From the NCBI GenBank assembly GCA_001603425.1, contig LUYZ01000002.1, positions 1-64,000 on the forward strand: 64,000 bases of DNA, read 5' to 3'. This DNA is from Bacteroidales bacterium Bact_08. Lineage in GTDB: Bacteria; Bacteroidota; Bacteroidia; Bacteroidales; UBA932. The position numbers and the translations under genes were made by a program. Shown here piece by piece: positions 1 to 64,000 of this stretch. Position 1 is the stretch's first letter. The number at the start of each line of letters is the position of its first letter. Below the pieces are notes generated by a model. That model made no database searches and was not told where the DNA came from. It saw only the letters and a program-made list of their open reading frames with translations.

Positions 1-133
1 GTTTGAACCATGCCAACTGAGAGAGGACTTCTTTTAGCTGCTTTTGTAATTCAGCCAATTGTTGATCCTTTTGCTTCTCTCTTTCAAGAGATGCTTCTAG
101 CATACTTATTAGTGATGAAATTGACTGGTCCAC
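1..133 (-). CDS. IS66 family transposase (TnpC), N-terminal fragment cut by window edge
   Basis: Reading leftward from a GTG at 131-133, an open frame runs off the window edge. It encodes about 44 residues ending in LAELQKQLKEVLSQLAWFK. This glutamine/leucine-rich helix followed by LAWFK matches the N-terminal coiled coil that precedes the (R)QLFG motif in IS66 transposases (family knowledge). An in-frame TAA lies just before the GTG; an ATG at residue 11 is an alternative start. The catalytic DDE domain would be outside the window. No accessory tnpB gene or inverted terminal repeat could be recognised in the bases upstream. Whether the element is intact cannot be judged. Confidence 0.55.
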   Translation of the reverse strand, partial: MDQSISSLISMLEASLEREKQKDQQLAELQKQLKEVLSQLAWFK

Positions 134-232
134 TTACTGCTTTTTGTATATACAAAAGTAATAAATATCAGCTTAATAAGCAAGTATGTCACTCCTGGGC
201 AAAGGTAGTAGCGCATTGAGTCATTTTTGTAA

Positions 233-460
233 CCAGCAATAAAATGTAGACTTGGTGTATCCATAGACAAGGTAAATCCACTTAAAATCCAATACAAGAT
301 GTATTTGGCCGAATACATACGTTACATTCCCGGAGTTGGATTTATTGCAATTATCAATTCACAAAAAGGAGATTACAGCAATTTAACCATTGCTTATATG
401 CTAGCTCGTGATATAGCTCTAAACGCTAAAGAGGTTGAAATAAACAAGGATATCTTATAA
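233..460 (+). pseudogene. Possible C-terminal remnant of a beta-lactamase-fold serine hydrolase
   Basis: A frame open from 233 to a stop at 458-460 has its only internal ATG at 299. The tail YIPGVGFIAIINSQKGDYSN, followed by a helix, resembles the last strand and helix of beta-lactamase/CubicO-type serine hydrolases. The catalytic SxxK and YxN motifs are absent, so if related it is only a 3' scrap, perhaps cut off by the neighbouring IS66 insertion. The similarity is weak and judged by eye. It may instead be meaningless open sequence. Confidence 0.25.
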
Positions 461-488
461 TAGTAAATCGAATTATCTAAGATATTAA

Positions 489-721
489 CGAAGTTTTGTC
501 AATAAATCTTTGGTTCAAAAAAATATTGATAGTAATAATGATATTTTGAAACAATTAGAAAAATCAGTTCTTTTAATGGAGTTCAATCAAGAGTATTTGA
601 AACGCTTTTAAGTCAAGGAACATTAACAAAAAAGGACTTATTAGATTTTTATTCTGGAGAAGATATAAAAGACAAATATCGTTTAATAGAAAAGGAAATA
701 AATAGTTTGTTGGAATTCTAA
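489..721 (+). pseudogene. Frameshifted gene remnant of unknown family
   Basis: Two adjacent frames both read like protein. The first is open from 489 to a stop at 609-611 (KNIDSNNDILKQLEKSVLLM...EYLKRF). The second is open from 542 to a stop at 719-721 (LSQGTLTKKDLLDFYSGEDI...KEINSLLEF). Joining them near base 605 needs a single-base shift and gives one continuous charged helical C-terminus. Neither frame has a convincing start. I do not recognise the family. A decayed gene next to a tRNA and an IS fragment is the simplest reading. Confidence 0.3.
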
Positions 722-740
722 AAGCTGTTGTTCTTGGGTG

Positions 741-777
741 TAAAAAAGAGCGTAAATCTTGCAACTGCTTGATTTAC
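741..777 (-). terminator. Rho-independent terminator of tRNA-Asp
   Basis: On the minus strand, just downstream of the tRNA, GTAAATC (771-777) pairs with GATTTAC (752-758), and a T-run follows at 742-747. Inner bases (GCA/TGC) can extend the stem across an A-A mismatch. A wider inverted repeat, GGGTGTAAA/TTTACACCC (736-744 and 773-781), surrounds it and could form an alternative fold. Confidence 0.6.
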
Positions 778-788
778 ACCCTTGTTTG

Positions 789-862
789 CGGTCTGGACGG
801 GACTCGAACCCGCGACCCCCTGCGTGACAGGCAGGTATTCTAACCAACTGAACTACCAAACC
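789..862 (-). tRNA. tRNA-Asp (anticodon GTC)
   Basis: The minus strand gives a full cloverleaf. The acceptor GGTTTGG (862-856) pairs with CCAGACC (796-790), and the discriminator base is G, as expected for Asp. The D arm contains AGTTCAGTTGGTTAGAA, the anticodon loop is CTGTCAC (anticodon GTC), and the T arm has GGTTCGAGTCC. The 3' CCA is not encoded (CAA follows), so it must be added by nucleotidyltransferase. Confidence 0.97.
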
Positions 863-941
863 ATTGTTCCCGTGTTGGGAGTGCAAATATAGTCACTTTT
901 TTCCTTTCTGCAAATTTATTATTTAATTAGCACAAATCAAT

Positions 942-949
942 TATCTTTG
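942..949 (+). promoter_or_regulatory. Bacteroidota -7 element (TATCTTTG)
   Basis: TATCTTTG matches the Bacteroidota -7 consensus TAnnTTTG and lies about 48 bases before the next gene on this strand. No clear -33 TTG was found at the right spacing, so this is a partial match. Confidence 0.4.
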
Positions 950-996
950 CAAACTAGTTTTTTGGGCTCTTTTTATTTGATAATAAGAATAGTAAA

Positions 997-1794
997 TTGA
1001 ATAATAATAAATCAGTTAATATTATTATACCGTTGTATTGTAATATTTTGAATGGGAATCAGAGATTATCTTTAGATAGATGCTTTAGTGTTTTATCGGC
1101 ATATCAAATAACAGCGGTAGTTCCAGAAGATTTGGATATAGTTCCAATTGCTCAGAGCTATCCCTTATTAAAATTTGAGAAGTTTGAGACAGTTTTTTTT
1201 AAGGGTAGAGACGGATATAACAAATTGATGATGAGCGCATCATTCTATAAGAGATTTGTTGATTGGGATTATATTCTTATATATCAGTCAGACGCATATG
1301 TCTTTTTTGATAATTTACAATCTTGGGCAAATAGAGGGTATGATTATGTTGGAGCACCTTGGTTAGAAAAGCCTATATATAAATCTATGTTGTATAGGGT
1401 TGTAAGGTATATAGATTACAAGCTGCATTTTTATGTAGATGGATATAGTGAGAGGCATTTAGTCAAAGGTAAGGTAGGAAATGGAGGACTATCCTTAAGA
1501 AAAGTAAGTTCATTTTTATCATTTATTGAGAGTAATAGAGAGAGGGTAGAACTCTATTGTCAAAGATGTAGTTTTCATAGATATCATGAAGATGTTTTTT
1601 GGGCCTTGGAGCCAAAGGAGGTCTTTTTATATCCAAATGAAACAGAGGCTTTGGGCTTCTCATTTGATAAATACCCAAGCCTCTGTTATAGATTAAACAA
1701 CAGTACTCTTCCTTTTGGATGTCATGCATTTTATCACAGAAAAAACATCGTTTTTTGGAGGAGGTTCATTCCAAAAATTAATTTGCAGAGTTAA
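997..1794 (+). CDS. DUF5672 family protein, probable glycosyltransferase-related
   Basis: The product is 265 residues. The N-terminus IIIPLYCN and the segment CFSVLSAYQITAVVPEDLD are typical of the DUF5672 family. Further family features are a YNKLMMS...FYKRF segment, the acidic IYQSDAYVF (a DxD-like position near residues 90-97), YDYVGAPW (near 115-122), and a late KVGNGGLSLRK. Family members occur in polysaccharide and glycan gene clusters and are thought to be glycosyltransferase-like. No signal peptide or membrane segment is seen, so it is probably cytoplasmic. The start used is TTG at 997, the first start codon before the conserved block. It ends 2 bases from the convergent leuB. Confidence 0.75.
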   Translation: MNNNKSVNIIIPLYCNILNGNQRLSLDRCFSVLSAYQITAVVPEDLDIVPIAQSYPLLKFEKFETVFFKGRDGYNKLMMSASFYKRFVDWDYILIYQSDAYVFFDNLQSWANRGYDYVGAPWLEKPIYKSMLYRVVRYIDYKLHFYVDGYSERHLVKGKVGNGGLSLRKVSSFLSFIESNRERVELYCQRCSFHRYHEDVFWALEPKEVFLYPNETEALGFSFDKYPSLCYRLNNSTLPFGCHAFYHRKNIVFWRRFIPKINLQS

Positions 1795-1796
1795 TA

Positions 1797-2885
1797 TTAA
1801 GTCCTCTTTGTTATCTCTTTTACAATTTCATTACCAACATCTTCTGTGGTGAAGCTATTATTTTTACTATGTTTATCAATTTTTAGATCTGGTGTAACAA
1901 CTCCATTTTGAATTGTGTTATAGCATGCAAGTTCTAGATGATTAGCAGCATCATTATATTTTAGCTCTCTTAACATCATTGCTGCCGATAGTATTGTTGC
2001 TACAGGGTTTGCAATATTTTTGCCAGCTGCCTCTGGGTATGACCCATGAATTGGTTCGAATAGTTTGTGTTTCTCTCCAAGAGAGGCAGAGGGTAGCGTT
2101 CCAATTGAGCCACTGAGCACTCCAGATATATCACTTAGTATATCACCAAACATATTTTCTGTTAGTATAATATCAAATTTAGATGGGTTTGATACTAGTT
2201 GCATAGCTGCATTGTCTACAAACATATACTCTAAATCTATTTGAGAGTAACTCTCTTCTTTAATTTTAGTAACGACCGATCTCCATAATCTAGATGTCTC
2301 TAAAACATTAGCTTTATCTACAAGAGTTACCTTTTTTCTTCTTTTCATTGCAAGATCCAAAGCTATTTTGGCAACTCTCTCTATCTCAGTTGAGGTATAT
2401 CGGCAAGTGTCATAGGCCTCCATGCCATTTTCCTCTGTTGCGCTTGGTTTTCCAAAATATATTCCACTAGTTAGCTCTCTGACAATAATTAAATCGACAT
2501 TATTTATAATCTCTCTTTTTAATGGTGAGCTATCATAAAGAGAGGGGTGTATTTTAAGTGGGCGAATATTTGCAAATAGTCCAAGATCTTTTCTCATTTT
2601 TAAAAGCCCTTGCTCTGGTCTAATTTTGGATTTGGGGTTGTTATCATATTTAGGATCACCAATTGCTCCAAAAAGGATAGCATCACTATCTCTGCATAGT
2701 TGATCGGTTTCTGAAGGGTAGGGGTTTCCATATTTATTTATAGCAGTAGCTCCAATATAACCATAGCTAAATTCAAATTCTATTTCATATATTTTTCCGA
2801 TTGCATTTAGGCATTTAACTGCTTGTTCAATAATTTCTGGTCCTATGCCATCTCCAGGTAAAAGTGCTATTTTATTTTTTTTCAT
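1797..2885 (-). CDS. leuB: 3-isopropylmalate dehydrogenase
   Basis: This NAD-dependent oxidative decarboxylase carries out the third step of leucine synthesis, converting 3-isopropylmalate to 2-oxoisocaproate. The 362 residues match the normal family length. GDGIGPE lies at residues 11-17, and the signature NMFGDILSDISGVLSGSIG is followed by FEPIHGSYPEAAGKNIANP, the metal and cofactor region. The ATG start overlaps the end of the fused leuCD gene by 14 bases, so it is the last gene of the leuA-leuCD-leuB operon and shares its attenuator. Cytoplasmic homodimer by family knowledge. Confidence 0.95.
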   Translation of the reverse strand: MKKNKIALLPGDGIGPEIIEQAVKCLNAIGKIYEIEFEFSYGYIGATAINKYGNPYPSETDQLCRDSDAILFGAIGDPKYDNNPKSKIRPEQGLLKMRKDLGLFANIRPLKIHPSLYDSSPLKREIINNVDLIIVRELTSGIYFGKPSATEENGMEAYDTCRYTSTEIERVAKIALDLAMKRRKKVTLVDKANVLETSRLWRSVVTKIKEESYSQIDLEYMFVDNAAMQLVSNPSKFDIILTENMFGDILSDISGVLSGSIGTLPSASLGEKHKLFEPIHGSYPEAAGKNIANPVATILSAAMMLRELKYNDAANHLELACYNTIQNGVVTPDLKIDKHSKNNSFTTEDVGNEIVKEITKRT

Positions 2886-4803
2886 AACTCTCTATCTCTT
2901 TTATATTTGCTAATAGGTAATCAATTGTATCGTAATTCTTAATAAAGCACTCCTGTCTAAAAAGATCTAGTTCAAAACTCTCTTTAGTATTGTTCTCTTT
3001 AATAACTATCTCTTTTTTAGAGATATCTATAATAAGTGTTATATTTTTATTATCTCTATTTAGTTTAAATATCTCTTCTATAAATTCGCTGCTGACTTGA
3101 ACAGGTAGTAGCTTATTATTAAGAGCATTAGTTTTAAATATGTCGGCAAAAAAGCTAGATACCACAGCTTTAAATCCATAGTCGGTAATGGCCCAAGCTG
3201 CATGCTCTCTGCTGGAGCCACATCCAAAATTTTTGCCAGCTACCAAAATTTTACCATCACCTTTCAAAAGTTGAGGTCTATCAAAGAATAGTTTTTCGCC
3301 AAATCCCTCTCTAGATGTAGTTTTGAGAAATCTTGCTGGGATAATCTGATCTGTATCAATATTCTCTAACTCTATAACAACACATTGAGATTCAATTATC
3401 GTGTTTACTTGTATTGGGTTTGAACTTAGAAAATCTTGTGGGTTTGCAATCTTACCAGTTAGAGCCGATGCTGCAGCTACTCCAACACCACATAGTATTG
3501 TTCTTGCTCCTGGACCCTGTCTGCCTTCAAAATTTCTATTTGAAGTTGATAGACAGATTTTACCAGGTGGAATTTTATCTTCATTCATTGCTAGACAAGC
3601 CGAGCATCCTGGCTCTCTAATTTCAAATCCAGCATCTCTTATTATATCTCCAAGTCCCTCCTTCTCTATCTGTTCTTGAACCTCTTTTGAACCGGGAACC
3701 AACCAAACAGTTGTATCTATTGCCTTTGTTCTCCCTTTTACAATCGTGGCAAAGCGTCTAAAATCTTCTATTCGTCCATTGGTGCAGCTTCCAACAAAAA
3801 TATAATCGATCGCTTTACCCTCCATTCTCTCTCCCATTTTAAAACCCATATACTCCAAGCCTTTTATATTATCGTCCAAAAGGTTGTATGGTATTTTGTT
3901 GTTTATCTCAATAGCGGCGGCTGGATTGGTCCCAAAGGTTACCATTGGTTTAAGATTAGAGACGTTAAACTTCAATTTTTTGTGATAATACGCATCTTTA
4001 TCGCTTTTTAGATTTAGCCATCTCTCTTTTGCTAGACTCCATTGTTCTTCTTTTGGAGAGTACTCCCTATTATTCAAGTACTCTAATGTTTTATCATCTG
4101 GTGCAACAATACCCCCTCTTGCTCCCATCTCTATTGACATATTACAAATTGTCATTCTCTCTTCAATCGAGAGATTAGATATTGTCTCTCCTGTGAATTC
4201 TACAAAATAGCCAGTTCCTCCAGATGTTCCTATTTGTGAAATAATATACAAAATAATATCTTTTGCCTCTACTCCCTCTGATAGATTACCAGTTATCTCT
4301 ATCAGCATCTGTTTTGGTTTATTTTGTATTATAGATTGTGTGGCAAGAACCATCTCCACTTCGCTTGTACCAATGCCAAATGCAATATTTCCTAAAGCAC
4401 CATGTGTAGATGTGTGACTATCTCCACATACTATGGTCATTCCACATTGTGTAATGCCTAGCTGAGGACCAATAATATGTACTATCCCGTTGTTTTTATG
4501 ATTCAATGGGAAATATGAGATATTATGTTTAGTTGTATTTTGTTGCAATCTTTCTAAAGCCTCTTTTGCATCTGACTCCAATGCGGGGTTTGCTTGATTG
4601 ACAGTGGGAATATTGTGATCACATGTTGCAAATGTTTTATCGGGCCTAAATACCTTTACTCCTCTTTTATCTAAAGCACTAAAAGCTTGAGGGCTTGTTA
4701 CTTCGTGGATATAATGCCTATCTATATACAGAACAACACTTTGGTTGTCAATCTCTTTTATTGTATGAGATTCCCAGATTTTATCGATTATTGTTTTTGA
4801 CAT
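2872..4803 (-). CDS. leuCD: 3-isopropylmalate dehydratase, LeuC-LeuD fusion
   Basis: One chain of 643 residues holds both subunits of isopropylmalate isomerase. LeuC occupies about residues 1-440, with CDHN, GDSHTSTHGALG, SCTNGR and PGCSACLAMNED supplying the [4Fe-4S] cysteines. LeuD follows from about 450, with ENIDTDQIIPARFLK and GCGSSREHAAWA. In most bacteria these are separate genes; here the reading frame is uninterrupted. The start chosen is the ATG at 4801-4803 (MSKTIIDKIW), which fits the usual LeuC N-terminus and sits 1 base after the leuA stop. An ATG 24 bases upstream would overlap leuA. It acts between LeuA and LeuB. Confidence 0.93.
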   Translation of the reverse strand: MSKTIIDKIWESHTIKEIDNQSVVLYIDRHYIHEVTSPQAFSALDKRGVKVFRPDKTFATCDHNIPTVNQANPALESDAKEALERLQQNTTKHNISYFPLNHKNNGIVHIIGPQLGITQCGMTIVCGDSHTSTHGALGNIAFGIGTSEVEMVLATQSIIQNKPKQMLIEITGNLSEGVEAKDIILYIISQIGTSGGTGYFVEFTGETISNLSIEERMTICNMSIEMGARGGIVAPDDKTLEYLNNREYSPKEEQWSLAKERWLNLKSDKDAYYHKKLKFNVSNLKPMVTFGTNPAAAIEINNKIPYNLLDDNIKGLEYMGFKMGERMEGKAIDYIFVGSCTNGRIEDFRRFATIVKGRTKAIDTTVWLVPGSKEVQEQIEKEGLGDIIRDAGFEIREPGCSACLAMNEDKIPPGKICLSTSNRNFEGRQGPGARTILCGVGVAAASALTGKIANPQDFLSSNPIQVNTIIESQCVVIELENIDTDQIIPARFLKTTSREGFGEKLFFDRPQLLKGDGKILVAGKNFGCGSSREHAAWAITDYGFKAVVSSFFADIFKTNALNNKLLPVQVSSEFIEEIFKLNRDNKNITLIIDISKKEIVIKENNTKESFELDLFRQECFIKNYDTIDYLLANIKEIESYEKK

Positions 4804-4804
4804 T

Positions 4805-6298
4805 TTAAATAATTTTTGAGATTGCATTTACTAGAGCCTCTGCCGATGCGGTTATAATGTCTGTATTGGCAGAGTAACCATAAAAGACATCTCCTTTGTT
4901 CTCTATTTGAACATGAACTTTCCCTACATCATCACTCCCTCTTGTTATGGCCTGAACAAGAAATTCTTGAAGAATAACCTTCCTATGAACAAGAGCTTTA
5001 ATTGCATTAAATGTTGCATCCACAGGTCCATTCCCGCTACTTGTTGCACAGCATATTTCTCCGTCTATAATTAGTTTTACAGTTGCCATAGGAACAGAGG
5101 ATTTACCACATACAACTTGTAAGAATTTTAACCTAATTCTTTGGTTCATCTTTGTTTTTGTAACACCTGCTATCTCTAACAAATCGTTGTCATTAATCTC
5201 CTTTTTACAATCGGCAAGCTTTAAGAATTTATCGTATGCGCTATCTAGCTCCTCGTGATTAAGCTCAATTGATAATCTTTTAAAATGGTGGTTTAGTGCA
5301 GCCCTTCCACTTCTGGCAGTTAGTGTTATTAATGATTCATTTACACCAACATCAGAGGGGTCTATAATTTCATAGCTCTCTCTGTTTTTAAGTACTCCAT
5401 CTTGATGAATTCCAGAGGAGTGAGCAAATGCATTTCTACCAACTATTGCTTTGTTTGGTTGTACTGGCATTCTCATTAGAGTAGAGACTAATCTGGAAGT
5501 TTTTAAAATTTGTTTTGTGTCAATATCAGTGTAAACTCCTATGTCTTTTCTGCTTTTTATGGCCATTACCACCTCTTCTAAAGCACTATTTCCAGCTCTC
5601 TCTCCAATTCCATTTATTGTTACCTCTGCCTGTCTTGCTCCGTTGATTATCCCAGCAATAGTATTGGCTGTTGCCATTCCAAGATCGTTATGACAATGTG
5701 TAGAAATTATAGCTTTATCTATATTTGCTACGTTATTTATTAAATATTTAATTTTTTCTCCATATTCATATGGTGTGCAATAGCCTGTTGTGTCTGGAAT
5801 ATTTACAACAGTTGCTCCTGCTTTTATTACCGCGTCAATAACTTTGCTTAGATATTCATTATCTGTCCTCCCGGCATCCTCTGCATAGAATTCTATGTCA
5901 TCGGTATATTTTTTTGCATACTTAACGCATGCTATTGCTCTTTGTAGAATATCCTCTTTATTGGAGCGGAATTTATGTGCAATATGCATATCAGAAGTTC
6001 CAATTCCGGTATGTATTCTTTTTCTCTTTGCATAATGAAGTGCATCAGCTGCAACATCGATGTCTTTCTCTACGGCTCGTGTTAGGGCGCATATTACTGA
6101 CTCTTTGATTACTTTTGAGATCTCTACAATTGAGTTAAAGTCTCCAGGGCTAGAGATTGGAAAGCCACACTCAATTATATCTACCTTCATTGCCTCTAGG
6201 GCTTTTGCTAATTCAATTTTTTCAATTGTGTTTAGCTGGCACCCCGGGACCTGTTCTCCGTCTCTTAGAGTGGTGTCGAATAGATAAAGTTTTTGCAT
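4805..6298 (-). CDS. leuA: 2-isopropylmalate synthase
   Basis: Condenses acetyl-CoA with 2-oxoisovalerate, the committed step to leucine. The 497-residue chain has the HMGL-like TIM barrel ([12 protein letters not shown] at 8-19, metal-binding HCHNDLGMA). From about residue 365 it has the C-terminal regulatory domain ([15 protein letters not shown]) that confers leucine feedback inhibition in the family. It is the first enzyme gene of the operon. Expression probably depends on the leader-peptide attenuator directly upstream (6323-6448), giving control at both enzyme and transcription level. The ATG start at 6298 fits the family N-terminus. Confidence 0.96.
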
Positions 6299-6322
6299 TT
6301 TTAAATTGGGTTAGTTATTAAT

Positions 6323-6350
6323 AAAAAAACCGCCCTTTTTGGGGCGGTTT
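6323..6350 (-). terminator. Attenuator terminator hairpin in the leu leader
   Basis: On the minus strand AAACCGCCC (6350-6342) pairs perfectly with GGGCGGTTT (6335-6327) and continues into a run of seven T. The hairpin is the most GC-rich element nearby and lies between the leader peptide and the leuA ATG, so it must be read through for the operon to be expressed. Its 5' arm is also the 3' arm of the proposed antiterminator. Confidence 0.85.
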
Positions 6351-6392
6351 AGTCCTTATTTCTTCACAAAACATATATATACCTAACTCCCC
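6341..6392 (-). promoter_or_regulatory. Antiterminator pairing of the leu attenuator
   Basis: GGGGAGTTAG (6392-6383, overlapping the leader stop codon) can pair with CTAAACCGCCCC (6352-6341): GGGG/CCCC, one mismatch, G-C, a small bulge, then TTAG/CTAA. This uses up the 5' arm of the terminator, so the two structures exclude each other. A third pairing, TACCT (6411-6407) with AGGTA (6384-6380), could act as the protector that blocks the antiterminator. The pairings were worked out by hand, not by energy calculation. Confidence 0.65.
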
Positions 6393-6448
6393 TTTTTACA
6401 AAGACCAGGTAGCAGCAGAGAAAGTAGATATAAATATTGTCTAATCAT
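6383..6448 (-). CDS. leuL: Leucine-operon leader peptide
   Basis: A 21-codon ORF with ATG at 6446-6448 and TAG at 6383-6385, lying between the leu promoter and the terminator hairpin. Seven of its 21 residues are leucine (positions 6, 8, 9, 11, 12, 13 and 16), including runs of two and three, in an otherwise ordinary stretch. This is the hallmark of an amino-acid attenuation leader. Ribosome stalling at codons 8-13 would leave bases 6383-6392 free, whereas a ribosome reaching the stop codon would cover them. The peptide itself probably has no further function. Confidence 0.85.
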   Translation of the reverse strand: MIRQYLYLLSLLLPGLCKKGS

Positions 6449-6481
6449 AACAGCGCTAAGTTATGAATTTTTTTAAAACTG

Positions 6482-6509
6482 CAAATTATTTTTAATAAAA
6501 AATTAACAA
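6482..6509 (-). promoter_or_regulatory. Probable promoter of the leu leader and operon
   Basis: TTG at 6509-6507 is followed after 18 bases by TAATTTG (6488-6482), close to the Bacteroidota -33 TTG / -7 TAnnTTTG arrangement. Transcription would start near 6475, about 27 bases before the leader ATG. Confidence 0.5.
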
Positions 6510-6635
6510 GACTATATATTACTGATGTTTAGCTTATGTTTTAAATTGTAATCTCTAGGAGAAAATATGCTAACTATTTTAGCTGATTAATGCTATTTTG
6601 CTATTTATCTTTGAGTCAAAAGTGTATTGTTGTTA

Positions 6636-7043
6636 CTATTTTTTAGCAATAAAATTGTCAATGGAAATTTTGCCTGGTCCAATAATAAATAGTATCAAAA
6701 ATACTGTTAAATATAGTAGAGCTAGCTCTCCATTTCCTTCTCCTACTAAAATAGAGTTGTGAATTACAAAGAATGCCATTGCCATTGTTGTTATCATAGG
6801 GATTAGAGCTAAACGGTAAAGAAGCCCCACAATAACTCCTGCAGAGCAGATAAGTTCTGCGAAAATTGCAAGTGATAGTCCAATCTCACCCCACATAAAA
6901 TTGGGGGCTATAGCGCTAAAATTCATAAGTTTTGCCCATCCATGAGTCATTAGCATACCGCCAAAAACTACTCTTAGAATAAATAGTGAAATAGATACAC
7001 TTTTGGGAAAATCATTTTTTGGAAATAGTAATTGTTTAATCAT
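6636..7043 (-). CDS. DoxX family membrane protein
   Basis: The 135-residue protein has about four hydrophobic helices and a short C-terminal tail. The ILRVVFGGMLMTHGWAKLMNF segment near the first helix is typical of the DoxX family of small inner-membrane proteins. Their roles include links to redox and thiol metabolism in some bacteria, and the role here is unknown. It is a single gene on the minus strand, about 330 bases beyond the leu promoter region. A hairpin (7075-7100) lies 32 bases before its ATG. Confidence 0.8.
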   Translation of the reverse strand: MIKQLLFPKNDFPKSVSISLFILRVVFGGMLMTHGWAKLMNFSAIAPNFMWGEIGLSLAIFAELICSAGVIVGLLYRLALIPMITTMAMAFFVIHNSILVGEGNGELALLYLTVFLILFIIGPGKISIDNFIAKK

Positions 7044-7074
7044 AATTTATGTTTTTATTTTTAAACAAAATAAA

Positions 7075-7100
7075 TAGGTAATTGTTGACACAATCACCTA
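7075..7100 (-). repeat. Hairpin upstream of the DoxX gene
   Basis: TAGGTAATTGT (7075-7085) and ACAATCACCTA (7090-7100) form an 11-bp inverted repeat with one mismatch. In minus-strand RNA the mismatch becomes a G-U pair, so the stem is fully paired there. A T-rich stretch follows on that strand. It could be a weak terminator for the small frame at 7138-7287 or a 5' UTR structure of the DoxX gene. Confidence 0.4.
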
Positions 7101-7137
7101 AAAATTAAACAATAATATATGGTTTTGGTGAGTTTTT

Positions 7138-7287
7138 TTAGTTAATTGCAATAACTATTTTTTCTACAATCTCTAAAGCCGATGTTATTTTTGTTAAGTC
7201 GGGGTATATATTTCCATCGCTCCCATCTGGACTGCTGTGTCCTACTATAGATGCGTTGAATTTCTTTTTTGCTATAAGATTTATCAT
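7138..7287 (-). pseudogene. Small open frame, possible gene remnant
   Basis: A 49-residue frame (ATG 7285-7287, TAA 7138-7140) reads like a conserved protein C-terminus: FNASIVGHSSPDGSDGNIYP, then an amphipathic helix. I do not recognise the family. The composition looks protein-like rather than random, and a hairpin follows downstream. It may be the tail of a lost gene or a genuine short protein. It occupies the centre of the otherwise empty 7044-7434 gap, where nothing else was seen. Confidence 0.25.
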
Positions 7288-7434
7288 AATAATATACTTT
7301 GTCAAATATTTTAACCGTTAAAAAATACACTTTGACTATTATTTTATCTTCTTTATAGTTATTGAGTCACTCTCTCTTGTTTTACAAAAATATCTTTGTC
7401 TCAAATTTTTGTAATATTTATTAATAATTAGAAT

Positions 7435-8457
7435 ATGTTTAAGAGAACATTACTATTTTTTGGATTTCTGTTTTTCTCTATTCCATTTATTACATCGTGT
7501 AAGAATGAAATAAAGGAGAGTATTGTAAGAGAGGTTGTGACATCTGAGGTTATAGGTGCGTCAGATTCTCTATCAATTAAGTTTAATGGATATGTGGTTG
7601 AGAGTAAGATAACCAATCTTTCATTTAGAGTCGGAGGGCCTCTTATGGGGGTTTATGCGCAAGTTGGAGATTTTGTGAAAAAGGGATCGCTATTAGCTGT
7701 AATAGATAATAGAGATTATGAAATTGTATTAGAAAAGGCTAAAGCTCAATTTGAGCAATCTCAAGCTGAGTATGATAGATTTTTAGAACTATTTAACAAT
7801 AATAAGGTTGCAGCTAATAATTTTGAAAAAATTAGATTGGCTTATATAGCTGCCAAAAAGCAGTACGAGAGTGCCAAAAATGCATATGAAGATACTAGAT
7901 TAGTAGCTCCTTTTGATGGTTATATTCACAAAAGAAATATTAATAACTACGAAACTGTTTCAAATGGAGCAGTAGCATACACAATAATTGCTTCTGGAGA
8001 GATGGAGGTTGTTTTTGGAGTTCCTGAGAGAATTGTCTCAACTATTGGTCAATACAATCTATGTCTGGTATCTGCATCAGATACTACCTTTAAAGCTAAG
8101 CATAAATCCACTGCTAATAAGTCTGAGAATGGTCTATATGAAGTTAGATATTCATTTAATAATAGCGATATATCTACTATTAAGCCAGGAATGACAGTGA
8201 AAATAACCTTATCCAAAACCGCAGATCAAAAATCATCTGTGGTGGTTCCAATCGAAGCAGTATTTTATAAATCTGGCCAAGCATATGTTTGGTATGCCGA
8301 TAAGGCAAATCAATCAGTAAGGTCTCAGAAGATAGATGTTATATCACTTAATGATGGAGATAAAGTGGAGGTAGGTAGTGGTCTATCTGTAGGTGATCTA
8401 GTGGTTATAGCTGGTGTCAATTCGCTATACGAAAATCAGAGAGTAATTATCAAATAG
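7435..8457 (+). CDS. RND efflux periplasmic adaptor lipoprotein (HlyD/AcrA family)
   Basis: Links an inner-membrane RND pump to the outer-membrane channel. The 340 residues begin with a lipoprotein signal ending FITSC (Cys at about 22). Then come the lipoyl-like half-motif FRVGGPLMGVYAQVGDFVKK, a coiled-coil hairpin (about 95-145, rich in E, Q, K and A), and the return half DTRLVAPFDGYIHKR. Beta-barrel and membrane-proximal domains follow. It starts the efflux operon and ends 16 bases before the RND-TolC gene. The substrate cannot be predicted. Confidence 0.92.
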   Translation: MFKRTLLFFGFLFFSIPFITSCKNEIKESIVREVVTSEVIGASDSLSIKFNGYVVESKITNLSFRVGGPLMGVYAQVGDFVKKGSLLAVIDNRDYEIVLEKAKAQFEQSQAEYDRFLELFNNNKVAANNFEKIRLAYIAAKKQYESAKNAYEDTRLVAPFDGYIHKRNINNYETVSNGAVAYTIIASGEMEVVFGVPERIVSTIGQYNLCLVSASDTTFKAKHKSTANKSENGLYEVRYSFNNSDISTIKPGMTVKITLSKTADQKSSVVVPIEAVFYKSGQAYVWYADKANQSVRSQKIDVISLNDGDKVEVGSGLSVGDLVVIAGVNSLYENQRVIIK

Positions 8458-8473
8458 TAGATTCATAAAGATA

Positions 8474-11400
8474 ATGATAGAGAAAATAGTAGAAAAAAGA
8501 GCATTGATTATTTCTGCTCTTATAATAACATTTTTGGGAGGAATTGTCTCTTTTGGATCATTAAGTAAATTAGAAGATCCAGAGATTCCAGTTAAGGCTG
8601 CAGTTGTAATGACTTCTTATCCAGGAGCTACAGCAGAGGAGGTGGATCTAGAAGTAACACAAGTTATAGAAAAGGCTCTTCAAAAGCTACAGCATATAGA
8701 TTATATTGAATCTAGATCAATTCCTGGAATGTCCATTGTAAACCTCCATCTAGAGGGGTATATGACTGTAGATCAGCTACCTCAAAAATGGGATCATCTT
8801 AGAAAAAAAATTGCAGATGCATCGTCATCTTTACCCAAGGGAGCTGCATATCCAATTATTAATGATGACTTTGGTGATGTATATGGTATTTTCATGGCAG
8901 TTAGTAGCGATGGTTACTCATATGATGAGCTAGAGCACTATACCGACTATATAAAAACCAGAATTCAGATGGTTGAGGGTGTAAAGAGGGTGGAGTTGGT
9001 TGGAAGAAAAACGGAGAGTGTTGAGATAATATTCTCTCCAGAGAAATTTGCATCATTAGGTATTAATCCTATGGCTATAGTTCAGTTAATAGGAGATCAA
9101 TCCTCAGTAGTTGATGCAGGCACTTCTGTTTATGGAACAGAGAGAGTTAGAGTAAATGTTGGAAATAAATTTCAGTCTTTAGATGAGATTGCCAATCTTA
9201 GCATTCCTGCTGGGAATGGTAAAAGTTTTAGATTGGCCGATATTGCAACTATAGAGAGAAGTTACCTCTCTCCTTCAAGGTCTGGTCTAAAATATAATGG
9301 AGCAGAGAGTATTGGACTGGCAGTCTCTATGGCTAAAGGAGATAACATAATTAAGTTAGGACAAAGAATAGAACAGGCTCTGGAAGAGATATATAAAGAA
9401 CTTCCAATTGGCATAGAGGTTAACACAATATATGATCAACCAAACTCAGTAAAGGATGCAATTACAGATTTTACCTGGAACTTGATAATGTCTGTAGGAA
9501 TAGTAATTTTAGTTGTCTTTATTGCTATTGGCTTAAAAGCTGGATTGTTGATATCTAGTAGCCTAGTATTTACTATTCTAGGTACATTTATCGTTATGAG
9601 TATGACCAATATGACATTAGATAAGGTGTCATTGGCTGCAATTGTGATTGCAATGGGTATGCTAGTAGATAACGCGATTGTAATAGCAGATGGTATTTTA
9701 TTTGATATTAAGAGAGGGGTTCAAAAGGACAAGGCTCTATTTGGAGCTGTCAAACAAAATTCATTACCTCTGATTGGTGCTACTCTAGTTGCAATATTAG
9801 CCTTTATGCCATTGGCATATAATACAACTGCTGCAGGAGAGTTCATGAAGCCACTATTTTTTGTACTATTTGTATCTCTTACCTTAAGTTGGTTCTATGC
9901 AGTTGTTCAGGTTCCATTTATGGCTAAATATATTTATAAGAGTAGCTTGAAGGAGGGTGATGAAGTTAAAGGAAGTAAGGCTATGTACAATAGCCCATTT
10001 TATAGATTCTACAGAGGCTTTATTAGTTATGCCCTGTTGCATAAGAAAATATTTACTATCTCTTCTGTATTAATATTGATTCTATCCTTCTTTGCATTCC
10101 CGTTAATTAATAAAGATTTTTTCCCTACTCAACAGTATGATCAATTTATGGTTGAGTATAAATTACCAGAGGGGAGTGATATAGATGCCGTATCAAGAGA
10201 TTTAGACTCATTAACAACCGAGTTACTCTCCTGGGGTGAGATTAAATCGATAACATCCTCTATTGCCGCATCTCCTGTAAGATATACTCTTTCTAGACCA
10301 ATGAATACTTATAATCCTTCATATGGTGAGTTAATTGTAGATCTACATAGTGCAGAGGATATGACAGATATTATGAATCGTATCTCTACAGAGATGACTC
10401 TTAAGTATCCAAATGCACAAATTAGATGTAGAGAGTACTCAGCTATTGGGGGTGATTATAAGGTTCAGGCGCTATTTAGTGGCCCAAATACAGATACTTT
10501 GGAGTCTTTGGCAAATAGAGCCTTGGATATATTAAAACAAGAGAGTGAGGCTCAGTTTGCAAATGTAGATTGGGGAAATCAGACAAAGGCATTAATTCCA
10601 GTCTACTCTCCATATAAAGCTCAAAGATTTAACTTATCACGAGCCTCAATGGCGCAAGCTGTAGCAATTTCTACTGACGGAATGATTGTTGGAGTTTATA
10701 ATCAAGAAGATAGAAAATTGCCGATTGTTCTCAAAACAGATGATGCCTCTTTCAAAGATTCAAAACAACTACTAATGATTCCTGTTTGGGGGCCTCAGTC
10801 ACAAAATTCCGTACCAATGGAGCAGATTGTGGATTCATTGAGAATAGATGGTGAGTATTATATAATTAAAAGATATAATGGACAGAGAGCAATAAAAGTT
10901 CAAGCTCAACCTATCCCTGGTGTTACTGCAGAGAAACTATTTTTGAAAGTAAGACCTCAAATAGAGTCAATCCCACTACCATTGGGTTACGCTTTGGAGT
11001 GGCATGGAGAGTATAAAGATAGCAATACTGCAAATAGCGCTCTTTTTGAAAATCTGCCATTGGCAATACTTCTTATGGTGCTAATTTTAGTTGGGCTGTT
11101 TAACAACTTTAGAATACCTATTATTATATTTTTAATTGTGCCGATGGCGTTTATAGGAATAATATTTGGCTTTTTGGTTACCAGAATGAATTTTGGATTT
11201 ATTGCAATTGTTGGAGGTTTGGGATTAATCGGTATGATGATTAAAAATGCAGTGGTACTGATTGAACAAATTAATATAGATATAAGAAGTGGTAAATTAC
11301 CTGTAATTGCAATAATACAAGCATCGGTTTCCAGAGTAAGACCAGTTGTTGTGGCATCTTTAACAACAATACTTGGGATGTTTCCATTAATAACAGATGA

Positions 11401-12838
11401 TATTTTTAAAGGTATGGCTATTGCTATTATGTTTGGACTATTAATTGGTACGGTGATAACATTGATTGTTATTCCTGTTTTATATGCTCTATTTTATGGA
11501 GTAGACACAAATAAATTAAAGTACGTTAGAGATGCTAGAAAGGGCAAGCCTTTAAATATAAAAGGAGTAGGAGTCCTTGTTGTCTTGTTTTCTCTATTCT
11601 CTAATAGTATATATGCTCAGGATACTCTTTCAATATCTTTAGATCAAAGTAAACGAGAGGCGTTGGAGTATAGTAAAATAATAAAAGAGTCAACATTGGA
11701 TTCAAAATATGCACAAGTTGCCGTAAAAGCAGCAAAAAGTGCCTATTATCCAAAAGTTGAGGGGTCAGGAACATTTTACTATTTGCCAGATTTTGATGGT
11801 ATAAGTTATGGTGGAAATCAGCTAATTGATGTAGATGGTCTACAGCTATATACAACTCAACTATCGGTTAGTCAAGCTATATACGCTGGAGGTCAAATTC
11901 GTAATAGTAATAAGATTGCGCAGCAAGCAAGTTTAATTGCACAAGAGGCGGTTAATTTAACCACAATAGAGGTTAAACATGCTGTAGAGAAAATATTTTG
12001 GAGTCTATATGCTCTTCAAGAACAAAAGAGTGTAATTGATAATTATATTGAGGCTCTTGATTCAATGGAGAGTTCTCTAAAGCTTCACTATGAATTGGGT
12101 CTTGTACCAAGAAGTGATTACTTGAAGGTCTCAGTAAAAAGAAATGAGGCGGTACTAAACAGAACAGAGATAAATAATATGATTGATATAGCATCTATGA
12201 ATTTGGCAATTATCACCGGGAGAGAGATAGATAGACCACTTAGGGCTGTTTGGAGGTCTAATCTTAATAGCGCACTCTCTTTCGGTGATATCTCTGCCGA
12301 TTTTACTAACCGTGGTGAACTTAAAATTTTGGATAAACAGTTAAATATTGCTGTTTTAAATAAAAAAGTTACTCAGGGTGAGTATTTACCTCAACTAGGT
12401 TTTAGTGCTGGATATAGTTATTATTACTCTCCAGATATTGTCACTGGAATGTGGTCTCCAACTATTGGATTTGCTCTTAAAATTCCAATATTTAATGGTT
12501 TTCAAAGACATCATAAATTAAATATGAGTAAAATAGAGATATCAAAGCAACAGTTGAAAATCGAACAGAAAAGAGACGAAATATCATTAGAGGTGGCAAA
12601 GGCTATTAGAGACCTAACTTTTGCACAAGAGAGAATAGAGGTTGCTAAAAATAGTTTAGAACAGGCAAGTGAGTCTTTATCAGAAGTGGTGATTAGTTAT
12701 GAGAATGGAATAAATACCATTACAGATCTTTTAAATGCTCAGGCCGATAATCGGCAAGCACAGGTGGCTCTATTAAAAGCTCAGACAGATCTTAAAGTTG
12801 CGTACTCTTTCTATTTAAAAGCAATAGGTAGTTTATAA
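8474..12838 (+). CDS. RND efflux transporter fused to TolC outer-membrane channel
   Basis: A single 1454-residue frame. Residues 1 to about 1020 are an AcrB-type RND permease: N-terminal helix, the SYPGATAEEVDLEVTQVIEKAL porter segment, GMLVDNAIVIADGI (about 393-406, proton-relay helix), and C-terminal GLIGMMIKNAVVLIEQINID. Residues about 1031-1048 form a new hydrophobic helix ending NSIYAQDT, which looks like a signal peptide with a signal peptidase site. The remaining roughly 405 residues are a TolC-family outer-membrane efflux protein (YPKVEGSG, SVSQAIYAGGQIRNS, repeated helices). No stop or frameshift lies at the junction. It may be cleaved after translation or tethered. With the adaptor upstream it makes a complete tripartite pump in two genes. 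Confidence 0.93.
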   Translation: MIEKIVEKRALIISALIITFLGGIVSFGSLSKLEDPEIPVKAAVVMTSYPGATAEEVDLEVTQVIEKALQKLQHIDYIESRSIPGMSIVNLHLEGYMTVDQLPQKWDHLRKKIADASSSLPKGAAYPIINDDFGDVYGIFMAVSSDGYSYDELEHYTDYIKTRIQMVEGVKRVELVGRKTESVEIIFSPEKFASLGINPMAIVQLIGDQSSVVDAGTSVYGTERVRVNVGNKFQSLDEIANLSIPAGNGKSFRLADIATIERSYLSPSRSGLKYNGAESIGLAVSMAKGDNIIKLGQRIEQALEEIYKELPIGIEVNTIYDQPNSVKDAITDFTWNLIMSVGIVILVVFIAIGLKAGLLISSSLVFTILGTFIVMSMTNMTLDKVSLAAIVIAMGMLVDNAIVIADGILFDIKRGVQKDKALFGAVKQNSLPLIGATLVAILAFMPLAYNTTAAGEFMKPLFFVLFVSLTLSWFYAVVQVPFMAKYIYKSSLKEGDEVKGSKAMYNSPFYRFYRGFISYALLHKKIFTISSVLILILSFFAFPLINKDFFPTQQYDQFMVEYKLPEGSDIDAVSRDLDSLTTELLSWGEIKSITSSIAASPVRYTLSRPMNTYNPSYGELIVDLHSAEDMTDIMNRISTEMTLKYPNAQIRCREYSAIGGDYKVQALFSGPNTDTLESLANRALDILKQESEAQFANVDWGNQTKALIPVYSPYKAQRFNLSRASMAQAVAISTDGMIVGVYNQEDRKLPIVLKTDDASFKDSKQLLMIPVWGPQSQNSVPMEQIVDSLRIDGEYYIIKRYNGQRAIKVQAQPIPGVTAEKLFLKVRPQIESIPLPLGYALEWHGEYKDSNTANSALFENLPLAILLMVLILVGLFNNFRIPIIIFLIVPMAFIGIIFGFLVTRMNFGFIAIVGGLGLIGMMIKNAVVLIEQINIDIRSGKLPVIAIIQASVSRVRPVVVASLTTILGMFPLITDDIFKGMAIAIMFGLLIGTVITLIVIPVLYALFYGVDTNKLKYVRDARKGKPLNIKGVGVLVVLFSLFSNSIYAQDTLSISLDQSKREALEYSKIIKESTLDSKYAQVAVKAAKSAYYPKVEGSGTFYYLPDFDGISYGGNQLIDVDGLQLYTTQLSVSQAIYAGGQIRNSNKIAQQASLIAQEAVNLTTIEVKHAVEKIFWSLYALQEQKSVIDNYIEALDSMESSLKLHYELGLVPRSDYLKVSVKRNEAVLNRTEINNMIDIASMNLAIITGREIDRPLRAVWRSNLNSALSFGDISADFTNRGELKILDKQLNIAVLNKKVTQGEYLPQLGFSAGYSYYYSPDIVTGMWSPTIGFALKIPIFNGFQRHHKLNMSKIEISKQQLKIEQKRDEISLEVAKAIRDLTFAQERIEVAKNSLEQASESLSEVVISYENGINTITDLLNAQADNRQAQVALLKAQTDLKVAYSFYLKAIGSL

Positions 12839-12863
12839 AAAAATATATAAATTCGCGACCTCT

Positions 12864-13154
12864 ATGGTTACGAATAACAGGCAGCATAAAAGAGTTACTT
12901 TTCGCTTCAGAAGGTGGAGCAGAAGGCCTTATGCTGCCTTTGTCTCTTTAAAGCATACTGTAACCATCGGCACACTTCCAACAATTATTAGTGATAGAAT
13001 TGGAAGGAAGGCCAACAGAGATGCTATTATTATTGTAGTCCCATCTTTTATAAAATGTTGTACTGCACTTTTTGTTACATCGGACGATGATGACCCTAAT
13101 GGTATTTTACAGATTGTACTATTGGTGTTTTTATTATCGTTTTATGTAATTTAA
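12864..13154 (+). CDS. Small arginine-rich conserved protein or leader ORF ahead of bioB
   Basis: A 96-residue frame ends 11 bases before bioB. Its N-terminus has the block RFRRWSRRPYAAFVSLKHTV followed by TIG. This recalls a family of small Bacteroidota proteins (RRWSRK.YA.F.SL...VTIG) that I remember near vitamin-related or TonB-receptor genes; that is recollection, not a search result. The C-terminal half is hydrophobic and poorly defined. The coding sequence of this block forms the 3' arm of an 11-bp inverted repeat (12879-12939), so the ORF may be a cis-acting translated leader for the biotin operon. No known enzymatic domain is present. Confidence 0.6.
   Translation: MVTNNRQHKRVTFRFRRWSRRPYAAFVSLKHTVTIGTLPTIISDRIGRKANRDAIIIVVPSFIKCCTALFVTSDDDDPNGILQIVLLVFLLSFYVI
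12879..12939 (+). promoter_or_regulatory. Inverted repeat inside the leader ORF of the biotin operon
   Basis: AGGCAGCATAA (12879-12889) and TTATGCTGCCT (12929-12939) are perfect 11-bp complements separated by 39 bases. The upstream arm covers codons 6-9 of the small ORF, and the downstream arm covers the codons for the conserved Tyr-Ala-Ala. A ribosome translating the first codons would melt it. This suggests a translation-coupled switch for the downstream bio genes, which is inference. Confidence 0.55.
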
Positions 13155-13165
13155 GTGTAATTTTA

Positions 13166-14125
13166 ATGTATAACAATATATTTAAAAAAGCTCTTGATGG
13201 GTTTGGAATATCTAATCAAGAGGCTTTATCTCTACTTATGTTAGAAGATAAAGAGTTGCTATATAGTGTAGCAGAACAGGTAACTCGTAAATTTTGCGGA
13301 AATAGGTTCGATTGCTGTTCAATAATTAATGCAAAGAGTGGAAATTGTAGCGAAGATTGTAAATGGTGTGCTCAATCTAGCTACTATTCTGTAGAAATTG
13401 AGAAATATGGACTTTTGCCCATAGACAAAATTTTAGAAGAGGCTCTATATAATCAAAATCAGGGTATAAAAAAGTTCTCTCTTGTATCTAGTGGCAGAAA
13501 ACCATCGTTAAGTCAGCTAAAAATAATATGTGATTATTTCAAAGAGTTAAAAAGCAAGACCGATTTAAAGCTATGTGCCTCTTTGGGTCTACTTAATAAA
13601 CAGGAGTTGCTAATGTTAAAAGATAGTGGAGTTGAGACCTATCATTGTAATTTGGAGACATCTCCTGGTTATTTTCAAATGCTATGTACAACACATACTA
13701 TTGAAGATAAAATAGAGACAATAAACTCAGCCGTTGAGATTGGAATGAGTGTTTGCTCTGGTGGAATTATTGGAATGGGTGAGAGCATGGAGCAGAGAAT
13801 TGAGTTGGCAGTAACTTTACGTGACTTAAATATCAAATCTATTCCAATTAACATTTTGGTACCTATTAAAGGTACTCCTCTTTATGATACTCAAAAGATA
13901 TCTGATGAAGACATCCTTACTACAATAGCCCTATTTAGACTAATTAACCCATATGCCTATTTAAGATTTAGTGGTGGTAGAGGGCGTTTACCTGCATCTG
14001 TGCAAGAGTTCGCTTTAAAGATTGGTATAAATGCCGCTATTGTTGGAGACCTTCTTACGACAATTGGTAGTAGTTTTGATCAAGATGTGGAGATGATAAA
14101 AATGGGAGGATATGTTATTAATTGA
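13166..14125 (+). CDS. bioB: Biotin synthase
   Basis: This radical SAM enzyme inserts sulfur into dethiobiotin, the last step of biotin synthesis. The [10 protein letters not shown] motif (about residues 61-70) supplies the three cysteines of the SAM-binding [4Fe-4S] cluster. [12 protein letters not shown] and the late LRFSGGRG segment, with the conserved Arg of the second cluster, are also present. The 319 residues match the family. It is the first enzyme gene of the operon and overlaps bioA by 14 bases. Confidence 0.95.
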
Positions 14126-15359
14126 TAAAGAGCATATTTGGCACCCATATACATCAATAATAGACCCTCTTCCAGTTTATTTGGTGGAGTCTGCAAATGG
14201 GTGTAAAATTAGATTAGAGGATGGAAGGGAGCTTGTGGACGGAATGTCCTCTTGGTGGGCAGCTGTTCATGGATATAATCATCCAGTATTAAATGATGCA
14301 GCGCAGAGACAGTTGACAAAAATGAGCCATGTAATGTTTGGCGGTATAACTCATAATCCTGCTATATCTTTAACAGAGCAGCTATTGAAAATATTGCCAA
14401 AGAGTTTGGATAAGATATTCTATTGTGACTCAGGATCTGTATCTGTGGAGGTGGCAATGAAGATGGCTATTCAGTATTGCAAAGCAAAAGCCTTTCTAGG
14501 TTGTGAACAATTTAAGGATAAAAGTTTATTTGCTACAATAAGAGGTGGTTATCATGGAGATACATGGAATGCAATGTCGGTTTGTGACCCAGTTAATGGG
14601 ATGCACTCCCTTTTTGGTGAGTCATTAAAACCACAACTATTTTGCGATTTAAATAGAATTGAAGAGTTGTTTGTGAATATGTCTCACAAAATAGCAGCAT
14701 TTATTGTAGAGCCTGTCGTTCAGGGCGCTGGTGGGATGACTTTTTATGATCCATCTCATTTAGTTAAGTTGAGAGAGCTTTGTAATAGATATGATGTACT
14801 ACTTATTTTGGATGAGATTGCCACAGGTTTTGGGCGTACTGGTGAGATGTTTGCCAGTGAGCATGCAGGTGTTGTTTCCGATATTTTGTGTATTGGAAAG
14901 GCTCTTACAGGTGGATATATGTCATTGGCTGCTACAGTAACAAATAGCAATGTTGCTAATACTATTTGTAGTGGAGAGGCTCCTCTTTTTATGCATGGTC
15001 CAACTTTTATGGCCAATCCATTGGCGTGCGCTGTTGCATCGGCATCTGTAAAACTGCTATTGGAGAGCAATTGGAGGGAGAGGGTTGTATTTATTGAGCA
15101 ATTTTTAAAAAGAGAGTTGATGGTATGTGCCAGCTTAGATTGCGTAGAGGATGTTAGAGTTTTTGGGGCAATTGGAGTTGTTGAGCTTAAGAGGGCTGTG
15201 GATATGAAAAAAATACAGGCAGCTTTTGTAGAGCGAGGTGTGTGGCTTAGGCCATTTGGAAAGCTTGTATATCTTATGCCTCCATTTATTATAAGTGAGC
15301 AGGAGCTCTCTATGTTGACAGATTCTATATATGATGTTTTAAATAAATCCCTCTTTTAG
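14112..15359 (+). CDS. bioA: Adenosylmethionine-8-amino-7-oxononanoate aminotransferase
   Basis: This PLP enzyme transfers the amino group of SAM to 8-amino-7-oxononanoate (KAPA) to make 7,8-diaminopelargonate (DAPA). The 415-residue chain carries IWHPYTSI at the N-terminus (BioA-specific), the aminotransferase class III block [19 protein letters not shown], and the Schiff-base lysine in GKALTGGYM (about residue 263). The start overlaps bioB. Five bases separate it from bioF. Confidence 0.95.
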
Positions 15360-15364
15360 AATCT

Positions 15365-16498
15365 ATGAATAGTAATAATGAGAGTTATTATAGAGAGCTC
15401 ATAGATGGACTCTCTATAAGTGGTAATCGAAGATATCTTAAAGATAGTGAATGTCTTGAAGGTTTAATAAATTTATCTGGTAATGATTATCTTGGCATAG
15501 CATCTGAAAGTTCTATTCAAGTTAAGTTTATGGAGTGGTTAAAAGAGAGGGAGTTTCCATCTTTAATGGGCTCTTGCTCTTCTAGGTTATTGTGCGCGAA
15601 CTCCAATTATTATTCTCTTTTGGAGAAGAGATTGTCGGATTTATCTCAAAAAGAGGCAGCACTTTTGTTTAATAGTGGTTATCATGTCAATACAGGTGTT
15701 TTGCCAGCTCTGGTATGTAGAGAGTCAATAATCATTGCAGATAAGTTGGTACATGCGAGTTTAATTGACGGCATAAAATTGAGCGGAGCTGAGTTTGAAA
15801 GGTTTCGGCACAATGATATAGATCATCTTAAAAAGATTCTAAGTAGGAGAGCCAACTCTTTTAAAAAAGTCTTTGTGGTGGTTGAGTCTCTATATAGTAT
15901 GGATGGAGATTTTGCAGATATTGAAGCAATTATTCAGTTAAAAGAGCAGTACAATAATATTATTTTATATGTAGATGAGGCTCATAGTGTTGGTGTTTAT
16001 GGCCATACTTTAATGGGGTATTGTTCTTATAACAATCTATTGGATAGTGTAGATATACTAGTGGGTACTTTTGGTAAGGCCTTTGGTTCGTATGGTGCTT
16101 TTGTTTTGTGTAGTCAAACAATAAAGGATGTTTTGATAAATAGATGTCGCTCTTTAATATACTCAACTATTATTCCTCCAATTACAGCGATGTTTAACCT
16201 TTTTTTGTTAGATAATTTAGAGATAATGAGATCTCGGCAGACTCTTCTTCAAACTAAGGTAGGTTATTTTAAACATTTAGGAGCCTGTTCTCATATTGTT
16301 CCTATTGTGGTTGGTAGTAGCCAAAATGCAATAGTTGCATCTCAGACAATGATTAATCATGGGTTCTATCTGTTACCAATAAGACCCCCAACGGTTGCGG
16401 AGGGATCTTGCCGATTAAGGTTGTCATTGAGTTCATCTCTTTCAGATGAGAGTTTGTTTAAATTGGTAAAAATAATTGAAAGATTTTATGAAAATTAA
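15365..16498 (+). CDS. bioF: 8-amino-7-oxononanoate synthase
   Basis: Condenses pimeloyl-ACP with alanine. This 377-residue alpha-oxoamine synthase has the early LSGNDYLGIA, the VDEAHSVGVYG region, and the PLP lysine in GTFGKAFGSYGAF (about residue 238). It supplies BioA with substrate. The bioG start lies inside its last codons, indicating tight translational coupling. Confidence 0.93.
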   Translation: MNSNNESYYRELIDGLSISGNRRYLKDSECLEGLINLSGNDYLGIASESSIQVKFMEWLKEREFPSLMGSCSSRLLCANSNYYSLLEKRLSDLSQKEAALLFNSGYHVNTGVLPALVCRESIIIADKLVHASLIDGIKLSGAEFERFRHNDIDHLKKILSRRANSFKKVFVVVESLYSMDGDFADIEAIIQLKEQYNNIILYVDEAHSVGVYGHTLMGYCSYNNLLDSVDILVGTFGKAFGSYGAFVLCSQTIKDVLINRCRSLIYSTIIPPITAMFNLFLLDNLEIMRSRQTLLQTKVGYFKHLGACSHIVPIVVGSSQNAIVASQTMINHGFYLLPIRPPTVAEGSCRLRLSLSSSLSDESLFKLVKIIERFYEN

Positions 16499-17180
16499 TA
16501 TAATAGATCGGTCTGGCGATGGCGTCATTATCTTTTTTTTAGGTTGGGGATTTGATGATAAGATCTTCTATAATGCTACTATATTAGATAGATTTAATCT
16601 GTTTTGTAGTGGTGTTATTGAAGATTTTTGTGAAAGAGATTACGATATAGCAATTTTGTATGATTATAGAGATTTAGAGTGGCAAGATATTCAGAGAGAT
16701 CTGGATAGTAAATACTCAAAAAAGATTGTTTTTGCATGGTCTATGGGAGTGTGGGCCTGTGAAAATATAGAGATTAAAGGTGTTAAAGAGTTCTACGCAA
16801 TAAATGGAACAAGCTCTGTAGCCGACAATAGTTATGGAATCCCTATTTCTATATATGACTCCACTATGGAGAGTCTTTCCAGTGTAACATTGTCAAAATT
16901 TGTTAGAAGAGTATGTGATAATAACACACTATTCAATCTTGTGAAAAGCATTGGTTATAGACAGGATATAGAGGCTCTGAAAGAAGAGTTATTGTATATA
17001 AAGCAGAGATCAATAGAGGCTCCAAAACATCCAAAATTATGGAGAAGTGCATATGTTTCCGAAGATGATAAGATATTTCCATTTGCTAATATGGAAAAAT
17101 TTTGGAGTTCAAGAGGAGTAAAATTTGTTATTGTAGAATGGTCTCATTTTCCATTTTTTAATAAACAGGAGAGCTTATGA
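16488..17180 (+). CDS. bioG: Pimeloyl-ACP methyl ester esterase, BioG type (DUF452)
   Basis: Removes the methyl ester that BioC places on the growing pimeloyl chain, so that BioF can use it. The protein is an alpha/beta hydrolase-like chain of 230 residues with FFLGWGFDD near the N-terminus, nucleophile Ser85 in AWSMG, and His220 in EWSHFPF, all typical of DUF452/BioG rather than BioH. The ATG at 16488 was preferred over a TTG 12 bases earlier. It overlaps bioF by 11 bases, and its stop overlaps the bioC start as ATGA. Confidence 0.88.
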   Translation: MKINIIDRSGDGVIIFFLGWGFDDKIFYNATILDRFNLFCSGVIEDFCERDYDIAILYDYRDLEWQDIQRDLDSKYSKKIVFAWSMGVWACENIEIKGVKEFYAINGTSSVADNSYGIPISIYDSTMESLSSVTLSKFVRRVCDNNTLFNLVKSIGYRQDIEALKEELLYIKQRSIEAPKHPKLWRSAYVSEDDKIFPFANMEKFWSSRGVKFVIVEWSHFPFFNKQESL

Positions 17181-17941
17181 TTGATACTATAAGAGTTAAA
17201 GAGAGTTTCTCTAAATCGGCGGATAGTTACCATTGTAACTCATATGTTCAAAAGCAGATATGTTGTAAATTGATGGAAATGCTGTTGGTTAATGTAGATG
17301 AGGAGTTGAACAGAGTTTTGGAAATAGGGTGCGGATCTGGTAATTTAACAAAGCTTATATTACAGCGATATCCAAATTGTGGTGGAGTAATCAATGATTT
17401 GTGCGATAGGTGGAAGAGTAGAATAGCTCCTTTAGTATATGAAAGGAATTTTTCTTTGATATGGGGAGATGCTGAGGCTATCTCTTTTGATGGAGAATAC
17501 GACCTTATTGCCTCATCTTCTGCTATTCAGTGGTTTAATAAGCCAGATCTTTTTTTGGCAAATTGTTATAATAAATTAAGGAGTGAGGGATATATGCTCA
17601 TTAGTACTTTTGGCCCAGACAATTTAAAGGAGATAAGGGAGTTAACAGGTGTTGGTTTAGAATACTATTCATTAGATAAGTTGTGTTCATCTATTCCCAA
17701 AGATGCTATTTTATTAGAGTCCAATCAAACAGAAATTGTTCTTGAATTTGATTCTCCATTAGATGTTTTAAAGCATTTAAAACAGACTGGAGTCAATTGT
17801 GTAAGTAGTGAAATATGGACAAAGCAGAGGCTACAGAAATTTGTAGAGGGCTATAGATCTTTTTCTACAAAATGTGATAGAAATAAGGTCAAATATAATT
17901 TGACCTATAATCCAGTTTATTTTTTGATTAAAAAATCATAA
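17177..17941 (+). CDS. bioC: Malonyl-ACP O-methyltransferase
   Basis: SAM-dependent methylation of malonyl-ACP starts pimelate synthesis by disguising the free carboxyl. The 254-residue protein has the class I methyltransferase motif VLEIGCGSGNLT (about 47-58), the BioC-typical N-terminus VKESFSKSADSY, and the IASSSAIQWFNKP block. BioG adjacent completes the BioC/BioG route. Its ATG sits in the ATGA overlap with bioG. Confidence 0.92.
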   Translation: MIDTIRVKESFSKSADSYHCNSYVQKQICCKLMEMLLVNVDEELNRVLEIGCGSGNLTKLILQRYPNCGGVINDLCDRWKSRIAPLVYERNFSLIWGDAEAISFDGEYDLIASSSAIQWFNKPDLFLANCYNKLRSEGYMLISTFGPDNLKEIRELTGVGLEYYSLDKLCSSIPKDAILLESNQTEIVLEFDSPLDVLKHLKQTGVNCVSSEIWTKQRLQKFVEGYRSFSTKCDRNKVKYNLTYNPVYFLIKKS

Positions 17942-17963
17942 TTAAAATTTTATAGAGTAATAT

Positions 17964-18629
17964 ATGAAAACAGATAGATTTATTAATGAAAATAGAAATA
18001 AAATCTATTTTATATCTGGAATAGATACAAATATTGGCAAGAGTTATGCTACTGGTTTTATTGCTAAAGATCTATTATCTAGAGGTTACAATGTAATTAC
18101 ACAAAAGTTAATACAAACAGGTTGTTGTGGGATTGCAGAGGATATAATTTTACATAGAGAGATTATGGGTTGTGATTTACACAATGTGGATAGAGAGTTA
18201 ATTACCTCTCCATTTGTTTTATCCCACCCAGCCTCTCCTCATTTATCGGCCAAACTAGATGGAGTGGAAGTTGATATATCCAAGATTGATGGGTGTACAG
18301 ATAGATTGAGCTCAATGTATGATATTGTACTTATTGAGGGTGCTGGTGGTATTATGGTACCTATTTTAGAAGATTATCTAATTATAGATTATATAAAAGA
18401 GAGGGGTTTGGATGTTATACTGGTAACATCTTCTAGATTGGGTAGTATTAATCATACTCTTTTAACAATAGAGGCTTGTATCAGCAGAGATATAAAAATA
18501 TCTGCTATTATCTACAATAGATTTGACTCTAAAGATGAGATAATAGCAGATGATACGTATAGTTATTTAGAGCGCTATCTAAAGAGAAAAAATATTGATT
18601 CTCCTCTAATAGATTGGCCTAAAAATTAA
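17964..18629 (+). CDS. bioD: Dethiobiotin synthetase
   Basis: ATP-dependent carboxylation and ring closure of 7,8-diaminopelargonate (DAPA). The 221-residue P-loop protein has SGIDTNIGKSYATG (about 17-30) and IEGAGGIMVPI, the BioD nucleotide and substrate region. It is the last gene of the biotin operon, starting 22 bases after bioC, and its stop overlaps that of the convergent CoA-transferase gene. With bioB, A, F, G and C, the set from malonyl-ACP to biotin is complete. Confidence 0.93.
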   Translation: MKTDRFINENRNKIYFISGIDTNIGKSYATGFIAKDLLSRGYNVITQKLIQTGCCGIAEDIILHREIMGCDLHNVDRELITSPFVLSHPASPHLSAKLDGVEVDISKIDGCTDRLSSMYDIVLIEGAGGIMVPILEDYLIIDYIKERGLDVILVTSSRLGSINHTLLTIEACISRDIKISAIIYNRFDSKDEIIADDTYSYLERYLKRKNIDSPLIDWPKN

Positions 18630-19930
18630 CCAATAAAGTGAAAGTGCGGGCCAAATCTCTCAAATGCTGCTCTGTCTAGCTCCTCTCTGTGGTCTGGGTG
18701 AGCAATTGAGATGATTTGTCTTGCTCTCTCTTGAAGAGATTTTCCATAAAGATTTACCGCTCCATATTCAGTTACCAACCAGTGAATATGATTTCTTGTT
18801 GTAACAACACCTGCTCCAAGATTTAATACAGGTGCAATTTTGCTTACACCCTTTTTGGTTGCCGATGGAATTGCGATAATAGCTTTACCTCCTTGAGAAA
18901 GAGATGCTCCATAAATAAAGTCAACTTGACCTCCTACTCCTGAGTAGTGTTTAGTACCAATTGAGTCTGCACAAACCTGACCAGTAATGTCTACTTGTAA
19001 TGCAGAGTTAATAGCAGTAACTTTTGGATTTTTAGATATAATAAATGGATCATTTGTATATCCAACATCTTTCATTAAAACCATTGGGTTGTCGTCAATA
19101 AAGTCGTAAACTTTTTGAGAACCCATTAAGAATGTTGATACCATTTTGCCTCTATCGATGCCTTTATTGGCCCCGTTAATTACTCCACTCTCTACTAGTG
19201 GTAGAACACCATCTGCAAACATCTCTGTGTGGATACCAAGGTTTTTGTGGCCTCCTAATTGTGCAAGAACTGCATTTGGAATTGCTCCAATACCCATTTG
19301 AAGAGTAGCTCCATCTTCAATTAACCCGGCACAGTTTTTACCAATAGCACACTCTATCTCATCTGGTTCAGAGAAGTGAGCAGGCTCTAGTGGAGTGTTA
19401 TCTTCAACAAAAAAGTCTATCATGCTAACAGGTATCATAGCATCTCCCCAAGCTCTTGGTACATTTTTGTTAACAACTGCAATAACATAATCGGCTGTCT
19501 CTATTGCTGCTAAAGTAGCGTCTACAGATGTTCCCAAGGATACAAAACCATGTCTGTCTGGAGTTGAAACTTGCATCATTGCAACGTTACATGCTAGAAC
19601 TCCACTTCTGTATAGTTTTTGAGTTTCACTTAAAAAGATTGGAATATAATCGGCATATCCAGCTTGAACACTTTTTCTTACATTACCACCAACAAAAAAG
19701 GCTTGATGGAAAAATACTCCTTCAAATTTAGGGTCGGCATAAGGAGCCTCTCCCTCTGTGTGAAGATGGTGAATTCTTACATCGGAAAACTCTTTTTTCT
19801 CTCCTCTGCGTACTAATGCGTCAATAAGGATTTTAGGAGCGCTGGCAACACTGCTTAAATGGATGTGATCTCCAGATTTTACCACCTTTACTGCCTCGTC
19901 TGCGCTTACGAACTTAATGTCTTTGTGCAT
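18626..19930 (-). CDS. Acetyl-CoA hydrolase/CoA-transferase family protein
   Basis: Moves CoA between short-chain acids (for example acetate, succinate, propionate or 4-hydroxybutyrate) in fermentation. The 434-residue chain shows the family blocks QMGIGAIPNAVLAQLGGHK, GIHTEMFADGV (Glu near residue 236 is the expected CoA-ester-forming residue), IYGASLSQGGKAIIAIPSA and RARQIISIAHPDHREEL. It is closest in feel to the AbfT/Cat subgroup; the exact substrate cannot be told. The ATG at 19928-19930 (MHKDIKFVSADEA) was preferred over a start 60 bases upstream, whose extension lacks family character. Confidence 0.88.
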   Translation of the reverse strand: MHKDIKFVSADEAVKVVKSGDHIHLSSVASAPKILIDALVRRGEKKEFSDVRIHHLHTEGEAPYADPKFEGVFFHQAFFVGGNVRKSVQAGYADYIPIFLSETQKLYRSGVLACNVAMMQVSTPDRHGFVSLGTSVDATLAAIETADYVIAVVNKNVPRAWGDAMIPVSMIDFFVEDNTPLEPAHFSEPDEIECAIGKNCAGLIEDGATLQMGIGAIPNAVLAQLGGHKNLGIHTEMFADGVLPLVESGVINGANKGIDRGKMVSTFLMGSQKVYDFIDDNPMVLMKDVGYTNDPFIISKNPKVTAINSALQVDITGQVCADSIGTKHYSGVGGQVDFIYGASLSQGGKAIIAIPSATKKGVSKIAPVLNLGAGVVTTRNHIHWLVTEYGAVNLYGKSLQERARQIISIAHPDHREELDRAAFERFGPHFHFIG

Positions 19931-20006
19931 GATAATTAATTGATAATTAGTTATTTTATTATATTTTGGCCTTTTCAAAAACTGGGGCAAATGTATTAAT
20001 TTTTTC

Positions 20007-20014
20007 TATCTTTG
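20007..20014 (+). promoter_or_regulatory. -7 element (TATCTTTG) before the SAM hydrolase gene
   Basis: An exact TAnnTTTG match lies 17 bases before the ATG at 20032, implying a very short 5' leader. No good -33 TTG was found. Confidence 0.45.
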
Positions 20015-20031
20015 CATAATTTTACATATCA

Positions 20032-20838
20032 ATGACAAATATTGTAACTATCACAAGCGACTGGCATAAAGAGGACTATTATCTCTCGGCACTAAAGGGG
20101 TCTTTGATCTCTTTGCCTTTTTCACTGGAATTGGTAGTGCTAGCAAATTCTGTTCCTAAATTTGATGTTTTACAAGAAATTTTCATTTTAAAAAGCAGTT
20201 ATCAATTCTTCCCAGAGGGTACAATTCATCTATTGGGTGTTATGAGTGAGCCATCATCAACATCTCCAATGGTGATATTTAGTTATAATAACCACTACTT
20301 TATTGGTGTAAATGATGGTCGATTATCCCTTTTAATAAAAGATAGTGACCGGATTGATATTCAGAATAGGTTTTCTGTAAGTAGAATTTTTAGAAGATCT
20401 AATAGAGGCGCAAATACCTTTTGTGCTTTAGACTACTTTTTGGAGGGTGTCTCAGCTATATTGTCTAATACCATAGAATCCACAACAGAGATTGTTCCAA
20501 TAAAGAGTGAACCAGAGATATTACCTGTGACAAGTAACTCTACTATTGTTGGAAAGGTTATATATATAGACTCATTTGGTAATGCCATAACAAATATTTC
20601 TAGAGATACATTTTATGGAGGAGATAGGTCTTCTCAATTTGTTATATATGTTGGTGGTCCTTCAATCAAAATAAATAGAGTTGTTAAAAATTATGACTCT
20701 TGGTCTGAAAATAGATATATTGCTCTGTTTAACTCCTTAGATTTACTTGAGATTGCAATGTATAAAGGGGATTTTTGTATGTTTGAAAGTATAGAAGTAG
20801 GAACTGAGATTTTGATAAAATTTAAGAGCGAAAAATAG
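20032..20838 (+). CDS. SAM hydrolase (adenosine-forming), DUF62 family
   Basis: The family hydrolyses S-adenosylmethionine to adenosine and methionine. Relatives include fluorinase and chlorinase. The 268-residue protein has VTITSDW with the conserved Asp, a SYQFFPEGTIHLLGV segment, and the C-terminal domain with YIDSFGNAITNISRD, where the DxFGN motif binds the ribose. The halogenase-specific loop is not evident, and hydrolase is the default for this family. It probably starts a short plus-strand operon with mazG and tcdA. Confidence 0.85.
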   Translation: MTNIVTITSDWHKEDYYLSALKGSLISLPFSLELVVLANSVPKFDVLQEIFILKSSYQFFPEGTIHLLGVMSEPSSTSPMVIFSYNNHYFIGVNDGRLSLLIKDSDRIDIQNRFSVSRIFRRSNRGANTFCALDYFLEGVSAILSNTIESTTEIVPIKSEPEILPVTSNSTIVGKVIYIDSFGNAITNISRDTFYGGDRSSQFVIYVGGPSIKINRVVKNYDSWSENRYIALFNSLDLLEIAMYKGDFCMFESIEVGTEILIKFKSEK

Positions 20839-20861
20839 TAAAAATAATATTTAGATTATAA

Positions 20862-21704
20862 ATGAAAGAGAGTGTAGAAAATTTAGGGTTCAGTGATAGA
20901 GACAGAGCTATTGAAAGTTTTAATAATTTATTAGACATAATGGAGTTGTTAAGACAAAAATGTCCATGGGATAGAGAGCAGACCATTGAGTCATTAAGGC
21001 CGTTAACAATAGAAGAGACTTATGAACTAAGTGATGCAATATTAAATAGAGATTATCAAGAGATTTGTAAGGAGTTGGGTGATATATTGTTACATATTGT
21101 GTTTTACTCAAAAATTGCCGATGAGCAGGGCGAGTTTACTATATCTAAAATGATAGATACTCTTTGTGGTAAGTTGATTTTTAGACACCCTCATGTTTTT
21201 CCTAAAAATGAAGATGGTAATCTAACTCAAGTAGATGGGACAAATCAAGTAATACAAAATTGGGAGAGACTAAAAGGTAAAGAGAAGAATGGAAATAAGA
21301 CAATTTTATCTGGAGTTCCCAAATCTTTACCCTCTTTAATTAAAGCATATAGAATGCAAGATAAGGCAAGAGCAGTAGGTTTTGATTGGAAAAACAGAGA
21401 GGATGTATGGTCAAAAGTTAAGGAGGAGCTTGTTGAATTTGAACAAGAGTTAGAAAATATGGATTCTGCCAAGGCTCAGAATGAATTTGGGGATCTTCTT
21501 TTTTCTTTAGTTAATGCAGCTCGTCTGTACGATATAAATCCAGATACAGCATTAGAGAGCACTAATCATAAGTTCAGAACAAGGTTTAATTATGTAGAGA
21601 AGAAGATTAAAGAGAGTGGCAAAGATTTTAAAGATCTCTCGTTAGAGCAGATGGATAGTTACTGGAATATGTCAAAGATTGAGGAGGTTGATGATAATGA
21701 GTAG
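20862..21704 (+). CDS. mazG: Nucleoside triphosphate pyrophosphohydrolase MazG
   Basis: Hydrolyses NTPs and dNTPs to the monophosphate and PPi, for housekeeping or stress. The 280-residue chain has two MazG halves. The first carries LRQKCPWDREQTIESLRPLTIEE and the EExxE metal-site helix ELGDILLHIVFYSKIADE. The second carries VKEELVEFEQELEN and NEFGDLLFSLVNAARL. It lies 23 bases after the SAM hydrolase and overlaps tcdA. Confidence 0.93.
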   Translation: MKESVENLGFSDRDRAIESFNNLLDIMELLRQKCPWDREQTIESLRPLTIEETYELSDAILNRDYQEICKELGDILLHIVFYSKIADEQGEFTISKMIDTLCGKLIFRHPHVFPKNEDGNLTQVDGTNQVIQNWERLKGKEKNGNKTILSGVPKSLPSLIKAYRMQDKARAVGFDWKNREDVWSKVKEELVEFEQELENMDSAKAQNEFGDLLFSLVNAARLYDINPDTALESTNHKFRTRFNYVEKKIKESGKDFKDLSLEQMDSYWNMSKIEEVDDNE

Positions 21705-22425
21705 TGAAATATATACATGGCAAGAGAGAAGCCTATTGCTTCTGGGAGAGGAGTCCTTATTAAAGTTAAGAGCAAACAGGGTTGCTGTTATCGGTCTTGG
21801 TGGTGTTGGAGCCTATGCTGCAGAGATGATTGCAAGAGCAGGTGTGGGAAAGATGTTAATTTTGGATTCTGATGTTGTTGTGAGCACAAATAAAAATCGG
21901 CAACTACTTGCTTTAGATAGTACTATTGGACAGTCAAAAGCAGAGTTAATGAAAGCAAGATTATTAGATATAAATCCCAATATAGAGTTGACAGTGGTGA
22001 GTGAGTATCTGACTGCCGAGAATGTAGAGAGAATACTAGCTCCTTTCTCTCCAGATTATGTTGTTGATGCAATTGATACACTCTCTCCAAAGTTATCTTT
22101 GATAGCATTTGCATATAATAGAGATTTGCCTTTGGTTAGTTCTATGGGTGCAGGGGCAAAATATGACGCCACAAAAATAAGGATTACTGATATCTCAAAA
22201 TCGTTTAATTGTCCATTGGCGTATGTGATTAGAAAAAAACTTAGGAGAGAGGGAATAAGTAAAGGATTTAAAGTTGTTTTTTCAGAGGAATTGCCAGATA
22301 AAGAAGCTGTTATAGCAGTTGAGGAGCAGAATAAAAAATCTCAGGTTGGAACAATATCTTACATTCCTGCAGTCTTTGGATGTGTTGTAGCTCAGTGTGT
22401 TATAACAGATTTGCTCAATATGTAA
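21697..22425 (+). CDS. tcdA: tRNA threonylcarbamoyladenosine dehydratase (ThiF/MoeB family)
   Basis: E1-like enzyme that cyclises t6A to ct6A at tRNA position 37. About 242 residues. It has the Rossmann motif VAVIGLGGVGAYAAEMIARAG, LDSDVVVSTNKNRQLLA (the family Arg finger), VVDAIDT, and SSMGAGAKYD lacking the usual MoeB zinc cysteines, as in TcdA. The start chosen is the ATG at 21697, because a rare strong Shine-Dalgarno GAGGAGG (21681-21687) sits 9 bases before it. It overlaps mazG by 8 bases. Confidence 0.88.
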   Translation: MSSEIYTWQERSLLLLGEESLLKLRANRVAVIGLGGVGAYAAEMIARAGVGKMLILDSDVVVSTNKNRQLLALDSTIGQSKAELMKARLLDINPNIELTVVSEYLTAENVERILAPFSPDYVVDAIDTLSPKLSLIAFAYNRDLPLVSSMGAGAKYDATKIRITDISKSFNCPLAYVIRKKLRREGISKGFKVVFSEELPDKEAVIAVEEQNKKSQVGTISYIPAVFGCVVAQCVITDLLNM

Positions 22426-22426
22426 T

Positions 22427-22454
22427 TGAGATGTATATATATTTTTTATATTTG
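22427..22454 (+). promoter_or_regulatory. Probable promoter of the GNAT-like gene
   Basis: TTG (22427-22429), 17 bases, then TATATTTG (22447-22454), an exact -7 match. The ATG follows 29 bases later. Confidence 0.5.
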
Positions 22455-22483
22455 TTAGTGAATAATAACCAAATAATCTACAG

Positions 22484-23611
22484 ATGAAGTTCTCAATAAA
22501 GGAGATCAATTCTCCTTACGATATAAAAAAGTTTATTAAGTTTCCACACAAGCTTTATAAAAAGTGTGATCAATATGTTCCTGTATTAGATTCAGATGAG
22601 TACAAAATATTAACTCAAAGCCCATCTTTGGAGTATTGTGAAATTAAGATGTGGTTGGCCATATCAGAAACCAATGATGTTGTGGGTAGGGTGGCAGCAA
22701 TCTATAATCCTAGGTCTAATGAGTATCATAATCAAAAGAGAGTAAGGTTTGGTTGGTTAGATTTCATAGATGATTATGATGTTCTTAAATCTTTGATAGA
22801 TAAGGTAGTGGATTGGACTAAAGAGCTGGGAATGAGTGAAATTCATGGGCCTCTTGGCTACAATACATGGAATAGACAGGGGATGTTGATAGAGGGTTTT
22901 GAAAATACACCTCCAATTAATTGTCTTTATAACTACTCATATTATCCTCAATTAATGGATAGAGTTGGTTTTGAGAAACAGGTAGACTGGGTGCAAGTTA
23001 AGATAAAGGCAAATGTTGGAGTTCCAGATAAAATTAAAAGAATAAATCAACTTCTTTTAGAAAAATATAAATTGAGAATTTTAGATTTAAAAGAGTTTAA
23101 AGATCCAAAAAAGAGAGAGGTTTTTATAGATAATTTTTTTAAAAATTACAATTTTGCATTTAAAGAGATAGATAATTTTGTGCCTCTAACCAAAAAGGAG
23201 ATAGATGCTATAGCTAATGAGTATTTCCCCAAATTAAAGGAGGAGCTAACTTGCATTATTGCAGATGAAAATGATAATATAGCTGCATTTGGTATATGCT
23301 TTCCAAATCTCTCGTCCTCATTTAAAAAGGCTAAAGGAAAGCTCTTCCCTTTTGGGTTATTTCATATTCTTAGAGAATACAAAAGGTATGATACAATAGA
23401 TTTGATGATTTTAGGCTCTTCTGAGGAGTGGCAAAACAAAGGAATATCCTCTATTTATCATACTCATTTGGCAACAAATCTTTCAAAATCTAATATTCAG
23501 TATGCAATTTCAAATCCTCAGGCCGAAAATAATTCTGCATATAAGGTTTGGAGTAGATATGGTTTTGAGCCATATATGAGACGTAGGTGCTATATTAAGT
23601 CAATTATCTAA
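22484..23611 (+). CDS. GNAT-like acyltransferase family protein, function unknown
   Basis: 375 residues with a divided GNAT fold. There is an N-terminal part (YVPVLDSDEYKIL, VVGRVAAIYN) and a C-terminal acetyl-CoA-type half (DLMILGSSEEWQNKGISSIYHTHLATN, then AISNPQAENNSAYKVWSRYGF). The pattern HGPLGYNTWNRQGMLIEGFE is characteristic of a conserved Bacteroidota protein set annotated as GNAT N-acetyltransferase. The substrate is unknown. It has its own promoter and seems to be a single gene, 34 bases before the DRTGG gene. Confidence 0.75.
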   Translation: MKFSIKEINSPYDIKKFIKFPHKLYKKCDQYVPVLDSDEYKILTQSPSLEYCEIKMWLAISETNDVVGRVAAIYNPRSNEYHNQKRVRFGWLDFIDDYDVLKSLIDKVVDWTKELGMSEIHGPLGYNTWNRQGMLIEGFENTPPINCLYNYSYYPQLMDRVGFEKQVDWVQVKIKANVGVPDKIKRINQLLLEKYKLRILDLKEFKDPKKREVFIDNFFKNYNFAFKEIDNFVPLTKKEIDAIANEYFPKLKEELTCIIADENDNIAAFGICFPNLSSSFKKAKGKLFPFGLFHILREYKRYDTIDLMILGSSEEWQNKGISSIYHTHLATNLSKSNIQYAISNPQAENNSAYKVWSRYGFEPYMRRRCYIKSII

Positions 23612-23645
23612 TTTTTTTTGTATATTGCATTAAATAGAAATATGT

Positions 23646-23990
23646 ATGGTATTACAGGAGGTTTGTAATCTGGTTAATGGAGAGGTGCTATGTGGCCACT
23701 CTCGTCTGAAAGAGAGTGTAGAGTTTGCTTTCTCTTCTGATCTGATGAGTGATGTTCTTACTGTAAAAAAAGAGCATTTTTTGCTTATTACAGGTCTTGC
23801 AAATAGTCAATCTATCAGAACAGCTGAAATGTCTGATGCTCCGTATATATTAATCTGTAGAGGTAAAACAGTTACTCCAGATATGGTTGAATTGGCTAGT
23901 GAGAATGGAATATTAATAATTGTTTCTAAGTTCTCTATGTTCAAGTGTTCTGGAATATTATATAGTGCAGGACTAAAAGCAGTTTACTAA
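23646..23990 (+). CDS. DRTGG domain protein (first copy)
   Basis: 114 residues built almost entirely of one DRTGG-type domain: ESVEFAFSSDLMSDVLT in place of the usual VTGG..SDLLSDVM, followed by a flavodoxin-like alternation of strands and helices. The domain is also found between the P-loop and phosphotransacetylase parts of Pta and near CBS proteins, where it is thought to bind ligand. Beside hydrogenase genes, stand-alone versions accompany RsbW-like kinases and PHP proteins. The ligand is unknown. It is the first gene of the hydrogenase-linked regulatory cluster, one base before the next ORF. Confidence 0.75.
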   Translation: MVLQEVCNLVNGEVLCGHSRLKESVEFAFSSDLMSDVLTVKKEHFLLITGLANSQSIRTAEMSDAPYILICRGKTVTPDMVELASENGILIIVSKFSMFKCSGILYSAGLKAVY

Positions 23991-23991
23991 T

Positions 23992-24405
23992 ATGAAGTTT
24001 CAATACTCTGTTGAGGGAGGAGACTTTACAATGGCAGGGCACGCCTCCTCTCAAGTTAAAAAGAGCCTAAAACAACTTGGAATAGATAGCTCTATTATTA
24101 AGAGAGTTGTGGTGGCGCTTTATGAGGCAGAGGTTAATATTGTAGCTCATGCATATAGAGGAGTTATTGATGTAGATATTGAGAGTGCTGGTATAAAGTT
24201 AAAGTTAACAGATGAGGGCCCTGGTATTCCAGATATCGAGAAGGCTATGACAAAAGGTTTTTCTACAGCCTCTGCAGCCGTAAGAGAGATGGGTTTTGGA
24301 GCAGGAATGGGGCTTCCTAACATTAGAGATAATTCAGACAGGTTTACAATAGATACTGTTGTAAATAAAGGGACAGTTTTAAGTATTGAGATAGATTTCA
24401 AATAA
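23992..24405 (+). CDS. RsbW-like GHKL ATPase (anti-sigma/serine kinase fold)
   Basis: 137 residues, a single HATPase domain. The N box is ALYEAEVNIVAHAY (about 43-56), G1 is DEGPGIPD (about 76-83), and G2 is GFGAGMGLPNI. There is no dimerisation/phospho-acceptor domain, so it is like the anti-sigma kinases RsbW and SpoIIAB rather than a sensor kinase. In hydrogenase clusters of Clostridia such genes sit between DRTGG and HsfB-like genes, as here. The partner protein is unknown. It could phosphorylate a target or bind ATP as a switch. Confidence 0.8.
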   Translation: MKFQYSVEGGDFTMAGHASSQVKKSLKQLGIDSSIIKRVVVALYEAEVNIVAHAYRGVIDVDIESAGIKLKLTDEGPGIPDIEKAMTKGFSTASAAVREMGFGAGMGLPNIRDNSDRFTIDTVVNKGTVLSIEIDFK

Positions 24406-24419
24406 CATATGTTTTCCTT

Positions 24420-25763
24420 ATGGGTGGATATCGTCATACAACGTATAATCGTGCTCTTGAGATTTCAACCGATATTTGTATTGGATGTTCTCATTGTATG
24501 AAGGTGTGTCCTACCGAGGCATTGCGCGTTTTTGGTGGTAAGGCTGGTATTCATGCCGATTGGTGTATAGATTGTGGAGAGTGTTATAGGGTGTGTCCAA
24601 CTCGCGCTATTGGGGTTATGGATGACGATTTTAAGGAGATATTTAATTATCGGCATAGAGTCCTTTTGGTTCCTTCTGTGTTTTTTGCTCAATTTGATCG
24701 GACTGTACCTAGGCAGAAGATTTTTGATATAATTGGAGAGCTTGGTTTTACAGAGGTTTGTACTGTAGAGCAGAGTGTAGATACGTTGGTGGATGAGATC
24801 AATTCCTATATTGAGGATGCAGATAAGCCTGTGATATCTTCGTTTTGCCCTGCTATCGTTAGGTTGATTCAGGTCAGATTTCCATCATTAGTGGATAACA
24901 TAATGAAGCTACTGCCTCCAATCGAAATTACTGCTCAATTCTATAAAAAGAGATACGAAAGGGAAGGCATGGACTGTTCTGAATTCGGAATTTTCTACCT
25001 AACTCCATGTATTGGTAAAATTGCGGCTGTAAAATCTCCGGTTGGTGGATATAAATCTCCCATAACTGGTGTGATTAATATGGATTTCTTCTTCAATAAA
25101 GTATATTTGGCATATCGTCAAAAAATAGAGATAACAAAATCTATTATTGTTAATGATCAACTCTCATCAAAAGGGGTTTTGTATCCAACTACAGGGGGAG
25201 AATCAATAAATATTAGCGGAAGATCTTTAGCTGTAGATGGGATGAAAAATTCTATTGATTTTTTAGAAGCATTAGAGAATGAGGAGATTAAAAATCTAGA
25301 TTTTTTAGAGATAAGAGCCTGTGATGAGTCTTGTGCTGGAGGTATTTTATCTCATAGAAACCGCTTCTTAACGGCAGAGAGTCTGAGAGAATTTGCATCT
25401 AAAGTTCCAAAAGAGCATAATTTAATCTTAGATTATAAAAAATATTGTTCAGCTGTAGTTCATATGGATAGGATAGAGCCAAGATCTATGGTTAAATATG
25501 ATAGAGATATTGAAGTGGCTTTAAAGAAGATGGAGAGTGCAAGAAGGTTAAGAGAGCTTTTTCCTGGGATAGATTGTGGAGCTTGTGGGGCACCTAGTTG
25601 TGAGGCGTTGGCCGAAGATGTAGTTAAAGGTCAGGCAGATATAAATTCATGTATATTTTTAAGAACAGTTTATGAAAAGAGAGGTGAAATCTCGTTGGAT
25701 GAGGCTGTAAAGATAATGGAGAGTATTTGGGGTAAAGATAGGTTCAGTAAAAATAGTGATTAA
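24420..25763 (+). CDS. HsfB-like degenerate [FeFe]-hydrogenase sensor protein
   Basis: 447 residues. An N-terminal 2x[4Fe-4S] ferredoxin (CIGCSHCMKVCP about 21-32; CIDCGECYRVCP about 49-60) is followed by a large hydrogenase-type domain and a C-terminal Fe-S domain with CGACGAPSCEALAEDVV. The three H-cluster motifs are present but altered. SSFCPAIV replaces TSCCPxW, TPCIGKIAAV replaces MPCxxKxxE, and ACDESCAGGIL replaces the third motif. The four cubane-binding cysteines remain, while the Cys and Glu of the proton path are lost. It is therefore more likely a redox or H2 sensor than an efficient enzyme. It lies in the regulatory half of the cluster, away from HndD. Confidence 0.82.
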   Translation: MGGYRHTTYNRALEISTDICIGCSHCMKVCPTEALRVFGGKAGIHADWCIDCGECYRVCPTRAIGVMDDDFKEIFNYRHRVLLVPSVFFAQFDRTVPRQKIFDIIGELGFTEVCTVEQSVDTLVDEINSYIEDADKPVISSFCPAIVRLIQVRFPSLVDNIMKLLPPIEITAQFYKKRYEREGMDCSEFGIFYLTPCIGKIAAVKSPVGGYKSPITGVINMDFFFNKVYLAYRQKIEITKSIIVNDQLSSKGVLYPTTGGESINISGRSLAVDGMKNSIDFLEALENEEIKNLDFLEIRACDESCAGGILSHRNRFLTAESLREFASKVPKEHNLILDYKKYCSAVVHMDRIEPRSMVKYDRDIEVALKKMESARRLRELFPGIDCGACGAPSCEALAEDVVKGQADINSCIFLRTVYEKRGEISLDEAVKIMESIWGKDRFSKNSD

Positions 25764-25790
25764 TTATAGTCGATTTTAATACTTAATATT

Positions 25791-26126
25791 ATGAAAATTC
25801 AAGATTTGGTAGACTCTCTTGGCCTTGTTGTGTTTACTGGCCAAACTCTCTTAGATAATGAGGTAACTGGTGGTTATACTAGCGATTTACTATCAGATGT
25901 TATGGGTTTTGCAAAAGAGGGGAATATTTGGATAACTCTTCAGACTCATAAAAACGTAATTGGAGTTGCCTCTTTAAAGGATCTCTCTGCAATATTGTTA
26001 ATAAAGGGGTTTGAGCCAGACCAAGATGCTCTTGCTTTAGCAGAAAAAGAGGATATTCCCATATTAGGTACCAAGATGGGTGCTTTTGAAATTTCTGCAA
26101 AAATTTATAATTTGATTAATAGTTAG
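25791..26126 (+). CDS. DRTGG domain protein (second copy)
   Basis: 111 residues with the classic motif VTGGYTSDLLSDVMGFAKEG (about 25-44) and a following ligand-fold pattern (NVIGVASLKDLSAILLIKGF, then IPILGTKMGAFEISAKIY). It is clearly related to the first DRTGG protein of the cluster but better conserved at the motif, so the pair may have different ligands or form a heterodimer. It is followed after 5 bases by the PHP gene. Confidence 0.8.
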   Translation: MKIQDLVDSLGLVVFTGQTLLDNEVTGGYTSDLLSDVMGFAKEGNIWITLQTHKNVIGVASLKDLSAILLIKGFEPDQDALALAEKEDIPILGTKMGAFEISAKIYNLINS

Positions 26127-26131
26127 TTTTA

Positions 26132-26845
26132 GTGAAGGCCGATCTTCATATTCATACGGTTTTATCACCTTGTGGGAGTCTGGATATGGCGCCATGTAAT
26201 ATAGTTAAACGTGCAAAGGAGGAGAATTTGTCTATTATCGGCATAACAGATCATAATAGCACAAAAAACGCTTTAGTTATTAAAGAGATTGCACAAAGAG
26301 AGGGTATTTATGTTTTAACTGGAGCGGAGATTACAACCAAAGAGGAGATTCATCTTTTGGCTTTTGTAGATGGTGATAAAAATCTTCAATTATTACAAGA
26401 TTTTTTAGATAGTAATATTGTTAAAATAGATAATAATGTAGATATCTTTGGATATCAGCTTGTTGTTGATGAGTTTGAGTCTATTGTGGAGCAGATAGAT
26501 CATCTGCTAATTAACTCTCTGAATTGTGATATTTATGAAATAGAGTCTTTTGTGAGATCTATTGGGGGCTTTGTTATACCAGCTCATATTGATAAAAAAC
26601 AAAACTCAATTTTAAGTCAATTAGGTTATTTGCCGTTAGATTTAAATTGTAATGTTTTAGAGGTATCGGCAAAATGTAATATTCATAAATTTATTGAGGA
26701 TAACTCTTATTTAAAAAAATACAATTTTATTAGGAGTTCAGATGCTCACTATCTAGAAGATATTGGATGTGGATATACTCAGATAGAGATTGAAGATAGC
26801 AATCTTAATTTTGAGGTGATAAAAAATAGTATAAACAGTTATTAA
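26132..26845 (+). CDS. PHP domain metal-dependent phosphoesterase
   Basis: 237 residues. The metal-binding motifs of PHP phosphatases are present: DLHIHTVLSPCG (HxH, residues 4-8), ITDHNS, GAEITTKEEIH, PAHIDK and RSSDAH near the end. Family members cleave phosphoester substrates including nucleotide derivatives; the substrate here is unknown. The start is GTG at 26132, directly before the first motif. The gene is typical of the DRTGG/RsbW/HsfB hydrogenase neighbourhood and might make or degrade a small signal. Confidence 0.82.
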   Translation: MKADLHIHTVLSPCGSLDMAPCNIVKRAKEENLSIIGITDHNSTKNALVIKEIAQREGIYVLTGAEITTKEEIHLLAFVDGDKNLQLLQDFLDSNIVKIDNNVDIFGYQLVVDEFESIVEQIDHLLINSLNCDIYEIESFVRSIGGFVIPAHIDKKQNSILSQLGYLPLDLNCNVLEVSAKCNIHKFIEDNSYLKKYNFIRSSDAHYLEDIGCGYTQIEIEDSNLNFEVIKNSINSY

Positions 26846-26851
26846 AAATAT

Positions 26852-27388
26852 ATGAACGATCTCTCTCTTCACATAATTGATATTATTCAAAACTCGGTTT
26901 CTGCTGGAGCAACTCATATAAGTTTGTCTATAGAGGATAGTTTGAAAAATGATTATCTTAAAATTAGCATAAAAGATAATGGAAAGGGGATGGATCAGGA
27001 GCAGGTTAAGAGTTTGTCTGACCCTTTTTTTACATCTAGAACTACACGGAGAGTTGGGATGGGTATTCCTCTTTTTAAGCAGGCGGCTGAGCAAACAGGC
27101 GGAAGTTTAGAGGTTAATTCAGTGATTGGTATCGGCACTGAGGTGGTTGCTAGTTTTGTCAATAGTCATATAGATAGAGCGCCTTTAGGAGATGTAGCTA
27201 ACTCCTTTATCTTAATGGTTTCTGCTAATCCTAATATAGATTTTGAATTAAAGTATGATAAGGATGGGAATGTATATGAGTTTAATACTGTTGAGGTTAG
27301 GGGTGTTTTAGAAGATCTTCCATTAAATGATCCTTCAGTTATAAGAATGTTAACATCTATGATTGATGAAAATATAAAAGATTTATGA
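26852..27388 (+). CDS. GHKL ATPase without kinase acceptor domain (second ATPase)
   Basis: 178 residues. The N box is HIIDIIQNSVSAGATHI, G1 is DNGKGMDQE, and the G2 region is RVGMGIPLFKQAAEQTGGSL, as in histidine-kinase ATPase domains. No His acceptor helix precedes it. About 70 C-terminal residues (from about 105) carry an extra domain of unknown type. Similar stand-alone ATPases occur beside NADH-dependent hydrogenase genes. It may regulate hydrogenase gene expression together with the RsbW-like protein. It overlaps the sirtuin gene by 4 bases (ATGA). Confidence 0.78.
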   Translation: MNDLSLHIIDIIQNSVSAGATHISLSIEDSLKNDYLKISIKDNGKGMDQEQVKSLSDPFFTSRTTRRVGMGIPLFKQAAEQTGGSLEVNSVIGIGTEVVASFVNSHIDRAPLGDVANSFILMVSANPNIDFELKYDKDGNVYEFNTVEVRGVLEDLPLNDPSVIRMLTSMIDENIKDL

Positions 27389-28074
27389 AAAAGAAACTGG
27401 TATTTTTAACGGGTGCTGGGGTTAGTGCTGAGAGTGGTTTAGAGACTTTTAGAGCCTCAGATGGATTGTGGTCAAAACATAGAATAGAGGATGTATGCAC
27501 TCCTGAGGCTTTGCAGAGAAATCCCAAATTGGTATTGGATTTTTATAATGCAAGGAGAGCTCAATTAAAAAGTGTAGAGCCAAATAGTGGTCATTATAGA
27601 GTTGCACAGTTAGAGAAGTTTTTTGATGTTAATGTGGTAACTCAAAATGTTGATGATCTTCATGAGCGTGCTGGTTCTTCTAAGGTCCTCCATTTGCATG
27701 GTGAGTTGCTAAAATGTACTAGTACTCTAGATTCTAGCTATGTTGAGGAGATAAAAGATGATTTAACTGTTGGAGATAAATGTCCTAAGGGAGGGCAATT
27801 AAGGCCTTATATCGTCTTTTTTGGAGAGGCTGTTCCTATGATGGATTTAGCTGTAGATATCGTTTCACTAGCCGATATTGTGGTTGTTGCAGGAACTTCT
27901 TTAAATGTCTATCCTGCTGCAGGACTTATTAACTGTTCAAAAACAGACTCATATAAGTTTTTAATAGATCCTGCAGACTTTAATATTAGATTGAAAAATC
28001 TTAAGCATATTAAGGATAAGTTTTCTAGCGGAATGGATTTACTGTATAATGAGTTAACTACTTATTATTTGTAA
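27385..28074 (+). CDS. cobB: Sirtuin (SIR2) NAD-dependent protein deacylase
   Basis: 229 residues. Motifs are GAGVSAESGLETFR (about 10-23), TQNVDDLHERAG, the catalytic His in LHLHGELL, and GTSLNVYPAAG. FYNARR contains the Tyr and Arg that in class III sirtuins favour succinyl/malonyl-lysine. Only two of the four usual zinc cysteines are seen, so it may lack zinc. It is translationally coupled (ATGA) to the GHKL ATPase of the hydrogenase cluster. This suggests NAD+-dependent deacylation tied to hydrogen/NADH balance, which is an inference from position. Confidence 0.9.
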   Translation: MKKKLVFLTGAGVSAESGLETFRASDGLWSKHRIEDVCTPEALQRNPKLVLDFYNARRAQLKSVEPNSGHYRVAQLEKFFDVNVVTQNVDDLHERAGSSKVLHLHGELLKCTSTLDSSYVEEIKDDLTVGDKCPKGGQLRPYIVFFGEAVPMMDLAVDIVSLADIVVVAGTSLNVYPAAGLINCSKTDSYKFLIDPADFNIRLKNLKHIKDKFSSGMDLLYNELTTYYL

Positions 28075-28150
28075 TGCTAGTTTTGAATTTTAATTTTTTT
28101 TTAGCTATTTTTAACGATAATTTGTAATTAAACTTAACCAAATATAAACT

Positions 28151-28552
28151 ATGAAAAAGATCAAATCATTAGATGATTTGCGCCAAATGAAAAAGAATTT
28201 AGAGCAGGGTATGAATATTCGTGAAAAGAGCGATACTCCTGAATCTCTTATTCAAATTAGAGTGGCTATGGCCACGTGCGGAATAGCCGCAGGCGCAAGG
28301 GGAGTAATGAATACTCTTATAGAAAGAATAGAAAAAGATAAAATCCCGGCAATTGTAACTCAAGGAGGATGTATGGGATATTGTTATGCAGAGCCTACAA
28401 TTGAGGTTAAGATTCCTGGTAAAGATCCTGTTGTTTTTGGTAATGTTGATACTGCTGTTGCTAATCAAATTGTGGATAAATATATTCTCAATGGAGAGCT
28501 TATAGATGGTGTTATACCAACTAACTATCAAACTATTAATGAGAAAAAATAA
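28151..28552 (+). CDS. hndB: Hydrogenase subunit HndB-like, [2Fe-2S] thioredoxin fold
   Basis: 133 residues with an N-terminal basic/charged helix and then a thioredoxin-like [2Fe-2S] ferredoxin domain with Cys in ATCGIAAGA and QGGCMGYC. This matches HndB of NAD(P)-linked [FeFe] hydrogenases and would pass electrons between the flavin and hydrogenase subunits. It is the first gene of the structural set. A 76-base gap after the sirtuin gene leaves room for a separate promoter. Confidence 0.82.
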   Translation: MKKIKSLDDLRQMKKNLEQGMNIREKSDTPESLIQIRVAMATCGIAAGARGVMNTLIERIEKDKIPAIVTQGGCMGYCYAEPTIEVKIPGKDPVVFGNVDTAVANQIVDKYILNGELIDGVIPTNYQTINEKK

Positions 28553-28557
28553 TTTTT

Positions 28558-30351
28558 ATGGCACAATATAAAATGCATTTATTAGTTTGTGGTGGTACAG
28601 GATGTCGTGCTTCACAAAGTGATGTTATTGTCAAAAATTTAGAGAGTTCAATTAAAGAGCTTGGTCTTTCAGAAGAGGCTCAAGTGGTGACAACTGGTTG
28701 TTTTGGCTTTTGTGAAAAAGGTCCAATTGTTAAGGTCATTCCTGATAATACTTTTTACACTCAAGTTAAGCCAGAGGATTGCGAAGAGATTGTGAGAGAG
28801 CATGTTCTAAAGGGCAGAAGAGTTTATAGATTATTATATGAAGATCCTGAAACTCAAAAGCATATCGAGGACTCAAAGCACATGGGTTTTTATCAAAAAC
28901 AGCTTAGAATTGCTTTGAGAAATTGTGGATTTATTGATCCTGAAAATATTGATGAGTATATTGCTAGAGATGGATATGCTGCAATAGGTAATATTCTAGC
29001 TGAGATGTCTCCAGAGCAGGCGATAGATATAATGAAAAAATCTGGACTTAGAGGTAGAGGTGGTGGAGGATTCCCTACTGGTATCAAATGGGAGATTGCA
29101 AGTAAGAATAAAGCTGATCAAAAATATGTTGTTTGTAATGCCGATGAGGGTGACCCTGGTGCATTTATGGATAGGTCTATTTTGGAGGGAGATCCTCACT
29201 CTGTTTTAGAGGCTATGGCAATATGTGGCTATTGTATTGGAGCTAGTAAAGGTCTGATTTATATTAGAGCTGAATATCCATTAGCTATTAAAAGATTACA
29301 AGTTGCAATATCTCAAGCTAGAGAGTATGGTCTATTAGGTGATAATATTCTTGGTACTCCATTTAGTTTTGATGTTGAACTTAAATATGGAGCAGGGGCT
29401 TTTGTTTGTGGAGAGGAGACAGCTTTGATTCATTCAATGGAGGGGCATAGAGGTGAGCCTACTGTTAAACCACCATTCCCAGCCGAGAAGGGTTACTTAG
29501 GTAAACCAACAAATGTGAATAATGTAGAGACTCTTGCTAATATTCCGGTTATATATTTAAAAGGTGCTGAGTGGTTTGCTTCTATCGGCACAGAAAAATC
29601 AAAAGGTACTAAGGTTTTTGCCCTAGCTGGTAAAATTAATAATGTTGGTCTAATTGAGGTTCCAATGGGTATTACTTTAAGAGAGGTAATATATGAAATT
29701 GGTGGTGGTATTAAGGGAGGTAAAAAGTTTAAGGCTGTTCAGACAGGTGGACCTTCTGGAGGATGTCTTACAGAGAAGCACTTAGATACTCCTATTGATT
29801 TTGACAATCTGCTTGCAGCGGGTTCTATGATGGGTTCTGGTGGAATGATTGTTATGGACGAAGATGACTGTATGGTATCTGTTGCTAAATTCTATTTAGA
29901 ATTTACCGTAGAGGAGTCTTGTGGTAAATGTGCACCTTGTAGAGTTGGTAATAAGAGATTACATGAGATATTAGAGAAGATTTGTGCTGGAAAAGGTACA
30001 GAGGATGATCTTGAATATCTTAAAAACTTGAGTTATGTAATTAAAGATACTTCATTATGTGGTTTGGGACAGACCTCTCCAAATCCGGTTTTGAGTACTT
30101 TAGAGCATTTCTATGATGAGTATCTTGCACACGTTAGAGAGCGTATTTGTATTGCTGGTAGGTGTAAAGCTTTAAAATTGTACACCATATTGCCTGATAA
30201 ATGTACTGGATGTACCGCTTGTACAAGAGCTTGTCCAGTTGGTGCTATTACAGGGGAAAAACGTCAGCCACATGTAATTGATGTTGATAAATGTATCAGG
30301 TGTGGCGCTTGCTACGATAAATGTAAATTTACCGCTATTCACGTTCAATAA
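28558..30351 (+). CDS. hndC: NADH-dependent [FeFe]-hydrogenase flavoprotein subunit (HndC/HydB)
   Basis: 597 residues. An N-terminal thioredoxin-like [2Fe-2S] domain (CGGTGCRAS...TGCFGFC) precedes a NuoF-like core with GRGGGGFPTGIKWEIA (FMN/NADH), YGAGAFVCGEETALIHSMEG and ESCGKCAPCRVGNKRL (the NuoF [4Fe-4S]). The C-terminus is a 2x[4Fe-4S] ferredoxin (CTGCTACTRACP, CIRCGACYDKC). This layout is that of the NADH-oxidising subunit of electron-bifurcating hydrogenases, which use NADH plus reduced ferredoxin to make H2. Five bases separate it from hndB. Confidence 0.92.
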   Translation: MAQYKMHLLVCGGTGCRASQSDVIVKNLESSIKELGLSEEAQVVTTGCFGFCEKGPIVKVIPDNTFYTQVKPEDCEEIVREHVLKGRRVYRLLYEDPETQKHIEDSKHMGFYQKQLRIALRNCGFIDPENIDEYIARDGYAAIGNILAEMSPEQAIDIMKKSGLRGRGGGGFPTGIKWEIASKNKADQKYVVCNADEGDPGAFMDRSILEGDPHSVLEAMAICGYCIGASKGLIYIRAEYPLAIKRLQVAISQAREYGLLGDNILGTPFSFDVELKYGAGAFVCGEETALIHSMEGHRGEPTVKPPFPAEKGYLGKPTNVNNVETLANIPVIYLKGAEWFASIGTEKSKGTKVFALAGKINNVGLIEVPMGITLREVIYEIGGGIKGGKKFKAVQTGGPSGGCLTEKHLDTPIDFDNLLAAGSMMGSGGMIVMDEDDCMVSVAKFYLEFTVEESCGKCAPCRVGNKRLHEILEKICAGKGTEDDLEYLKNLSYVIKDTSLCGLGQTSPNPVLSTLEHFYDEYLAHVRERICIAGRCKALKLYTILPDKCTGCTACTRACPVGAITGEKRQPHVIDVDKCIRCGACYDKCKFTAIHVQ

Positions 30352-30359
30352 TCATTTCA

Positions 30360-32123
30360 ATGGAAAAAATAAAATTAACAATAGATAATATAGAGGTTGA
30401 GGTTCAAAATGGGACAACAATCTATCATGCCGCTAAAAAGATCGGGATAGACATCCCTGTTCTTTGTTATATGAATCTGGAACATCTTAATATAGAAAAT
30501 CGTCCAGGTGGTTGTAGAATATGTGTTGTTGAGGTTGAGGGTCGCAGAAATTTAGCACCTTCATGTTCTACAAATTGTACAGAGGGTATGGTTGTTAAAA
30601 CTCATAGTTTAAGAGTTTTAAATGCAAGAAAAACTGTGTTGGAATTGATTTTATCTGATCATCCAACAGAGTGTCTAGTGTGTTCATCTTCTGGGAAGTG
30701 TGATTTACAGTCACTAGCTCAGAAGTTGGGTATAAGAGAGATTCATGCTGTTGAAAATGCCGAAAGGTCTACTTATAGAAAAGATTGCTCTCCTGCTCTT
30801 AATAGAGACATGGATAAGTGTGTAATGTGTCGCAGATGTGAAACTATATGTAATGATGTTCAGACTGTTGGTGCATTAAGTGCTGTTAACAGAGGATTTA
30901 TGTCTGTTGTTGCACCAGCTTTTGAGCAGGATTTAATTGATTCTCCATGTACTTTCTGTGGTCAGTGTGTTGCTGTTTGTCCAACAGGTGCTTTAACTCC
31001 TTTTGACGATACTTCTAAAGTTTTAAAGGCTCTTACAGATCCTTCAAAAACTGTCATTGTTCAGACAGCTCCTGCAGTTAGAGCTGCACTTGGAGAGGAA
31101 TTTGGTCTTACTCCTGGAACACTTGTTACTGGTAAGATGGTTGCTGCATTGAGAACTTTAGGTTTTGATAAGGTATTTGATACTGATTTTGCTGCCGATC
31201 TTACAATTATGGAGGAGGGCACGGAGTTATTAGATAGAATTACTCGTTATCTTGGAGGTGATAAAGAGGTTAAGTTGCCAATTTTAACATCTTGTTGTCC
31301 TGCTTGGGTCAATTTCTTTGAGCATAACTACCCTTGTATGTTGGATGTTCCATCTACAGCAAGATCTCCACAACAGATGTTTGGTGCTATTGCTAAAACA
31401 TATTATGCCGATATGTTGAAGATAAAGAGAGAGGATTTGGTTGTGGTATCTGTAATGCCTTGTTTGGCTAAAAAATATGAGTGCCAAAGAGATGAATTTA
31501 AGGTAGATGGGAATCCAGATGTCGATTTTTCTATCTCTACTAGAGAGCTTGCTTCACTTATTAAAATGGCAAATATTAACTTCAATAACTTACCTGATGA
31601 GGAGTTTGATTCTCCTATGGGTGAGTCTACTGGTGCTGCTGTTATATTTGGAGCTACGGGTGGTGTTATTGAAGCTGCTGTAAGAACGGCATATGAACTT
31701 CAAACAGGTCTAAAATTAAATAAAATTGATTTTGAAGAGTTGCGTGGTTTGGAGGGAATAAGAACTGCAACTATTGACTTTAATGGAACTCCAATACACA
31801 TCGGCATAGCTCACCAATTAGGAAATGCAAGAAAATTACTTGATGGTATTCGTTCTGGATTATATAATTTCCATGCAATTGAGATAATGGCTTGTCCAGG
31901 AGGATGTATAGGTGGAGCTGGTCAACCACTTCATTTTGGTAATTCAGATGTAATTAAGGCCAGATTTGATGCTATATATAGAGAAGATGCTTCTAAAACT
32001 CTTAGAAAATCTCATGAGAATCCTTATATAATTAAATTGTATAAAGAGTTTTTAGGACATCCAATGAGCGAAAAGGCACATCATCTTTTGCATACTCACT
32101 ATTTTGAAAAAAATAAAATATAG
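30360..32123 (+). CDS. hndD: [FeFe] hydrogenase catalytic subunit (HndD/HydA)
   Basis: 587 residues. The order is an N-terminal [2Fe-2S] domain, a His-Cys3 [4Fe-4S] domain (HPTECLVCSSSGKCDLQ), 2x[4Fe-4S] (CVMCRRCETICN, CTFCGQCVAVCP), then the H-cluster domain. All three H-cluster motifs are intact: TSCCPAW (about 310-316), MPCLAKKYECQ (about 366), and EIMACPGGCIGGAGQP (about 507). A short C-terminal small-subunit-like tail (YLHTHYF-type: HHLLHTHYF) ends the protein. It should reduce protons to H2 with electrons from HndC. No maturation genes (hydEFG) are in this window. Confidence 0.95.
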   Translation: MEKIKLTIDNIEVEVQNGTTIYHAAKKIGIDIPVLCYMNLEHLNIENRPGGCRICVVEVEGRRNLAPSCSTNCTEGMVVKTHSLRVLNARKTVLELILSDHPTECLVCSSSGKCDLQSLAQKLGIREIHAVENAERSTYRKDCSPALNRDMDKCVMCRRCETICNDVQTVGALSAVNRGFMSVVAPAFEQDLIDSPCTFCGQCVAVCPTGALTPFDDTSKVLKALTDPSKTVIVQTAPAVRAALGEEFGLTPGTLVTGKMVAALRTLGFDKVFDTDFAADLTIMEEGTELLDRITRYLGGDKEVKLPILTSCCPAWVNFFEHNYPCMLDVPSTARSPQQMFGAIAKTYYADMLKIKREDLVVVSVMPCLAKKYECQRDEFKVDGNPDVDFSISTRELASLIKMANINFNNLPDEEFDSPMGESTGAAVIFGATGGVIEAAVRTAYELQTGLKLNKIDFEELRGLEGIRTATIDFNGTPIHIGIAHQLGNARKLLDGIRSGLYNFHAIEIMACPGGCIGGAGQPLHFGNSDVIKARFDAIYREDASKTLRKSHENPYIIKLYKEFLGHPMSEKAHHLLHTHYFEKNKI

Positions 32124-32129
32124 ATTGTT

Positions 32130-32609
32130 ATGAGTTCATTTAAAATACAAGATTGTCATAAACAAACCATTAAACAGATTTGCGAATCTTTTAATAATAA
32201 TCCAGGAGAGCTAATTAGTATTCTTCATAAGACCCAAGGAGAGTTTGGATATCTTCCAGAGGATATTCAAAGAGAGATTGCTAAGAATCTTAATATATCT
32301 GTAGCTAAGGTATATGGAGTTGTCACTTTTTACTCTTTCTTTACTATGACACCCAAAGGGCGTCATGCTATATCTGTTTGTATGGGTACTGCTTGTTATG
32401 TTAGGGGTGCCGAGAAGATTGTTGATGAGTTAAAGGAGCAGTTAAAGATTAAAGTAGGGGGAGTTACTGATGATGGTAAATTTTCTCTAGATTGTCTTAG
32501 ATGTGTAGGTGCTTGTGGCTTAGCTCCTGTAGTATTAATAGGAGAGAAGGTTTATGGAAGAGTTGAAGCTAATCAAATTAAGGACATTTTAGCTTCTTAT
32601 GAAGATTAG
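32130..32609 (+). CDS. hndA: Hydrogenase NuoE-like subunit (HndA/HydC)
   Basis: 159 residues, a NuoE-type [2Fe-2S] protein. A helical N-terminus with GELISILHKTQGEFGYLPEDI and VYGVVTFYSFF is followed by the four cluster cysteines in CMGTACYVRG and CLRCVGACG. It bridges HndC and HndD. In most hnd operons this subunit comes first; here it is last, directly before a strong terminator. Confidence 0.92.
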   Translation: MSSFKIQDCHKQTIKQICESFNNNPGELISILHKTQGEFGYLPEDIQREIAKNLNISVAKVYGVVTFYSFFTMTPKGRHAISVCMGTACYVRGAEKIVDELKEQLKIKVGGVTDDGKFSLDCLRCVGACGLAPVVLIGEKVYGRVEANQIKDILASYED

Positions 32610-32638
32610 TCTCTTGTTTGCTTATGCTTTTTAAAATG

Positions 32639-32668
32639 AGACCATCTATTTTTAGATGGTCTTTTTTT
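32639..32668 (+). terminator. Rho-independent terminator after the hydrogenase operon
   Basis: AGACCATCT (32639-32647) and AGATGGTCT (32654-32662) form a perfect 9-bp stem with a 6-base loop, followed by a T-run to 32668. It ends the whole regulatory and structural hydrogenase cluster. Confidence 0.9.
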
Positions 32669-32670
32669 GT

Positions 32671-33230
32671 CTCTGATGGAGTGTATGCAAAAGCTTGGCC
32701 GAGAGTAGGTTGGGGTGTGGCTCTGACGGAGTGCGTGCAAAGGTGTTGGTTGTAAGAGGTTTGTGAATTTGAAAAGGTTTTTATGGTGAAGCTGAAAGGC
32801 AGCTTTGCTTGCAAAGCTTGCACAATCTACCATATATTGAGTTGCTGGTCAAAGGTTTGGGGTGTGACTCTGACGGAGTGCGTGCAAAGGTGTTGTATAT
32901 GAGATGGTTGTGGATTTGAAATGGTTTGGCCTTGGAGCAGGAGGCTTGCTTACGCCCCCCATCAAAGTTTTCAACTTTAATGGGGTTAGACTAGGGGCGA
33001 CAACGGTACTTTTGGGCAGTTTTGGGTTGATTATTGGTTTTGATGGGTGTTTATTTACAATTTATGTTTGTAAATACAATTGGAGGCTGACTTGTTGGGA
33101 TGTAAGATGTTGTTTATGTGTGAGTTACCTCTTCGTTAGGTTAAGGTGTTGGTTTGGAGGTGGTTAGAGGAGGCTCTGACTGAGTGCGTGCAAAGGTATT
33201 GGCTGTGAAGGTTTTACGAAAACAAAAAGG
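32671..33230 (+). repeat. Dispersed repeat with core CTCTGACGGAGTGCGTGCAA, four copies
   Basis: Copies lie at 32671-32692 (partial, diverged), 32708-32777, 32854-32924 and 33151-33230. Copies 2 and 3 share an upstream GGTTTGGGGTGTG-type stretch, and copies 2-4 share a downstream GTG(A)ATTTGAAAAGG-like stretch, giving a unit of about 70 bp. Spacing is irregular (about 146 and 297 bases), so it is neither a tandem array nor CRISPR. No copy was noticed elsewhere in the window. Confidence 0.75.
32957..32985 (-). repeat. Hairpin within the repeat island
   Basis: CCCCATCAAAGTT (32957-32969) and AACTTTAATGGGG (32973-32985) match at 12 of 13 positions around a 3-base loop. In minus-strand RNA the single mismatch becomes a G-U pair, so the stem is complete on that strand only. 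No T-run follows, so it is not an obvious terminator. Confidence 0.5.
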
Positions 33231-33294
33231 ACGGATAAAAGAGCAAAAGAAGCAAAAAAAGGCAAGAATGAGAGCCGCTGAGACAAAAGGGAAT

Positions 33295-33388
33295 GGCAAG
33301 GAGCTGGAAACCAGCGAAAAGGCACGGGCAGCGGCAGAGTGAGAGGCTATGGAGCAGAGAGACAGAGAGAAGCAACAAGGCAAAAGGA
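33295..33388 (+). repeat. Separate copy of the 113-bp repeat unit
   Basis: From GGCAAGGAGCTGGAAACC to GGCAAAAGG this segment matches the tandem units at 33665-34000 almost base for base (CACGGGCAGCGGCAGAGTGA, GACAGAGAGAAGCA). It is separated from them by about 275 bases that include the folded element at 33424-33512. Confidence 0.75.
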
Positions 33389-33423
33389 ACAGAAAGGGAT
33401 AAAGGATCCTGCTATAACAGACT

Positions 33424-33512
33424 AGGTAAATAACTTTGCGAAAAAACTTCCACTTGCATGTTGCATATTACAGCTTCGGTAGCTCTCTGCACTGCAACAT
33501 AAGTTTTTACCT
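33424..33512. ncRNA. Foldable element, candidate structured RNA or mobile-element end
   Basis: Nested inverted repeats. The outer stem AGGTAAATAACTT (33424-33436) / AAGTTTTTACCT (33501-33512) gives 12 pairs with one bulged T. The middle stem ATGTTGCA (33458-33465) / TGCAACAT (33493-33500) has 8 perfect pairs and abuts the outer 3' arm. The inner hairpin is AGCT-TCGGT-AGCT (33472-33484). A 21-base bulge sits on the 5' side. The strand cannot be decided, and transcription is unproven. It is flanked by copies of the 113-bp repeat. Confidence 0.4.
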
Positions 33513-33664
33513 ATTCTATTGATAGTTTTTGAGGAAAAGGACGAGGACTGTTTGACGAACGACAGTGAGGAGTTCCGCAGGCCCCGAAAAAACAGAAAAG
33601 AAAATAGGTGCCGCTGAAAAAACTTCGTTGCAGCAGGAGAGATTGAAACTGGACAAAAGGGAGC

Positions 33665-34000
33665 GGCAAAGAGCTGAAAACCAAAGAGAAGACACGGGCA
33701 GCGGCAGAGTGAGAGACTAGGGAGCAGATAGACAGAGAGAAGCAGCAAGGCAAAAGGAAACAGAGACAAAAAGAAAAGGCAAAGAGCTGGAAACCAGCGA
33801 GAAGGTACGGACAGCGGCAGAGTGAGAGGCTAGGGAACAGATAGACAGAGAGAAGCAGCAAGGCAAAACGAGACAGAGACAAAAGGAAAAGGCAAAGAGC
33901 TGAAAACCACGGAGAAGACGCGGGCAGCGGCAGAGTGAGGGGCTAAGAGCCAGATAGACAGGGCAAAGCAGTAGGGCAAAAAGCAGATTGAGAGGCTAAG
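33665..34000 (+). repeat. Tandem 113-bp direct repeat, three copies
   Basis: Units start at GGCAAAGAGCTG at 33665, 33778 and 33891, exactly 113 bases apart. The last unit is more diverged. Conserved blocks include CGGGCAGCGGCAGAGTGAG and AGATAGACAGAGAGAAGCAG. The period is not a multiple of three, which argues against a protein repeat. Confidence 0.85.
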
Positions 34001-34052
34001 TAGCCATGTGGGGTGTCTGGTAGGTGTATAGGTCATAAAGGCAGCTGGTCAG

Positions 34053-34112
34053 GGATATCTGTAGTAAAGGCTGAGCTGCTGGATATGGATATCTTTAGTA
34101 AAGGCTGAGCTG
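34053..34112 (+). repeat. Short direct repeat, two copies
   Basis: GGATATCTGTAGTAAAGGCT (extending through GAGCTG, 34053-34078) recurs at 34087-34112 with one base changed (T for G). The period is 34 bases. It lies at the right end of the repeat island, just after pyrF. Confidence 0.8.
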
Positions 34113-34132
34113 TTAAGTAGTGGCTTAGATCT

Positions 34133-34978
34133 TTAAAGTACTTTTTGCATTTGTAAAACCTGCTCTTGAGCGTAGAGTCTAGAGTAAGTTGCAAAATTTA
34201 AGGATGAATCAGGGTCTTGTTTATGCTCTTTGTATGCATAGATTAAAGATCTTGATACATTAATCAACAACCCTATATTACTATTCATTCCATATTTAGC
34301 AACCTCCTCTATGGTACCACCTTGTGCCCCAACACCTGGAACTAAAAAGAAATGGTCTGGACAGAACTCTCTAATCTCCTTAAGTTTTTGAGCTCTAGTA
34401 GCGCCAACTACAAACATAATATTGTCTTTATCACCCCATAGATTAGATTGTAAAATAACCTTTTTATATAGTGGCATTGATGGCTCATTTGAAACGGTGA
34501 GTGTCTCAAACTCATCGGCAGAGCTATTTGATGTTAGTGCTAAAATAATGCTCCATTTATCTTTGTATTGTAAAAATGGATCTATAGAGTCTCTTCCCAT
34601 ATATGGGGCAAGTGTAACAGCATCGCAGTTTAATGATTCATAAAATGCCTTAGCGTATCTTTGGGCAGTGTTGCCGATATCTCCTCGTTTTGCATCGGCT
34701 ATTACTAAAATAGAGCTATCTATCTCTTTAATATAGTCGATAGTCATTTTGAGCTGGATCCAGCCATCGACCCCTTCTGCTTCGTAAAATGCTAAATTTG
34801 GCTTATATGCAACACAAAGGTCATGTGTGTTGTCTATGATCTCTTTATTGAATTGGAATAACGGCCATTTGCTCTCTTTTATATGTGATGGCAATTGTGA
34901 CAGATCTGTATCAAGGCCGATACATAGGAACGACCCTTTTTTTCTTATATTATCTACTAAATTCTTATAATTATTCAT
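34133..34978 (-). CDS. pyrF: Orotidine 5'-phosphate decarboxylase, long type
   Basis: Converts OMP to UMP, the last step of pyrimidine synthesis. The 281 residues belong to the longer (type 2) form common in Bacteroidota. FLCIGLDTDLSQLP is near the N-terminus, the catalytic DAKRGDIGNTAQRYAKAF block lies at about 98-115, and a late VPGVGAQGGT forms the phosphate loop. It is a single gene read toward the repeat island. No terminator hairpin with a T-run was found downstream. Confidence 0.94.
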   Translation of the reverse strand: MNNYKNLVDNIRKKGSFLCIGLDTDLSQLPSHIKESKWPLFQFNKEIIDNTHDLCVAYKPNLAFYEAEGVDGWIQLKMTIDYIKEIDSSILVIADAKRGDIGNTAQRYAKAFYESLNCDAVTLAPYMGRDSIDPFLQYKDKWSIILALTSNSSADEFETLTVSNEPSMPLYKKVILQSNLWGDKDNIMFVVGATRAQKLKEIREFCPDHFFLVPGVGAQGGTIEEVAKYGMNSNIGLLINVSRSLIYAYKEHKQDPDSSLNFATYSRLYAQEQVLQMQKVL

Positions 34979-35031
34979 ATAGATATCGTTATTCCAATTT
35001 ATACTCCCAACTTATGATTACTTGATATTTG

Positions 35032-36117
35032 CTAGTTGCCGCTCTCTTTTAACCTCTCAGAGTTCTCGGCAATTTGTAATTTATCAATAAGATCTTGTAT
35101 CTCTCCATCCATAAATACAGGTAAATTATACATAGTATAGTTGATCCTATGATCTGTTAGTCTAGATTGAGGGTAGTTGTAAGTTCTAATCTTTGCCGAT
35201 CTATCTCCTGTGGATACCATAGTCTTTCTTTTGGCAGAGATCTCGTTAAGATACTTTTCGTACTCCAAATTGTATAGTCTGGTCCTAAGTTCGGCAAGGG
35301 CTTTATCGTAGTTCTTTATTTGTGACTTTTCATCTTGGCACTGAACTACAATACCAGATGGAATATGTGTTAATCTGATAGCTGAATATGTTGTATTAAC
35401 AGATTGGCCACCTGGACCAGATGAGCAGAATGTGTCTTTTCTAATATCACTGATGTTTAACTCAATGTCAAACTCTTCTGCCTCTGGAAGTACTGCTACA
35501 GAAGCTGCAGATGTATGAACTCTACCTTGTGTCTCTGTCTGAGGAACTCGTTGAACTCTATGAACTCCACTCTCATATTTAAGAACTCCATATACTCCGC
35601 TTCCACTGATTTTACAAATAACCTCTTTGAATCCGCCTGATGTTCCTTCACTTTGACTAGTAATCTCTAGTTTCCATCCCTTCTTCTCTGCAAATTTTGA
35701 ATATAGCCTTAGTAGATCACCAGCAAAAATAGAGGCTTCATCTCCACCAGCTCCAGCACGTATCTCTAATATTGCATTTTTAGAATCTTGTGGGTCAGCA
35801 GGTATTAAGAGAAGTTTGATCTGCTCTTCCATAATAGGAATCTGCTCTTCAATTTGAGCAACCTCCTCTTTGGCCATCTCTCTCATCTCTTCATCTTTCT
35901 CTGTCATAAGAATCTCTTTTGCAGAGTTAAGATTACCGATTAAATTTCTAAACTTTTCTCCAGCCTCAACAATAGGCTCTAATTCTTTATACTCTTTGTT
36001 GAGTTGAATATATTTTTTCATATCTGCCATCACGGCAGGGTCTGATATCTGTTGTGAGAGACCTTCAAACTTCTCTTTAATTCCTGATAATTTGGATAAT
36101 AAATTATTTTCGCTCAT
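35032..36117 (-). CDS. prfA: Peptide chain release factor 1
   Basis: Releases the finished chain at UAA and UAG codons. 361 residues, the normal RF1 length. The GGQ catalytic loop lies in [11 protein letters not shown] (about residue 233) and the stop-codon-reading segment is in [14 protein letters not shown]-type context (domain 2, with [10 protein letters not shown] before it). [13 protein letters not shown] is typical of bacterial class I factors. It lies 53 bases from pyrF on the same strand. Confidence 0.95.
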
Positions 36118-36172
36118 ATATATCTTTTATTCTGTGCAAAAGTAATCAAAAAAGAGATAATGAGCTCAATTC

Positions 36173-37828
36173 TTATGCCATAAAATATTCAATATCCTCT
36201 TTCACACTCTTTATTCCAGCTATGCCAAAATTGTTTACAAGAACATTTGCAACATTTGGAGACAAAAAGGCTGGTAAAGTAGGGCCCAAGTGAATATTTT
36301 TAACGCCTAGACTTAGAAGAGCAAGTAGAACTATAACTGCTTTTTGCTCATACCATGCAATGTTATATGCTATTGGCAATTCGTTAATGTCGTTCAATTC
36401 AAATATCTCCTTTAGTTTAAGAGCAATCACTGCTAATGAATAGGAGTCGTTACACTGTCCAGCATCCAATACTCTTGGTATTCCGCCGATGTCACCTAGA
36501 GGTAGTTTGTTATATCTATATTTAGCACAGCCAGCTGTTAAAATAACAGTCTCTTTAGGCAGTGCATTTGCAAACTCAGTATAGTACTCTCTTCCCTTCA
36601 TTCTTCCGTCGCAACCTGCCATCACAAAGAATTTTTTTATAGCTCCACTTTTTACTGCATCTATAATCTTATCGGCTAGAGCAAAAACTTGTGCATGAGC
36701 AAATCCACCAATAATTTCTCCAGTCTCTATCTCTGTTGGTGGCTGACACCTTTTGGCATGTTCTATTATTTGAGAAAAGTCTTTTGTTTTGCCATCTTCT
36801 CTCTCTTTAATATGAATAAATCCAGGGTATCCAGAAGAACCAGTTGTATATACTCTATCTGTATATGTAGAAGTAGATTTTGGAGGCACAATACAGTTTG
36901 TAGTAAAAAGAATTGGACCATTAAATGTTTCAAATTCTATGTTTTGTCTCCACCATGAGCTACCATAATTTCCTACAAAATGCTTATACTTTTTAAAAGC
37001 AGGGTAGTAGTTGGCAGGAAGCATCTCTGAGTGTGTATATACATCAACGCCAGTGCCCTCAGTCTGTTTTAGTAACTCTTCCATATCTTTTAGGTCATGT
37101 CCAGATATTAGAATTGCTGGGTTATTCTTAACGCCGATATTTACTTTTGTTATCTCTGGATTGCCATAAGAAGAGGTGTTGGCTTTATCTAAAAGAGCCA
37201 TAACCTTTACTCCATTAGAGCCAGTTTCCAAAACAAGGGATGTTAAATAGTTTGCATCAAGAGAGTCATCTGTTGTATCCACAAGTGCCCTGTGCATAAA
37301 CTCATAAATGGAGTTGTCGTGATGACCTAGATTGTGTGCATGTTCAGCATATGCAGCCATACCTTTTAATCCATAAATTGTAAGTTCTCTTAATGATCTG
37401 ATGTCTTCATTTTCTGTGGATAATACCCCAACTTCTTTAGACTTCTCTTCCATTTTTTCTAGATCATTTTCTCTGTAATGGATAGATTCATATGATAGTT
37501 GTTCTACATCTCCACCATTATTCGCATACTCCTTGATTAATGAATCTATGAGAGAGTATGAATCTTTAATTTTTTTGACAAATCTATCTTTGTCAAAATT
37601 TGCATTAGTTATTGTCATAAAAAGAGAGTCAACAACAAACTTATCTGCTAGATCTGTTTTAACGCTCATTTTATTTAATCTATAGGCTATATGAGAGATA
37701 CCTTTACACATATATATCAATAGATCTTGAAGATTTGCCACCTCTGGAGTTTTACCGCAAACTCCTGCAATAGTACAGCCTATGTTTTTGGCTGACTCTT
37801 GACACTGAAAACAAAACATTTTGTTCAT
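36173..37828 (-). CDS. hcp: Hydroxylamine reductase / hybrid cluster protein
   Basis: Family enzymes reduce NO or hydroxylamine and protect anaerobes from nitrosative stress. 551 residues. The N-terminal cluster motif is [20 protein letters not shown] (C-x2-C-x8-C-x5-C), and the hybrid-cluster ligands lie in the C-terminal half ([51 protein letters not shown]). The upstream region has an exact -7 box and a Crp/Fnr-type palindrome, and the divergent neighbour is a Crp/Fnr regulator. Expression is therefore likely induced by that protein. Confidence 0.94.
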
Positions 37829-37862
37829 AATAAAAAATTTAATGTGAATATTATTGTTAATT

Positions 37863-37870
37863 CAAAAGTA
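37863..37870 (-). promoter_or_regulatory. -7 element of the hcp promoter (TACTTTTG)
   Basis: An exact TAnnTTTG match on the minus strand, 35 bases before the hcp ATG. No -33 TTG is present, which fits a promoter dependent on an activator. The palindrome at 37891-37908 is centred about 41 bases before the expected start of transcription. Confidence 0.6.
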
Positions 37871-37890
37871 TTCGTTATTGACTTTAAAAA

Positions 37891-37908
37891 GTGTAATATT
37901 TGTTACAC
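37891..37908. promoter_or_regulatory. Crp/Fnr-type operator between hcp and its regulator
   Basis: GTGTAA (37891-37896), six bases, TTACAC (37903-37908) is a perfect palindrome of the size and spacing bound by Crp/Fnr-family dimers. It sits at about -41 relative to hcp, the class II activator position. It is also near -34 of a possible promoter for the regulator (TACTTTTA at 37923-37930), so autoregulation is plausible. Confidence 0.7.
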
Positions 37909-37952
37909 ATCTCTTTTTTTTATACTTTTATCATAAAATAATCCCTTTTTTT

Positions 37953-38645
37953 ATGGAATTTTCAACAAAATTAAAAAGCTGTCCAGTTTGTTCTTCTATT
38001 ACTGATTGCGAGATAAAAAGTTTAAAAGAGAGTATTGATTATAGAATTAAGAGATACTCTAAAGGAGACATAATTGCAAGTCAGGGAGATAGATGTGATA
38101 GCCTATATGTTCTTGTAAAAGGAAAGGTTAAAACAGAGATGATATCAGAAGGTGGGTCTTTGTTGACAATTGAGGAGATATCTGCTGTAAAACCTATGGC
38201 ATCGGCATTTCTTTTTGCACAAGAGAATAGATTTCCTGTATATGTGATTGCATTAGAAGAGTGTTATGTATTTACAATTTTTAAGCAATCTGTGATTAAA
38301 TTATTTCAAAATAATGAATCTTTTTTGGATAGTTACTTGAGATTTAACTCCAATAAAACACATTTTCTTACTAATAAAATTCAGATATTAACATGTAAAA
38401 CTATAAAGGGAAAGTTTGCATCTTATATTTTGGATCTATTAAAAAGAGGGAAAAAGGGATTTGAAAACAAACCTACAGTTTATATGGATATGAATCAAAC
38501 AGATTTAGCTAAATATTTTGGTGTAACAAGGCCAGCATTAGCAAGAATTATGTCAGATTTACAACAAGATAATATCATATCTTATGTCAGGAATAGTGTA
38601 ACTGTTTTAGATGTTGAGGCTTTAATTAGATTAAAAGGGTTTTAA
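37953..38645 (+). CDS. Crp/Fnr family transcriptional regulator, probable HcpR-like
   Basis: 230 residues from the ATG at 37953. Upstream in-frame codons encode a hydrophobic stretch unlike the family. A cyclic-nucleotide-fold sensor domain (RYSKGDIIASQGDRCDSLYVLVKGKVK, about 32-58) is followed by a C-terminal winged helix with DLAKYFGVTRPALARIMSDL. The N-terminus has CPVC and a third Cys (CEIK) ahead of the sensor domain, which could bind a cluster or sense redox. Its divergent arrangement with hcp and the shared palindrome suggest control of hcp in response to nitrosative stress. Confidence 0.85.
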   Translation: MEFSTKLKSCPVCSSITDCEIKSLKESIDYRIKRYSKGDIIASQGDRCDSLYVLVKGKVKTEMISEGGSLLTIEEISAVKPMASAFLFAQENRFPVYVIALEECYVFTIFKQSVIKLFQNNESFLDSYLRFNSNKTHFLTNKIQILTCKTIKGKFASYILDLLKRGKKGFENKPTVYMDMNQTDLAKYFGVTRPALARIMSDLQQDNIISYVRNSVTVLDVEALIRLKGF

Positions 38646-38679
38646 TTATATTGAATAATATATAGATTAATATTTTAGT

Positions 38680-39519
38680 ATGGAAGTAAGGGAGTTGTTC
38701 TTTAGTTATGTTTATAGAGGTTTAATTATAATTCTTCTGTTTTGTAGTACATTATCATGTGTGAAAAAACCAAATTATATTCCTCTTATTGTTGTAACCG
38801 ATTTTGGAGGTGTTACAGATGATCCCCTTGTTTTATCTATACTAGCTAGGAGTAAGGAGATTAATACAATAGGAATTATTCATTCAAATAAGAGTGATAC
38901 AATCAATAACTATAGATATACAAACTATGTAGATGCTCTTAATTTAAAATCTAAGTTGATTAATTGCTCTTCTGAATTAGACACTATCTTATCTAACTAT
39001 AGTAGAACCATTAGGATTGCGTTTTTAGGACCCTCTAAAGAGTTAATCAATTATTTCGAAAATAATAGAGATTTTGTAAATTGTATACACTCTATTTATG
39101 TTCAGATGCCTATTGATTATTTAGATGAGGATAGTTTGATCACATATATAGATAAATTTGAAATATTTACAAACTCATCGATCTATTTCATTGGAGATTA
39201 TGCAGCTAAAGAGGTAGCCTTAAATAGCGTAGATTATAATTTTATTATCAGAAATGGTGGTTTAAGAGAGCTTATTCAATCATTCGAAAATTATTGTGAT
39301 TCAACGGAGTTAGATATACAACATATGAGTAATTATTTGACTAGATTATATCCATATCCTAAAGATTTACTAGTAATAAATGCTATCAAGAATAATAGTT
39401 ATTTTAATTATATGAAAATTGCTCCCAAAAGATTTGTAACAGGTATATCACATGATTATGTGAGTTTAAAAAGAGTAGGGCCAATTAAAAGAGATATTGT
39501 CAACTCTTTGGTCAACTAA
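38680..39519 (+). CDS. Nucleoside hydrolase-like lipoprotein (tentative)
   Basis: 279 residues. A signal peptide ends in LSC, followed by V (Cys near 27), suggesting a lipoprotein. VVTDFGGVTDDPLVLSILAR resembles the DTDxGxDDxxAL metal motif of inosine-uridine nucleoside hydrolases, with the first Asp replaced and spacing changed. The later HSNKSDT, LGPSKELINYF and FIGDYAAKEV fit the same fold loosely. The enzyme activity is uncertain because the active-site aspartates are incomplete. It is a single gene after the Crp/Fnr regulator (34-base gap). Confidence 0.5.
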   Translation: MEVRELFFSYVYRGLIIILLFCSTLSCVKKPNYIPLIVVTDFGGVTDDPLVLSILARSKEINTIGIIHSNKSDTINNYRYTNYVDALNLKSKLINCSSELDTILSNYSRTIRIAFLGPSKELINYFENNRDFVNCIHSIYVQMPIDYLDEDSLITYIDKFEIFTNSSIYFIGDYAAKEVALNSVDYNFIIRNGGLRELIQSFENYCDSTELDIQHMSNYLTRLYPYPKDLLVINAIKNNSYFNYMKIAPKRFVTGISHDYVSLKRVGPIKRDIVNSLVN

Positions 39520-39568
39520 ATGATTGTAGGTTATAGATGTTGTCTATTTCTTCATAGTTTAGCTCTAT

Positions 39569-39599
39569 TTGATTTAAGATTAATAGGTTACTATCTTTG
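39569..39599 (+). promoter_or_regulatory. Promoter of the peroxiredoxin gene
   Basis: TTG (39569-39571), exactly 20 bases, TATCTTTG (39592-39599). This is a textbook Bacteroidota promoter, with transcription expected near 39606 and the ATG at 39639. Confidence 0.75.
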
Positions 39600-39638
39600 T
39601 AACATAATTATTAATATTAAAATTAAAGATTTAAGATT

Positions 39639-40343
39639 ATGGAAAATCAAACTACATCAATGCCTAGAATTGGAGATAGAGCTCCAGAATTTAAAGCAAT
39701 AACAACTCAGGGAGACATAAATTTCCCTTCTGATTATACAGGTAAGTGGGTTATTCTTTTCAGTCATCCTGCCGATTTTACTCCTGTTTGTACATCTGAA
39801 TTTATGACTTTTGCCTCAATGGCAGATGAATTTGAAAAGCTAAATACACAGCTAGTTGGTTTATCTGTTGATGGCCTTTATAGCCATATTGCATGGTTGA
39901 GAACAATCAAAGAGAAGATTGAGTATAAGGGAATGAAGAATATTGAGGTTAACTTCCCTTTAATAGAGGATATTACAATGAATGTTGCTAATAAGTATGG
40001 AATGATTCAACCTGGACAAAGTAGTACTAAAGCAGTTCGAGCAGTTTTCTTTATTGATCCTAAAGGGATAATAAGAACGATTGTATACTATCCATTGGAA
40101 ATAGGTCGTAATTTTGATGAGTTAAAAAGAGTATTGATTGCATTACAGACAGCAGATAATTTTAAAGTTGCACTTCCTGCTGATTGGAGACCAGGAGATG
40201 ATGTTATTGTTCCAACAGCTGGTTCATGTGGAGTTGCAAAAGATAGAGTTGAAGGTAAAGAAGAGGGAGTAACTTGTCATGATTGGTTCTTCTGTACAAA
40301 AAAATTGCCTAAAGATAAGGTAGAGGATGCTCTAGGAAAGTAA
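39639..40343 (+). CDS. Peroxiredoxin, Prx6-like family
   Basis: Reduces peroxides with a redox cysteine. 234 residues. The peroxidatic site is HPADFTPVCTSEF (Cys near 50). The long C-terminal domain (DPKGIIRTIVYYPLEIGRN, then ALPADWRPGDDVIVP) is that of the 1-Cys/Prx6 group. Three more cysteines near the C-terminus (SCGVAK, TCHDWFFC) could act as resolving residues. It has its own promoter and a strong terminator, so it is monocistronic. Oxidative defence in an anaerobe. Confidence 0.93.
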   Translation: MENQTTSMPRIGDRAPEFKAITTQGDINFPSDYTGKWVILFSHPADFTPVCTSEFMTFASMADEFEKLNTQLVGLSVDGLYSHIAWLRTIKEKIEYKGMKNIEVNFPLIEDITMNVANKYGMIQPGQSSTKAVRAVFFIDPKGIIRTIVYYPLEIGRNFDELKRVLIALQTADNFKVALPADWRPGDDVIVPTAGSCGVAKDRVEGKEEGVTCHDWFFCTKKLPKDKVEDALGK

Positions 40344-40360
40344 TAGAAAGACATTTAAAA

Positions 40361-40397
40361 TTAAAAGAGCTTGACTTAACCTGTCAAGCTCTTTTAA
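40361..40397. terminator. Bidirectional terminator between peroxiredoxin and psd
   Basis: TTAAAAGAGCTTGAC (40361-40375) and GTCAAGCTCTTTTAA (40383-40397) form a perfect 15-bp stem with a 7-base loop. The A/T ends give a T-run on each strand, serving both convergent genes. Confidence 0.88.
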
Positions 40398-40421
40398 TAT
40401 GTTATGAAATTATGACATTTA

Positions 40422-41084
40422 TTATTCTGCAAGTCGTGCAATAGCAGTATGGCAACCAGTCACTTTTTCTCCTTTTTTAACAAGTACTTCTGTACCTAAT
40501 GGTAGAAATAGGTCTATTCTTGATCCAAACTTAATAAAACCTATTTGATCGGCTTGATTATACTCTTCTCCTACTTTTGCATAGCAAACAATTCTTCTAG
40601 CAATTAGACCTGCAATTTGTCTAAATAGAATTTCGGTTTCACTTCCATCTTTTTTTACAACAATGGTTGTTCGTTCATTCTTTTCAGACGATTTAGGATG
40701 CATAGCTACCAAATATTTACCAGGATGGTATTTATAATAACTTACAGCACCTTTAATTGGAGTCCAGTTTACATGAACATTAAATACTGACATGAAAATT
40801 GAAACCTGGATGCACTCTTTCTTAAGATATTCAGGCTCAAATACATTCTTGATAATTACAATAGTCCCATCTGCTGGAGCAGAGATTATTGAGTTATCAT
40901 TAATTGATTTTCGTTCTGGTTCTCTAAAAAAACGTACGATAAGAATTGCAATTAGAAATAGGAAAAATACTACAATATGACTAACTGTTGAAAAACCAAC
41001 GGTTGCGTATAAAATTACTGCCAATGTTAGTAAAATCAAGATTGAGTTGAGGATAATTCTGTGTCCCTCTTTATGAATACGCAT
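40422..41084 (-). CDS. psd: Phosphatidylserine decarboxylase, short (type II-like) proenzyme
   Basis: Makes phosphatidylethanolamine. 220 residues. Hydrophobic N-terminus, SAPADGTIV, HVNWTPIKGAV and a late FIKFGSRIDLFLP, where the Gly-Ser bond is the expected self-cleavage site producing the pyruvoyl group. It lies downstream of cdsA with a 30-base gap. Both genes work in phospholipid synthesis at the inner membrane. Confidence 0.92.
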   Translation of the reverse strand: MRIHKEGHRIILNSILILLTLAVILYATVGFSTVSHIVVFFLFLIAILIVRFFREPERKSINDNSIISAPADGTIVIIKNVFEPEYLKKECIQVSIFMSVFNVHVNWTPIKGAVSYYKYHPGKYLVAMHPKSSEKNERTTIVVKKDGSETEILFRQIAGLIARRIVCYAKVGEEYNQADQIGFIKFGSRIDLFLPLGTEVLVKKGEKVTGCHTAIARLAE

Positions 41085-41114
41085 TAAATTACTAGTTGAA
41101 ATTGTTAATAGTTA

Positions 41115-41963
41115 TTATAATAGTTCAAAAAATTTAATATATGCTATAGCAATTGGAAATGATATAAGTGCACCATCAAATCTATCTAATAATCCTCCAT
41201 GCCCCGGCATAAGTTTTCCTGAATCTTTAACCTCATAGTTCCTTTTAAGTAAAGACTCAAATAGATCTCCAATTACGCCAAAGATAGAAATAATTATAGA
41301 AATAATAGTTGTATGAATAAGTCCAATATTTATAATAGATAGACTATGAAGTAAAATAGCAACAATAATAGTGCAAAAAACTCCTCCCCAGAACCCCTCC
41401 CAAGACTTATTAGGAGATACGGAGCGATATAGTTTGTTATCTCTTTTTTGCCCAAAAGTCATCCCAAATATATATGCTCCCACATCAGATGACCATAGAA
41501 GAATAAATAGGGAAATAATTATTTTATAGTTATAATCTCCAGAACTATTAAACAGAATCAGGTTAATTAAAGAGAACGGAAGTGCAATATACACTAAAGA
41601 CATTATCATATTTGATGTTGCCTTGTAATCGGGACCACACATGCCTCCATCTTTCTGTTTAGTGAAAAGTATAAGAGAATAAATTAAAGTTATTGGGATA
41701 ACTATCAATAGAATAAAACGCACAGAAATACCATAGTAGATATACAAAAATAGCATTATGTAAAATAATGCACCTGTTAATATTGTTAAATATTTTGCAT
41801 TTTTATAAATCTTTGGGGTAGTTATTTCTAAAAATTCCATTATCATTATAGATAATGAGAATATCATTACAACAGAAAAAATGATAGGGCCAATTAAAAG
41901 TGACCCTGTCATTATTATCAAAAATATTAATCCACTTAGTGATCTTAATATTGTTTTATTCAT
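41115..41963 (-). CDS. cdsA: Phosphatidate cytidylyltransferase
   Basis: Makes CDP-diacylglycerol from CTP and phosphatidic acid. 282 residues with about eight membrane helices. The family block SVSPNKSWEGFWGGV and the C-terminal signature KDSGKLMPGHGGLLDRFDGAL are present, with catalytic acidic residues. One base separates its start from the ftsH stop, indicating an rsfS-ftsH-cdsA-psd operon. Confidence 0.95.
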   Translation of the reverse strand: MNKTILRSLSGLIFLIIMTGSLLIGPIIFSVVMIFSLSIMIMEFLEITTPKIYKNAKYLTILTGALFYIMLFLYIYYGISVRFILLIVIPITLIYSLILFTKQKDGGMCGPDYKATSNMIMSLVYIALPFSLINLILFNSSGDYNYKIIISLFILLWSSDVGAYIFGMTFGQKRDNKLYRSVSPNKSWEGFWGGVFCTIIVAILLHSLSIINIGLIHTTIISIIISIFGVIGDLFESLLKRNYEVKDSGKLMPGHGGLLDRFDGALISFPIAIAYIKFFELL

Positions 41964-41964
41964 C

Positions 41965-43902
41965 TTAGTTTGCCTTTTTTAATCTCTCTCCAAAAATAGC
42001 CTCTAAATCTTCAGAGAAGATAACCTCTTTTTCTAGAAGTAATTCGGCTAATTTATTAAACCCTTCGTAATTCTCTCTTAAAATATCTTTTGCCCTTTGA
42101 TATGCACCATCTATAATGGATTTAACCTCTGCATCTATCATCTCTGCAGTCTTCTCTGAGTATGGTTTACCTAGGTTATATCCAGAATTTTCGGACGAAT
42201 CATAGAATGAAACATTTCCTATATTATCACTCATACCAAAATATGAGACCATAGCGTATGCTTGTTTAGATACTTTTTCAAGATCATTTAATGCTCCAGT
42301 AGATACTTTATTATTTATTATCTCCTCAGCAGCTCTACCGCCAAGTGTTGCAGCCATCTCTTCTAGCATCTGCTCTTTGGTAGTAATCTGTCTCTCTTCT
42401 GGTAAGTACCATGCGGCACCCAAAGATCTTCCTCTTGGAATAATTGTAACTTTTAATAGAGGATTCGCATTTGGTAGTTTCCAGCTTACAGTGGCATGCC
42501 CAGCCTCATGAAACGCAATCGTTCTTTTTTCTGAAGCCGATATTATTTTACTCCTTTTTTCTAGACCACCAATAATTCTATCTACAGCATCTAAGAAGTC
42601 TTGTTTGTCGATACTCTCTTTATTTTTACGAGCTGCAATTAGAGCTGCCTCATTACAAACATTCGCGATATCTGCACCAGAAAAACCAGGCGTCTGTTTA
42701 GCTAAAAAGGCAATGTCAAATCCATCAATTAGCTTTAAAGCTCTAAGATGAACATTGAAAATCTCTTCACGCTCTTTGAGCTCAGGAAGATCCACGTGAA
42801 TTTGTCTATCGAATCTACCTGCTCGCATTAATGCTTTATCTAGTATATCTGCTCTATTTGTTGCTGCTAGGATAATAACACCAGAATTAGATCCAAATCC
42901 ATCCATCTCTGTAAGAAGTTGGTTTAGTGTGTTTTCTCTCTCGTCATTAGAGGAGAAACCTGCATTCTTACTTCTAGCTCTTCCTACAGCATCAATTTCG
43001 TCTATAAAAACAATACACGGGGCTTTTTCCTTTGCTTGTCTAAATAGATCTCTTACTCTAGACGCACCTACACCAACAAACATCTCTACAAAGTCCGACC
43101 CTGATATTGAGAAAAATGGCACATTTGCTTCACCAGCAACAGCTTTAGCTAATAGAGTTTTACCTGTACCTGGAGGGCCAACAAGTAAAGCTCCTTTAGG
43201 AATCTTGCCTCCAAGTTGAGTGTATTTTTTGGGATTTTTTAGAAAGTCTACAATCTCCATAACCTCCACTTTAGCTTCGGCTAGACCAGCAACATCTTTG
43301 AAAGTAACTTGTGTATTGTTTTCTTTATCAAATAATTTTGCTTGTGATTTACCCACAGAAAAAATTCCGCCACCCTGACCAGAACCTCCTCCCATACTTT
43401 TATTCATTCGTCTGAACATAAATATCCATAGACCAATGATTAATACAGGGAAGAATAACCACTCAATGGCTTTACCAAAATAGTTTGTTCTCTCTTCTGT
43501 CTCTAATGAAAATCTACTCTCTTCAGGAAGAGAGTTTCTAACTTGAACAAATTGTTCTTCTGGGTTAAAATTCTGAGAAACTATAAAATAAAATTGAGGG
43601 CCATATTTCGGCTGTCTTCCTTTGAATTGGTCGGCGTATTTATCTAGGCTATCTTTTTTTATAAATACCTCAGCTTTATTTTGATTATTTATAAATACTA
43701 TCTTCTCAACATCTCCATTTTCAATCATCTGCTCTTTAACTTTTAACCAGTCAGATTTAATAGGTTCAGATGTATTAGATGTTGTCCACATGTACGCTAT
43801 TCCACCAATTAGAATAACGTATATCCAAATTATATTAAATTTTGGAGGCCAAATATTATTAAATGGCTTCTTTTTTTGATTATTATTTTTTGGTATTTCC
43901 AT
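41965..43902 (-). CDS. ftsH: ATP-dependent zinc metalloprotease FtsH
   Basis: Membrane-anchored AAA+ protease for quality control. 645 residues. Two N-terminal membrane helices (about 20-38 and 145-163) flank a periplasmic domain, followed by a GGGSGQGGG linker. The AAA+ domain has Walker A GPPGTGKT (about 240), Walker B CIVFIDEIDAVGRAR and the SRH ATNRADILDKALMRAGRFDRQ. The zinc site HEAGHATVSWKL is near residue 466. It forms a hexamer in the family. Two bases from rsfS, one from cdsA. Confidence 0.97.
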   Translation of the reverse strand: MEIPKNNNQKKKPFNNIWPPKFNIIWIYVILIGGIAYMWTTSNTSEPIKSDWLKVKEQMIENGDVEKIVFINNQNKAEVFIKKDSLDKYADQFKGRQPKYGPQFYFIVSQNFNPEEQFVQVRNSLPEESRFSLETEERTNYFGKAIEWLFFPVLIIGLWIFMFRRMNKSMGGGSGQGGGIFSVGKSQAKLFDKENNTQVTFKDVAGLAEAKVEVMEIVDFLKNPKKYTQLGGKIPKGALLVGPPGTGKTLLAKAVAGEANVPFFSISGSDFVEMFVGVGASRVRDLFRQAKEKAPCIVFIDEIDAVGRARSKNAGFSSNDERENTLNQLLTEMDGFGSNSGVIILAATNRADILDKALMRAGRFDRQIHVDLPELKEREEIFNVHLRALKLIDGFDIAFLAKQTPGFSGADIANVCNEAALIAARKNKESIDKQDFLDAVDRIIGGLEKRSKIISASEKRTIAFHEAGHATVSWKLPNANPLLKVTIIPRGRSLGAAWYLPEERQITTKEQMLEEMAATLGGRAAEEIINNKVSTGALNDLEKVSKQAYAMVSYFGMSDNIGNVSFYDSSENSGYNLGKPYSEKTAEMIDAEVKSIIDGAYQRAKDILRENYEGFNKLAELLLEKEVIFSEDLEAIFGERLKKAN

Positions 43903-43904
43903 TA

Positions 43905-44276
43905 CTAGTCGTTGTAAGTTGTTTTAGGAGCGTCTGCCCATAGATCTTCTAATCTATAAAATTGTCTATATTCGGTTTGAAATATATGAACTACAATATT
44001 GGCATAATCTAATATTATCCAAAAAGCATTTTCTCTACCCTGTGAGCGCAATACACGTCTACTACACTCTTTGTGCATCATTTCGTCAACATTGTCGGCA
44101 ATTGCTTGTACTTGTGTTGTGGAGTCAGCATTACAAATTACAAAATGATCACATATAGCAGTTCCTATTTCCGATAGATCTAGTGAACACACAAATTGTG
44201 CTTTTTTATCTAGCATCGCATTAGCAATACATTTCAACTCTTTTTCAGTCTCCTCGTTAATTTTCTTTCCTTCCAT
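43905..44276 (-). CDS. rsfS: Ribosomal silencing factor RsfS
   Basis: Binds ribosomal protein uL14 and blocks subunit joining when nutrients are low. 123 residues, normal length. DHFVICNADSTTQVQAIADNV and the late GRENAFWIILDYANIVVHIFQ, RQFYRLEDLW are family signatures. It is the first gene of the ftsH-cdsA-psd operon and divergent from birA with 91 bases between. Confidence 0.94.
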   Translation of the reverse strand: MEGKKINEETEKELKCIANAMLDKKAQFVCSLDLSEIGTAICDHFVICNADSTTQVQAIADNVDEMMHKECSRRVLRSQGRENAFWIILDYANIVVHIFQTEYRQFYRLEDLWADAPKTTYND

Positions 44277-44367
44277 ATTATTTTTTTAATCTCTGAATAT
44301 ACATTTTAACTATTTCATTTCTCACAAATTTAATGCAATTTTGTGTCCAATAAAAACAATTGTTATT

Positions 44368-45114
44368 ATGATACATAATATTAAATGGTTTGATTCAATT
44401 GATTCCACTAATAGTGAGGCAATTAGATCTTTTCAGAATTCAGAAGATTTTAGTATTTTTGCTGCCAAATATCAAACGAGTGGCAGGGGACAAAAGGGAA
44501 CAGTATGGGAAAGTGACCAAGAAAAAAATCTCACTTTTTCTATTATTTTAAAGTCTAATAATATTAAAGCTGAGAATCAATTCTATGTAGCACAGATTGT
44601 TACTATAGGAATAAAGCGTTATTTAAAAAGTTTGGGAATAGATGCCAAAATTAAATGGCCTAATGATATATACGTTGAAGATAAAAAGATATGTGGAATA
44701 TTAATTGAACATTTTTTATCTGGTGACATACTGTCAGGCACAGTTGTAGGTATAGGTCTTAATCTTAATCAGACAAAATTTAATAGTAATGCACCAAATC
44801 CAATATCTGTTGCTTCTATACTTGGAAAAGAGTTGGATCTAGATGCTGAACTAAATAATCTGTTAGGTTATATTCACGAAATCTACTACCTATTTTTGAA
44901 CTATAGATCTAGCTCTATGTTTAGCAGGTTAGATGCTGAGTATCATGACTCTCTATATAGATTAGAGGAGTATCACCAATATCAGGAGACCCCTTCTGGA
45001 GAGATAATAACAGCTAGAATTATGGGTGTTGATTCAAAAGCATGTCTCTTATTGGAGCAAGAGAATGGTCAGACAAAAAGATATCATTTTAAAGAGATTA
45101 AATATATCCTTTAA
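44368..45114 (+). CDS. birA: Biotin--[acetyl-CoA-carboxylase] ligase without DNA-binding domain
   Basis: Attaches biotin to biotin-dependent carboxylases. 248 residues from the ATG at 44368; a TTG 27 bases earlier is less likely. STNSEA, TSGRGQKGTVWESDQEKNL (the biotinyl-5'-AMP loop) and IKWPNDIYVEDKKICGILIE are the class motifs. The N-terminal winged helix of the E. coli repressor is absent, so it cannot regulate the bio operon directly. Its end overlaps the convergent rpe gene by 17 bases. Confidence 0.94.
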   Translation: MIHNIKWFDSIDSTNSEAIRSFQNSEDFSIFAAKYQTSGRGQKGTVWESDQEKNLTFSIILKSNNIKAENQFYVAQIVTIGIKRYLKSLGIDAKIKWPNDIYVEDKKICGILIEHFLSGDILSGTVVGIGLNLNQTKFNSNAPNPISVASILGKELDLDAELNNLLGYIHEIYYLFLNYRSSSMFSRLDAEYHDSLYRLEEYHQYQETPSGEIITARIMGVDSKACLLLEQENGQTKRYHFKEIKYIL

Positions 45115-45754
45115 GTTGATTAATAGCTACTAAAGGGTCATTGGAGCCAAATACAGAATTTCCTGCAACAAGAATATCTGCACCACTATCTATAAGTAGT
45201 GGTGCATTTTCTTTATTTACGCCTCCATCAACTTCAATCAAAACGCTCAATCCTCTTTTAGTTATTAACTCCTTAATTTGATCTATTTTTCTATAAGAGG
45301 TTTCAATGAATGACTGCCCACCAAAACCAGGGTTAACAGACATGACTAATATAAAATGTGCAAAGTCAATTATCTCTTCTAGCGATGATACTGAAGTATG
45401 TGGATTTATGGCTACACCTGCTTTGACTCCAAAAGAGCTAATGTTTTGAAGAGTTCTATGAAGATGGGTACATGCTTCTATATGAACACTTAGATACTCT
45501 ACTCCTATTTTGCAAAACTCCTCTATATATCTATCGGGATTAACTATCATTAGATGTGCATCCAAAGGTTTTTGTGCATATTTTGCAATAGATTTAATTA
45601 CAGGAAACCCATATGAAATATTTGGTACAAAAACTCCATCCATAATATCTAAGTGGAATAGATCTGCATTGCTACTGTTTATCATCTCAATATCTCTTTT
45701 GAGATTTGAAAAATCAGCAGATAACATAGATGGTGCAATAAGAGTATTTTTCAT
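45098..45754 (-). CDS. rpe: Ribulose-phosphate 3-epimerase
   Basis: Interconverts ribulose-5-phosphate and xylulose-5-phosphate in the pentose phosphate pathway. 218 residues in a TIM barrel. APSMLSADFSNL, HLDIMDGVFVPNISYG, MSVNPGFGGQSFI and EVDGGVNKENAPLLIDSGAD carry the metal ligands and phosphate site. It starts 17 bases downstream of pepD. Confidence 0.96.
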   Translation of the reverse strand: MKNTLIAPSMLSADFSNLKRDIEMINSSNADLFHLDIMDGVFVPNISYGFPVIKSIAKYAQKPLDAHLMIVNPDRYIEEFCKIGVEYLSVHIEACTHLHRTLQNISSFGVKAGVAINPHTSVSSLEEIIDFAHFILVMSVNPGFGGQSFIETSYRKIDQIKELITKRGLSVLIEVDGGVNKENAPLLIDSGADILVAGNSVFGSNDPLVAINQLKGYI

Positions 45755-45771
45755 TTCTAAATAAAATTTAT

Positions 45772-47208
45772 CTATTCAATTTTTTTCAATACATCTAATA
45801 GTAAAATCCAGAATTTTTCTAGTGAGGCAAGCTCTAATCTTTCACCTGGAGCATGAGCTCCTTTTATAGTAGGACCAAAAGAGATCATATCTAAATTTGG
45901 GTAGATATTCAAAAACATACCGCACTCTAAACCAGCATGAATTGCTCTTACTATTGGAGTTTTATCAAACATGTCTTTGTATGACTGCTCTGTTATTTTA
46001 AGTAGATATGAGTCAAGCTTTGGTTTCCATCCAGGATATTCACTTTCATGAGTAACAACGGCACCAGCAAGTCTAAAAATAGACTCTACTCTTCTAGCAG
46101 CATTAAATCTGGCCGAATTAACGGAGCTTCTTTGGCTTGTGCCAATTCTAATAATACCAATTTCCTCTATTTTAATTGATGCAAGATTTGTCGATGTTTC
46201 AACTAAACCTTTCATATCTAAGCTCATTGCTAATACACCATGAGGGACTCCATTCATAGACATGATAATCTTCTCTGCTGTGATGTCATCTATTTTTGTC
46301 TCTAATACAGGACTATCCTCCCATGCTCCATTTAAATCTGGATCTGAGATAGAGTGTTCTGCTTTTACCTCATCTAAGGTAGAGTTAAAGAGTTTTTCTG
46401 CAGTTTTAACATCACTCTCTTGTAAAGATATAATTGCATATGCTTCTCTAGCTATTGCATTTCTCTTATTTCCGCCATCTACACTACATAGTGAAAATTT
46501 TACAGATAAAGATAAGTTATATAGATATCTAAATAGTAGTTGATTAGCATTTGCTCTCTCTTTTTCTATATCATCTCCACTATGACCACCAGTAGCACCA
46601 TAGAATTTGATTTTATAGAATTTAAGAGATGTATCTGTTGATGTTGGAGTGTAGTTGAATCTAGCTGTTGTGTCTACACCTCCAGCACATCCAATAAATA
46701 GCTCTCCCTCATCTTCTGAGTCTAAATTAATTAATAGATTACCTGAAATAAAACCTGGTTTAAGTGATTTTGCTCCGGTTAGCCCAGTCTCCTCTTCTGT
46801 GGTAAATAGTGCTTCAATAGGCCCATGTTCAATTTCATTTGATTCTAAAATAGCTAATTGAGCGGCTATTCCAATTCCACAGTCTGCTCCTAAAGTTGTC
46901 TCCTTTGCAATAATCCATCCATTTTCTTCTACATATTTAATAGGATCTGTGTCAAAATTAAAGTCACTATCAGAGTTTTTTTCACAAACCATATCGGAAT
47001 GACTTTGCAGTACTGTTATAGGATAGTTCTCTCTACCTAAAGTCCCTTTTTTTAATATAACAACATTGCCTGCATCATCTTTTTTATACTCTAATTTATG
47101 TTGTTTGGCAAAATCTATTAGATATTGAATGATTTGCTCCTCTTTGCCGCTCTCTCTTGGTATTTTGGTAATTTGATCAAAATAGTATAATACTCTTGAA
47201 CTTTTCAT
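45772..47208 (-). CDS. pepD: Aminoacyl-histidine dipeptidase (M20 family)
   Basis: Cytosolic dipeptidase for Xaa-His and other dipeptides. 478 residues. Metal-site motifs are VLQSHSDMVCEK (His and Asp), TLGADCGIGIAA, TTEEETGLTGAKSL (catalytic Glu) and the C-terminal HAPGERLELASL. GATGGHSGDDIEKERANA marks the dimerisation/lid domain start. It follows dnaA by 33 bases, across a hairpin. Confidence 0.94.
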   Translation of the reverse strand: MKSSRVLYYFDQITKIPRESGKEEQIIQYLIDFAKQHKLEYKKDDAGNVVILKKGTLGRENYPITVLQSHSDMVCEKNSDSDFNFDTDPIKYVEENGWIIAKETTLGADCGIGIAAQLAILESNEIEHGPIEALFTTEEETGLTGAKSLKPGFISGNLLINLDSEDEGELFIGCAGGVDTTARFNYTPTSTDTSLKFYKIKFYGATGGHSGDDIEKERANANQLLFRYLYNLSLSVKFSLCSVDGGNKRNAIAREAYAIISLQESDVKTAEKLFNSTLDEVKAEHSISDPDLNGAWEDSPVLETKIDDITAEKIIMSMNGVPHGVLAMSLDMKGLVETSTNLASIKIEEIGIIRIGTSQRSSVNSARFNAARRVESIFRLAGAVVTHESEYPGWKPKLDSYLLKITEQSYKDMFDKTPIVRAIHAGLECGMFLNIYPNLDMISFGPTIKGAHAPGERLELASLEKFWILLLDVLKKIE

Positions 47209-47224
47209 AATGGTATAATTTAGG

Positions 47225-47257
47225 ACTACAATCTGTAATTATTATACAGATTGTAGT
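47225..47257 (-). repeat. Perfect hairpin spanning the dnaA stop codon
   Basis: ACTACAATCTGTA (47225-47237) and TACAGATTGTAGT (47245-47257) form 13 perfect pairs around a 7-base loop. The dnaA stop codon (47242-47244) is in the loop, and the last codons form one arm. No T-run follows on the minus strand, so this may be an mRNA processing or stability element, or a weak terminator, between dnaA and pepD. Confidence 0.6.
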
Positions 47258-48657
47258 TGTTTTTCAATTTCCAGAACTTGAGATCTGAAAGGTTTGTTTG
47301 TGTCAAGAAGATTACAGACGGTGTTGCATGCGTGAAGCACAGTAGCGTGATCTCTTCCTCCAGTTTTGCTTCCAATAGAAGATAGAGAGTTTTTAGTAAG
47401 ATTTCTACTTAAGTACATAGAGATCTGTCTGGCCTGAACCAACTCCCTCTTTCTAGAGGCGCTGAGAAATTTGTCTGATTCAATTTTGAAATAGTCACAA
47501 ACAACTTTTTGTATCTTTTCGATTGTAACTTCTGGCTTGTTTTTGGTAACGATTTTTTCAATAAGACTCTCAGCCAGATTTAAGTCTATTTTTTTGTTAG
47601 TTAATGTTGATTGAGCCAATAATGAAATTAATGTGCCCTCAATCTCTCTAACATTGGTAGTAACTCTTTTTGCAATATAGGAAAGCACCTCTTCTGGTAA
47701 AGCGATACCATCTTTGTAGCTTTTTGCCTTTAAAATTGACATTCTTGTTTCATAATCTGGAACTTGTAATTCTGCTAATAGACCCCATTTAAAACGAGAT
47801 AATAATCTGTTTTCTAGGTCTTGTAGATCTACAGGAGCCTTATCGGATGTTAAAATTAGTTGCTTGCCTGAGTTATGAAGATGACTAAAAATATGAAAAA
47901 ATGCATTCTGAGTACCAGTTTTTCCTGCAAATTCTTGAACATCATCAATAATCAACACATCTATCATCTGGTAGAAATGAAGAAAATCGGTCAATTTGTT
48001 GCGTACAGTAGTAGCATCTATGTACTGTGTCATAAATCTATTTGCACTTACATACAAAACGATTTTGTCTGGATACTGTTTTTTTATAGCTATACCAATA
48101 GCGTTGGCCAAATGGGTTTTTCCCATACCAGATGGGCCATAGAGAAATAGGGGATTAAATGCTCCTTTACCTGGGTTTTGAGCAATGTTCAAACCTGCCG
48201 ATATTCCCAATCTATTACAGTCACCTTCAATAAACGCATCAAATGTATAATTTGGGTTTAATTGTGAGTCTATTTCGTTTTGTCTTAGACCCGGAATGAC
48301 AAATGGATTATCGATGGAAACAGGTTTACCCGATAGTGGGATTTTTTGAGTTGGAATACTCTGGGTAATTTGTCCTGGGATTGTTACCGGATCTTCAGTT
48401 GAAATTACCTTTACATTATATTCGAGCTGTGCTTCTCTGCCCAACTCTCTTCTTAAAGCTTTGCTAATCAGGTCTATATAGTGCTCTTCTAAATATTCTC
48501 TAAAGAAATTAGAAGGTACTTCTATCGTTAGTACAGATCCCGTAAGTTTTATTGCTTTTATTGGCTCAAACCATGTCCTATAACTCTGAGGAGTGATAAT
48601 ATCCCGTACTATACGCAGACAATTATCCCACACAAGAGTATGTTTTGATTCGGTCAT
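47242..48657 (-). CDS. dnaA: Chromosomal replication initiator DnaA
   Basis: Binds DnaA boxes and opens oriC. 471 residues. Domain I (WDNCLRIVRDIITPQSYRTWFEPI) is followed by a short linker, the AAA+ core with Walker A LFLYGPSGMGKTHLA (about 172) and Walker B VLIIDDVQEFAGK, and the domain IV signature GGRDHATVLHACNTV. The 170 bases upstream contain no TTATCCACA-like boxes, so the origin is not evidently here. Confidence 0.97.
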   Translation of the reverse strand: MTESKHTLVWDNCLRIVRDIITPQSYRTWFEPIKAIKLTGSVLTIEVPSNFFREYLEEHYIDLISKALRRELGREAQLEYNVKVISTEDPVTIPGQITQSIPTQKIPLSGKPVSIDNPFVIPGLRQNEIDSQLNPNYTFDAFIEGDCNRLGISAGLNIAQNPGKGAFNPLFLYGPSGMGKTHLANAIGIAIKKQYPDKIVLYVSANRFMTQYIDATTVRNKLTDFLHFYQMIDVLIIDDVQEFAGKTGTQNAFFHIFSHLHNSGKQLILTSDKAPVDLQDLENRLLSRFKWGLLAELQVPDYETRMSILKAKSYKDGIALPEEVLSYIAKRVTTNVREIEGTLISLLAQSTLTNKKIDLNLAESLIEKIVTKNKPEVTIEKIQKVVCDYFKIESDKFLSASRKRELVQARQISMYLSRNLTKNSLSSIGSKTGGRDHATVLHACNTVCNLLDTNKPFRSQVLEIEKQLQSV

Positions 48658-48768
48658 AATTTGAGTGATTGTTAAGATTACATCACAAATTTGGGTATAA
48701 ATGTTTGAAAAAAAAACTAAAAAGTATTGTTTTTTTTAAAAAACAGGCAAATGGTTGTAAGTCAATCT

Positions 48769-48807
48769 AAAAAAAAATGCTGTTTTTAAAAACTTTAAAA
48801 ACAGCAT
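48769..48807 (-). terminator. Terminator of the MlaD-like gene
   Basis: ATGCTGTTTTTAAA (48777-48790) pairs with TTTAAAAACAGCAT (48794-48807), 14 bp around a 3-base loop. On the minus strand it is followed by a run of T (48769-48776), placed 21 bases after the MlaD stop. Confidence 0.88.
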
Positions 48808-48827
48808 AATATAACAAAATATTCTTA

Positions 48828-49745
48828 CTAAAAAACACTAATTCTTATATATTTTCTAGGATTTTTATTTATATTGCTCACTAGGGTGTCTATATCGGAA
48901 ATTAACTTTTCAATTGAGTTATGCAATTGATCTGTCTCAAGAAGTTTTCCAATTGAGCCTTCTGGGTTTCTAACTTGAATTAATAGGTCCTTTAGAGCAC
49001 CAATAGTTCCGTTTATATCTGCTACTTTAAGAGAGTCGCTTAAATCTGCAAAATTACTTATTCCTCTATTTATATTGTGTATATTACTATCTAGTTGAAG
49101 AGTAATAGAGTTTATGTTGGAGATTATGGATGCAATTTCTGGGGCACTACTATTTAGAGTAGATGAGGTTTTGTCAAGATTTTGTAATGTTTTACTCAAA
49201 TGCAATAGAGATTTGTTTATATTCTCTTTGTTATTGTCATCTAGAAGTGTATTAACGTTGTTTAAAGTTATTTCTAGAGAATTAAGTAGATCATAAATTT
49301 TATCTTTGAATGGCATGAGTTCTCCAGTAACCATTTGAACTAATGTGATTTCAGTAGCTGTTTTAATTGTATCGTTGCTAGAGAGGTGTATGTACCCATC
49401 ACCTATGTTTATTCTAATTGACTTAGTTCCAAGAAGATCTGAGTTGTATATTTGAGCAACAGAATTATTTGGAAGTACATAATCTCTCTTTACTTTTAAC
49501 TTAACAGTAAAATTATCTTTGTGTTGATTATATGAGATTGTCTCTACTGTGCCAACCTTTAGTCCTCTAATATATACAGGTCCTGTAACGGTTAGACCCT
49601 CCACATCGTGGTATATTGCATAGTAAGTATTTCTTCCAGTGAATATATCTTTTCCCTTAAGATAGTTGATAAGAATATAGACAGAAAATAGTGTAATTAC
49701 TGCAAAAGCACCAATTTTTTGCTCTTTTGATAATTTTAATTTCAT
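48828..49745 (-). CDS. MlaD/Mce family lipid-transport protein
   Basis: Periplasmic substrate-binding component of Mla-type phospholipid transport. 305 residues. One N-terminal membrane helix (about 10-26), then the MCE domain YYAIYHDVEGLTVTGPVYIRGLKVG (in two parts), then a long helical region (NTLLDDNNKENINKS, repeated S/N-rich helices) up to the end. Neither MlaE nor MlaF is encoded next to it. It lies 37 bases after the amidase gene on the same strand. Confidence 0.88.
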   Translation of the reverse strand: MKLKLSKEQKIGAFAVITLFSVYILINYLKGKDIFTGRNTYYAIYHDVEGLTVTGPVYIRGLKVGTVETISYNQHKDNFTVKLKVKRDYVLPNNSVAQIYNSDLLGTKSIRINIGDGYIHLSSNDTIKTATEITLVQMVTGELMPFKDKIYDLLNSLEITLNNVNTLLDDNNKENINKSLLHLSKTLQNLDKTSSTLNSSAPEIASIISNINSITLQLDSNIHNINRGISNFADLSDSLKVADINGTIGALKDLLIQVRNPEGSIGKLLETDQLHNSIEKLISDIDTLVSNINKNPRKYIRISVF

Positions 49746-49782
49746 TTTAGAATGATATATTATTTATTAAATAGTTAATTTA

Positions 49783-50913
49783 TTAAAGTGGTACAATTTT
49801 ATTGTTTTCTACTTTTATTATAAATGCTTGAGGAAATGTTTTTCTAATCTCTCTTAAATTGACTCTGGCCTCTTCAATTGAGTTGTATTGTCCAAGTGTA
49901 TATTTATAGGTATTACCTTGTTTAATGTGATTAATGTCTCTATGTCCTTTAAATTCTCTAGATTTAGTAGAGATCTCCTTGTTTACAGAGAGTATCTGTA
50001 TTCTATAGTGTGTTGTTTGTGATTTGTTATGTTGTGGGTTTGATACAATATTATTACTGCTATCTACTATACTAGATTTTATTGTTTCATTATTATTTCT
50101 TAGATTATTATCTATTGCATTAGAGTAATTTTTATCATATTTATTTTTATACTGGACAAAAGCATTGAAAATCAAATTGGCAAATTTCTCTTGATTTCTT
50201 TTTTCACTCATTATTTTGAGGTCATTTATATTTGAGATAAAACCTAATTCTACCAAAACAGATGGCATACTAGTTCTCCATAAAACTACTAGTGGAGCTT
50301 GTTTGATTCCTCTATTTATTCTTATTGGTCCTTGACCTAATTGCTGTTGAATAAGTGATGCCAGTGTAAGACTCTGCTCTATATGAGCATTTTGAAGAAG
50401 TGAAAATATAATGTATGATTCTGGGTCATTTGGATTAAATCCTTCATATCTGCTTTTGTAGTCTTCACCCTCTAACAAGATTACGCTATTTTCTAGCATT
50501 GTAACTTCTAGATTAGAGTTTGTCTTGTCGGCACCCATAACAAATGTTTCTGATCCACTTGCTACTCTCGATTTTGCCGCATTAACATGAATTGAAATAA
50601 AAAGATCGGCTTTGCTTTTATTTGCTATTTCACTCCTTTTATCGAGCCTAACAAAAACATCGGAGTCACGAGTATATATAACATCTACATATGGATAATT
50701 TAATTTTATCATATTCCCAAGGAGTAGAGCAACAGATAGAGTAATGTCTTTTTCAAATACTTTTCCATTTGCGCTCACTGCTCCAGGATCTCTTCCTCCA
50801 TGCCCTGCATCAATTACAACTTTTCTTATTTCTATTGATGTTTCATTTTGAGCATTAACAGATAAGACCAAAAAAAAGAGAGAAAAAAGGATTAAAAATA
50901 ATTTTGAGAGCAT
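49783..50913 (-). CDS. N-acetylmuramoyl-L-alanine amidase with SPOR-like C-terminus
   Basis: Cleaves the peptide from peptidoglycan sugar chains during cell separation. 376 residues. Signal peptide ending VNAQ, then the Amidase_3 domain: VVIDAGHGGRDPG, the zinc Glu in KVFEKDITL, ISIHVNAA, and the catalytic Glu in VLVELGFISN. A linker rich in N and S leads to a C-terminal module with THYRIQILSV and YKYTLGQYNSIEEARVNL, like a SPOR domain that targets septal glycan. Divergent from lptD. Confidence 0.92.
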   Translation of the reverse strand: MLSKLFLILFSLFFLVLSVNAQNETSIEIRKVVIDAGHGGRDPGAVSANGKVFEKDITLSVALLLGNMIKLNYPYVDVIYTRDSDVFVRLDKRSEIANKSKADLFISIHVNAAKSRVASGSETFVMGADKTNSNLEVTMLENSVILLEGEDYKSRYEGFNPNDPESYIIFSLLQNAHIEQSLTLASLIQQQLGQGPIRINRGIKQAPLVVLWRTSMPSVLVELGFISNINDLKIMSEKRNQEKFANLIFNAFVQYKNKYDKNYSNAIDNNLRNNNETIKSSIVDSSNNIVSNPQHNKSQTTHYRIQILSVNKEISTKSREFKGHRDINHIKQGNTYKYTLGQYNSIEEARVNLREIRKTFPQAFIIKVENNKIVPL

Positions 50914-50980
50914 AAATATTGTTAAATTTATTAACTTTGTGAGCTACAAATTTAACATATTTTTGTAAACCTTATACAAT

Positions 50981-53734
50981 TTGGTTTTGAGAAAGTATCT
51001 AGTTTTTATCACTTGGATCTTCCTTGTTTTACTTGTCGTCGGGGAGGTATATGCCGTAAATGTAAGAGCAAACAGGAGAAAACTGTTTGCTGGTTTGTCA
51101 AACCCCCAGGATACTGTTAATACAGTTAGAGATACATTTTTAGTGCTTAAAGACTCTTTAGTTTTGCCAGATACACTAGCAAAGGATAGTGTTATAATAG
51201 ATTCGGCAAAATTGAGAGGGTCTTTGGCTTTTCCTGCATTTTCTGGTGCTAAAGATTCCATAATTGAGGATTTTAGCGGTGGAAAAAGAATGATATATTA
51301 TTATGGTGATGTAAAAGTGACTTATGGTAATATGGAGTTAAAAGCAGATTATATGGCATATAATATGGATACAAAAACTGTTTTTGCTACTGGGACAAAA
51401 GATACAACAGGAACAGTTACTGGAATGCCAGAGATGACAGAGGGGAGTGATAAATATACTATGGAGTCTGTTTACTATAACTTTGAATCAAAGAAGGCTA
51501 GAATTACCAATATGGTTACTCAAGAGTCAGAAGGTTTTTTACACGGTACTTTATTGAAGAAAATGCCAGATAACTCTATTAATATATCTGGAGGTAAATA
51601 TACAACTTGCGATCATGATCATCCTCATTTTTATTTAAAATTGACTAAGGCCAAGGTTGTAAATAATCCTAATAAAACAACTGTTTTTGGTCCAGCTTTT
51701 TTAATAGTAGAAGATGTGCCATTACCCTTAGCTCTTCCTTTTGGATTTGTTCCAAACCAAGTTAGCAGATCTAGCGGTCTTTTAATTCCTACTTTTAGTG
51801 ACGAAGCTGCAAGAGGTTTTTCTTTAAGAGGATTAGGTTATTATTTTGTATTTGGAGACCATTTTGATGCCTCATTAACAACAGATATATACACACTTGG
51901 GTCTTGGAATATGATGTTAACATCTAGATACAAAAAGAGATATAAGCATGATGGAAATCTAAGTGTAAATTACTCTGTTAATCAAGTTGGTGAACGAGGA
52001 GCTCCCGATTTTTATCAGTCGAAGGATTTCTCTTTTAAATGGAGCCATGCTCAAGATCCAAAAGCTAGGCCAGGTACTACATTTAGGGCATCGGTAAATT
52101 TTTCATCTCCATTAAATAATAGATTTAATGATTATGATATTCAGCAAAGTTTGCAAAATCAGATATCTTCTAGCATCTCTTATGGTAAAGTTTTTCCTGA
52201 TTCTCCCTTCTCTCTATCTACCAATATTTTACATAGCCAAAACTCTTTAGATAGTTCATATGCTGTTACTTTTCCTAACGTAACACTTACTATGAATAGA
52301 ATTTATCCATTTAGATCTAAGGAGATGATAGGTAAGAAGAGATTTTATGATGATATTTCATTAAGTTATAATACTACTTTGGATAACAAGGTTAATTTCA
52401 AGGCTCATGAGTTTGGTAAAGATGAGTTCTGGTCCAAGTTTAGAAGTGGTATGCAGCACAGTTTTTCTCTTGGATTACCTCAATTTTCTGTTTTAAATTA
52501 TTTTCAGTTTTCTCCTGGAATTACTTATGGTATGAATTGGTTTTTTCAAGAGAATATAAAATCATATAATCAAGATACTGGTCAGGTGGAGAGTGATGTA
52601 ACAGATATTTTCAGCCATTTTGGAATGACTCAGGAGTACTCTGCATCTATGGCAGTGTCTACTAGATTATATGGAATGTTTAATTTTGGTAATAGAGGAA
52701 AAGTTCAGGCAATTAGACATATGGTCACTCCTTCGGTATCATTTAGTGTAAGACCAGAACAGGGAACTGCTGCAAATGGGTATAGAACACTTACTTATAC
52801 AGATAATAAAGGAGAAGTCCAAAATTTAGAGTATAATAGATATGAGGGTTTGCTTTTTGGATATCCCTCTAGAGGTAGTTCTGCCGCAATGTCTTTTTCT
52901 GTTGGTAATAACATAGAAGCTAAAATTAGAAGTTCTAAGGATACGACAAATGGGGGTATAAAAAAAATTAAATTGATTGATAATCTATCTCTAAATGGTT
53001 CTTATAATTTTTTAGCTGACTCAATGAAATTATCTAATATCTCAGTATCTATGAATACAACAATTTTTGGGTCTTTTGCGATAAATGCAAATGCCAATTT
53101 TGATCCATATGCTGTAGATATAAATGGCAAAAGATATAATGAGTTTCATTTCAAGAATGCTGGTGGGCTAAATCTTGCTAGAATGACAAATGCCAGCCTC
53201 TCTTTTTCTTATCAATTTTCTGGGAAAGGAGAGAGAGCCGGAGCGGGTATGGGGCTTCCAGATGCAAAAGATGGTGAAAAGAGCCAGCATTCAGACTATA
53301 TTAGAGTTTATAACCATCCTATTACTGGTGAGTATATTCCTGGAGGGTGGATGTACTATTTAGATCCATCCAATCCATGGTCTCTCAATTTTAACTATAA
53401 CTACTCTTTATCCAGATCATATAAAAATGTTGCTGGTAGATTAACTACCATTGATAGCTTTACACAAACATTAGGTATAGCAGGTCAATTAAAACTAGGT
53501 CCTTCTCTTAATTTTAATTTAAATACTAATTTAGATTTAATGAAAATGGCTATTTCTACAACTCAGTTAACTGCAACATACGATCTGCACTGTTTCTTAA
53601 TTAGCGTTAGTTGGGTTCCTTCTGGAATATGGCAGAGTTGGAGTTTTAGAATTAGTGCAAAGGCATCGGCTTTAGCAGATCTTTTAAAGTTCAAAAAAAC
53701 GGCAAGTTTTTGGGATAGAGGCCCTGGTTTCTAA
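50981..53734 (+). CDS. lptD: LPS-assembly protein LptD (OstA-like)
   Basis: Outer-membrane beta-barrel that inserts lipopolysaccharide. 917 residues. N-terminal signal helix ending VYA, a periplasmic OstA/LptA-like region (MIYYYGDVKVTYGNMELKAD), a CDHDHPHFYLKL segment, and the long barrel with alternating strands to the C-terminal aromatic WDRGPGF. No ATG fits the N-terminus; TTG at 50981 (or 50987) is used. A TAACTTTG -7 box lies at 50932-50939. The pairing with a divergent amidase is typical of Bacteroidales. Confidence 0.87.
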   Translation: MVLRKYLVFITWIFLVLLVVGEVYAVNVRANRRKLFAGLSNPQDTVNTVRDTFLVLKDSLVLPDTLAKDSVIIDSAKLRGSLAFPAFSGAKDSIIEDFSGGKRMIYYYGDVKVTYGNMELKADYMAYNMDTKTVFATGTKDTTGTVTGMPEMTEGSDKYTMESVYYNFESKKARITNMVTQESEGFLHGTLLKKMPDNSINISGGKYTTCDHDHPHFYLKLTKAKVVNNPNKTTVFGPAFLIVEDVPLPLALPFGFVPNQVSRSSGLLIPTFSDEAARGFSLRGLGYYFVFGDHFDASLTTDIYTLGSWNMMLTSRYKKRYKHDGNLSVNYSVNQVGERGAPDFYQSKDFSFKWSHAQDPKARPGTTFRASVNFSSPLNNRFNDYDIQQSLQNQISSSISYGKVFPDSPFSLSTNILHSQNSLDSSYAVTFPNVTLTMNRIYPFRSKEMIGKKRFYDDISLSYNTTLDNKVNFKAHEFGKDEFWSKFRSGMQHSFSLGLPQFSVLNYFQFSPGITYGMNWFFQENIKSYNQDTGQVESDVTDIFSHFGMTQEYSASMAVSTRLYGMFNFGNRGKVQAIRHMVTPSVSFSVRPEQGTAANGYRTLTYTDNKGEVQNLEYNRYEGLLFGYPSRGSSAAMSFSVGNNIEAKIRSSKDTTNGGIKKIKLIDNLSLNGSYNFLADSMKLSNISVSMNTTIFGSFAINANANFDPYAVDINGKRYNEFHFKNAGGLNLARMTNASLSFSYQFSGKGERAGAGMGLPDAKDGEKSQHSDYIRVYNHPITGEYIPGGWMYYLDPSNPWSLNFNYNYSLSRSYKNVAGRLTTIDSFTQTLGIAGQLKLGPSLNFNLNTNLDLMKMAISTTQLTATYDLHCFLISVSWVPSGIWQSWSFRISAKASALADLLKFKKTASFWDRGPGF

Positions 53735-53761
53735 CCTGTAATTATATAAATAATAAATATT

Positions 53762-54142
53762 ATGTCAAAAAGAGTTATTTCATCACCTAAGGCTCCAAAA
53801 GCAGTGGGTCCTTATAGTCAAGCCGTAGAGGCTAACGGAATCTTATTTGTTTCTGGACAACTTCCTATAGATGTTAATACGGGAGAGTTTGTTTCCGGAG
53901 GAGTTGAAGAACAAGCTCATCAAGTACTTAAAAATATTGAGTATATCTTAAACGAGGCGGGATATACTTTTGATAACGTGATTAAGTCTACGGTATATCT
54001 TACCGATATGGCTAATTTTTTAGACATGAATGAAGTTTATGCTCAATATTTTAAGGAGCCGTTTCCTGCTAGAGTAGCATTTGCTGTAGTTGGATTACCT
54101 AAAGGTGCTCTGGTAGAAATAGATGTAGTAGCCTCTAAGTAG
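53762..54142 (+). CDS. ridA: RidA family enamine/imine deaminase
   Basis: Clears reactive enamine intermediates from PLP enzymes. 126 residues, full length. AVGPYSQAVEANGILFVSGQ and the C-terminal PFPARVAFAVVGLPKGALVEIDVVA contain the Arg, Gly and Glu of the active site between subunits of the trimer. It is 27 bases after lptD and has a terminator behind it. Confidence 0.95.
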   Translation: MSKRVISSPKAPKAVGPYSQAVEANGILFVSGQLPIDVNTGEFVSGGVEEQAHQVLKNIEYILNEAGYTFDNVIKSTVYLTDMANFLDMNEVYAQYFKEPFPARVAFAVVGLPKGALVEIDVVASK

Positions 54143-54154
54143 GGTATTTGTTTT

Positions 54155-54184
54155 AAAAAAAGTGGATTATTTCCACTTTTTTTT
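54155..54184 (+). terminator. Terminator after ridA
   Basis: AGTGGA (54161-54166) and TCCACT (54172-54177), with flanking A-run and T-run, form a stem with a short loop followed by eight T. Confidence 0.85.
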
Positions 54185-54186
54185 AT

Positions 54187-54214
54187 TTGTTTAGTAAAAA
54201 ATAAACTATATTTG
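54187..54214 (+). promoter_or_regulatory. Probable rho promoter
   Basis: TTG (54187-54189), 17 bases, TATATTTG (54207-54214), followed by a 50-base leader to the rho ATG. The -7 box is exact and the spacing slightly short. Confidence 0.55.
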
Positions 54215-54264
54215 CAAATAATATCACGTTCTACTAGGATAAATCACATCCACAACATAAATCA

Positions 54265-56232
54265 ATGTACGATATACAAGAATTAAAAAAGAAGAGTCAG
54301 GAGGAGTTACTCTCTATTGCTAAAGAGTTAAATATATCAAAGGCTAAAAATCTAACAATGGATGATCTTATCTACGAAATATTAGATGAGCAGGCAACTA
54401 TTGGCAGTAAATCTTCTGAACCCATAAAGAGACCATCTGTAAAAAGAGTTACAAAAAAGAGAAAACCTCAAGCTAAGAAAAGTGAAGAGTTGACTGTAAC
54501 AGAAGAGGTCTCTTCTGAAAAGCCGAGTTTAGCTGCGCAGGTAATTGAAGTTGATTCAGTTGTTGAGACCAATAGCGATGATGTTAATAAATCTGTCGCT
54601 CCAAAAAAAGAATCTGACAATCAACACTCAAAAAACGAGAGTCATAATTTAAGAGCAAGAAAATCAAAGAAGGAGCAATCATTTAAGAGAAAAGAGGAGA
54701 GTATTCCTAAGGATATTTTTGCAGATAATAATATTATTGTTGAGCAGTCTCCAACTATTGAGTCTAAAGAGGCAGAGAGTGAGGGTGCTAAGTCTGGTCA
54801 AAAAAGTACAGTTGCAGATAGGCAGCAATCTAAGCCAGAATTCTCTCAACAAGAGAAAAAGATAGAAACTGAAAGACCTATTTCAACTCAAGATAAAGGC
54901 AAACAAGATAAAGGCTCCCAGAATAAAAATCAGCAAGATGGCGGTTTACAAAATAGGGGGCAACAGGATAAAGTTCAGCAAGATAAAGCAACACAGAATA
55001 AGGGTCAGCAAGATAAAACTCAAAATCAGCAAGACAGATCTAGACAAGAGAAAGCCCCACAAGCAAAAAATCAAGAGAAACAACCAGTTGAAAATAAACC
55101 TAAAATTGAGTTTGAAGGCGTTGTTGATGCAACAGGTGTTTTGGAAATTATGCAGGATGGATATGGCTTTTTAAGATCATCTGATTACAATTATCTAAAC
55201 TCTCCAGACGATATTTATGTATCTCAATCTCAAATTAAGCTATATGGTTTAAAGACAGGTGATACTTTAGTAGGGGAGATTAAACCTCCCAAAGAGGGAG
55301 ATAAATATTTTCCGCTAGTTAAAGTTAAACTAATTAATGGTAGGAGTCCTGAATATATTAGAGATAGAGTTCCATTTGACTTTTTGACGCCACTATTCCC
55401 GAATGAAAAGTTTAATATAACTTCTAATGGGCATAATAATTTATCTACAAGAGTTGTAGATATGTTTGCTCCAATAGGAAAAGGGCAAAGAGGACTTATT
55501 GTGGCTCAACCTAAAACAGGTAAAACTGTACTTCTTAAGGATATTGCAAATGCAATTGCAGACAATCATCCAGAGGTATATATGATTGTATTATTAATTG
55601 ACGAGAGGCCAGAAGAGGTAACAGATATGGCAAGAAGTGTAAAGGCAGAAGTTATAGCCTCTACTTTTGATGAGCCTGCAGATAGACATGTTAAAGTTGC
55701 CAATATAGTTTTAGAAAAGGCTAAGCGTCTGGTTGAGTGTGGTCATGATGTTGTTATTTTATTAGACTCTATAACCCGTCTAGCTAGAGCGTTCAATACG
55801 GTTCAGCCGGCTTCTGGAAAGGTTCTAAGTGGTGGAGTAGACGCAAATGCACTTCATAAACCAAAGCGTTTCTTTGGTGCTGCTAGAAATATAGAAAATG
55901 GAGGATCTTTAACAATTTTAGCTACGGCGTTAACAGATACTGGTTCAAAAATGGATGAGGTTATTTTTGAAGAGTTTAAAGGAACTGGTAATATGGAACT
56001 TCAGTTAGATAGGAAATTGTCTAATAAACGTATCTTCCCAGCTGTTGATGTTACTCTAAGTAGCACTAGAAGAGAGGATCTTCTTTTTGATAAAGAGGCC
56101 TTAAATAGAATTTGGATTTTGAGAAACTATCTTGCCGATATGAATTCTGTAGAGGCAATGGAGTTTATGAAAACAAGACTTTTGAGAACTACAAATAATA
56201 CTGAGTTCCTTCTATCTATGAATGGAGAGTAG
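54265..56232 (+). CDS. rho: Transcription termination factor Rho with long disordered insert
   Basis: Hexameric RNA helicase that ends transcription. 655 residues versus about 420 in E. coli. Rho_N lies at 1-45 ([20 protein letters not shown]). A low-complexity region rich in K, E, Q, S and D follows, up to about 280, and includes repeated QQDK/QDKG/QNKG units. Then come the RNA-binding cold-shock-like domain ([15 protein letters not shown]) and the ATPase, with Walker [12 protein letters not shown] (about 415) and [14 protein letters not shown]. Long inserts are common in Bacteroidota Rho and add RNA binding or phase behaviour. Confidence 0.97.
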
Positions 56233-56260
56233 TAATATTGTATGTTTTTTAATAATAGTA

Positions 56261-56288
56261 AAAAAGGCTTCAATTTGAAGCCTTTTTT
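56261..56288. terminator. Bidirectional terminator between rho and meaB
   Basis: AAAAAGGCTTCA (56261-56272) pairs with TGAAGCCTTTTT (56276-56287) around a 3-base loop, with T-runs on both strands, serving the two convergent genes. Confidence 0.88.
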
Positions 56289-57395
56289 TTAGATATTATT
56301 CTTTTTGTAAATAGACAATAATTCACTTGCAGCTTTAAATGAACTCAAATTACCATTTAGAACAGCATTCTCATATTGGGATATAGAATCACTTACATTT
56401 TGGTTTTCGAAAAAACTAATTTTTAAATTCTCCATAATAGACTCATACATCCAATATCTTGCTTGCTCTCGTCTTTTGTGAAGGTAATATCCATTATTAT
56501 TAGTAAGTTCAAAATATTCATTTATCTTATTTAAGACATCTTCAAGCCCATCTTTAGTTACTGCAGATGTTGTTAATGCTGTAGGAACCCATCCTGATTC
56601 TGTTGGTGGAAAAAGATGGAGCGCATTTTTGTAGAGAGATCTTGCTAGGGTTGCTTTGTCTATATTGCTTCCATCACTTTTGGTAATTGCAATTAAGTCA
56701 GACATCTCCATTATCCCTCTTTTAATTCCTTGAAGTTCATCACCAGCTCCTGCTAACATAAGCAGTAAAAAGAAGTCACTCATTGAATGAACAGCTGTTT
56801 CGGATTGTCCTACCCCAACAGTCTCAATAAAGATCATATCAAAACCTGCAGCCTCACATAGAATAATACTTTCCCTTGTTTTACGGGCTACTCCACCAAG
56901 AGAACCTCCACTGGGGCTGGGTCTAATAAAAGCATTTGGATCGTTACATAAAGTCTCCATTCTAGTTTTATCTCCCAGAATACTACCCTTGCTTTTTTCA
57001 CTACTTGGGTCTATAGCTAAAACTGCTAATTTATGACCTTTTGCGGTTAATAATCCACCAAATGCCTCTATAAACGTACTTTTTCCTGCTCCAGGTACTC
57101 CTGTAATGCCAATTCTTTTAGATTTAACACAATGTGGAAGAGCTCTGTCTATAATCTTTTGAGCTAACTCTCTATGAGCTGGATTAGAGCTCTCGACTAA
57201 AGTAATAGCTTGACTTAAAATAGTTGTATTACCCTCTAAAATCCCTTGTATATAATCATCCTCAGATAGAGTTTTCGTTTTATTTTTTTTAAAAAAATTA
57301 TTGATATAAGGATTTGTAATAGGAGGTTGTTCAATTCCTTCGTTTACAATTAATGCTGAATCTTTACATGCTTGTTCATCTATTTTGCTCATCAT
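56289..57395 (-). CDS. meaB: Methylmalonyl-CoA mutase-associated GTPase MeaB
   Basis: G3E GTPase that loads and protects B12-dependent methylmalonyl-CoA mutase, used in propionate/succinate metabolism. 368 residues. Walker A GVPGAGKSTFIEAFG (about 100-114), AVLAIDPSSEKSKGSILGDKTRM, ETVGVGQSE and the base-specific TKSD. The mutase genes are not in this window. It starts 6 bases after the DUF1573 gene, probably in one transcript. Confidence 0.94.
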   Translation of the reverse strand: MMSKIDEQACKDSALIVNEGIEQPPITNPYINNFFKKNKTKTLSEDDYIQGILEGNTTILSQAITLVESSNPAHRELAQKIIDRALPHCVKSKRIGITGVPGAGKSTFIEAFGGLLTAKGHKLAVLAIDPSSEKSKGSILGDKTRMETLCNDPNAFIRPSPSGGSLGGVARKTRESIILCEAAGFDMIFIETVGVGQSETAVHSMSDFFLLLMLAGAGDELQGIKRGIMEMSDLIAITKSDGSNIDKATLARSLYKNALHLFPPTESGWVPTALTTSAVTKDGLEDVLNKINEYFELTNNNGYYLHKRREQARYWMYESIMENLKISFFENQNVSDSISQYENAVLNGNLSSFKAASELLSIYKKNNI

Positions 57396-57401
57396 TATAA
57401 A

Positions 57402-58499
57402 TTATTTAATAATGTTACCGGTAATTATATAATTGATAATAGGCCTAGTTGGAGAGTTGGTAATTAAGGTTAAAATAAAGCTAACTTCTCCACTTAGATC
57501 AATATTTTTTGTATCAATAGTCACATTAATATCTGTTGACTTGCCAACAGCTACGTTTTTGTTATAAATAATAGAAATATTGGGGATACTTGAATCTATC
57601 TTATGAATAACAAGATCTCGTTTACCAATATTTCTTACCCTAAATTGAGATGTTATTTTGTCTCCTTTATTTATTTTCCCAAAATCATAAGAGCTAGAGC
57701 TAGCCATTGGAATAGGACCATTTTGGATCTCTTGAGGGGAGAGGTTAAAGAAATTGTCTCTAACATTATAATTTATTGTAAAATCTTTATTAACTTTTGT
57801 ATTGTTGATTGAAAAGTTGATAATTGCATTATTATTGCCCCAATTTGAACTATTTGTTGTATTTAGCTCAATTTCCAAAAAGTCTTTATCTCCTGGTTTT
57901 AGTGAAAGTATTTTGGGTGAGATTGATATATCTTTGGAATTGTGAGATGTTGCAATAGTTATTGATCTTCTGGAAGTATTTGCAACTTCAAGCTTTTCTA
58001 CTCTCTTTTCTCCTTTTGGAACGATTCCAAAATCTATATAAGACCTCCTAAGTGAAAGATCAGAAAACTTCTCGGGAAAAAGCTCGCTAAGAGATTTCTT
58101 ATTTTGATGAACAACACCTTTAATCCTTAAAAGATGGGGTCTACTCTCTCCAGTAATATATACAGTAAGTACTTTGTCAAATGGATATGGCCCTTGATCA
58201 TTTAAAAAAGTTACAACAATCTCTCCATTTTTATTAGGCATTATCGGACTTCTACTCCATTCAGGAGTGGTGCAGCCACATGATGCAATAATAGTTTGAA
58301 TAACAATAGGTTGATCGGATGTATTTGTTACGGTAAATTTGCATGTATGATGGCCAGATGTTATAAGAATATCACCAAAGTCATGGACTTTTTTATCGAA
58401 TTTTACTCTATTTGATTGGCCTATAATATGTGAAGAAAAAGCCAATATAAGAAAGGATAAAACAGTAAAAAATTGGAGGATTCGGTTAACATTTTTCAT
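57402..58499 (-). CDS. DUF1573 domain secreted protein
   Basis: 365 residues from the ATG at 58499; an upstream ATG would add 16 polar residues before the signal peptide. Signal peptide ending IIGQ, then DUF1573/ASPM-like Ig domains: the first with FDKKVHDFGDI, IIASCGCTTPEWSRSPIMP, and a second and third of similar build (DFGIVPKGEKRVEKLEVANT; SSSYDFGKINKGDKITSQFRVRNIG). Probably periplasmic or surface. The molecular role of this common Bacteroidota family is unknown. Confidence 0.85.
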   Translation of the reverse strand: MKNVNRILQFFTVLSFLILAFSSHIIGQSNRVKFDKKVHDFGDILITSGHHTCKFTVTNTSDQPIVIQTIIASCGCTTPEWSRSPIMPNKNGEIVVTFLNDQGPYPFDKVLTVYITGESRPHLLRIKGVVHQNKKSLSELFPEKFSDLSLRRSYIDFGIVPKGEKRVEKLEVANTSRRSITIATSHNSKDISISPKILSLKPGDKDFLEIELNTTNSSNWGNNNAIINFSINNTKVNKDFTINYNVRDNFFNLSPQEIQNGPIPMASSSSYDFGKINKGDKITSQFRVRNIGKRDLVIHKIDSSIPNISIIYNKNVAVGKSTDINVTIDTKNIDLSGEVSFILTLITNSPTRPIINYIITGNIIK

Positions 58500-58562
58500 T
58501 TTCAAGCAATTTAACAAATTTGTTTTTTTATGTTGATGTTTGTACAAAGATACAATTAGTAT

Positions 58563-58592
58563 TTGTTCTATTAAACCAATTTTTTATCTTTG
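58563..58592 (+). promoter_or_regulatory. Ferredoxin promoter
   Basis: TTG (58563-58565), 19 bases, TATCTTTG (58585-58592): a full consensus Bacteroidota promoter, with the ATG 33 bases further on. Confidence 0.75.
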
Positions 58593-58624
58593 CAACAATC
58601 AAACCAATTTAAAACTATAAAGTA

Positions 58625-58792
58625 ATGGCTTACAAAATTTCTGAAGACTGCACTGCATGTGGTTCTTGTATTGATGAATGTCCAGTTGAAGCAATATCTC
58701 CTGGCGATATCTATGTAATTGATCCTAATATCTGTTCAGATTGTGGTACATGTGCAGATGTGTGCCCTGTTGGTGCAATAAGTCAAGAATAG
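58625..58792 (+). CDS. 2[4Fe-4S] ferredoxin
   Basis: 55 residues. Two complete cluster motifs, [12 protein letters not shown] (about 9-20) and [12 protein letters not shown] (about 37-48), as in clostridial-type ferredoxins. This is the likely electron carrier for the bifurcating-type hydrogenase and for ferredoxin-dependent oxidoreductases of the cell. Own promoter and terminator show it is a strong single-gene unit. Confidence 0.96.
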
Positions 58793-58818
58793 TTATCTCT
58801 TTATTGAAGATATCTAAA

Positions 58819-58850
58819 AAGGGCTGTCCATTTAGTTGGACAGCCTCTTT
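58819..58850. terminator. Terminator after the ferredoxin gene
   Basis: GGCTGTCCA (58822-58830) and TGGACAGCC (58837-58845) form a 9-bp perfect stem, with CTCTTTTATT following on the plus strand and CCCTTTTTAG on the minus. It can serve both the ferredoxin gene and the convergent lipoprotein operon. Confidence 0.85.
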
Positions 58851-58852
58851 TA

Positions 58853-59326
58853 TTATATTAGCTGTAAGGTATTTGATGAGTCATATAGAATGTTTTTATA
58901 TAGAGTTTGATTACTACTTGTTAGTAATATCTCAATTGTATACCTACCTTTTTGTTTGGGAAAATTAAATGAGAATGTAGCAATGTCAGTATCTTTTCTG
59001 TTTTGAGGATACTCTGGTTTAAGTTTGGTACGTGAGACCTCTTTGTTATCTGAATAAAGAATAATCTCAATCTCTTGTTCCCCCCAATTATGAGCCATAA
59101 ATATGTAATCGGCTTTATCTATTTTCATAATTCCTTTATAATAACCAATTTCATATATTTGAGATAATATATTGGGGAAGGTTAGAGAGATATATGGTTT
59201 GTCCATATACTGGTTGTAATTTGTGTAATTTTCTATTGTATAGTCTATTGCATTCCAAGAAATCTGTGTTGGATTGCTTTTTGAACAACTTACAATAATA
59301 GCTAGAGAAATTAGTAATCTTTTCAT
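58853..59326 (-). CDS. Lipoprotein of unknown function, last gene of the fimbrial-type locus
   Basis: 157 residues. A short signal peptide ends VSC (Cys at about 14), marking a lipoprotein. The rest is mixed beta, rich in Y, N, I and K, with no motif I recognise; RTKLKPEYPQNRKDTDIATF is the most polar stretch. It lies 23 bases after the DUF4906-like gene on the same strand and ends at the terminator shared with ferredoxin. It may be an accessory or tip-associated component; this is inferred from position only. Confidence 0.6.
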   Translation of the reverse strand: MKRLLISLAIIVSCSKSNPTQISWNAIDYTIENYTNYNQYMDKPYISLTFPNILSQIYEIGYYKGIMKIDKADYIFMAHNWGEQEIEIILYSDNKEVSRTKLKPEYPQNRKDTDIATFSFNFPKQKGRYTIEILLTSSNQTLYKNILYDSSNTLQLI

Positions 59327-59349
59327 AATTAATGTTTAATGATAAAAGT

Positions 59350-60963
59350 TTAATTAGTAACATGTATTAAGTTTGTGTATAGGTCAATTTTATCTAATGT
59401 GATGTTTAGTGATGACATAATATTTGAATACTCTTCTTGGTTTGAGATATTTGTAGAAAAGAACAGCTTTTGCTCTCCTTTTAGACCAAAAGAAGGATTG
59501 TCGTTATTATCAATATCATTTAGTCTCAATATAAACTCTCCTGTTATAGTGCTATTATTTTGTATATATGAGTATCTGGCTTTAGCATATAGTTCTGGGT
59601 ATATTTGATGAACAATATTCATATTAGAGGGTCTTGGTAAATCTATTTTGCAGTATACAGAGAGATATGCATTGATAATCTCATGCGTAGTGCTGTTATA
59701 CTCGAGATGTTCAATATAATTTACTAGAACCTTGTAATGGTTATATACAGATACATAGCAATTTGTGTTAATTGAGTTTAGGTTGTTATAAAATGCATTT
59801 ATTAGAACAGTACCACTTGCAACTCCAGTTATCTCACCAGAGAATAGATCTATCTCTGCAATGCTATTATTACTAGATGTATAACTAATATCCCCATATG
59901 TAAGTAGATAATTGAGAGGGTCAGTTTCAACTGTCAGAGAGCTACTCTCGCCAACATCAATTTTATATGAACTATTTTTAAAATAAATTCTTTGTAAAAT
60001 ATCGTTTTCATAATTAATCTCTTTTAAAGAGTCTTTTACAACTCTCCATGAGTTTTCGTCAATTCCACTTCCTTTAAAATGAATAATATCTACATAGTGT
60101 TGATTTCTGAAAATATTGAAATTATTAGTGTTATTTTCTCCTAAATAGTGTCGATACTCTACCAAGCCCTCTTTGGATGAGCTTTTGTATTGTGCGGTCA
60201 ATTTTAAAAACGTACAGCAATCCTCTTTGTCATATGGATCTTTATATTTAGGGTTAGTTGCATTGCCAATAACTCCTTGTGCATTTTCTGGAATGAGTAA
60301 TGAGTAGTTCCAGTTTATGACATCTTTTTTGTAAATCGGATTATATGCCGATATTTCTGTATGTTCTGGGATATTGTTTTTGAAAAAAGTAATAGAATTT
60401 GGAGTGTTACATATTTGAACTTCCATAATATCTAATGTAACATCTGTATTTAATAGTGTTTTATCTATTATCAAACTATATTTTGCTGCAACTGGAGTCA
60501 AAAGAATCTCAATAATTCCATTATAATCGCTCATTATAGTACTTTTGAATCCACTATAAACTAGAGCTCCATTTGGAGAGTAGATTGATGGATAGCTTAA
60601 ATTGATTATGTTTTCTCTATAGATATATTGAGAGGGTGTTATATTATTAGTATTAGCAATAACATAAATATGTATAGAATCTTGACTATTTAATGAAAGA
60701 TCAGATATATCAATTTGTTGTGATAATGTGTTAGCATAGTATCTGTCCAGAATAAGTTCGCCACTGTTATTATAGATAAATAAGTAGTAATTTGCTATAA
60801 CTTCTGTGGTATTCTTGGTGTTACCTTCTTCATTAAATGTATTAACATTCAATTTTATTTTGTGATTAATATCAAATTTATTATTCACATCTTTCTTAAG
60901 GTTTGCATCACATGCAATAACCATTAATATTGTGATTATTGATGTTTTAATTGAATTACTCAT
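59350..60963 (-). CDS. Fimbrial-type lipoprotein with Big_2 domain (DUF4906-like)
   Basis: 537 residues. Signal peptide ending IACD (lipobox). The N-terminal half has alternating beta strands typical of Bacteroidales fimbrillin/DUF4906 proteins (VIANYYLFIYNNSGELI, VAAKYSLIIDKTLL). An Ig-like Big_2 domain follows at about 315-395 (SSSLTVETDP, SNNSIAEIDLFSGEITGVAS), then a C-terminal domain of unknown type. Probably a surface or tip-associated component. It overlaps the upstream OmpA-like gene by 8 bases. Confidence 0.6.
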   Translation of the reverse strand: MSNSIKTSIITILMVIACDANLKKDVNNKFDINHKIKLNVNTFNEEGNTKNTTEVIANYYLFIYNNSGELILDRYYANTLSQQIDISDLSLNSQDSIHIYVIANTNNITPSQYIYRENIINLSYPSIYSPNGALVYSGFKSTIMSDYNGIIEILLTPVAAKYSLIIDKTLLNTDVTLDIMEVQICNTPNSITFFKNNIPEHTEISAYNPIYKKDVINWNYSLLIPENAQGVIGNATNPKYKDPYDKEDCCTFLKLTAQYKSSSKEGLVEYRHYLGENNTNNFNIFRNQHYVDIIHFKGSGIDENSWRVVKDSLKEINYENDILQRIYFKNSSYKIDVGESSSLTVETDPLNYLLTYGDISYTSSNNSIAEIDLFSGEITGVASGTVLINAFYNNLNSINTNCYVSVYNHYKVLVNYIEHLEYNSTTHEIINAYLSVYCKIDLPRPSNMNIVHQIYPELYAKARYSYIQNNSTITGEFILRLNDIDNNDNPSFGLKGEQKLFFSTNISNQEEYSNIMSSLNITLDKIDLYTNLIHVTN

Positions 60964-62803
60964 TTGGGTGAATATTATATTTTTGTATTATAAAAGAGAT
61001 TTCTGGATCTAGAATTGCTCTATAAAAAAGTGACGGGTTTTGATCTGTGGCAATTATAAAATTCTCTACTGCTAGTTTCTCGTTATTTAGTCTTGCATAA
61101 ATTATAGCTTTAAGGTAATGGCTTGTAGGTGTGTCTTTTATTGAGTTTAATATATCTAATGCAGAGTGATCTCTAGCAAGAGACATATACGCGATTGCGC
61201 AGTTGAGATCTCGATAATCTTTAAGAAGTTCTAATGCTTTATTATAATCTCTCTTTTTTAAGAGATCTATAGCTTGAATATAGATAGTATCCAGTTGATT
61301 AGAGTATATAGTATCGGCATAGTTGTCAATTTTAGAAAGATTAAAATCTATTTTAACCGATCTCATTTTAGGGTAATATCGCTCTTGGATTAGTCTCTTT
61401 TGGTCAATCTCTCCGTAAAGGAGCAACTCTCTATCTTCATTATTTTCTAAAATGGATATAAGATCATTTTGAGTTCCAATTTTGCTATGACATCTTATGG
61501 TTATGTTATTAGAAATTCGATCTTTTAGTTTGTTAGATAATATAGAGTCAATAAGCGTTTTTACTGTATATGCTCTATTTTGAGAAAGATCTTTGTTAAT
61601 TTTGTATGAGCCTTCTGGAGACGTGTTTGCGGTAATAATAATAGAGTCTATTTTGTATTTCTCTAATTGGCTAATTGCTAGTATCTTATTTTGAATATTA
61701 TTGATTTCTATATTATTTTTATCTGAAGACTCAATTATCGCGCTATTTTGTGCAAATGATATATCACTTGTATAGCTTTCATCTATTTTTATGGGTACTA
61801 TTGTCTTATAGTATACAGGTGTAGTATCGATAAAATTTATCATAGATGAAACATAATATGTTAAAGAGTCAGAGCATTTAATAGATCTGGTAAGGCCCCT
61901 GGAATTTTTCAATACTCCAGTTAGAAACAAGTCTATTTTACCAGTTTTTTCACTGCTATTAAGTTGTTGAGTGTAGTGGTAAAGAATTGAACCATTGGCT
62001 TTTCTTACTATTGAGTCCAATTTTAAATCTTTGATATATGGAGTTTTAATATATTTATTATATGCTTGAGGAATCTGTTCTATCTTTTTTCTATTTCTTT
62101 TTATTAGCCACCATTTTTTGTAGTAATTGATAACCTCCTCCTCAGTTAAACCATATTCATTTTTTAATTCGGGATCCTTTTTACCTTCCAAAATTTTTGA
62201 TTGTGGTAGGTATCTATCTAGAAAAATTATTAAATCATTTATATAAGTGAAGTTTTCTATCTCATTTTCGTGTTCTGGTATAATGCTGTTTAAGTACTGT
62301 TCATACTTTGCATATCCTCTTTTTTGTGCTTTATAAAAATTCTGACCACTTAAAGCTATACTTCTTAAACGTATCGTATCTTTTCCTCTAACAAGTAGAG
62401 GTTTAAAAATTGTTTGACAATCACTTTTTATTAGTGATTGTGGGATTGATATCATAAAATCTAGATTAATTATCCCTTCTCTTTCGCTAACAGTGTGCGA
62501 TTTTGCACTTATAACTATTCCATTTAACTCTCTGTGCGCAATCATCTGACCAGTAGTACTATCTTTTATAGCTCTGTTTATTAAAACATCTTCTCCTTTG
62601 CTATTCTTTATAATAAATGATTTAATATCATTATCAGATTCATTTTTGGAATAGTCTAAACTATAGCTACTCATGGACCTGTCTAGATGACTTATTGTTG
62701 GAAGCTCTTTTTTTGTGATATCACTGTATATTAAAATGTCGCATCCAATAATTGATATGGAAATAATTATTATAAAAGCTAAAATAGTACTCTTGTATTT
62801 CAT
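60956..62803 (-). CDS. DUF3868-like/OmpA-like lipoprotein with TPR end
   Basis: 615 residues. Lipobox SIIGC (Cys at about 21). An N-terminal region (IVISAKSHTVSEREGIINLDFMI) resembles DUF3868, a central helical insert (YYKKWWLIKRNRKKIEQIP) follows, and near 390-420 there is an OmpA-like piece (ITANTSPEGSYKINKDLSQNRAYTV) that could bind peptidoglycan. The C-terminus (QAIDLLKKRDYNKALELLKDY and following) looks like TPR helices. Such proteins pair with DUF3575 in Bacteroidales fimbrial-type loci, and that gene lies directly upstream. Confidence 0.65.
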   Translation of the reverse strand: MKYKSTILAFIIIISISIIGCDILIYSDITKKELPTISHLDRSMSSYSLDYSKNESDNDIKSFIIKNSKGEDVLINRAIKDSTTGQMIAHRELNGIVISAKSHTVSEREGIINLDFMISIPQSLIKSDCQTIFKPLLVRGKDTIRLRSIALSGQNFYKAQKRGYAKYEQYLNSIIPEHENEIENFTYINDLIIFLDRYLPQSKILEGKKDPELKNEYGLTEEEVINYYKKWWLIKRNRKKIEQIPQAYNKYIKTPYIKDLKLDSIVRKANGSILYHYTQQLNSSEKTGKIDLFLTGVLKNSRGLTRSIKCSDSLTYYVSSMINFIDTTPVYYKTIVPIKIDESYTSDISFAQNSAIIESSDKNNIEINNIQNKILAISQLEKYKIDSIIITANTSPEGSYKINKDLSQNRAYTVKTLIDSILSNKLKDRISNNITIRCHSKIGTQNDLISILENNEDRELLLYGEIDQKRLIQERYYPKMRSVKIDFNLSKIDNYADTIYSNQLDTIYIQAIDLLKKRDYNKALELLKDYRDLNCAIAYMSLARDHSALDILNSIKDTPTSHYLKAIIYARLNNEKLAVENFIIATDQNPSLFYRAILDPEISFIIQKYNIHPNE

Positions 62804-62805
62804 AT

Positions 62806-63339
62806 TTATCTTATATTTATTATCCTAACTATAGAGATAGATAGTTGGTATGGAGCAATGCAAAGCTTAGAATTACTTCTTTCAAAATCACCACATAACC
62901 CTTTTAAAAACTGATCATTGTTTATATAGTAAATACCTAATCCAGCTGATATCTCAACGTTAGTTTTATAATTGATAATTTTTGAGTACCCTGCTAAACA
63001 ACCCATGCCAACAGAATAACCTTGGTATCTCCATCTTTTTAACTCAATATTATATTTTGAGTAATTACCACCAAATCCATAGAAGAATCCTGCATTTTGA
63101 TGCCACAACCAATATTTTACCCCTTGAGATAGTATAATATATTTTCTATTATTAAAAGAGATGGGGTTATATTTAACATTGGCGTATACTGATATTTTAT
63201 TTGAGGCAATGTAATTGTATTCAATATTTATGGGCGAAAAAGTAGAGGCTAAAAGGTTATATGCTATAGTGCTATTTTGGGCTATACTATATGCCGATAT
63301 GCATATTAAGCAGACAAATAATAATGCAAGTCTTTTCAT
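62806..63339 (-). CDS. DUF3575 family outer-membrane protein
   Basis: 177 residues. Signal peptide ending YSIAQ, followed by strands of a small beta-barrel: NLLASTFSPINIEYNYIA, SQGVKYWLWHQNAGFFYGFG, RWRYQGYSVGMGCLAGYS. This matches DUF3575, found next to DUF3868 and fimbrillin genes in Bacteroidales. It overlaps the fimbrillin-like gene by 4 bases and ends 2 bases before the OmpA-like gene. Confidence 0.7.
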   Translation of the reverse strand: MKRLALLFVCLICISAYSIAQNSTIAYNLLASTFSPINIEYNYIASNKISVYANVKYNPISFNNRKYIILSQGVKYWLWHQNAGFFYGFGGNYSKYNIELKRWRYQGYSVGMGCLAGYSKIINYKTNVEISAGLGIYYINNDQFLKGLCGDFERSNSKLCIAPYQLSISIVRIINIR

Positions 63340-64000
63340 AACTCTAACTCTATACTATTATCTAAAATCCAGTCTTCTACTCCGCTACATATAAATTGTA
63401 TTTTATCTTGTGTTATTAAAGCCTTATATAGATAGTTTTTCCCAGCCTCAAAGCCTTTTTTATCAGGTTGTTCAATAATGCCAGAGACTTTTTTAATTAT
63501 CTCATTATCTTCCTTTATAAGATACTCTATGTACAAATCTATCCCACTAACTCTACATTGTGGAGCAATAGTTATATATGCAAACATCTGTTCTACTATC
63601 ATGTCCAGATAGTCGTTATTATTACTGTTATTGTCTATAATTGTACCTGTTTGTACATCTATAGATCCAATTATCTTATTGTCCAAGATTTTAGCAGACA
63701 TTATCTCAATTTGATTATTGGAATTATTTTGTATTTCTATTGATAATTTTGACATTAATCTTTTATATGTAAGACTTATCTCTACATTCTCTCTAATTTT
63801 TAGATTTTTAATAGAACTCCATATATAGTCTATATTATTATGAGCATTTTTAAGAACTCCTTTATTTATACTATCTGATAAATCTATGTTTGAATTTGAG
63901 GAGATTGAGTAAATGTCATATACATTCGGGATCAATAATATCTCTTTATTGTTTGTTGAGACAAGAGATCCAAAGCAATTAGCAACATATTTAGTGTTGT
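63336..64000 (-). CDS. Fimbrillin-like protein, N-terminus beyond the window
   Basis: The frame stays open to the right edge, so the gene is partial. About 221 residues are visible. The sequence upstream of a TTG near 63935 is protein-like (VANCFGSLVSTNNKEILLIP) and continuous. The pattern of the Mfa-like/fimbrillin family appears in LTYKRLMSKLSIEIQNNS, CRVSGIDLYIEYLIKED and the ending CSGVEDWILDNSIELEL, where the G-VEDW tail is common. It probably forms, or anchors, a surface filament and is the first visible gene of the operon. Confidence 0.6.
   Translation of the reverse strand, partial: NTKYVANCFGSLVSTNNKEILLIPNVYDIYSISSNSNIDLSDSINKGVLKNAHNNIDYIWSSIKNLKIRENVEISLTYKRLMSKLSIEIQNNSNNQIEIMSAKILDNKIIGSIDVQTGTIIDNNSNNNDYLDMIVEQMFAYITIAPQCRVSGIDLYIEYLIKEDNEIIKKVSGIIEQPDKKGFEAGKNYLYKALITQDKIQFICSGVEDWILDNSIELEL

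Follow-up and report, generated by a model that had tools for sequence, protein, structure and literature searches.

The locus described here raises the question of which of seven closely packed genes lying directly ahead of hydrogenase structural genes belong together, and what they may do for the complex encoded behind them. The genes lie in a stretch of 64,000 nucleotides, hereafter called the window, from Bacteroidales bacterium Bact_08 (GTDB family UBA932; assembly GCA_001603425.1, contig LUYZ01000002.1, positions 1 to 64,000, forward strand). Seven ORFs occupy positions 23646-28074 of the plus strand with intervals of 1, 14, 27, 5, 6 and -4 bp, in that order, and both DRTGG matches exceed the Pfam cut-off (Table 1). 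Coordinates and Pfam domains therefore bear out the arrangement given in a preliminary description of this DNA, namely seven head-to-tail ORFs with tiny gaps or overlaps ahead of the hnd genes. The HndD protein of the window passes the cut-off of NCBIfam NF040763 for NADH-dependent group A6 hydrogenases (886.5 versus 765 bits).

Table 1. Features of the hydrogenase-linked locus, in window coordinates.
Feature	Position	Strand	Evidence
drtgg1, DRTGG-domain protein, 114 aa	23646..23990	+	PF07085, 28.8 bits
rsbW-like GHKL Ser/Thr-kinase-type ATPase, 137 aa	23992..24405	+	HATPase_c_2
HydS/HsfB-like group-D-type [FeFe]-hydrogenase homologue, 447 aa, without PAS	24420..25763	+	Fer4 x2, Fe_hyd_lg_C, FeS (PF04060)
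drtgg2, second DRTGG-domain protein, 111 aa	25791..26126	+	PF07085, 29.5 bits
PHP-domain phosphoesterase, 237 aa, GTG start	26132..26845	+	PHP and PHP_C
GHKL ATPase, 178 aa, C-terminal extension of about 65 residues, without HisKA	26852..27388	+	HATPase_c
Sirtuin, 229 aa, neighbour outside the conserved module	27385..28074	+	SIR2
Gap ahead of the structural hydrogenase genes, probably holding their promoter	28075..28150	+	TAnnTTTG enrichment upstream of fdx in relatives
fdx (HndB-like), hndC, hndD and hndA, presumed target, NADH-dependent bifurcating [FeFe] hydrogenase of group A6 type	28151..32609	+	

Comparison across genomes revealed a conserved order of six genes, drtgg1-rsbW-hydS-drtgg2-php-ghkl (hereafter the module), usually followed in Bacteroidales by fdx-hndC-hndD-hndA. 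Dozens of genomes from several phyla share this order, far more than chance would give. The window genome carries a single copy. A clear HsfB/HydS orthologue was found in 15 of the 60 genomes of the window's family and in 47 of 148 Bacteroidales genomes (about 40 families), and a phylum-wide sample of 248 genomes yielded just two further genomes. Named genomes were also scanned, and of at least 584 loci the 80 best were retained; the true range is therefore wider than these 80, which came from Clostridia, Ignavibacteria, Chlorobi-labelled genomes, Aminicenantes, Sumerlaeota, Zixibacteria, Acidobacteria, Calditrichota, Spirochaetes, Desulfuromonas and others, most of them with the same module. 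Similar sets without the sirtuin had been stated to occur in Clostridia; the same six genes are present there, and the module is common in anaerobes, including gut and rumen Clostridia. Among the combined 133 loci, in which those ending at contig edges are counted, all six genes were accompanied by hnd genes in 72 and stood without them in 14, and the bare trio drtgg1-rsbW-hydS occurred without nearby hnd genes in 12; drtgg1 lay beside hydS in 127. Some variants were also seen: a CheW gene replaces drtgg1 directly ahead of rsbW-hydS in one locus (L166:9065-9529), drtgg1 adjoins hydS with neither rsbW nor hydrogenase genes near in Anaerosolibacter (L119, L129), and one HydS orthologue (G007:C168:3302-4636) contains a TAA inside the matched stretch, and is possibly decaying or an assembly error.

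The sirtuin had been counted as part of the cluster, an assignment that must be abandoned because its distribution is independent of the module. It adjoins the module in 4 of the 15 module-bearing genomes of the window's family, following ghkl only in the window and two loci of its genus (L048, L049) and hydS in one other (L053). A sirtuin is found in 56 of the 60 genomes of this family, nearly always in single copy and nearly always away from the module, and that of the window is the sole one in its genome. Glucokinase or SusD-type genes lay alongside at two other sirtuin sites inspected. Membership in the module is ruled out by this distribution and by the unrelated neighbours at other loci, and the window sirtuin is most plausibly a housekeeping gene that has moved. 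At the other end, a 375-aa GNAT-like protein (window 22484-23611) ends 34 bp upstream of drtgg1, and such a gene adjoins drtgg1 upstream in eight loci, all within the window's family; acetyltransferase-like and sirtuin genes thus lie on either side of the module in the window's genus.

The product of the third gene had been labelled a degenerate hydrogenase, but all of its cofactor ligands, both the H-cluster cysteines and the C-terminal Cx2Cx4Cx16C, are kept. The protein combines two N-terminal [4Fe-4S] motifs (Fer4 x2) with an H-domain (Fe_hyd_lg_C), and the eight N-terminal cysteines are retained in 49 of 49 Bacteroidales sequences. With the exception of one truncated row, the H-cluster cysteines C143, C197, C301 and C305 are invariant in Bacteroidales, and C386, C389, C394 and C411 of the C-terminal motif (spacing 2, 4, 16) are invariant there as well. 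Across the 133 HydS sequences, C300, C355, C499 and C503, in CpI numbering carried over by motif and not via a solved structure, are practically invariant together with Cx2Cx4Cx16C; one sequence (L157) has His instead of C499. K358 is also conserved. Only L107 among the 133 sequences retains C299, and nearly all have Thr or Ser in place of M353; the window protein has F142 and T195 at these positions, and Pfam found no PAS domain in it. Group D (M2e) is characterised by no PAS domain, loss of C299 and replacement of M353 by Ser or Thr (PMC8163306), and on the basis of these residues and domains the HydS-like protein fits this group of putative sensory [FeFe]-hydrogenases, such as TamHydS.

TamHydS of Thermoanaerobacter mathranii resembles the window protein in its two N-terminal [4Fe-4S] motifs, H-domain, C-terminal Cx2Cx4Cx16C and absence of PAS, in the replacement of C299 and of M353 by a hydroxyl residue (T), and in gene context, since both genes precede those of a bifurcating group A hydrogenase and lie next to one for a kinase-like ATPase (PMC8163306). 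It takes up an H-cluster and turns over H2 after artificial maturation (PMC8163306). Of its gene neighbourhood that report describes just the ATPase and a regulator of the AraC type, and not the complete DRTGG/PHP/GHKL module. Unlike TamHydS, the Bacteroidales proteins have a specific pocket with F or Y at 299 (49/49) and R at 497 replacing M497 (48/48), whereas Clostridia HydS mostly have A or S at 299 and N or L at 497. The idea that residue 299 tracks maturase loss was rejected, as genomes lacking HydF and HydG variously show F, Y, A, S, C and H there, and F is also found alongside HydF (L120). The window genome itself carries HydF and HydG.

The active-site residues of the partner proteins are also intact. 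In the RsbW-like protein, E45, N49, D74, G76, G78 and the GFGAGMGL lid are kept in 97-100% of 128 sequences; in DRTGG2, D32, S35, T49 and N55 are 100% conserved in 105; the likely metal ligands of the PHP protein (H6, H8, D40, H41, E66, H74, H152, D204 and H206) are conserved at 99-100% in 104; and the catalytic/ATP-binding residues of the GHKL ATPase are conserved. DRTGG1 and RsbW form a single protein in nine loci from several phyla (L113 at 9154-9963, L115, L128, L153, L157, L123, L146, L095 and L096; the L123 and L095 fusions are identical in sequence), and PHP and GHKL form a single protein in two Acidobacteria loci (L111:1593-3125 and L120:11460-12992). These natural fusions point to two working pairs and name the partners to test first. 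The predicted structure of the L113 fusion matched SpoIIAB (TM 0.80) and the DRTGG protein AF1212 (TM 0.79), where a pTM of 0.64 and a disordered linker limit what can be claimed to the two folds and not a domain interface. The GHKL ATPase model (pLDDT 91, pTM 0.86) matched topo VI, MutL and histidine kinases in the PDB, and its C-terminal extension gave no identification in this comparison.

The RsbW-like protein or its fused relative shows the SpoIIAB fold with the catalytic E and the N-box N, and thus resembles SpoIIAB/RsbW anti-sigma kinases in fold and catalytic residues. It differs from them in being tied to, and sometimes fused with, DRTGG, and it was not filed under RsbW/SpoIIAB partner-switching because the locus has neither a STAS protein nor a sigma factor. 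Pfam detected no STAS antagonist, sigma factor or DNA-binding output protein among the module proteins, and both ATPases contain HATPase domains only, with no HisKA/DHp phosphoacceptor domain.

The preliminary description held that a clostridial signalling module, with the sirtuin added, had been transferred whole into this Bacteroidales genome. The HydS tree unites the Bacteroidales in one long-stemmed clade (starred branch, support 100); the other groups are one dominated by Clostridia and one of mixed phyla, and the Bacteroidales clade is not nested within Clostridia in this unrooted tree. The DRTGG1, RsbW, DRTGG2 and PHP trees, built from short alignments by a quick method, each return the same single Bacteroidales clade, so that gene by gene these four and HydS share one history; the GHKL and Hnd subunit trees, obtained with the same limits, require two changes, and no starred branch opposes one origin. 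The trees show that the module has long been inherited jointly in Bacteroidales as one old lineage, and they lend no support to a recent import from Clostridia. The shared gene history therefore stands, and agrees with a whole-module transfer, as does the presence of the same six genes in Clostridia; however, the occurrence in 47 of 148 genomes and the long-stemmed clade outside Clostridia contradict a recent event, and the target gene order (fdx-C-D-A versus A-fdx-C-D) and the sirtuin distribution, unrelated to the module, also argue against it. We consider such a transfer into this genome very improbable. Because the tree has no inferred root, it neither demonstrates nor rules out an older transfer at the base of Bacteroidales. 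Two Bacteroidales genomes (L095, L096) have a divergent copy with fused DRTGG1-RsbW that falls in the mixed-phyla group, adjoins hndA-hndC-hndD-like genes and may represent a separate transfer.

The module is closely tied to NAD-linked complexes. An A6-type HndD is present in 43 of the 47 module-bearing Bacteroidales genomes (Fisher p about 3e-18, uncorrected for kinship), and this co-occurrence, together with the conserved position next to the hnd genes, upholds the earlier view of a hydrogenase-linked gene set. As 18 Bacteroidales genomes with completeness of at least 90% have the HndD hydrogenase without the module, the module is accessory. In the mixed-phyla group, hdrC, hdrB and the N-terminal part of HdrA typically lie upstream, and hndA, fdx, hndC, the C-part of HdrA fused to a HoxU-like domain, mvhD, mvhG and mvhA lie downstream.

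Ten module genomes from other phyla (G376, G450-G457 and G460) gave no HydF over the cut-off, no HydG and no group A [FeFe] hydrogenase, and keep the HydS cysteines. The HdrA N-part adjoins the module in 8 of these 10 loci and mvh genes in 6, and most of the ten have the module embedded in an NAD-linked Hdr-Mvh [NiFe] operon, hdrCB-hdrA(N) ... hndA-fdx-hndC-hdrA(C)-mvhDGA. One of the ten (G376) is 99% complete in about 10 contigs and the other nine, all named genomes, carry no completeness value; moreover, in three genomes (G062, G384 and G463) a group A [FeFe] hydrogenase was detected but neither HydF nor HydG, so that assembly or model gaps can mimic absence and the test is imperfect. The [FeFe] and [NiFe]/Hdr settings share a NuoEF-like NADH unit, not the H-cluster. 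As the module is kept in the ten genomes, it may sense redox state rather than H2, and these genomes permit a direct test of H2 versus general redox sensing. HdrA is split around the module in L097, L098, L100, L101, L103, L106, L109 and L120, with the C-part, bearing a HoxU-like 2Fe-2S domain, behind hndC. A gene for Rex, an NADH/NAD+-sensing repressor, lies directly upstream of the module in L113 and L115.

The six genes may be explained as a cytosolic redox-sensing, ATP-dependent regulatory module for NAD-linked electron-bifurcating complexes, with HndABCD as the target here and H2 sensing by an H-cluster as an option, a reading that we hold with evenly balanced confidence. Electrons would pass between the HydS-like protein and ferredoxin or H2 by way of the clusters at its N-terminus, the H-domain [4Fe-4S] site (joined by the 2Fe subcluster in organisms that have maturases) and the [4Fe-4S] cluster at its C-terminus. 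The redox state of this protein would gate DRTGG1-RsbW, a single unit in which a SpoIIAB-like kinase would work with a DRTGG adaptor instead of a STAS protein, and PHP and the GHKL ATPase, with DRTGG2 as adaptor, would form a second unit reversing or relaying the phosphorylation, the output adjusting hydrogenase activity or expression; the order of signalling, the phosphorylation targets and the output are those that we infer. This explanation is weakened by the lack of a DNA-binding output protein, sigma factor or STAS partner encoded in the module, by the H-cluster uptake and H2 turnover of the group D relative TamHydS (PMC8163306), and by the dependence of the HydF/HydG absence mostly on genomes with no completeness value. 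We advance only tentatively the broader proposal that control by the module extends to NAD-linked electron-bifurcating enzymes in general, whether of [FeFe] or of [NiFe]/Hdr type, with HydS acting as an Fe-S redox sensor free of an H-cluster where none can be made and DRTGG replacing STAS as the partner of a SpoIIAB-like kinase.

The module bears on how the 'sensory' hydrogenases of groups C and D relay a signal in H2 metabolism. The HydS-like protein might instead be a true H2 sensor whose complete H-cluster binds H2 and signals via the kinases, as proposed for TamHydS and TmHydS. The conservation of all four H-cluster cysteines and K358, the presence of HydF and HydG in the window genome, the activity of TamHydS, with the same domain plan, after artificial maturation (PMC8163306), and the altered fermentation of Thermoanaerobacterium on deletion of the PAS-bearing HfsB (PMC11837493) favour this alternative; we nevertheless judge it somewhat unlikely, considering that the same protein with the same cysteines occurs in the ten genomes above and that the Bacteroidales pocket has a bulky F or Y for C299 and Arg for M497, unlike that of Clostridia. 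It is more doubtful still that the module assembles, repairs or activates a multi-subunit NAD-linked complex, with the two ATPases and an Fe-S carrier inserting or re-reducing clusters. An Fe-S-rich protein and two GHKL ATPases do adjoin structural genes in both the [FeFe] and the [NiFe]/Hdr settings, but the 18 Bacteroidales genomes with HndD manage without the module, and hnd genes are missing from the surroundings of many loci that carry the module or just its first three genes. To our knowledge, a dedicated phosphoesterase and DRTGG proteins are also atypical of assembly systems.

An operon of this type has already been described in Halanaerobium and, in part, in T. mathranii (PMC8163306). 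According to PMC4237134, Halsa_1862-1871 of Halanaerobium hydrogeniformans contains much the same set as a putative operon (an unidentified ORF, an anti-sigma factor kinase, Fe-S proteins, PHP, NuoE, a histidine kinase, a ferredoxin-like protein, an NADH dehydrogenase and an Fe hydrogenase), with structural genes ordered unlike those of Bacteroidales. The group C proteins TmHydS, HfsB and R. albus HydS likewise lie beside a metabolic hydrogenase, are proposed regulators and have the C-terminal cluster, but bear a PAS domain, and the hfs operon is composed differently (PMC10055695, PMC11837493). Searches of the open-access literature for DRTGG together with hydrogenase, and for combined module terms, returned no relevant paper. 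Judged against that literature, the H-cluster-free [NiFe]/Hdr setting appears new. The same holds for the range and gene order of the module within Bacteroidales, the fused proteins, the pocket specific to Bacteroidales and the finding that the sirtuin lies outside the conserved set.

The Bacteroidales -7 motif, TAnnTTTG, occurs upstream of drtgg1 in 27 of 48 loci (4.5 expected) and upstream of fdx in 11 of 33 (2.3 expected), the expectations being indicative values from base-content shuffles; it is not enriched inside the module, and the window's own stretch before fdx holds no exact match. The gap between ghkl and fdx has a median of 70 bp, compared with medians of at most 10 bp within the module. 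Together, the motif enrichment and the longer gap suggest two transcription units, one for the module and one for the hydrogenase. Window 33141-34036, downstream of hndA, contains minus-strand ORFs that overlap and encode recurring stretches of peptide (LLLSVYLFPSLSLCRCP and similar); the region looks like a diverged tandem DNA repeat.
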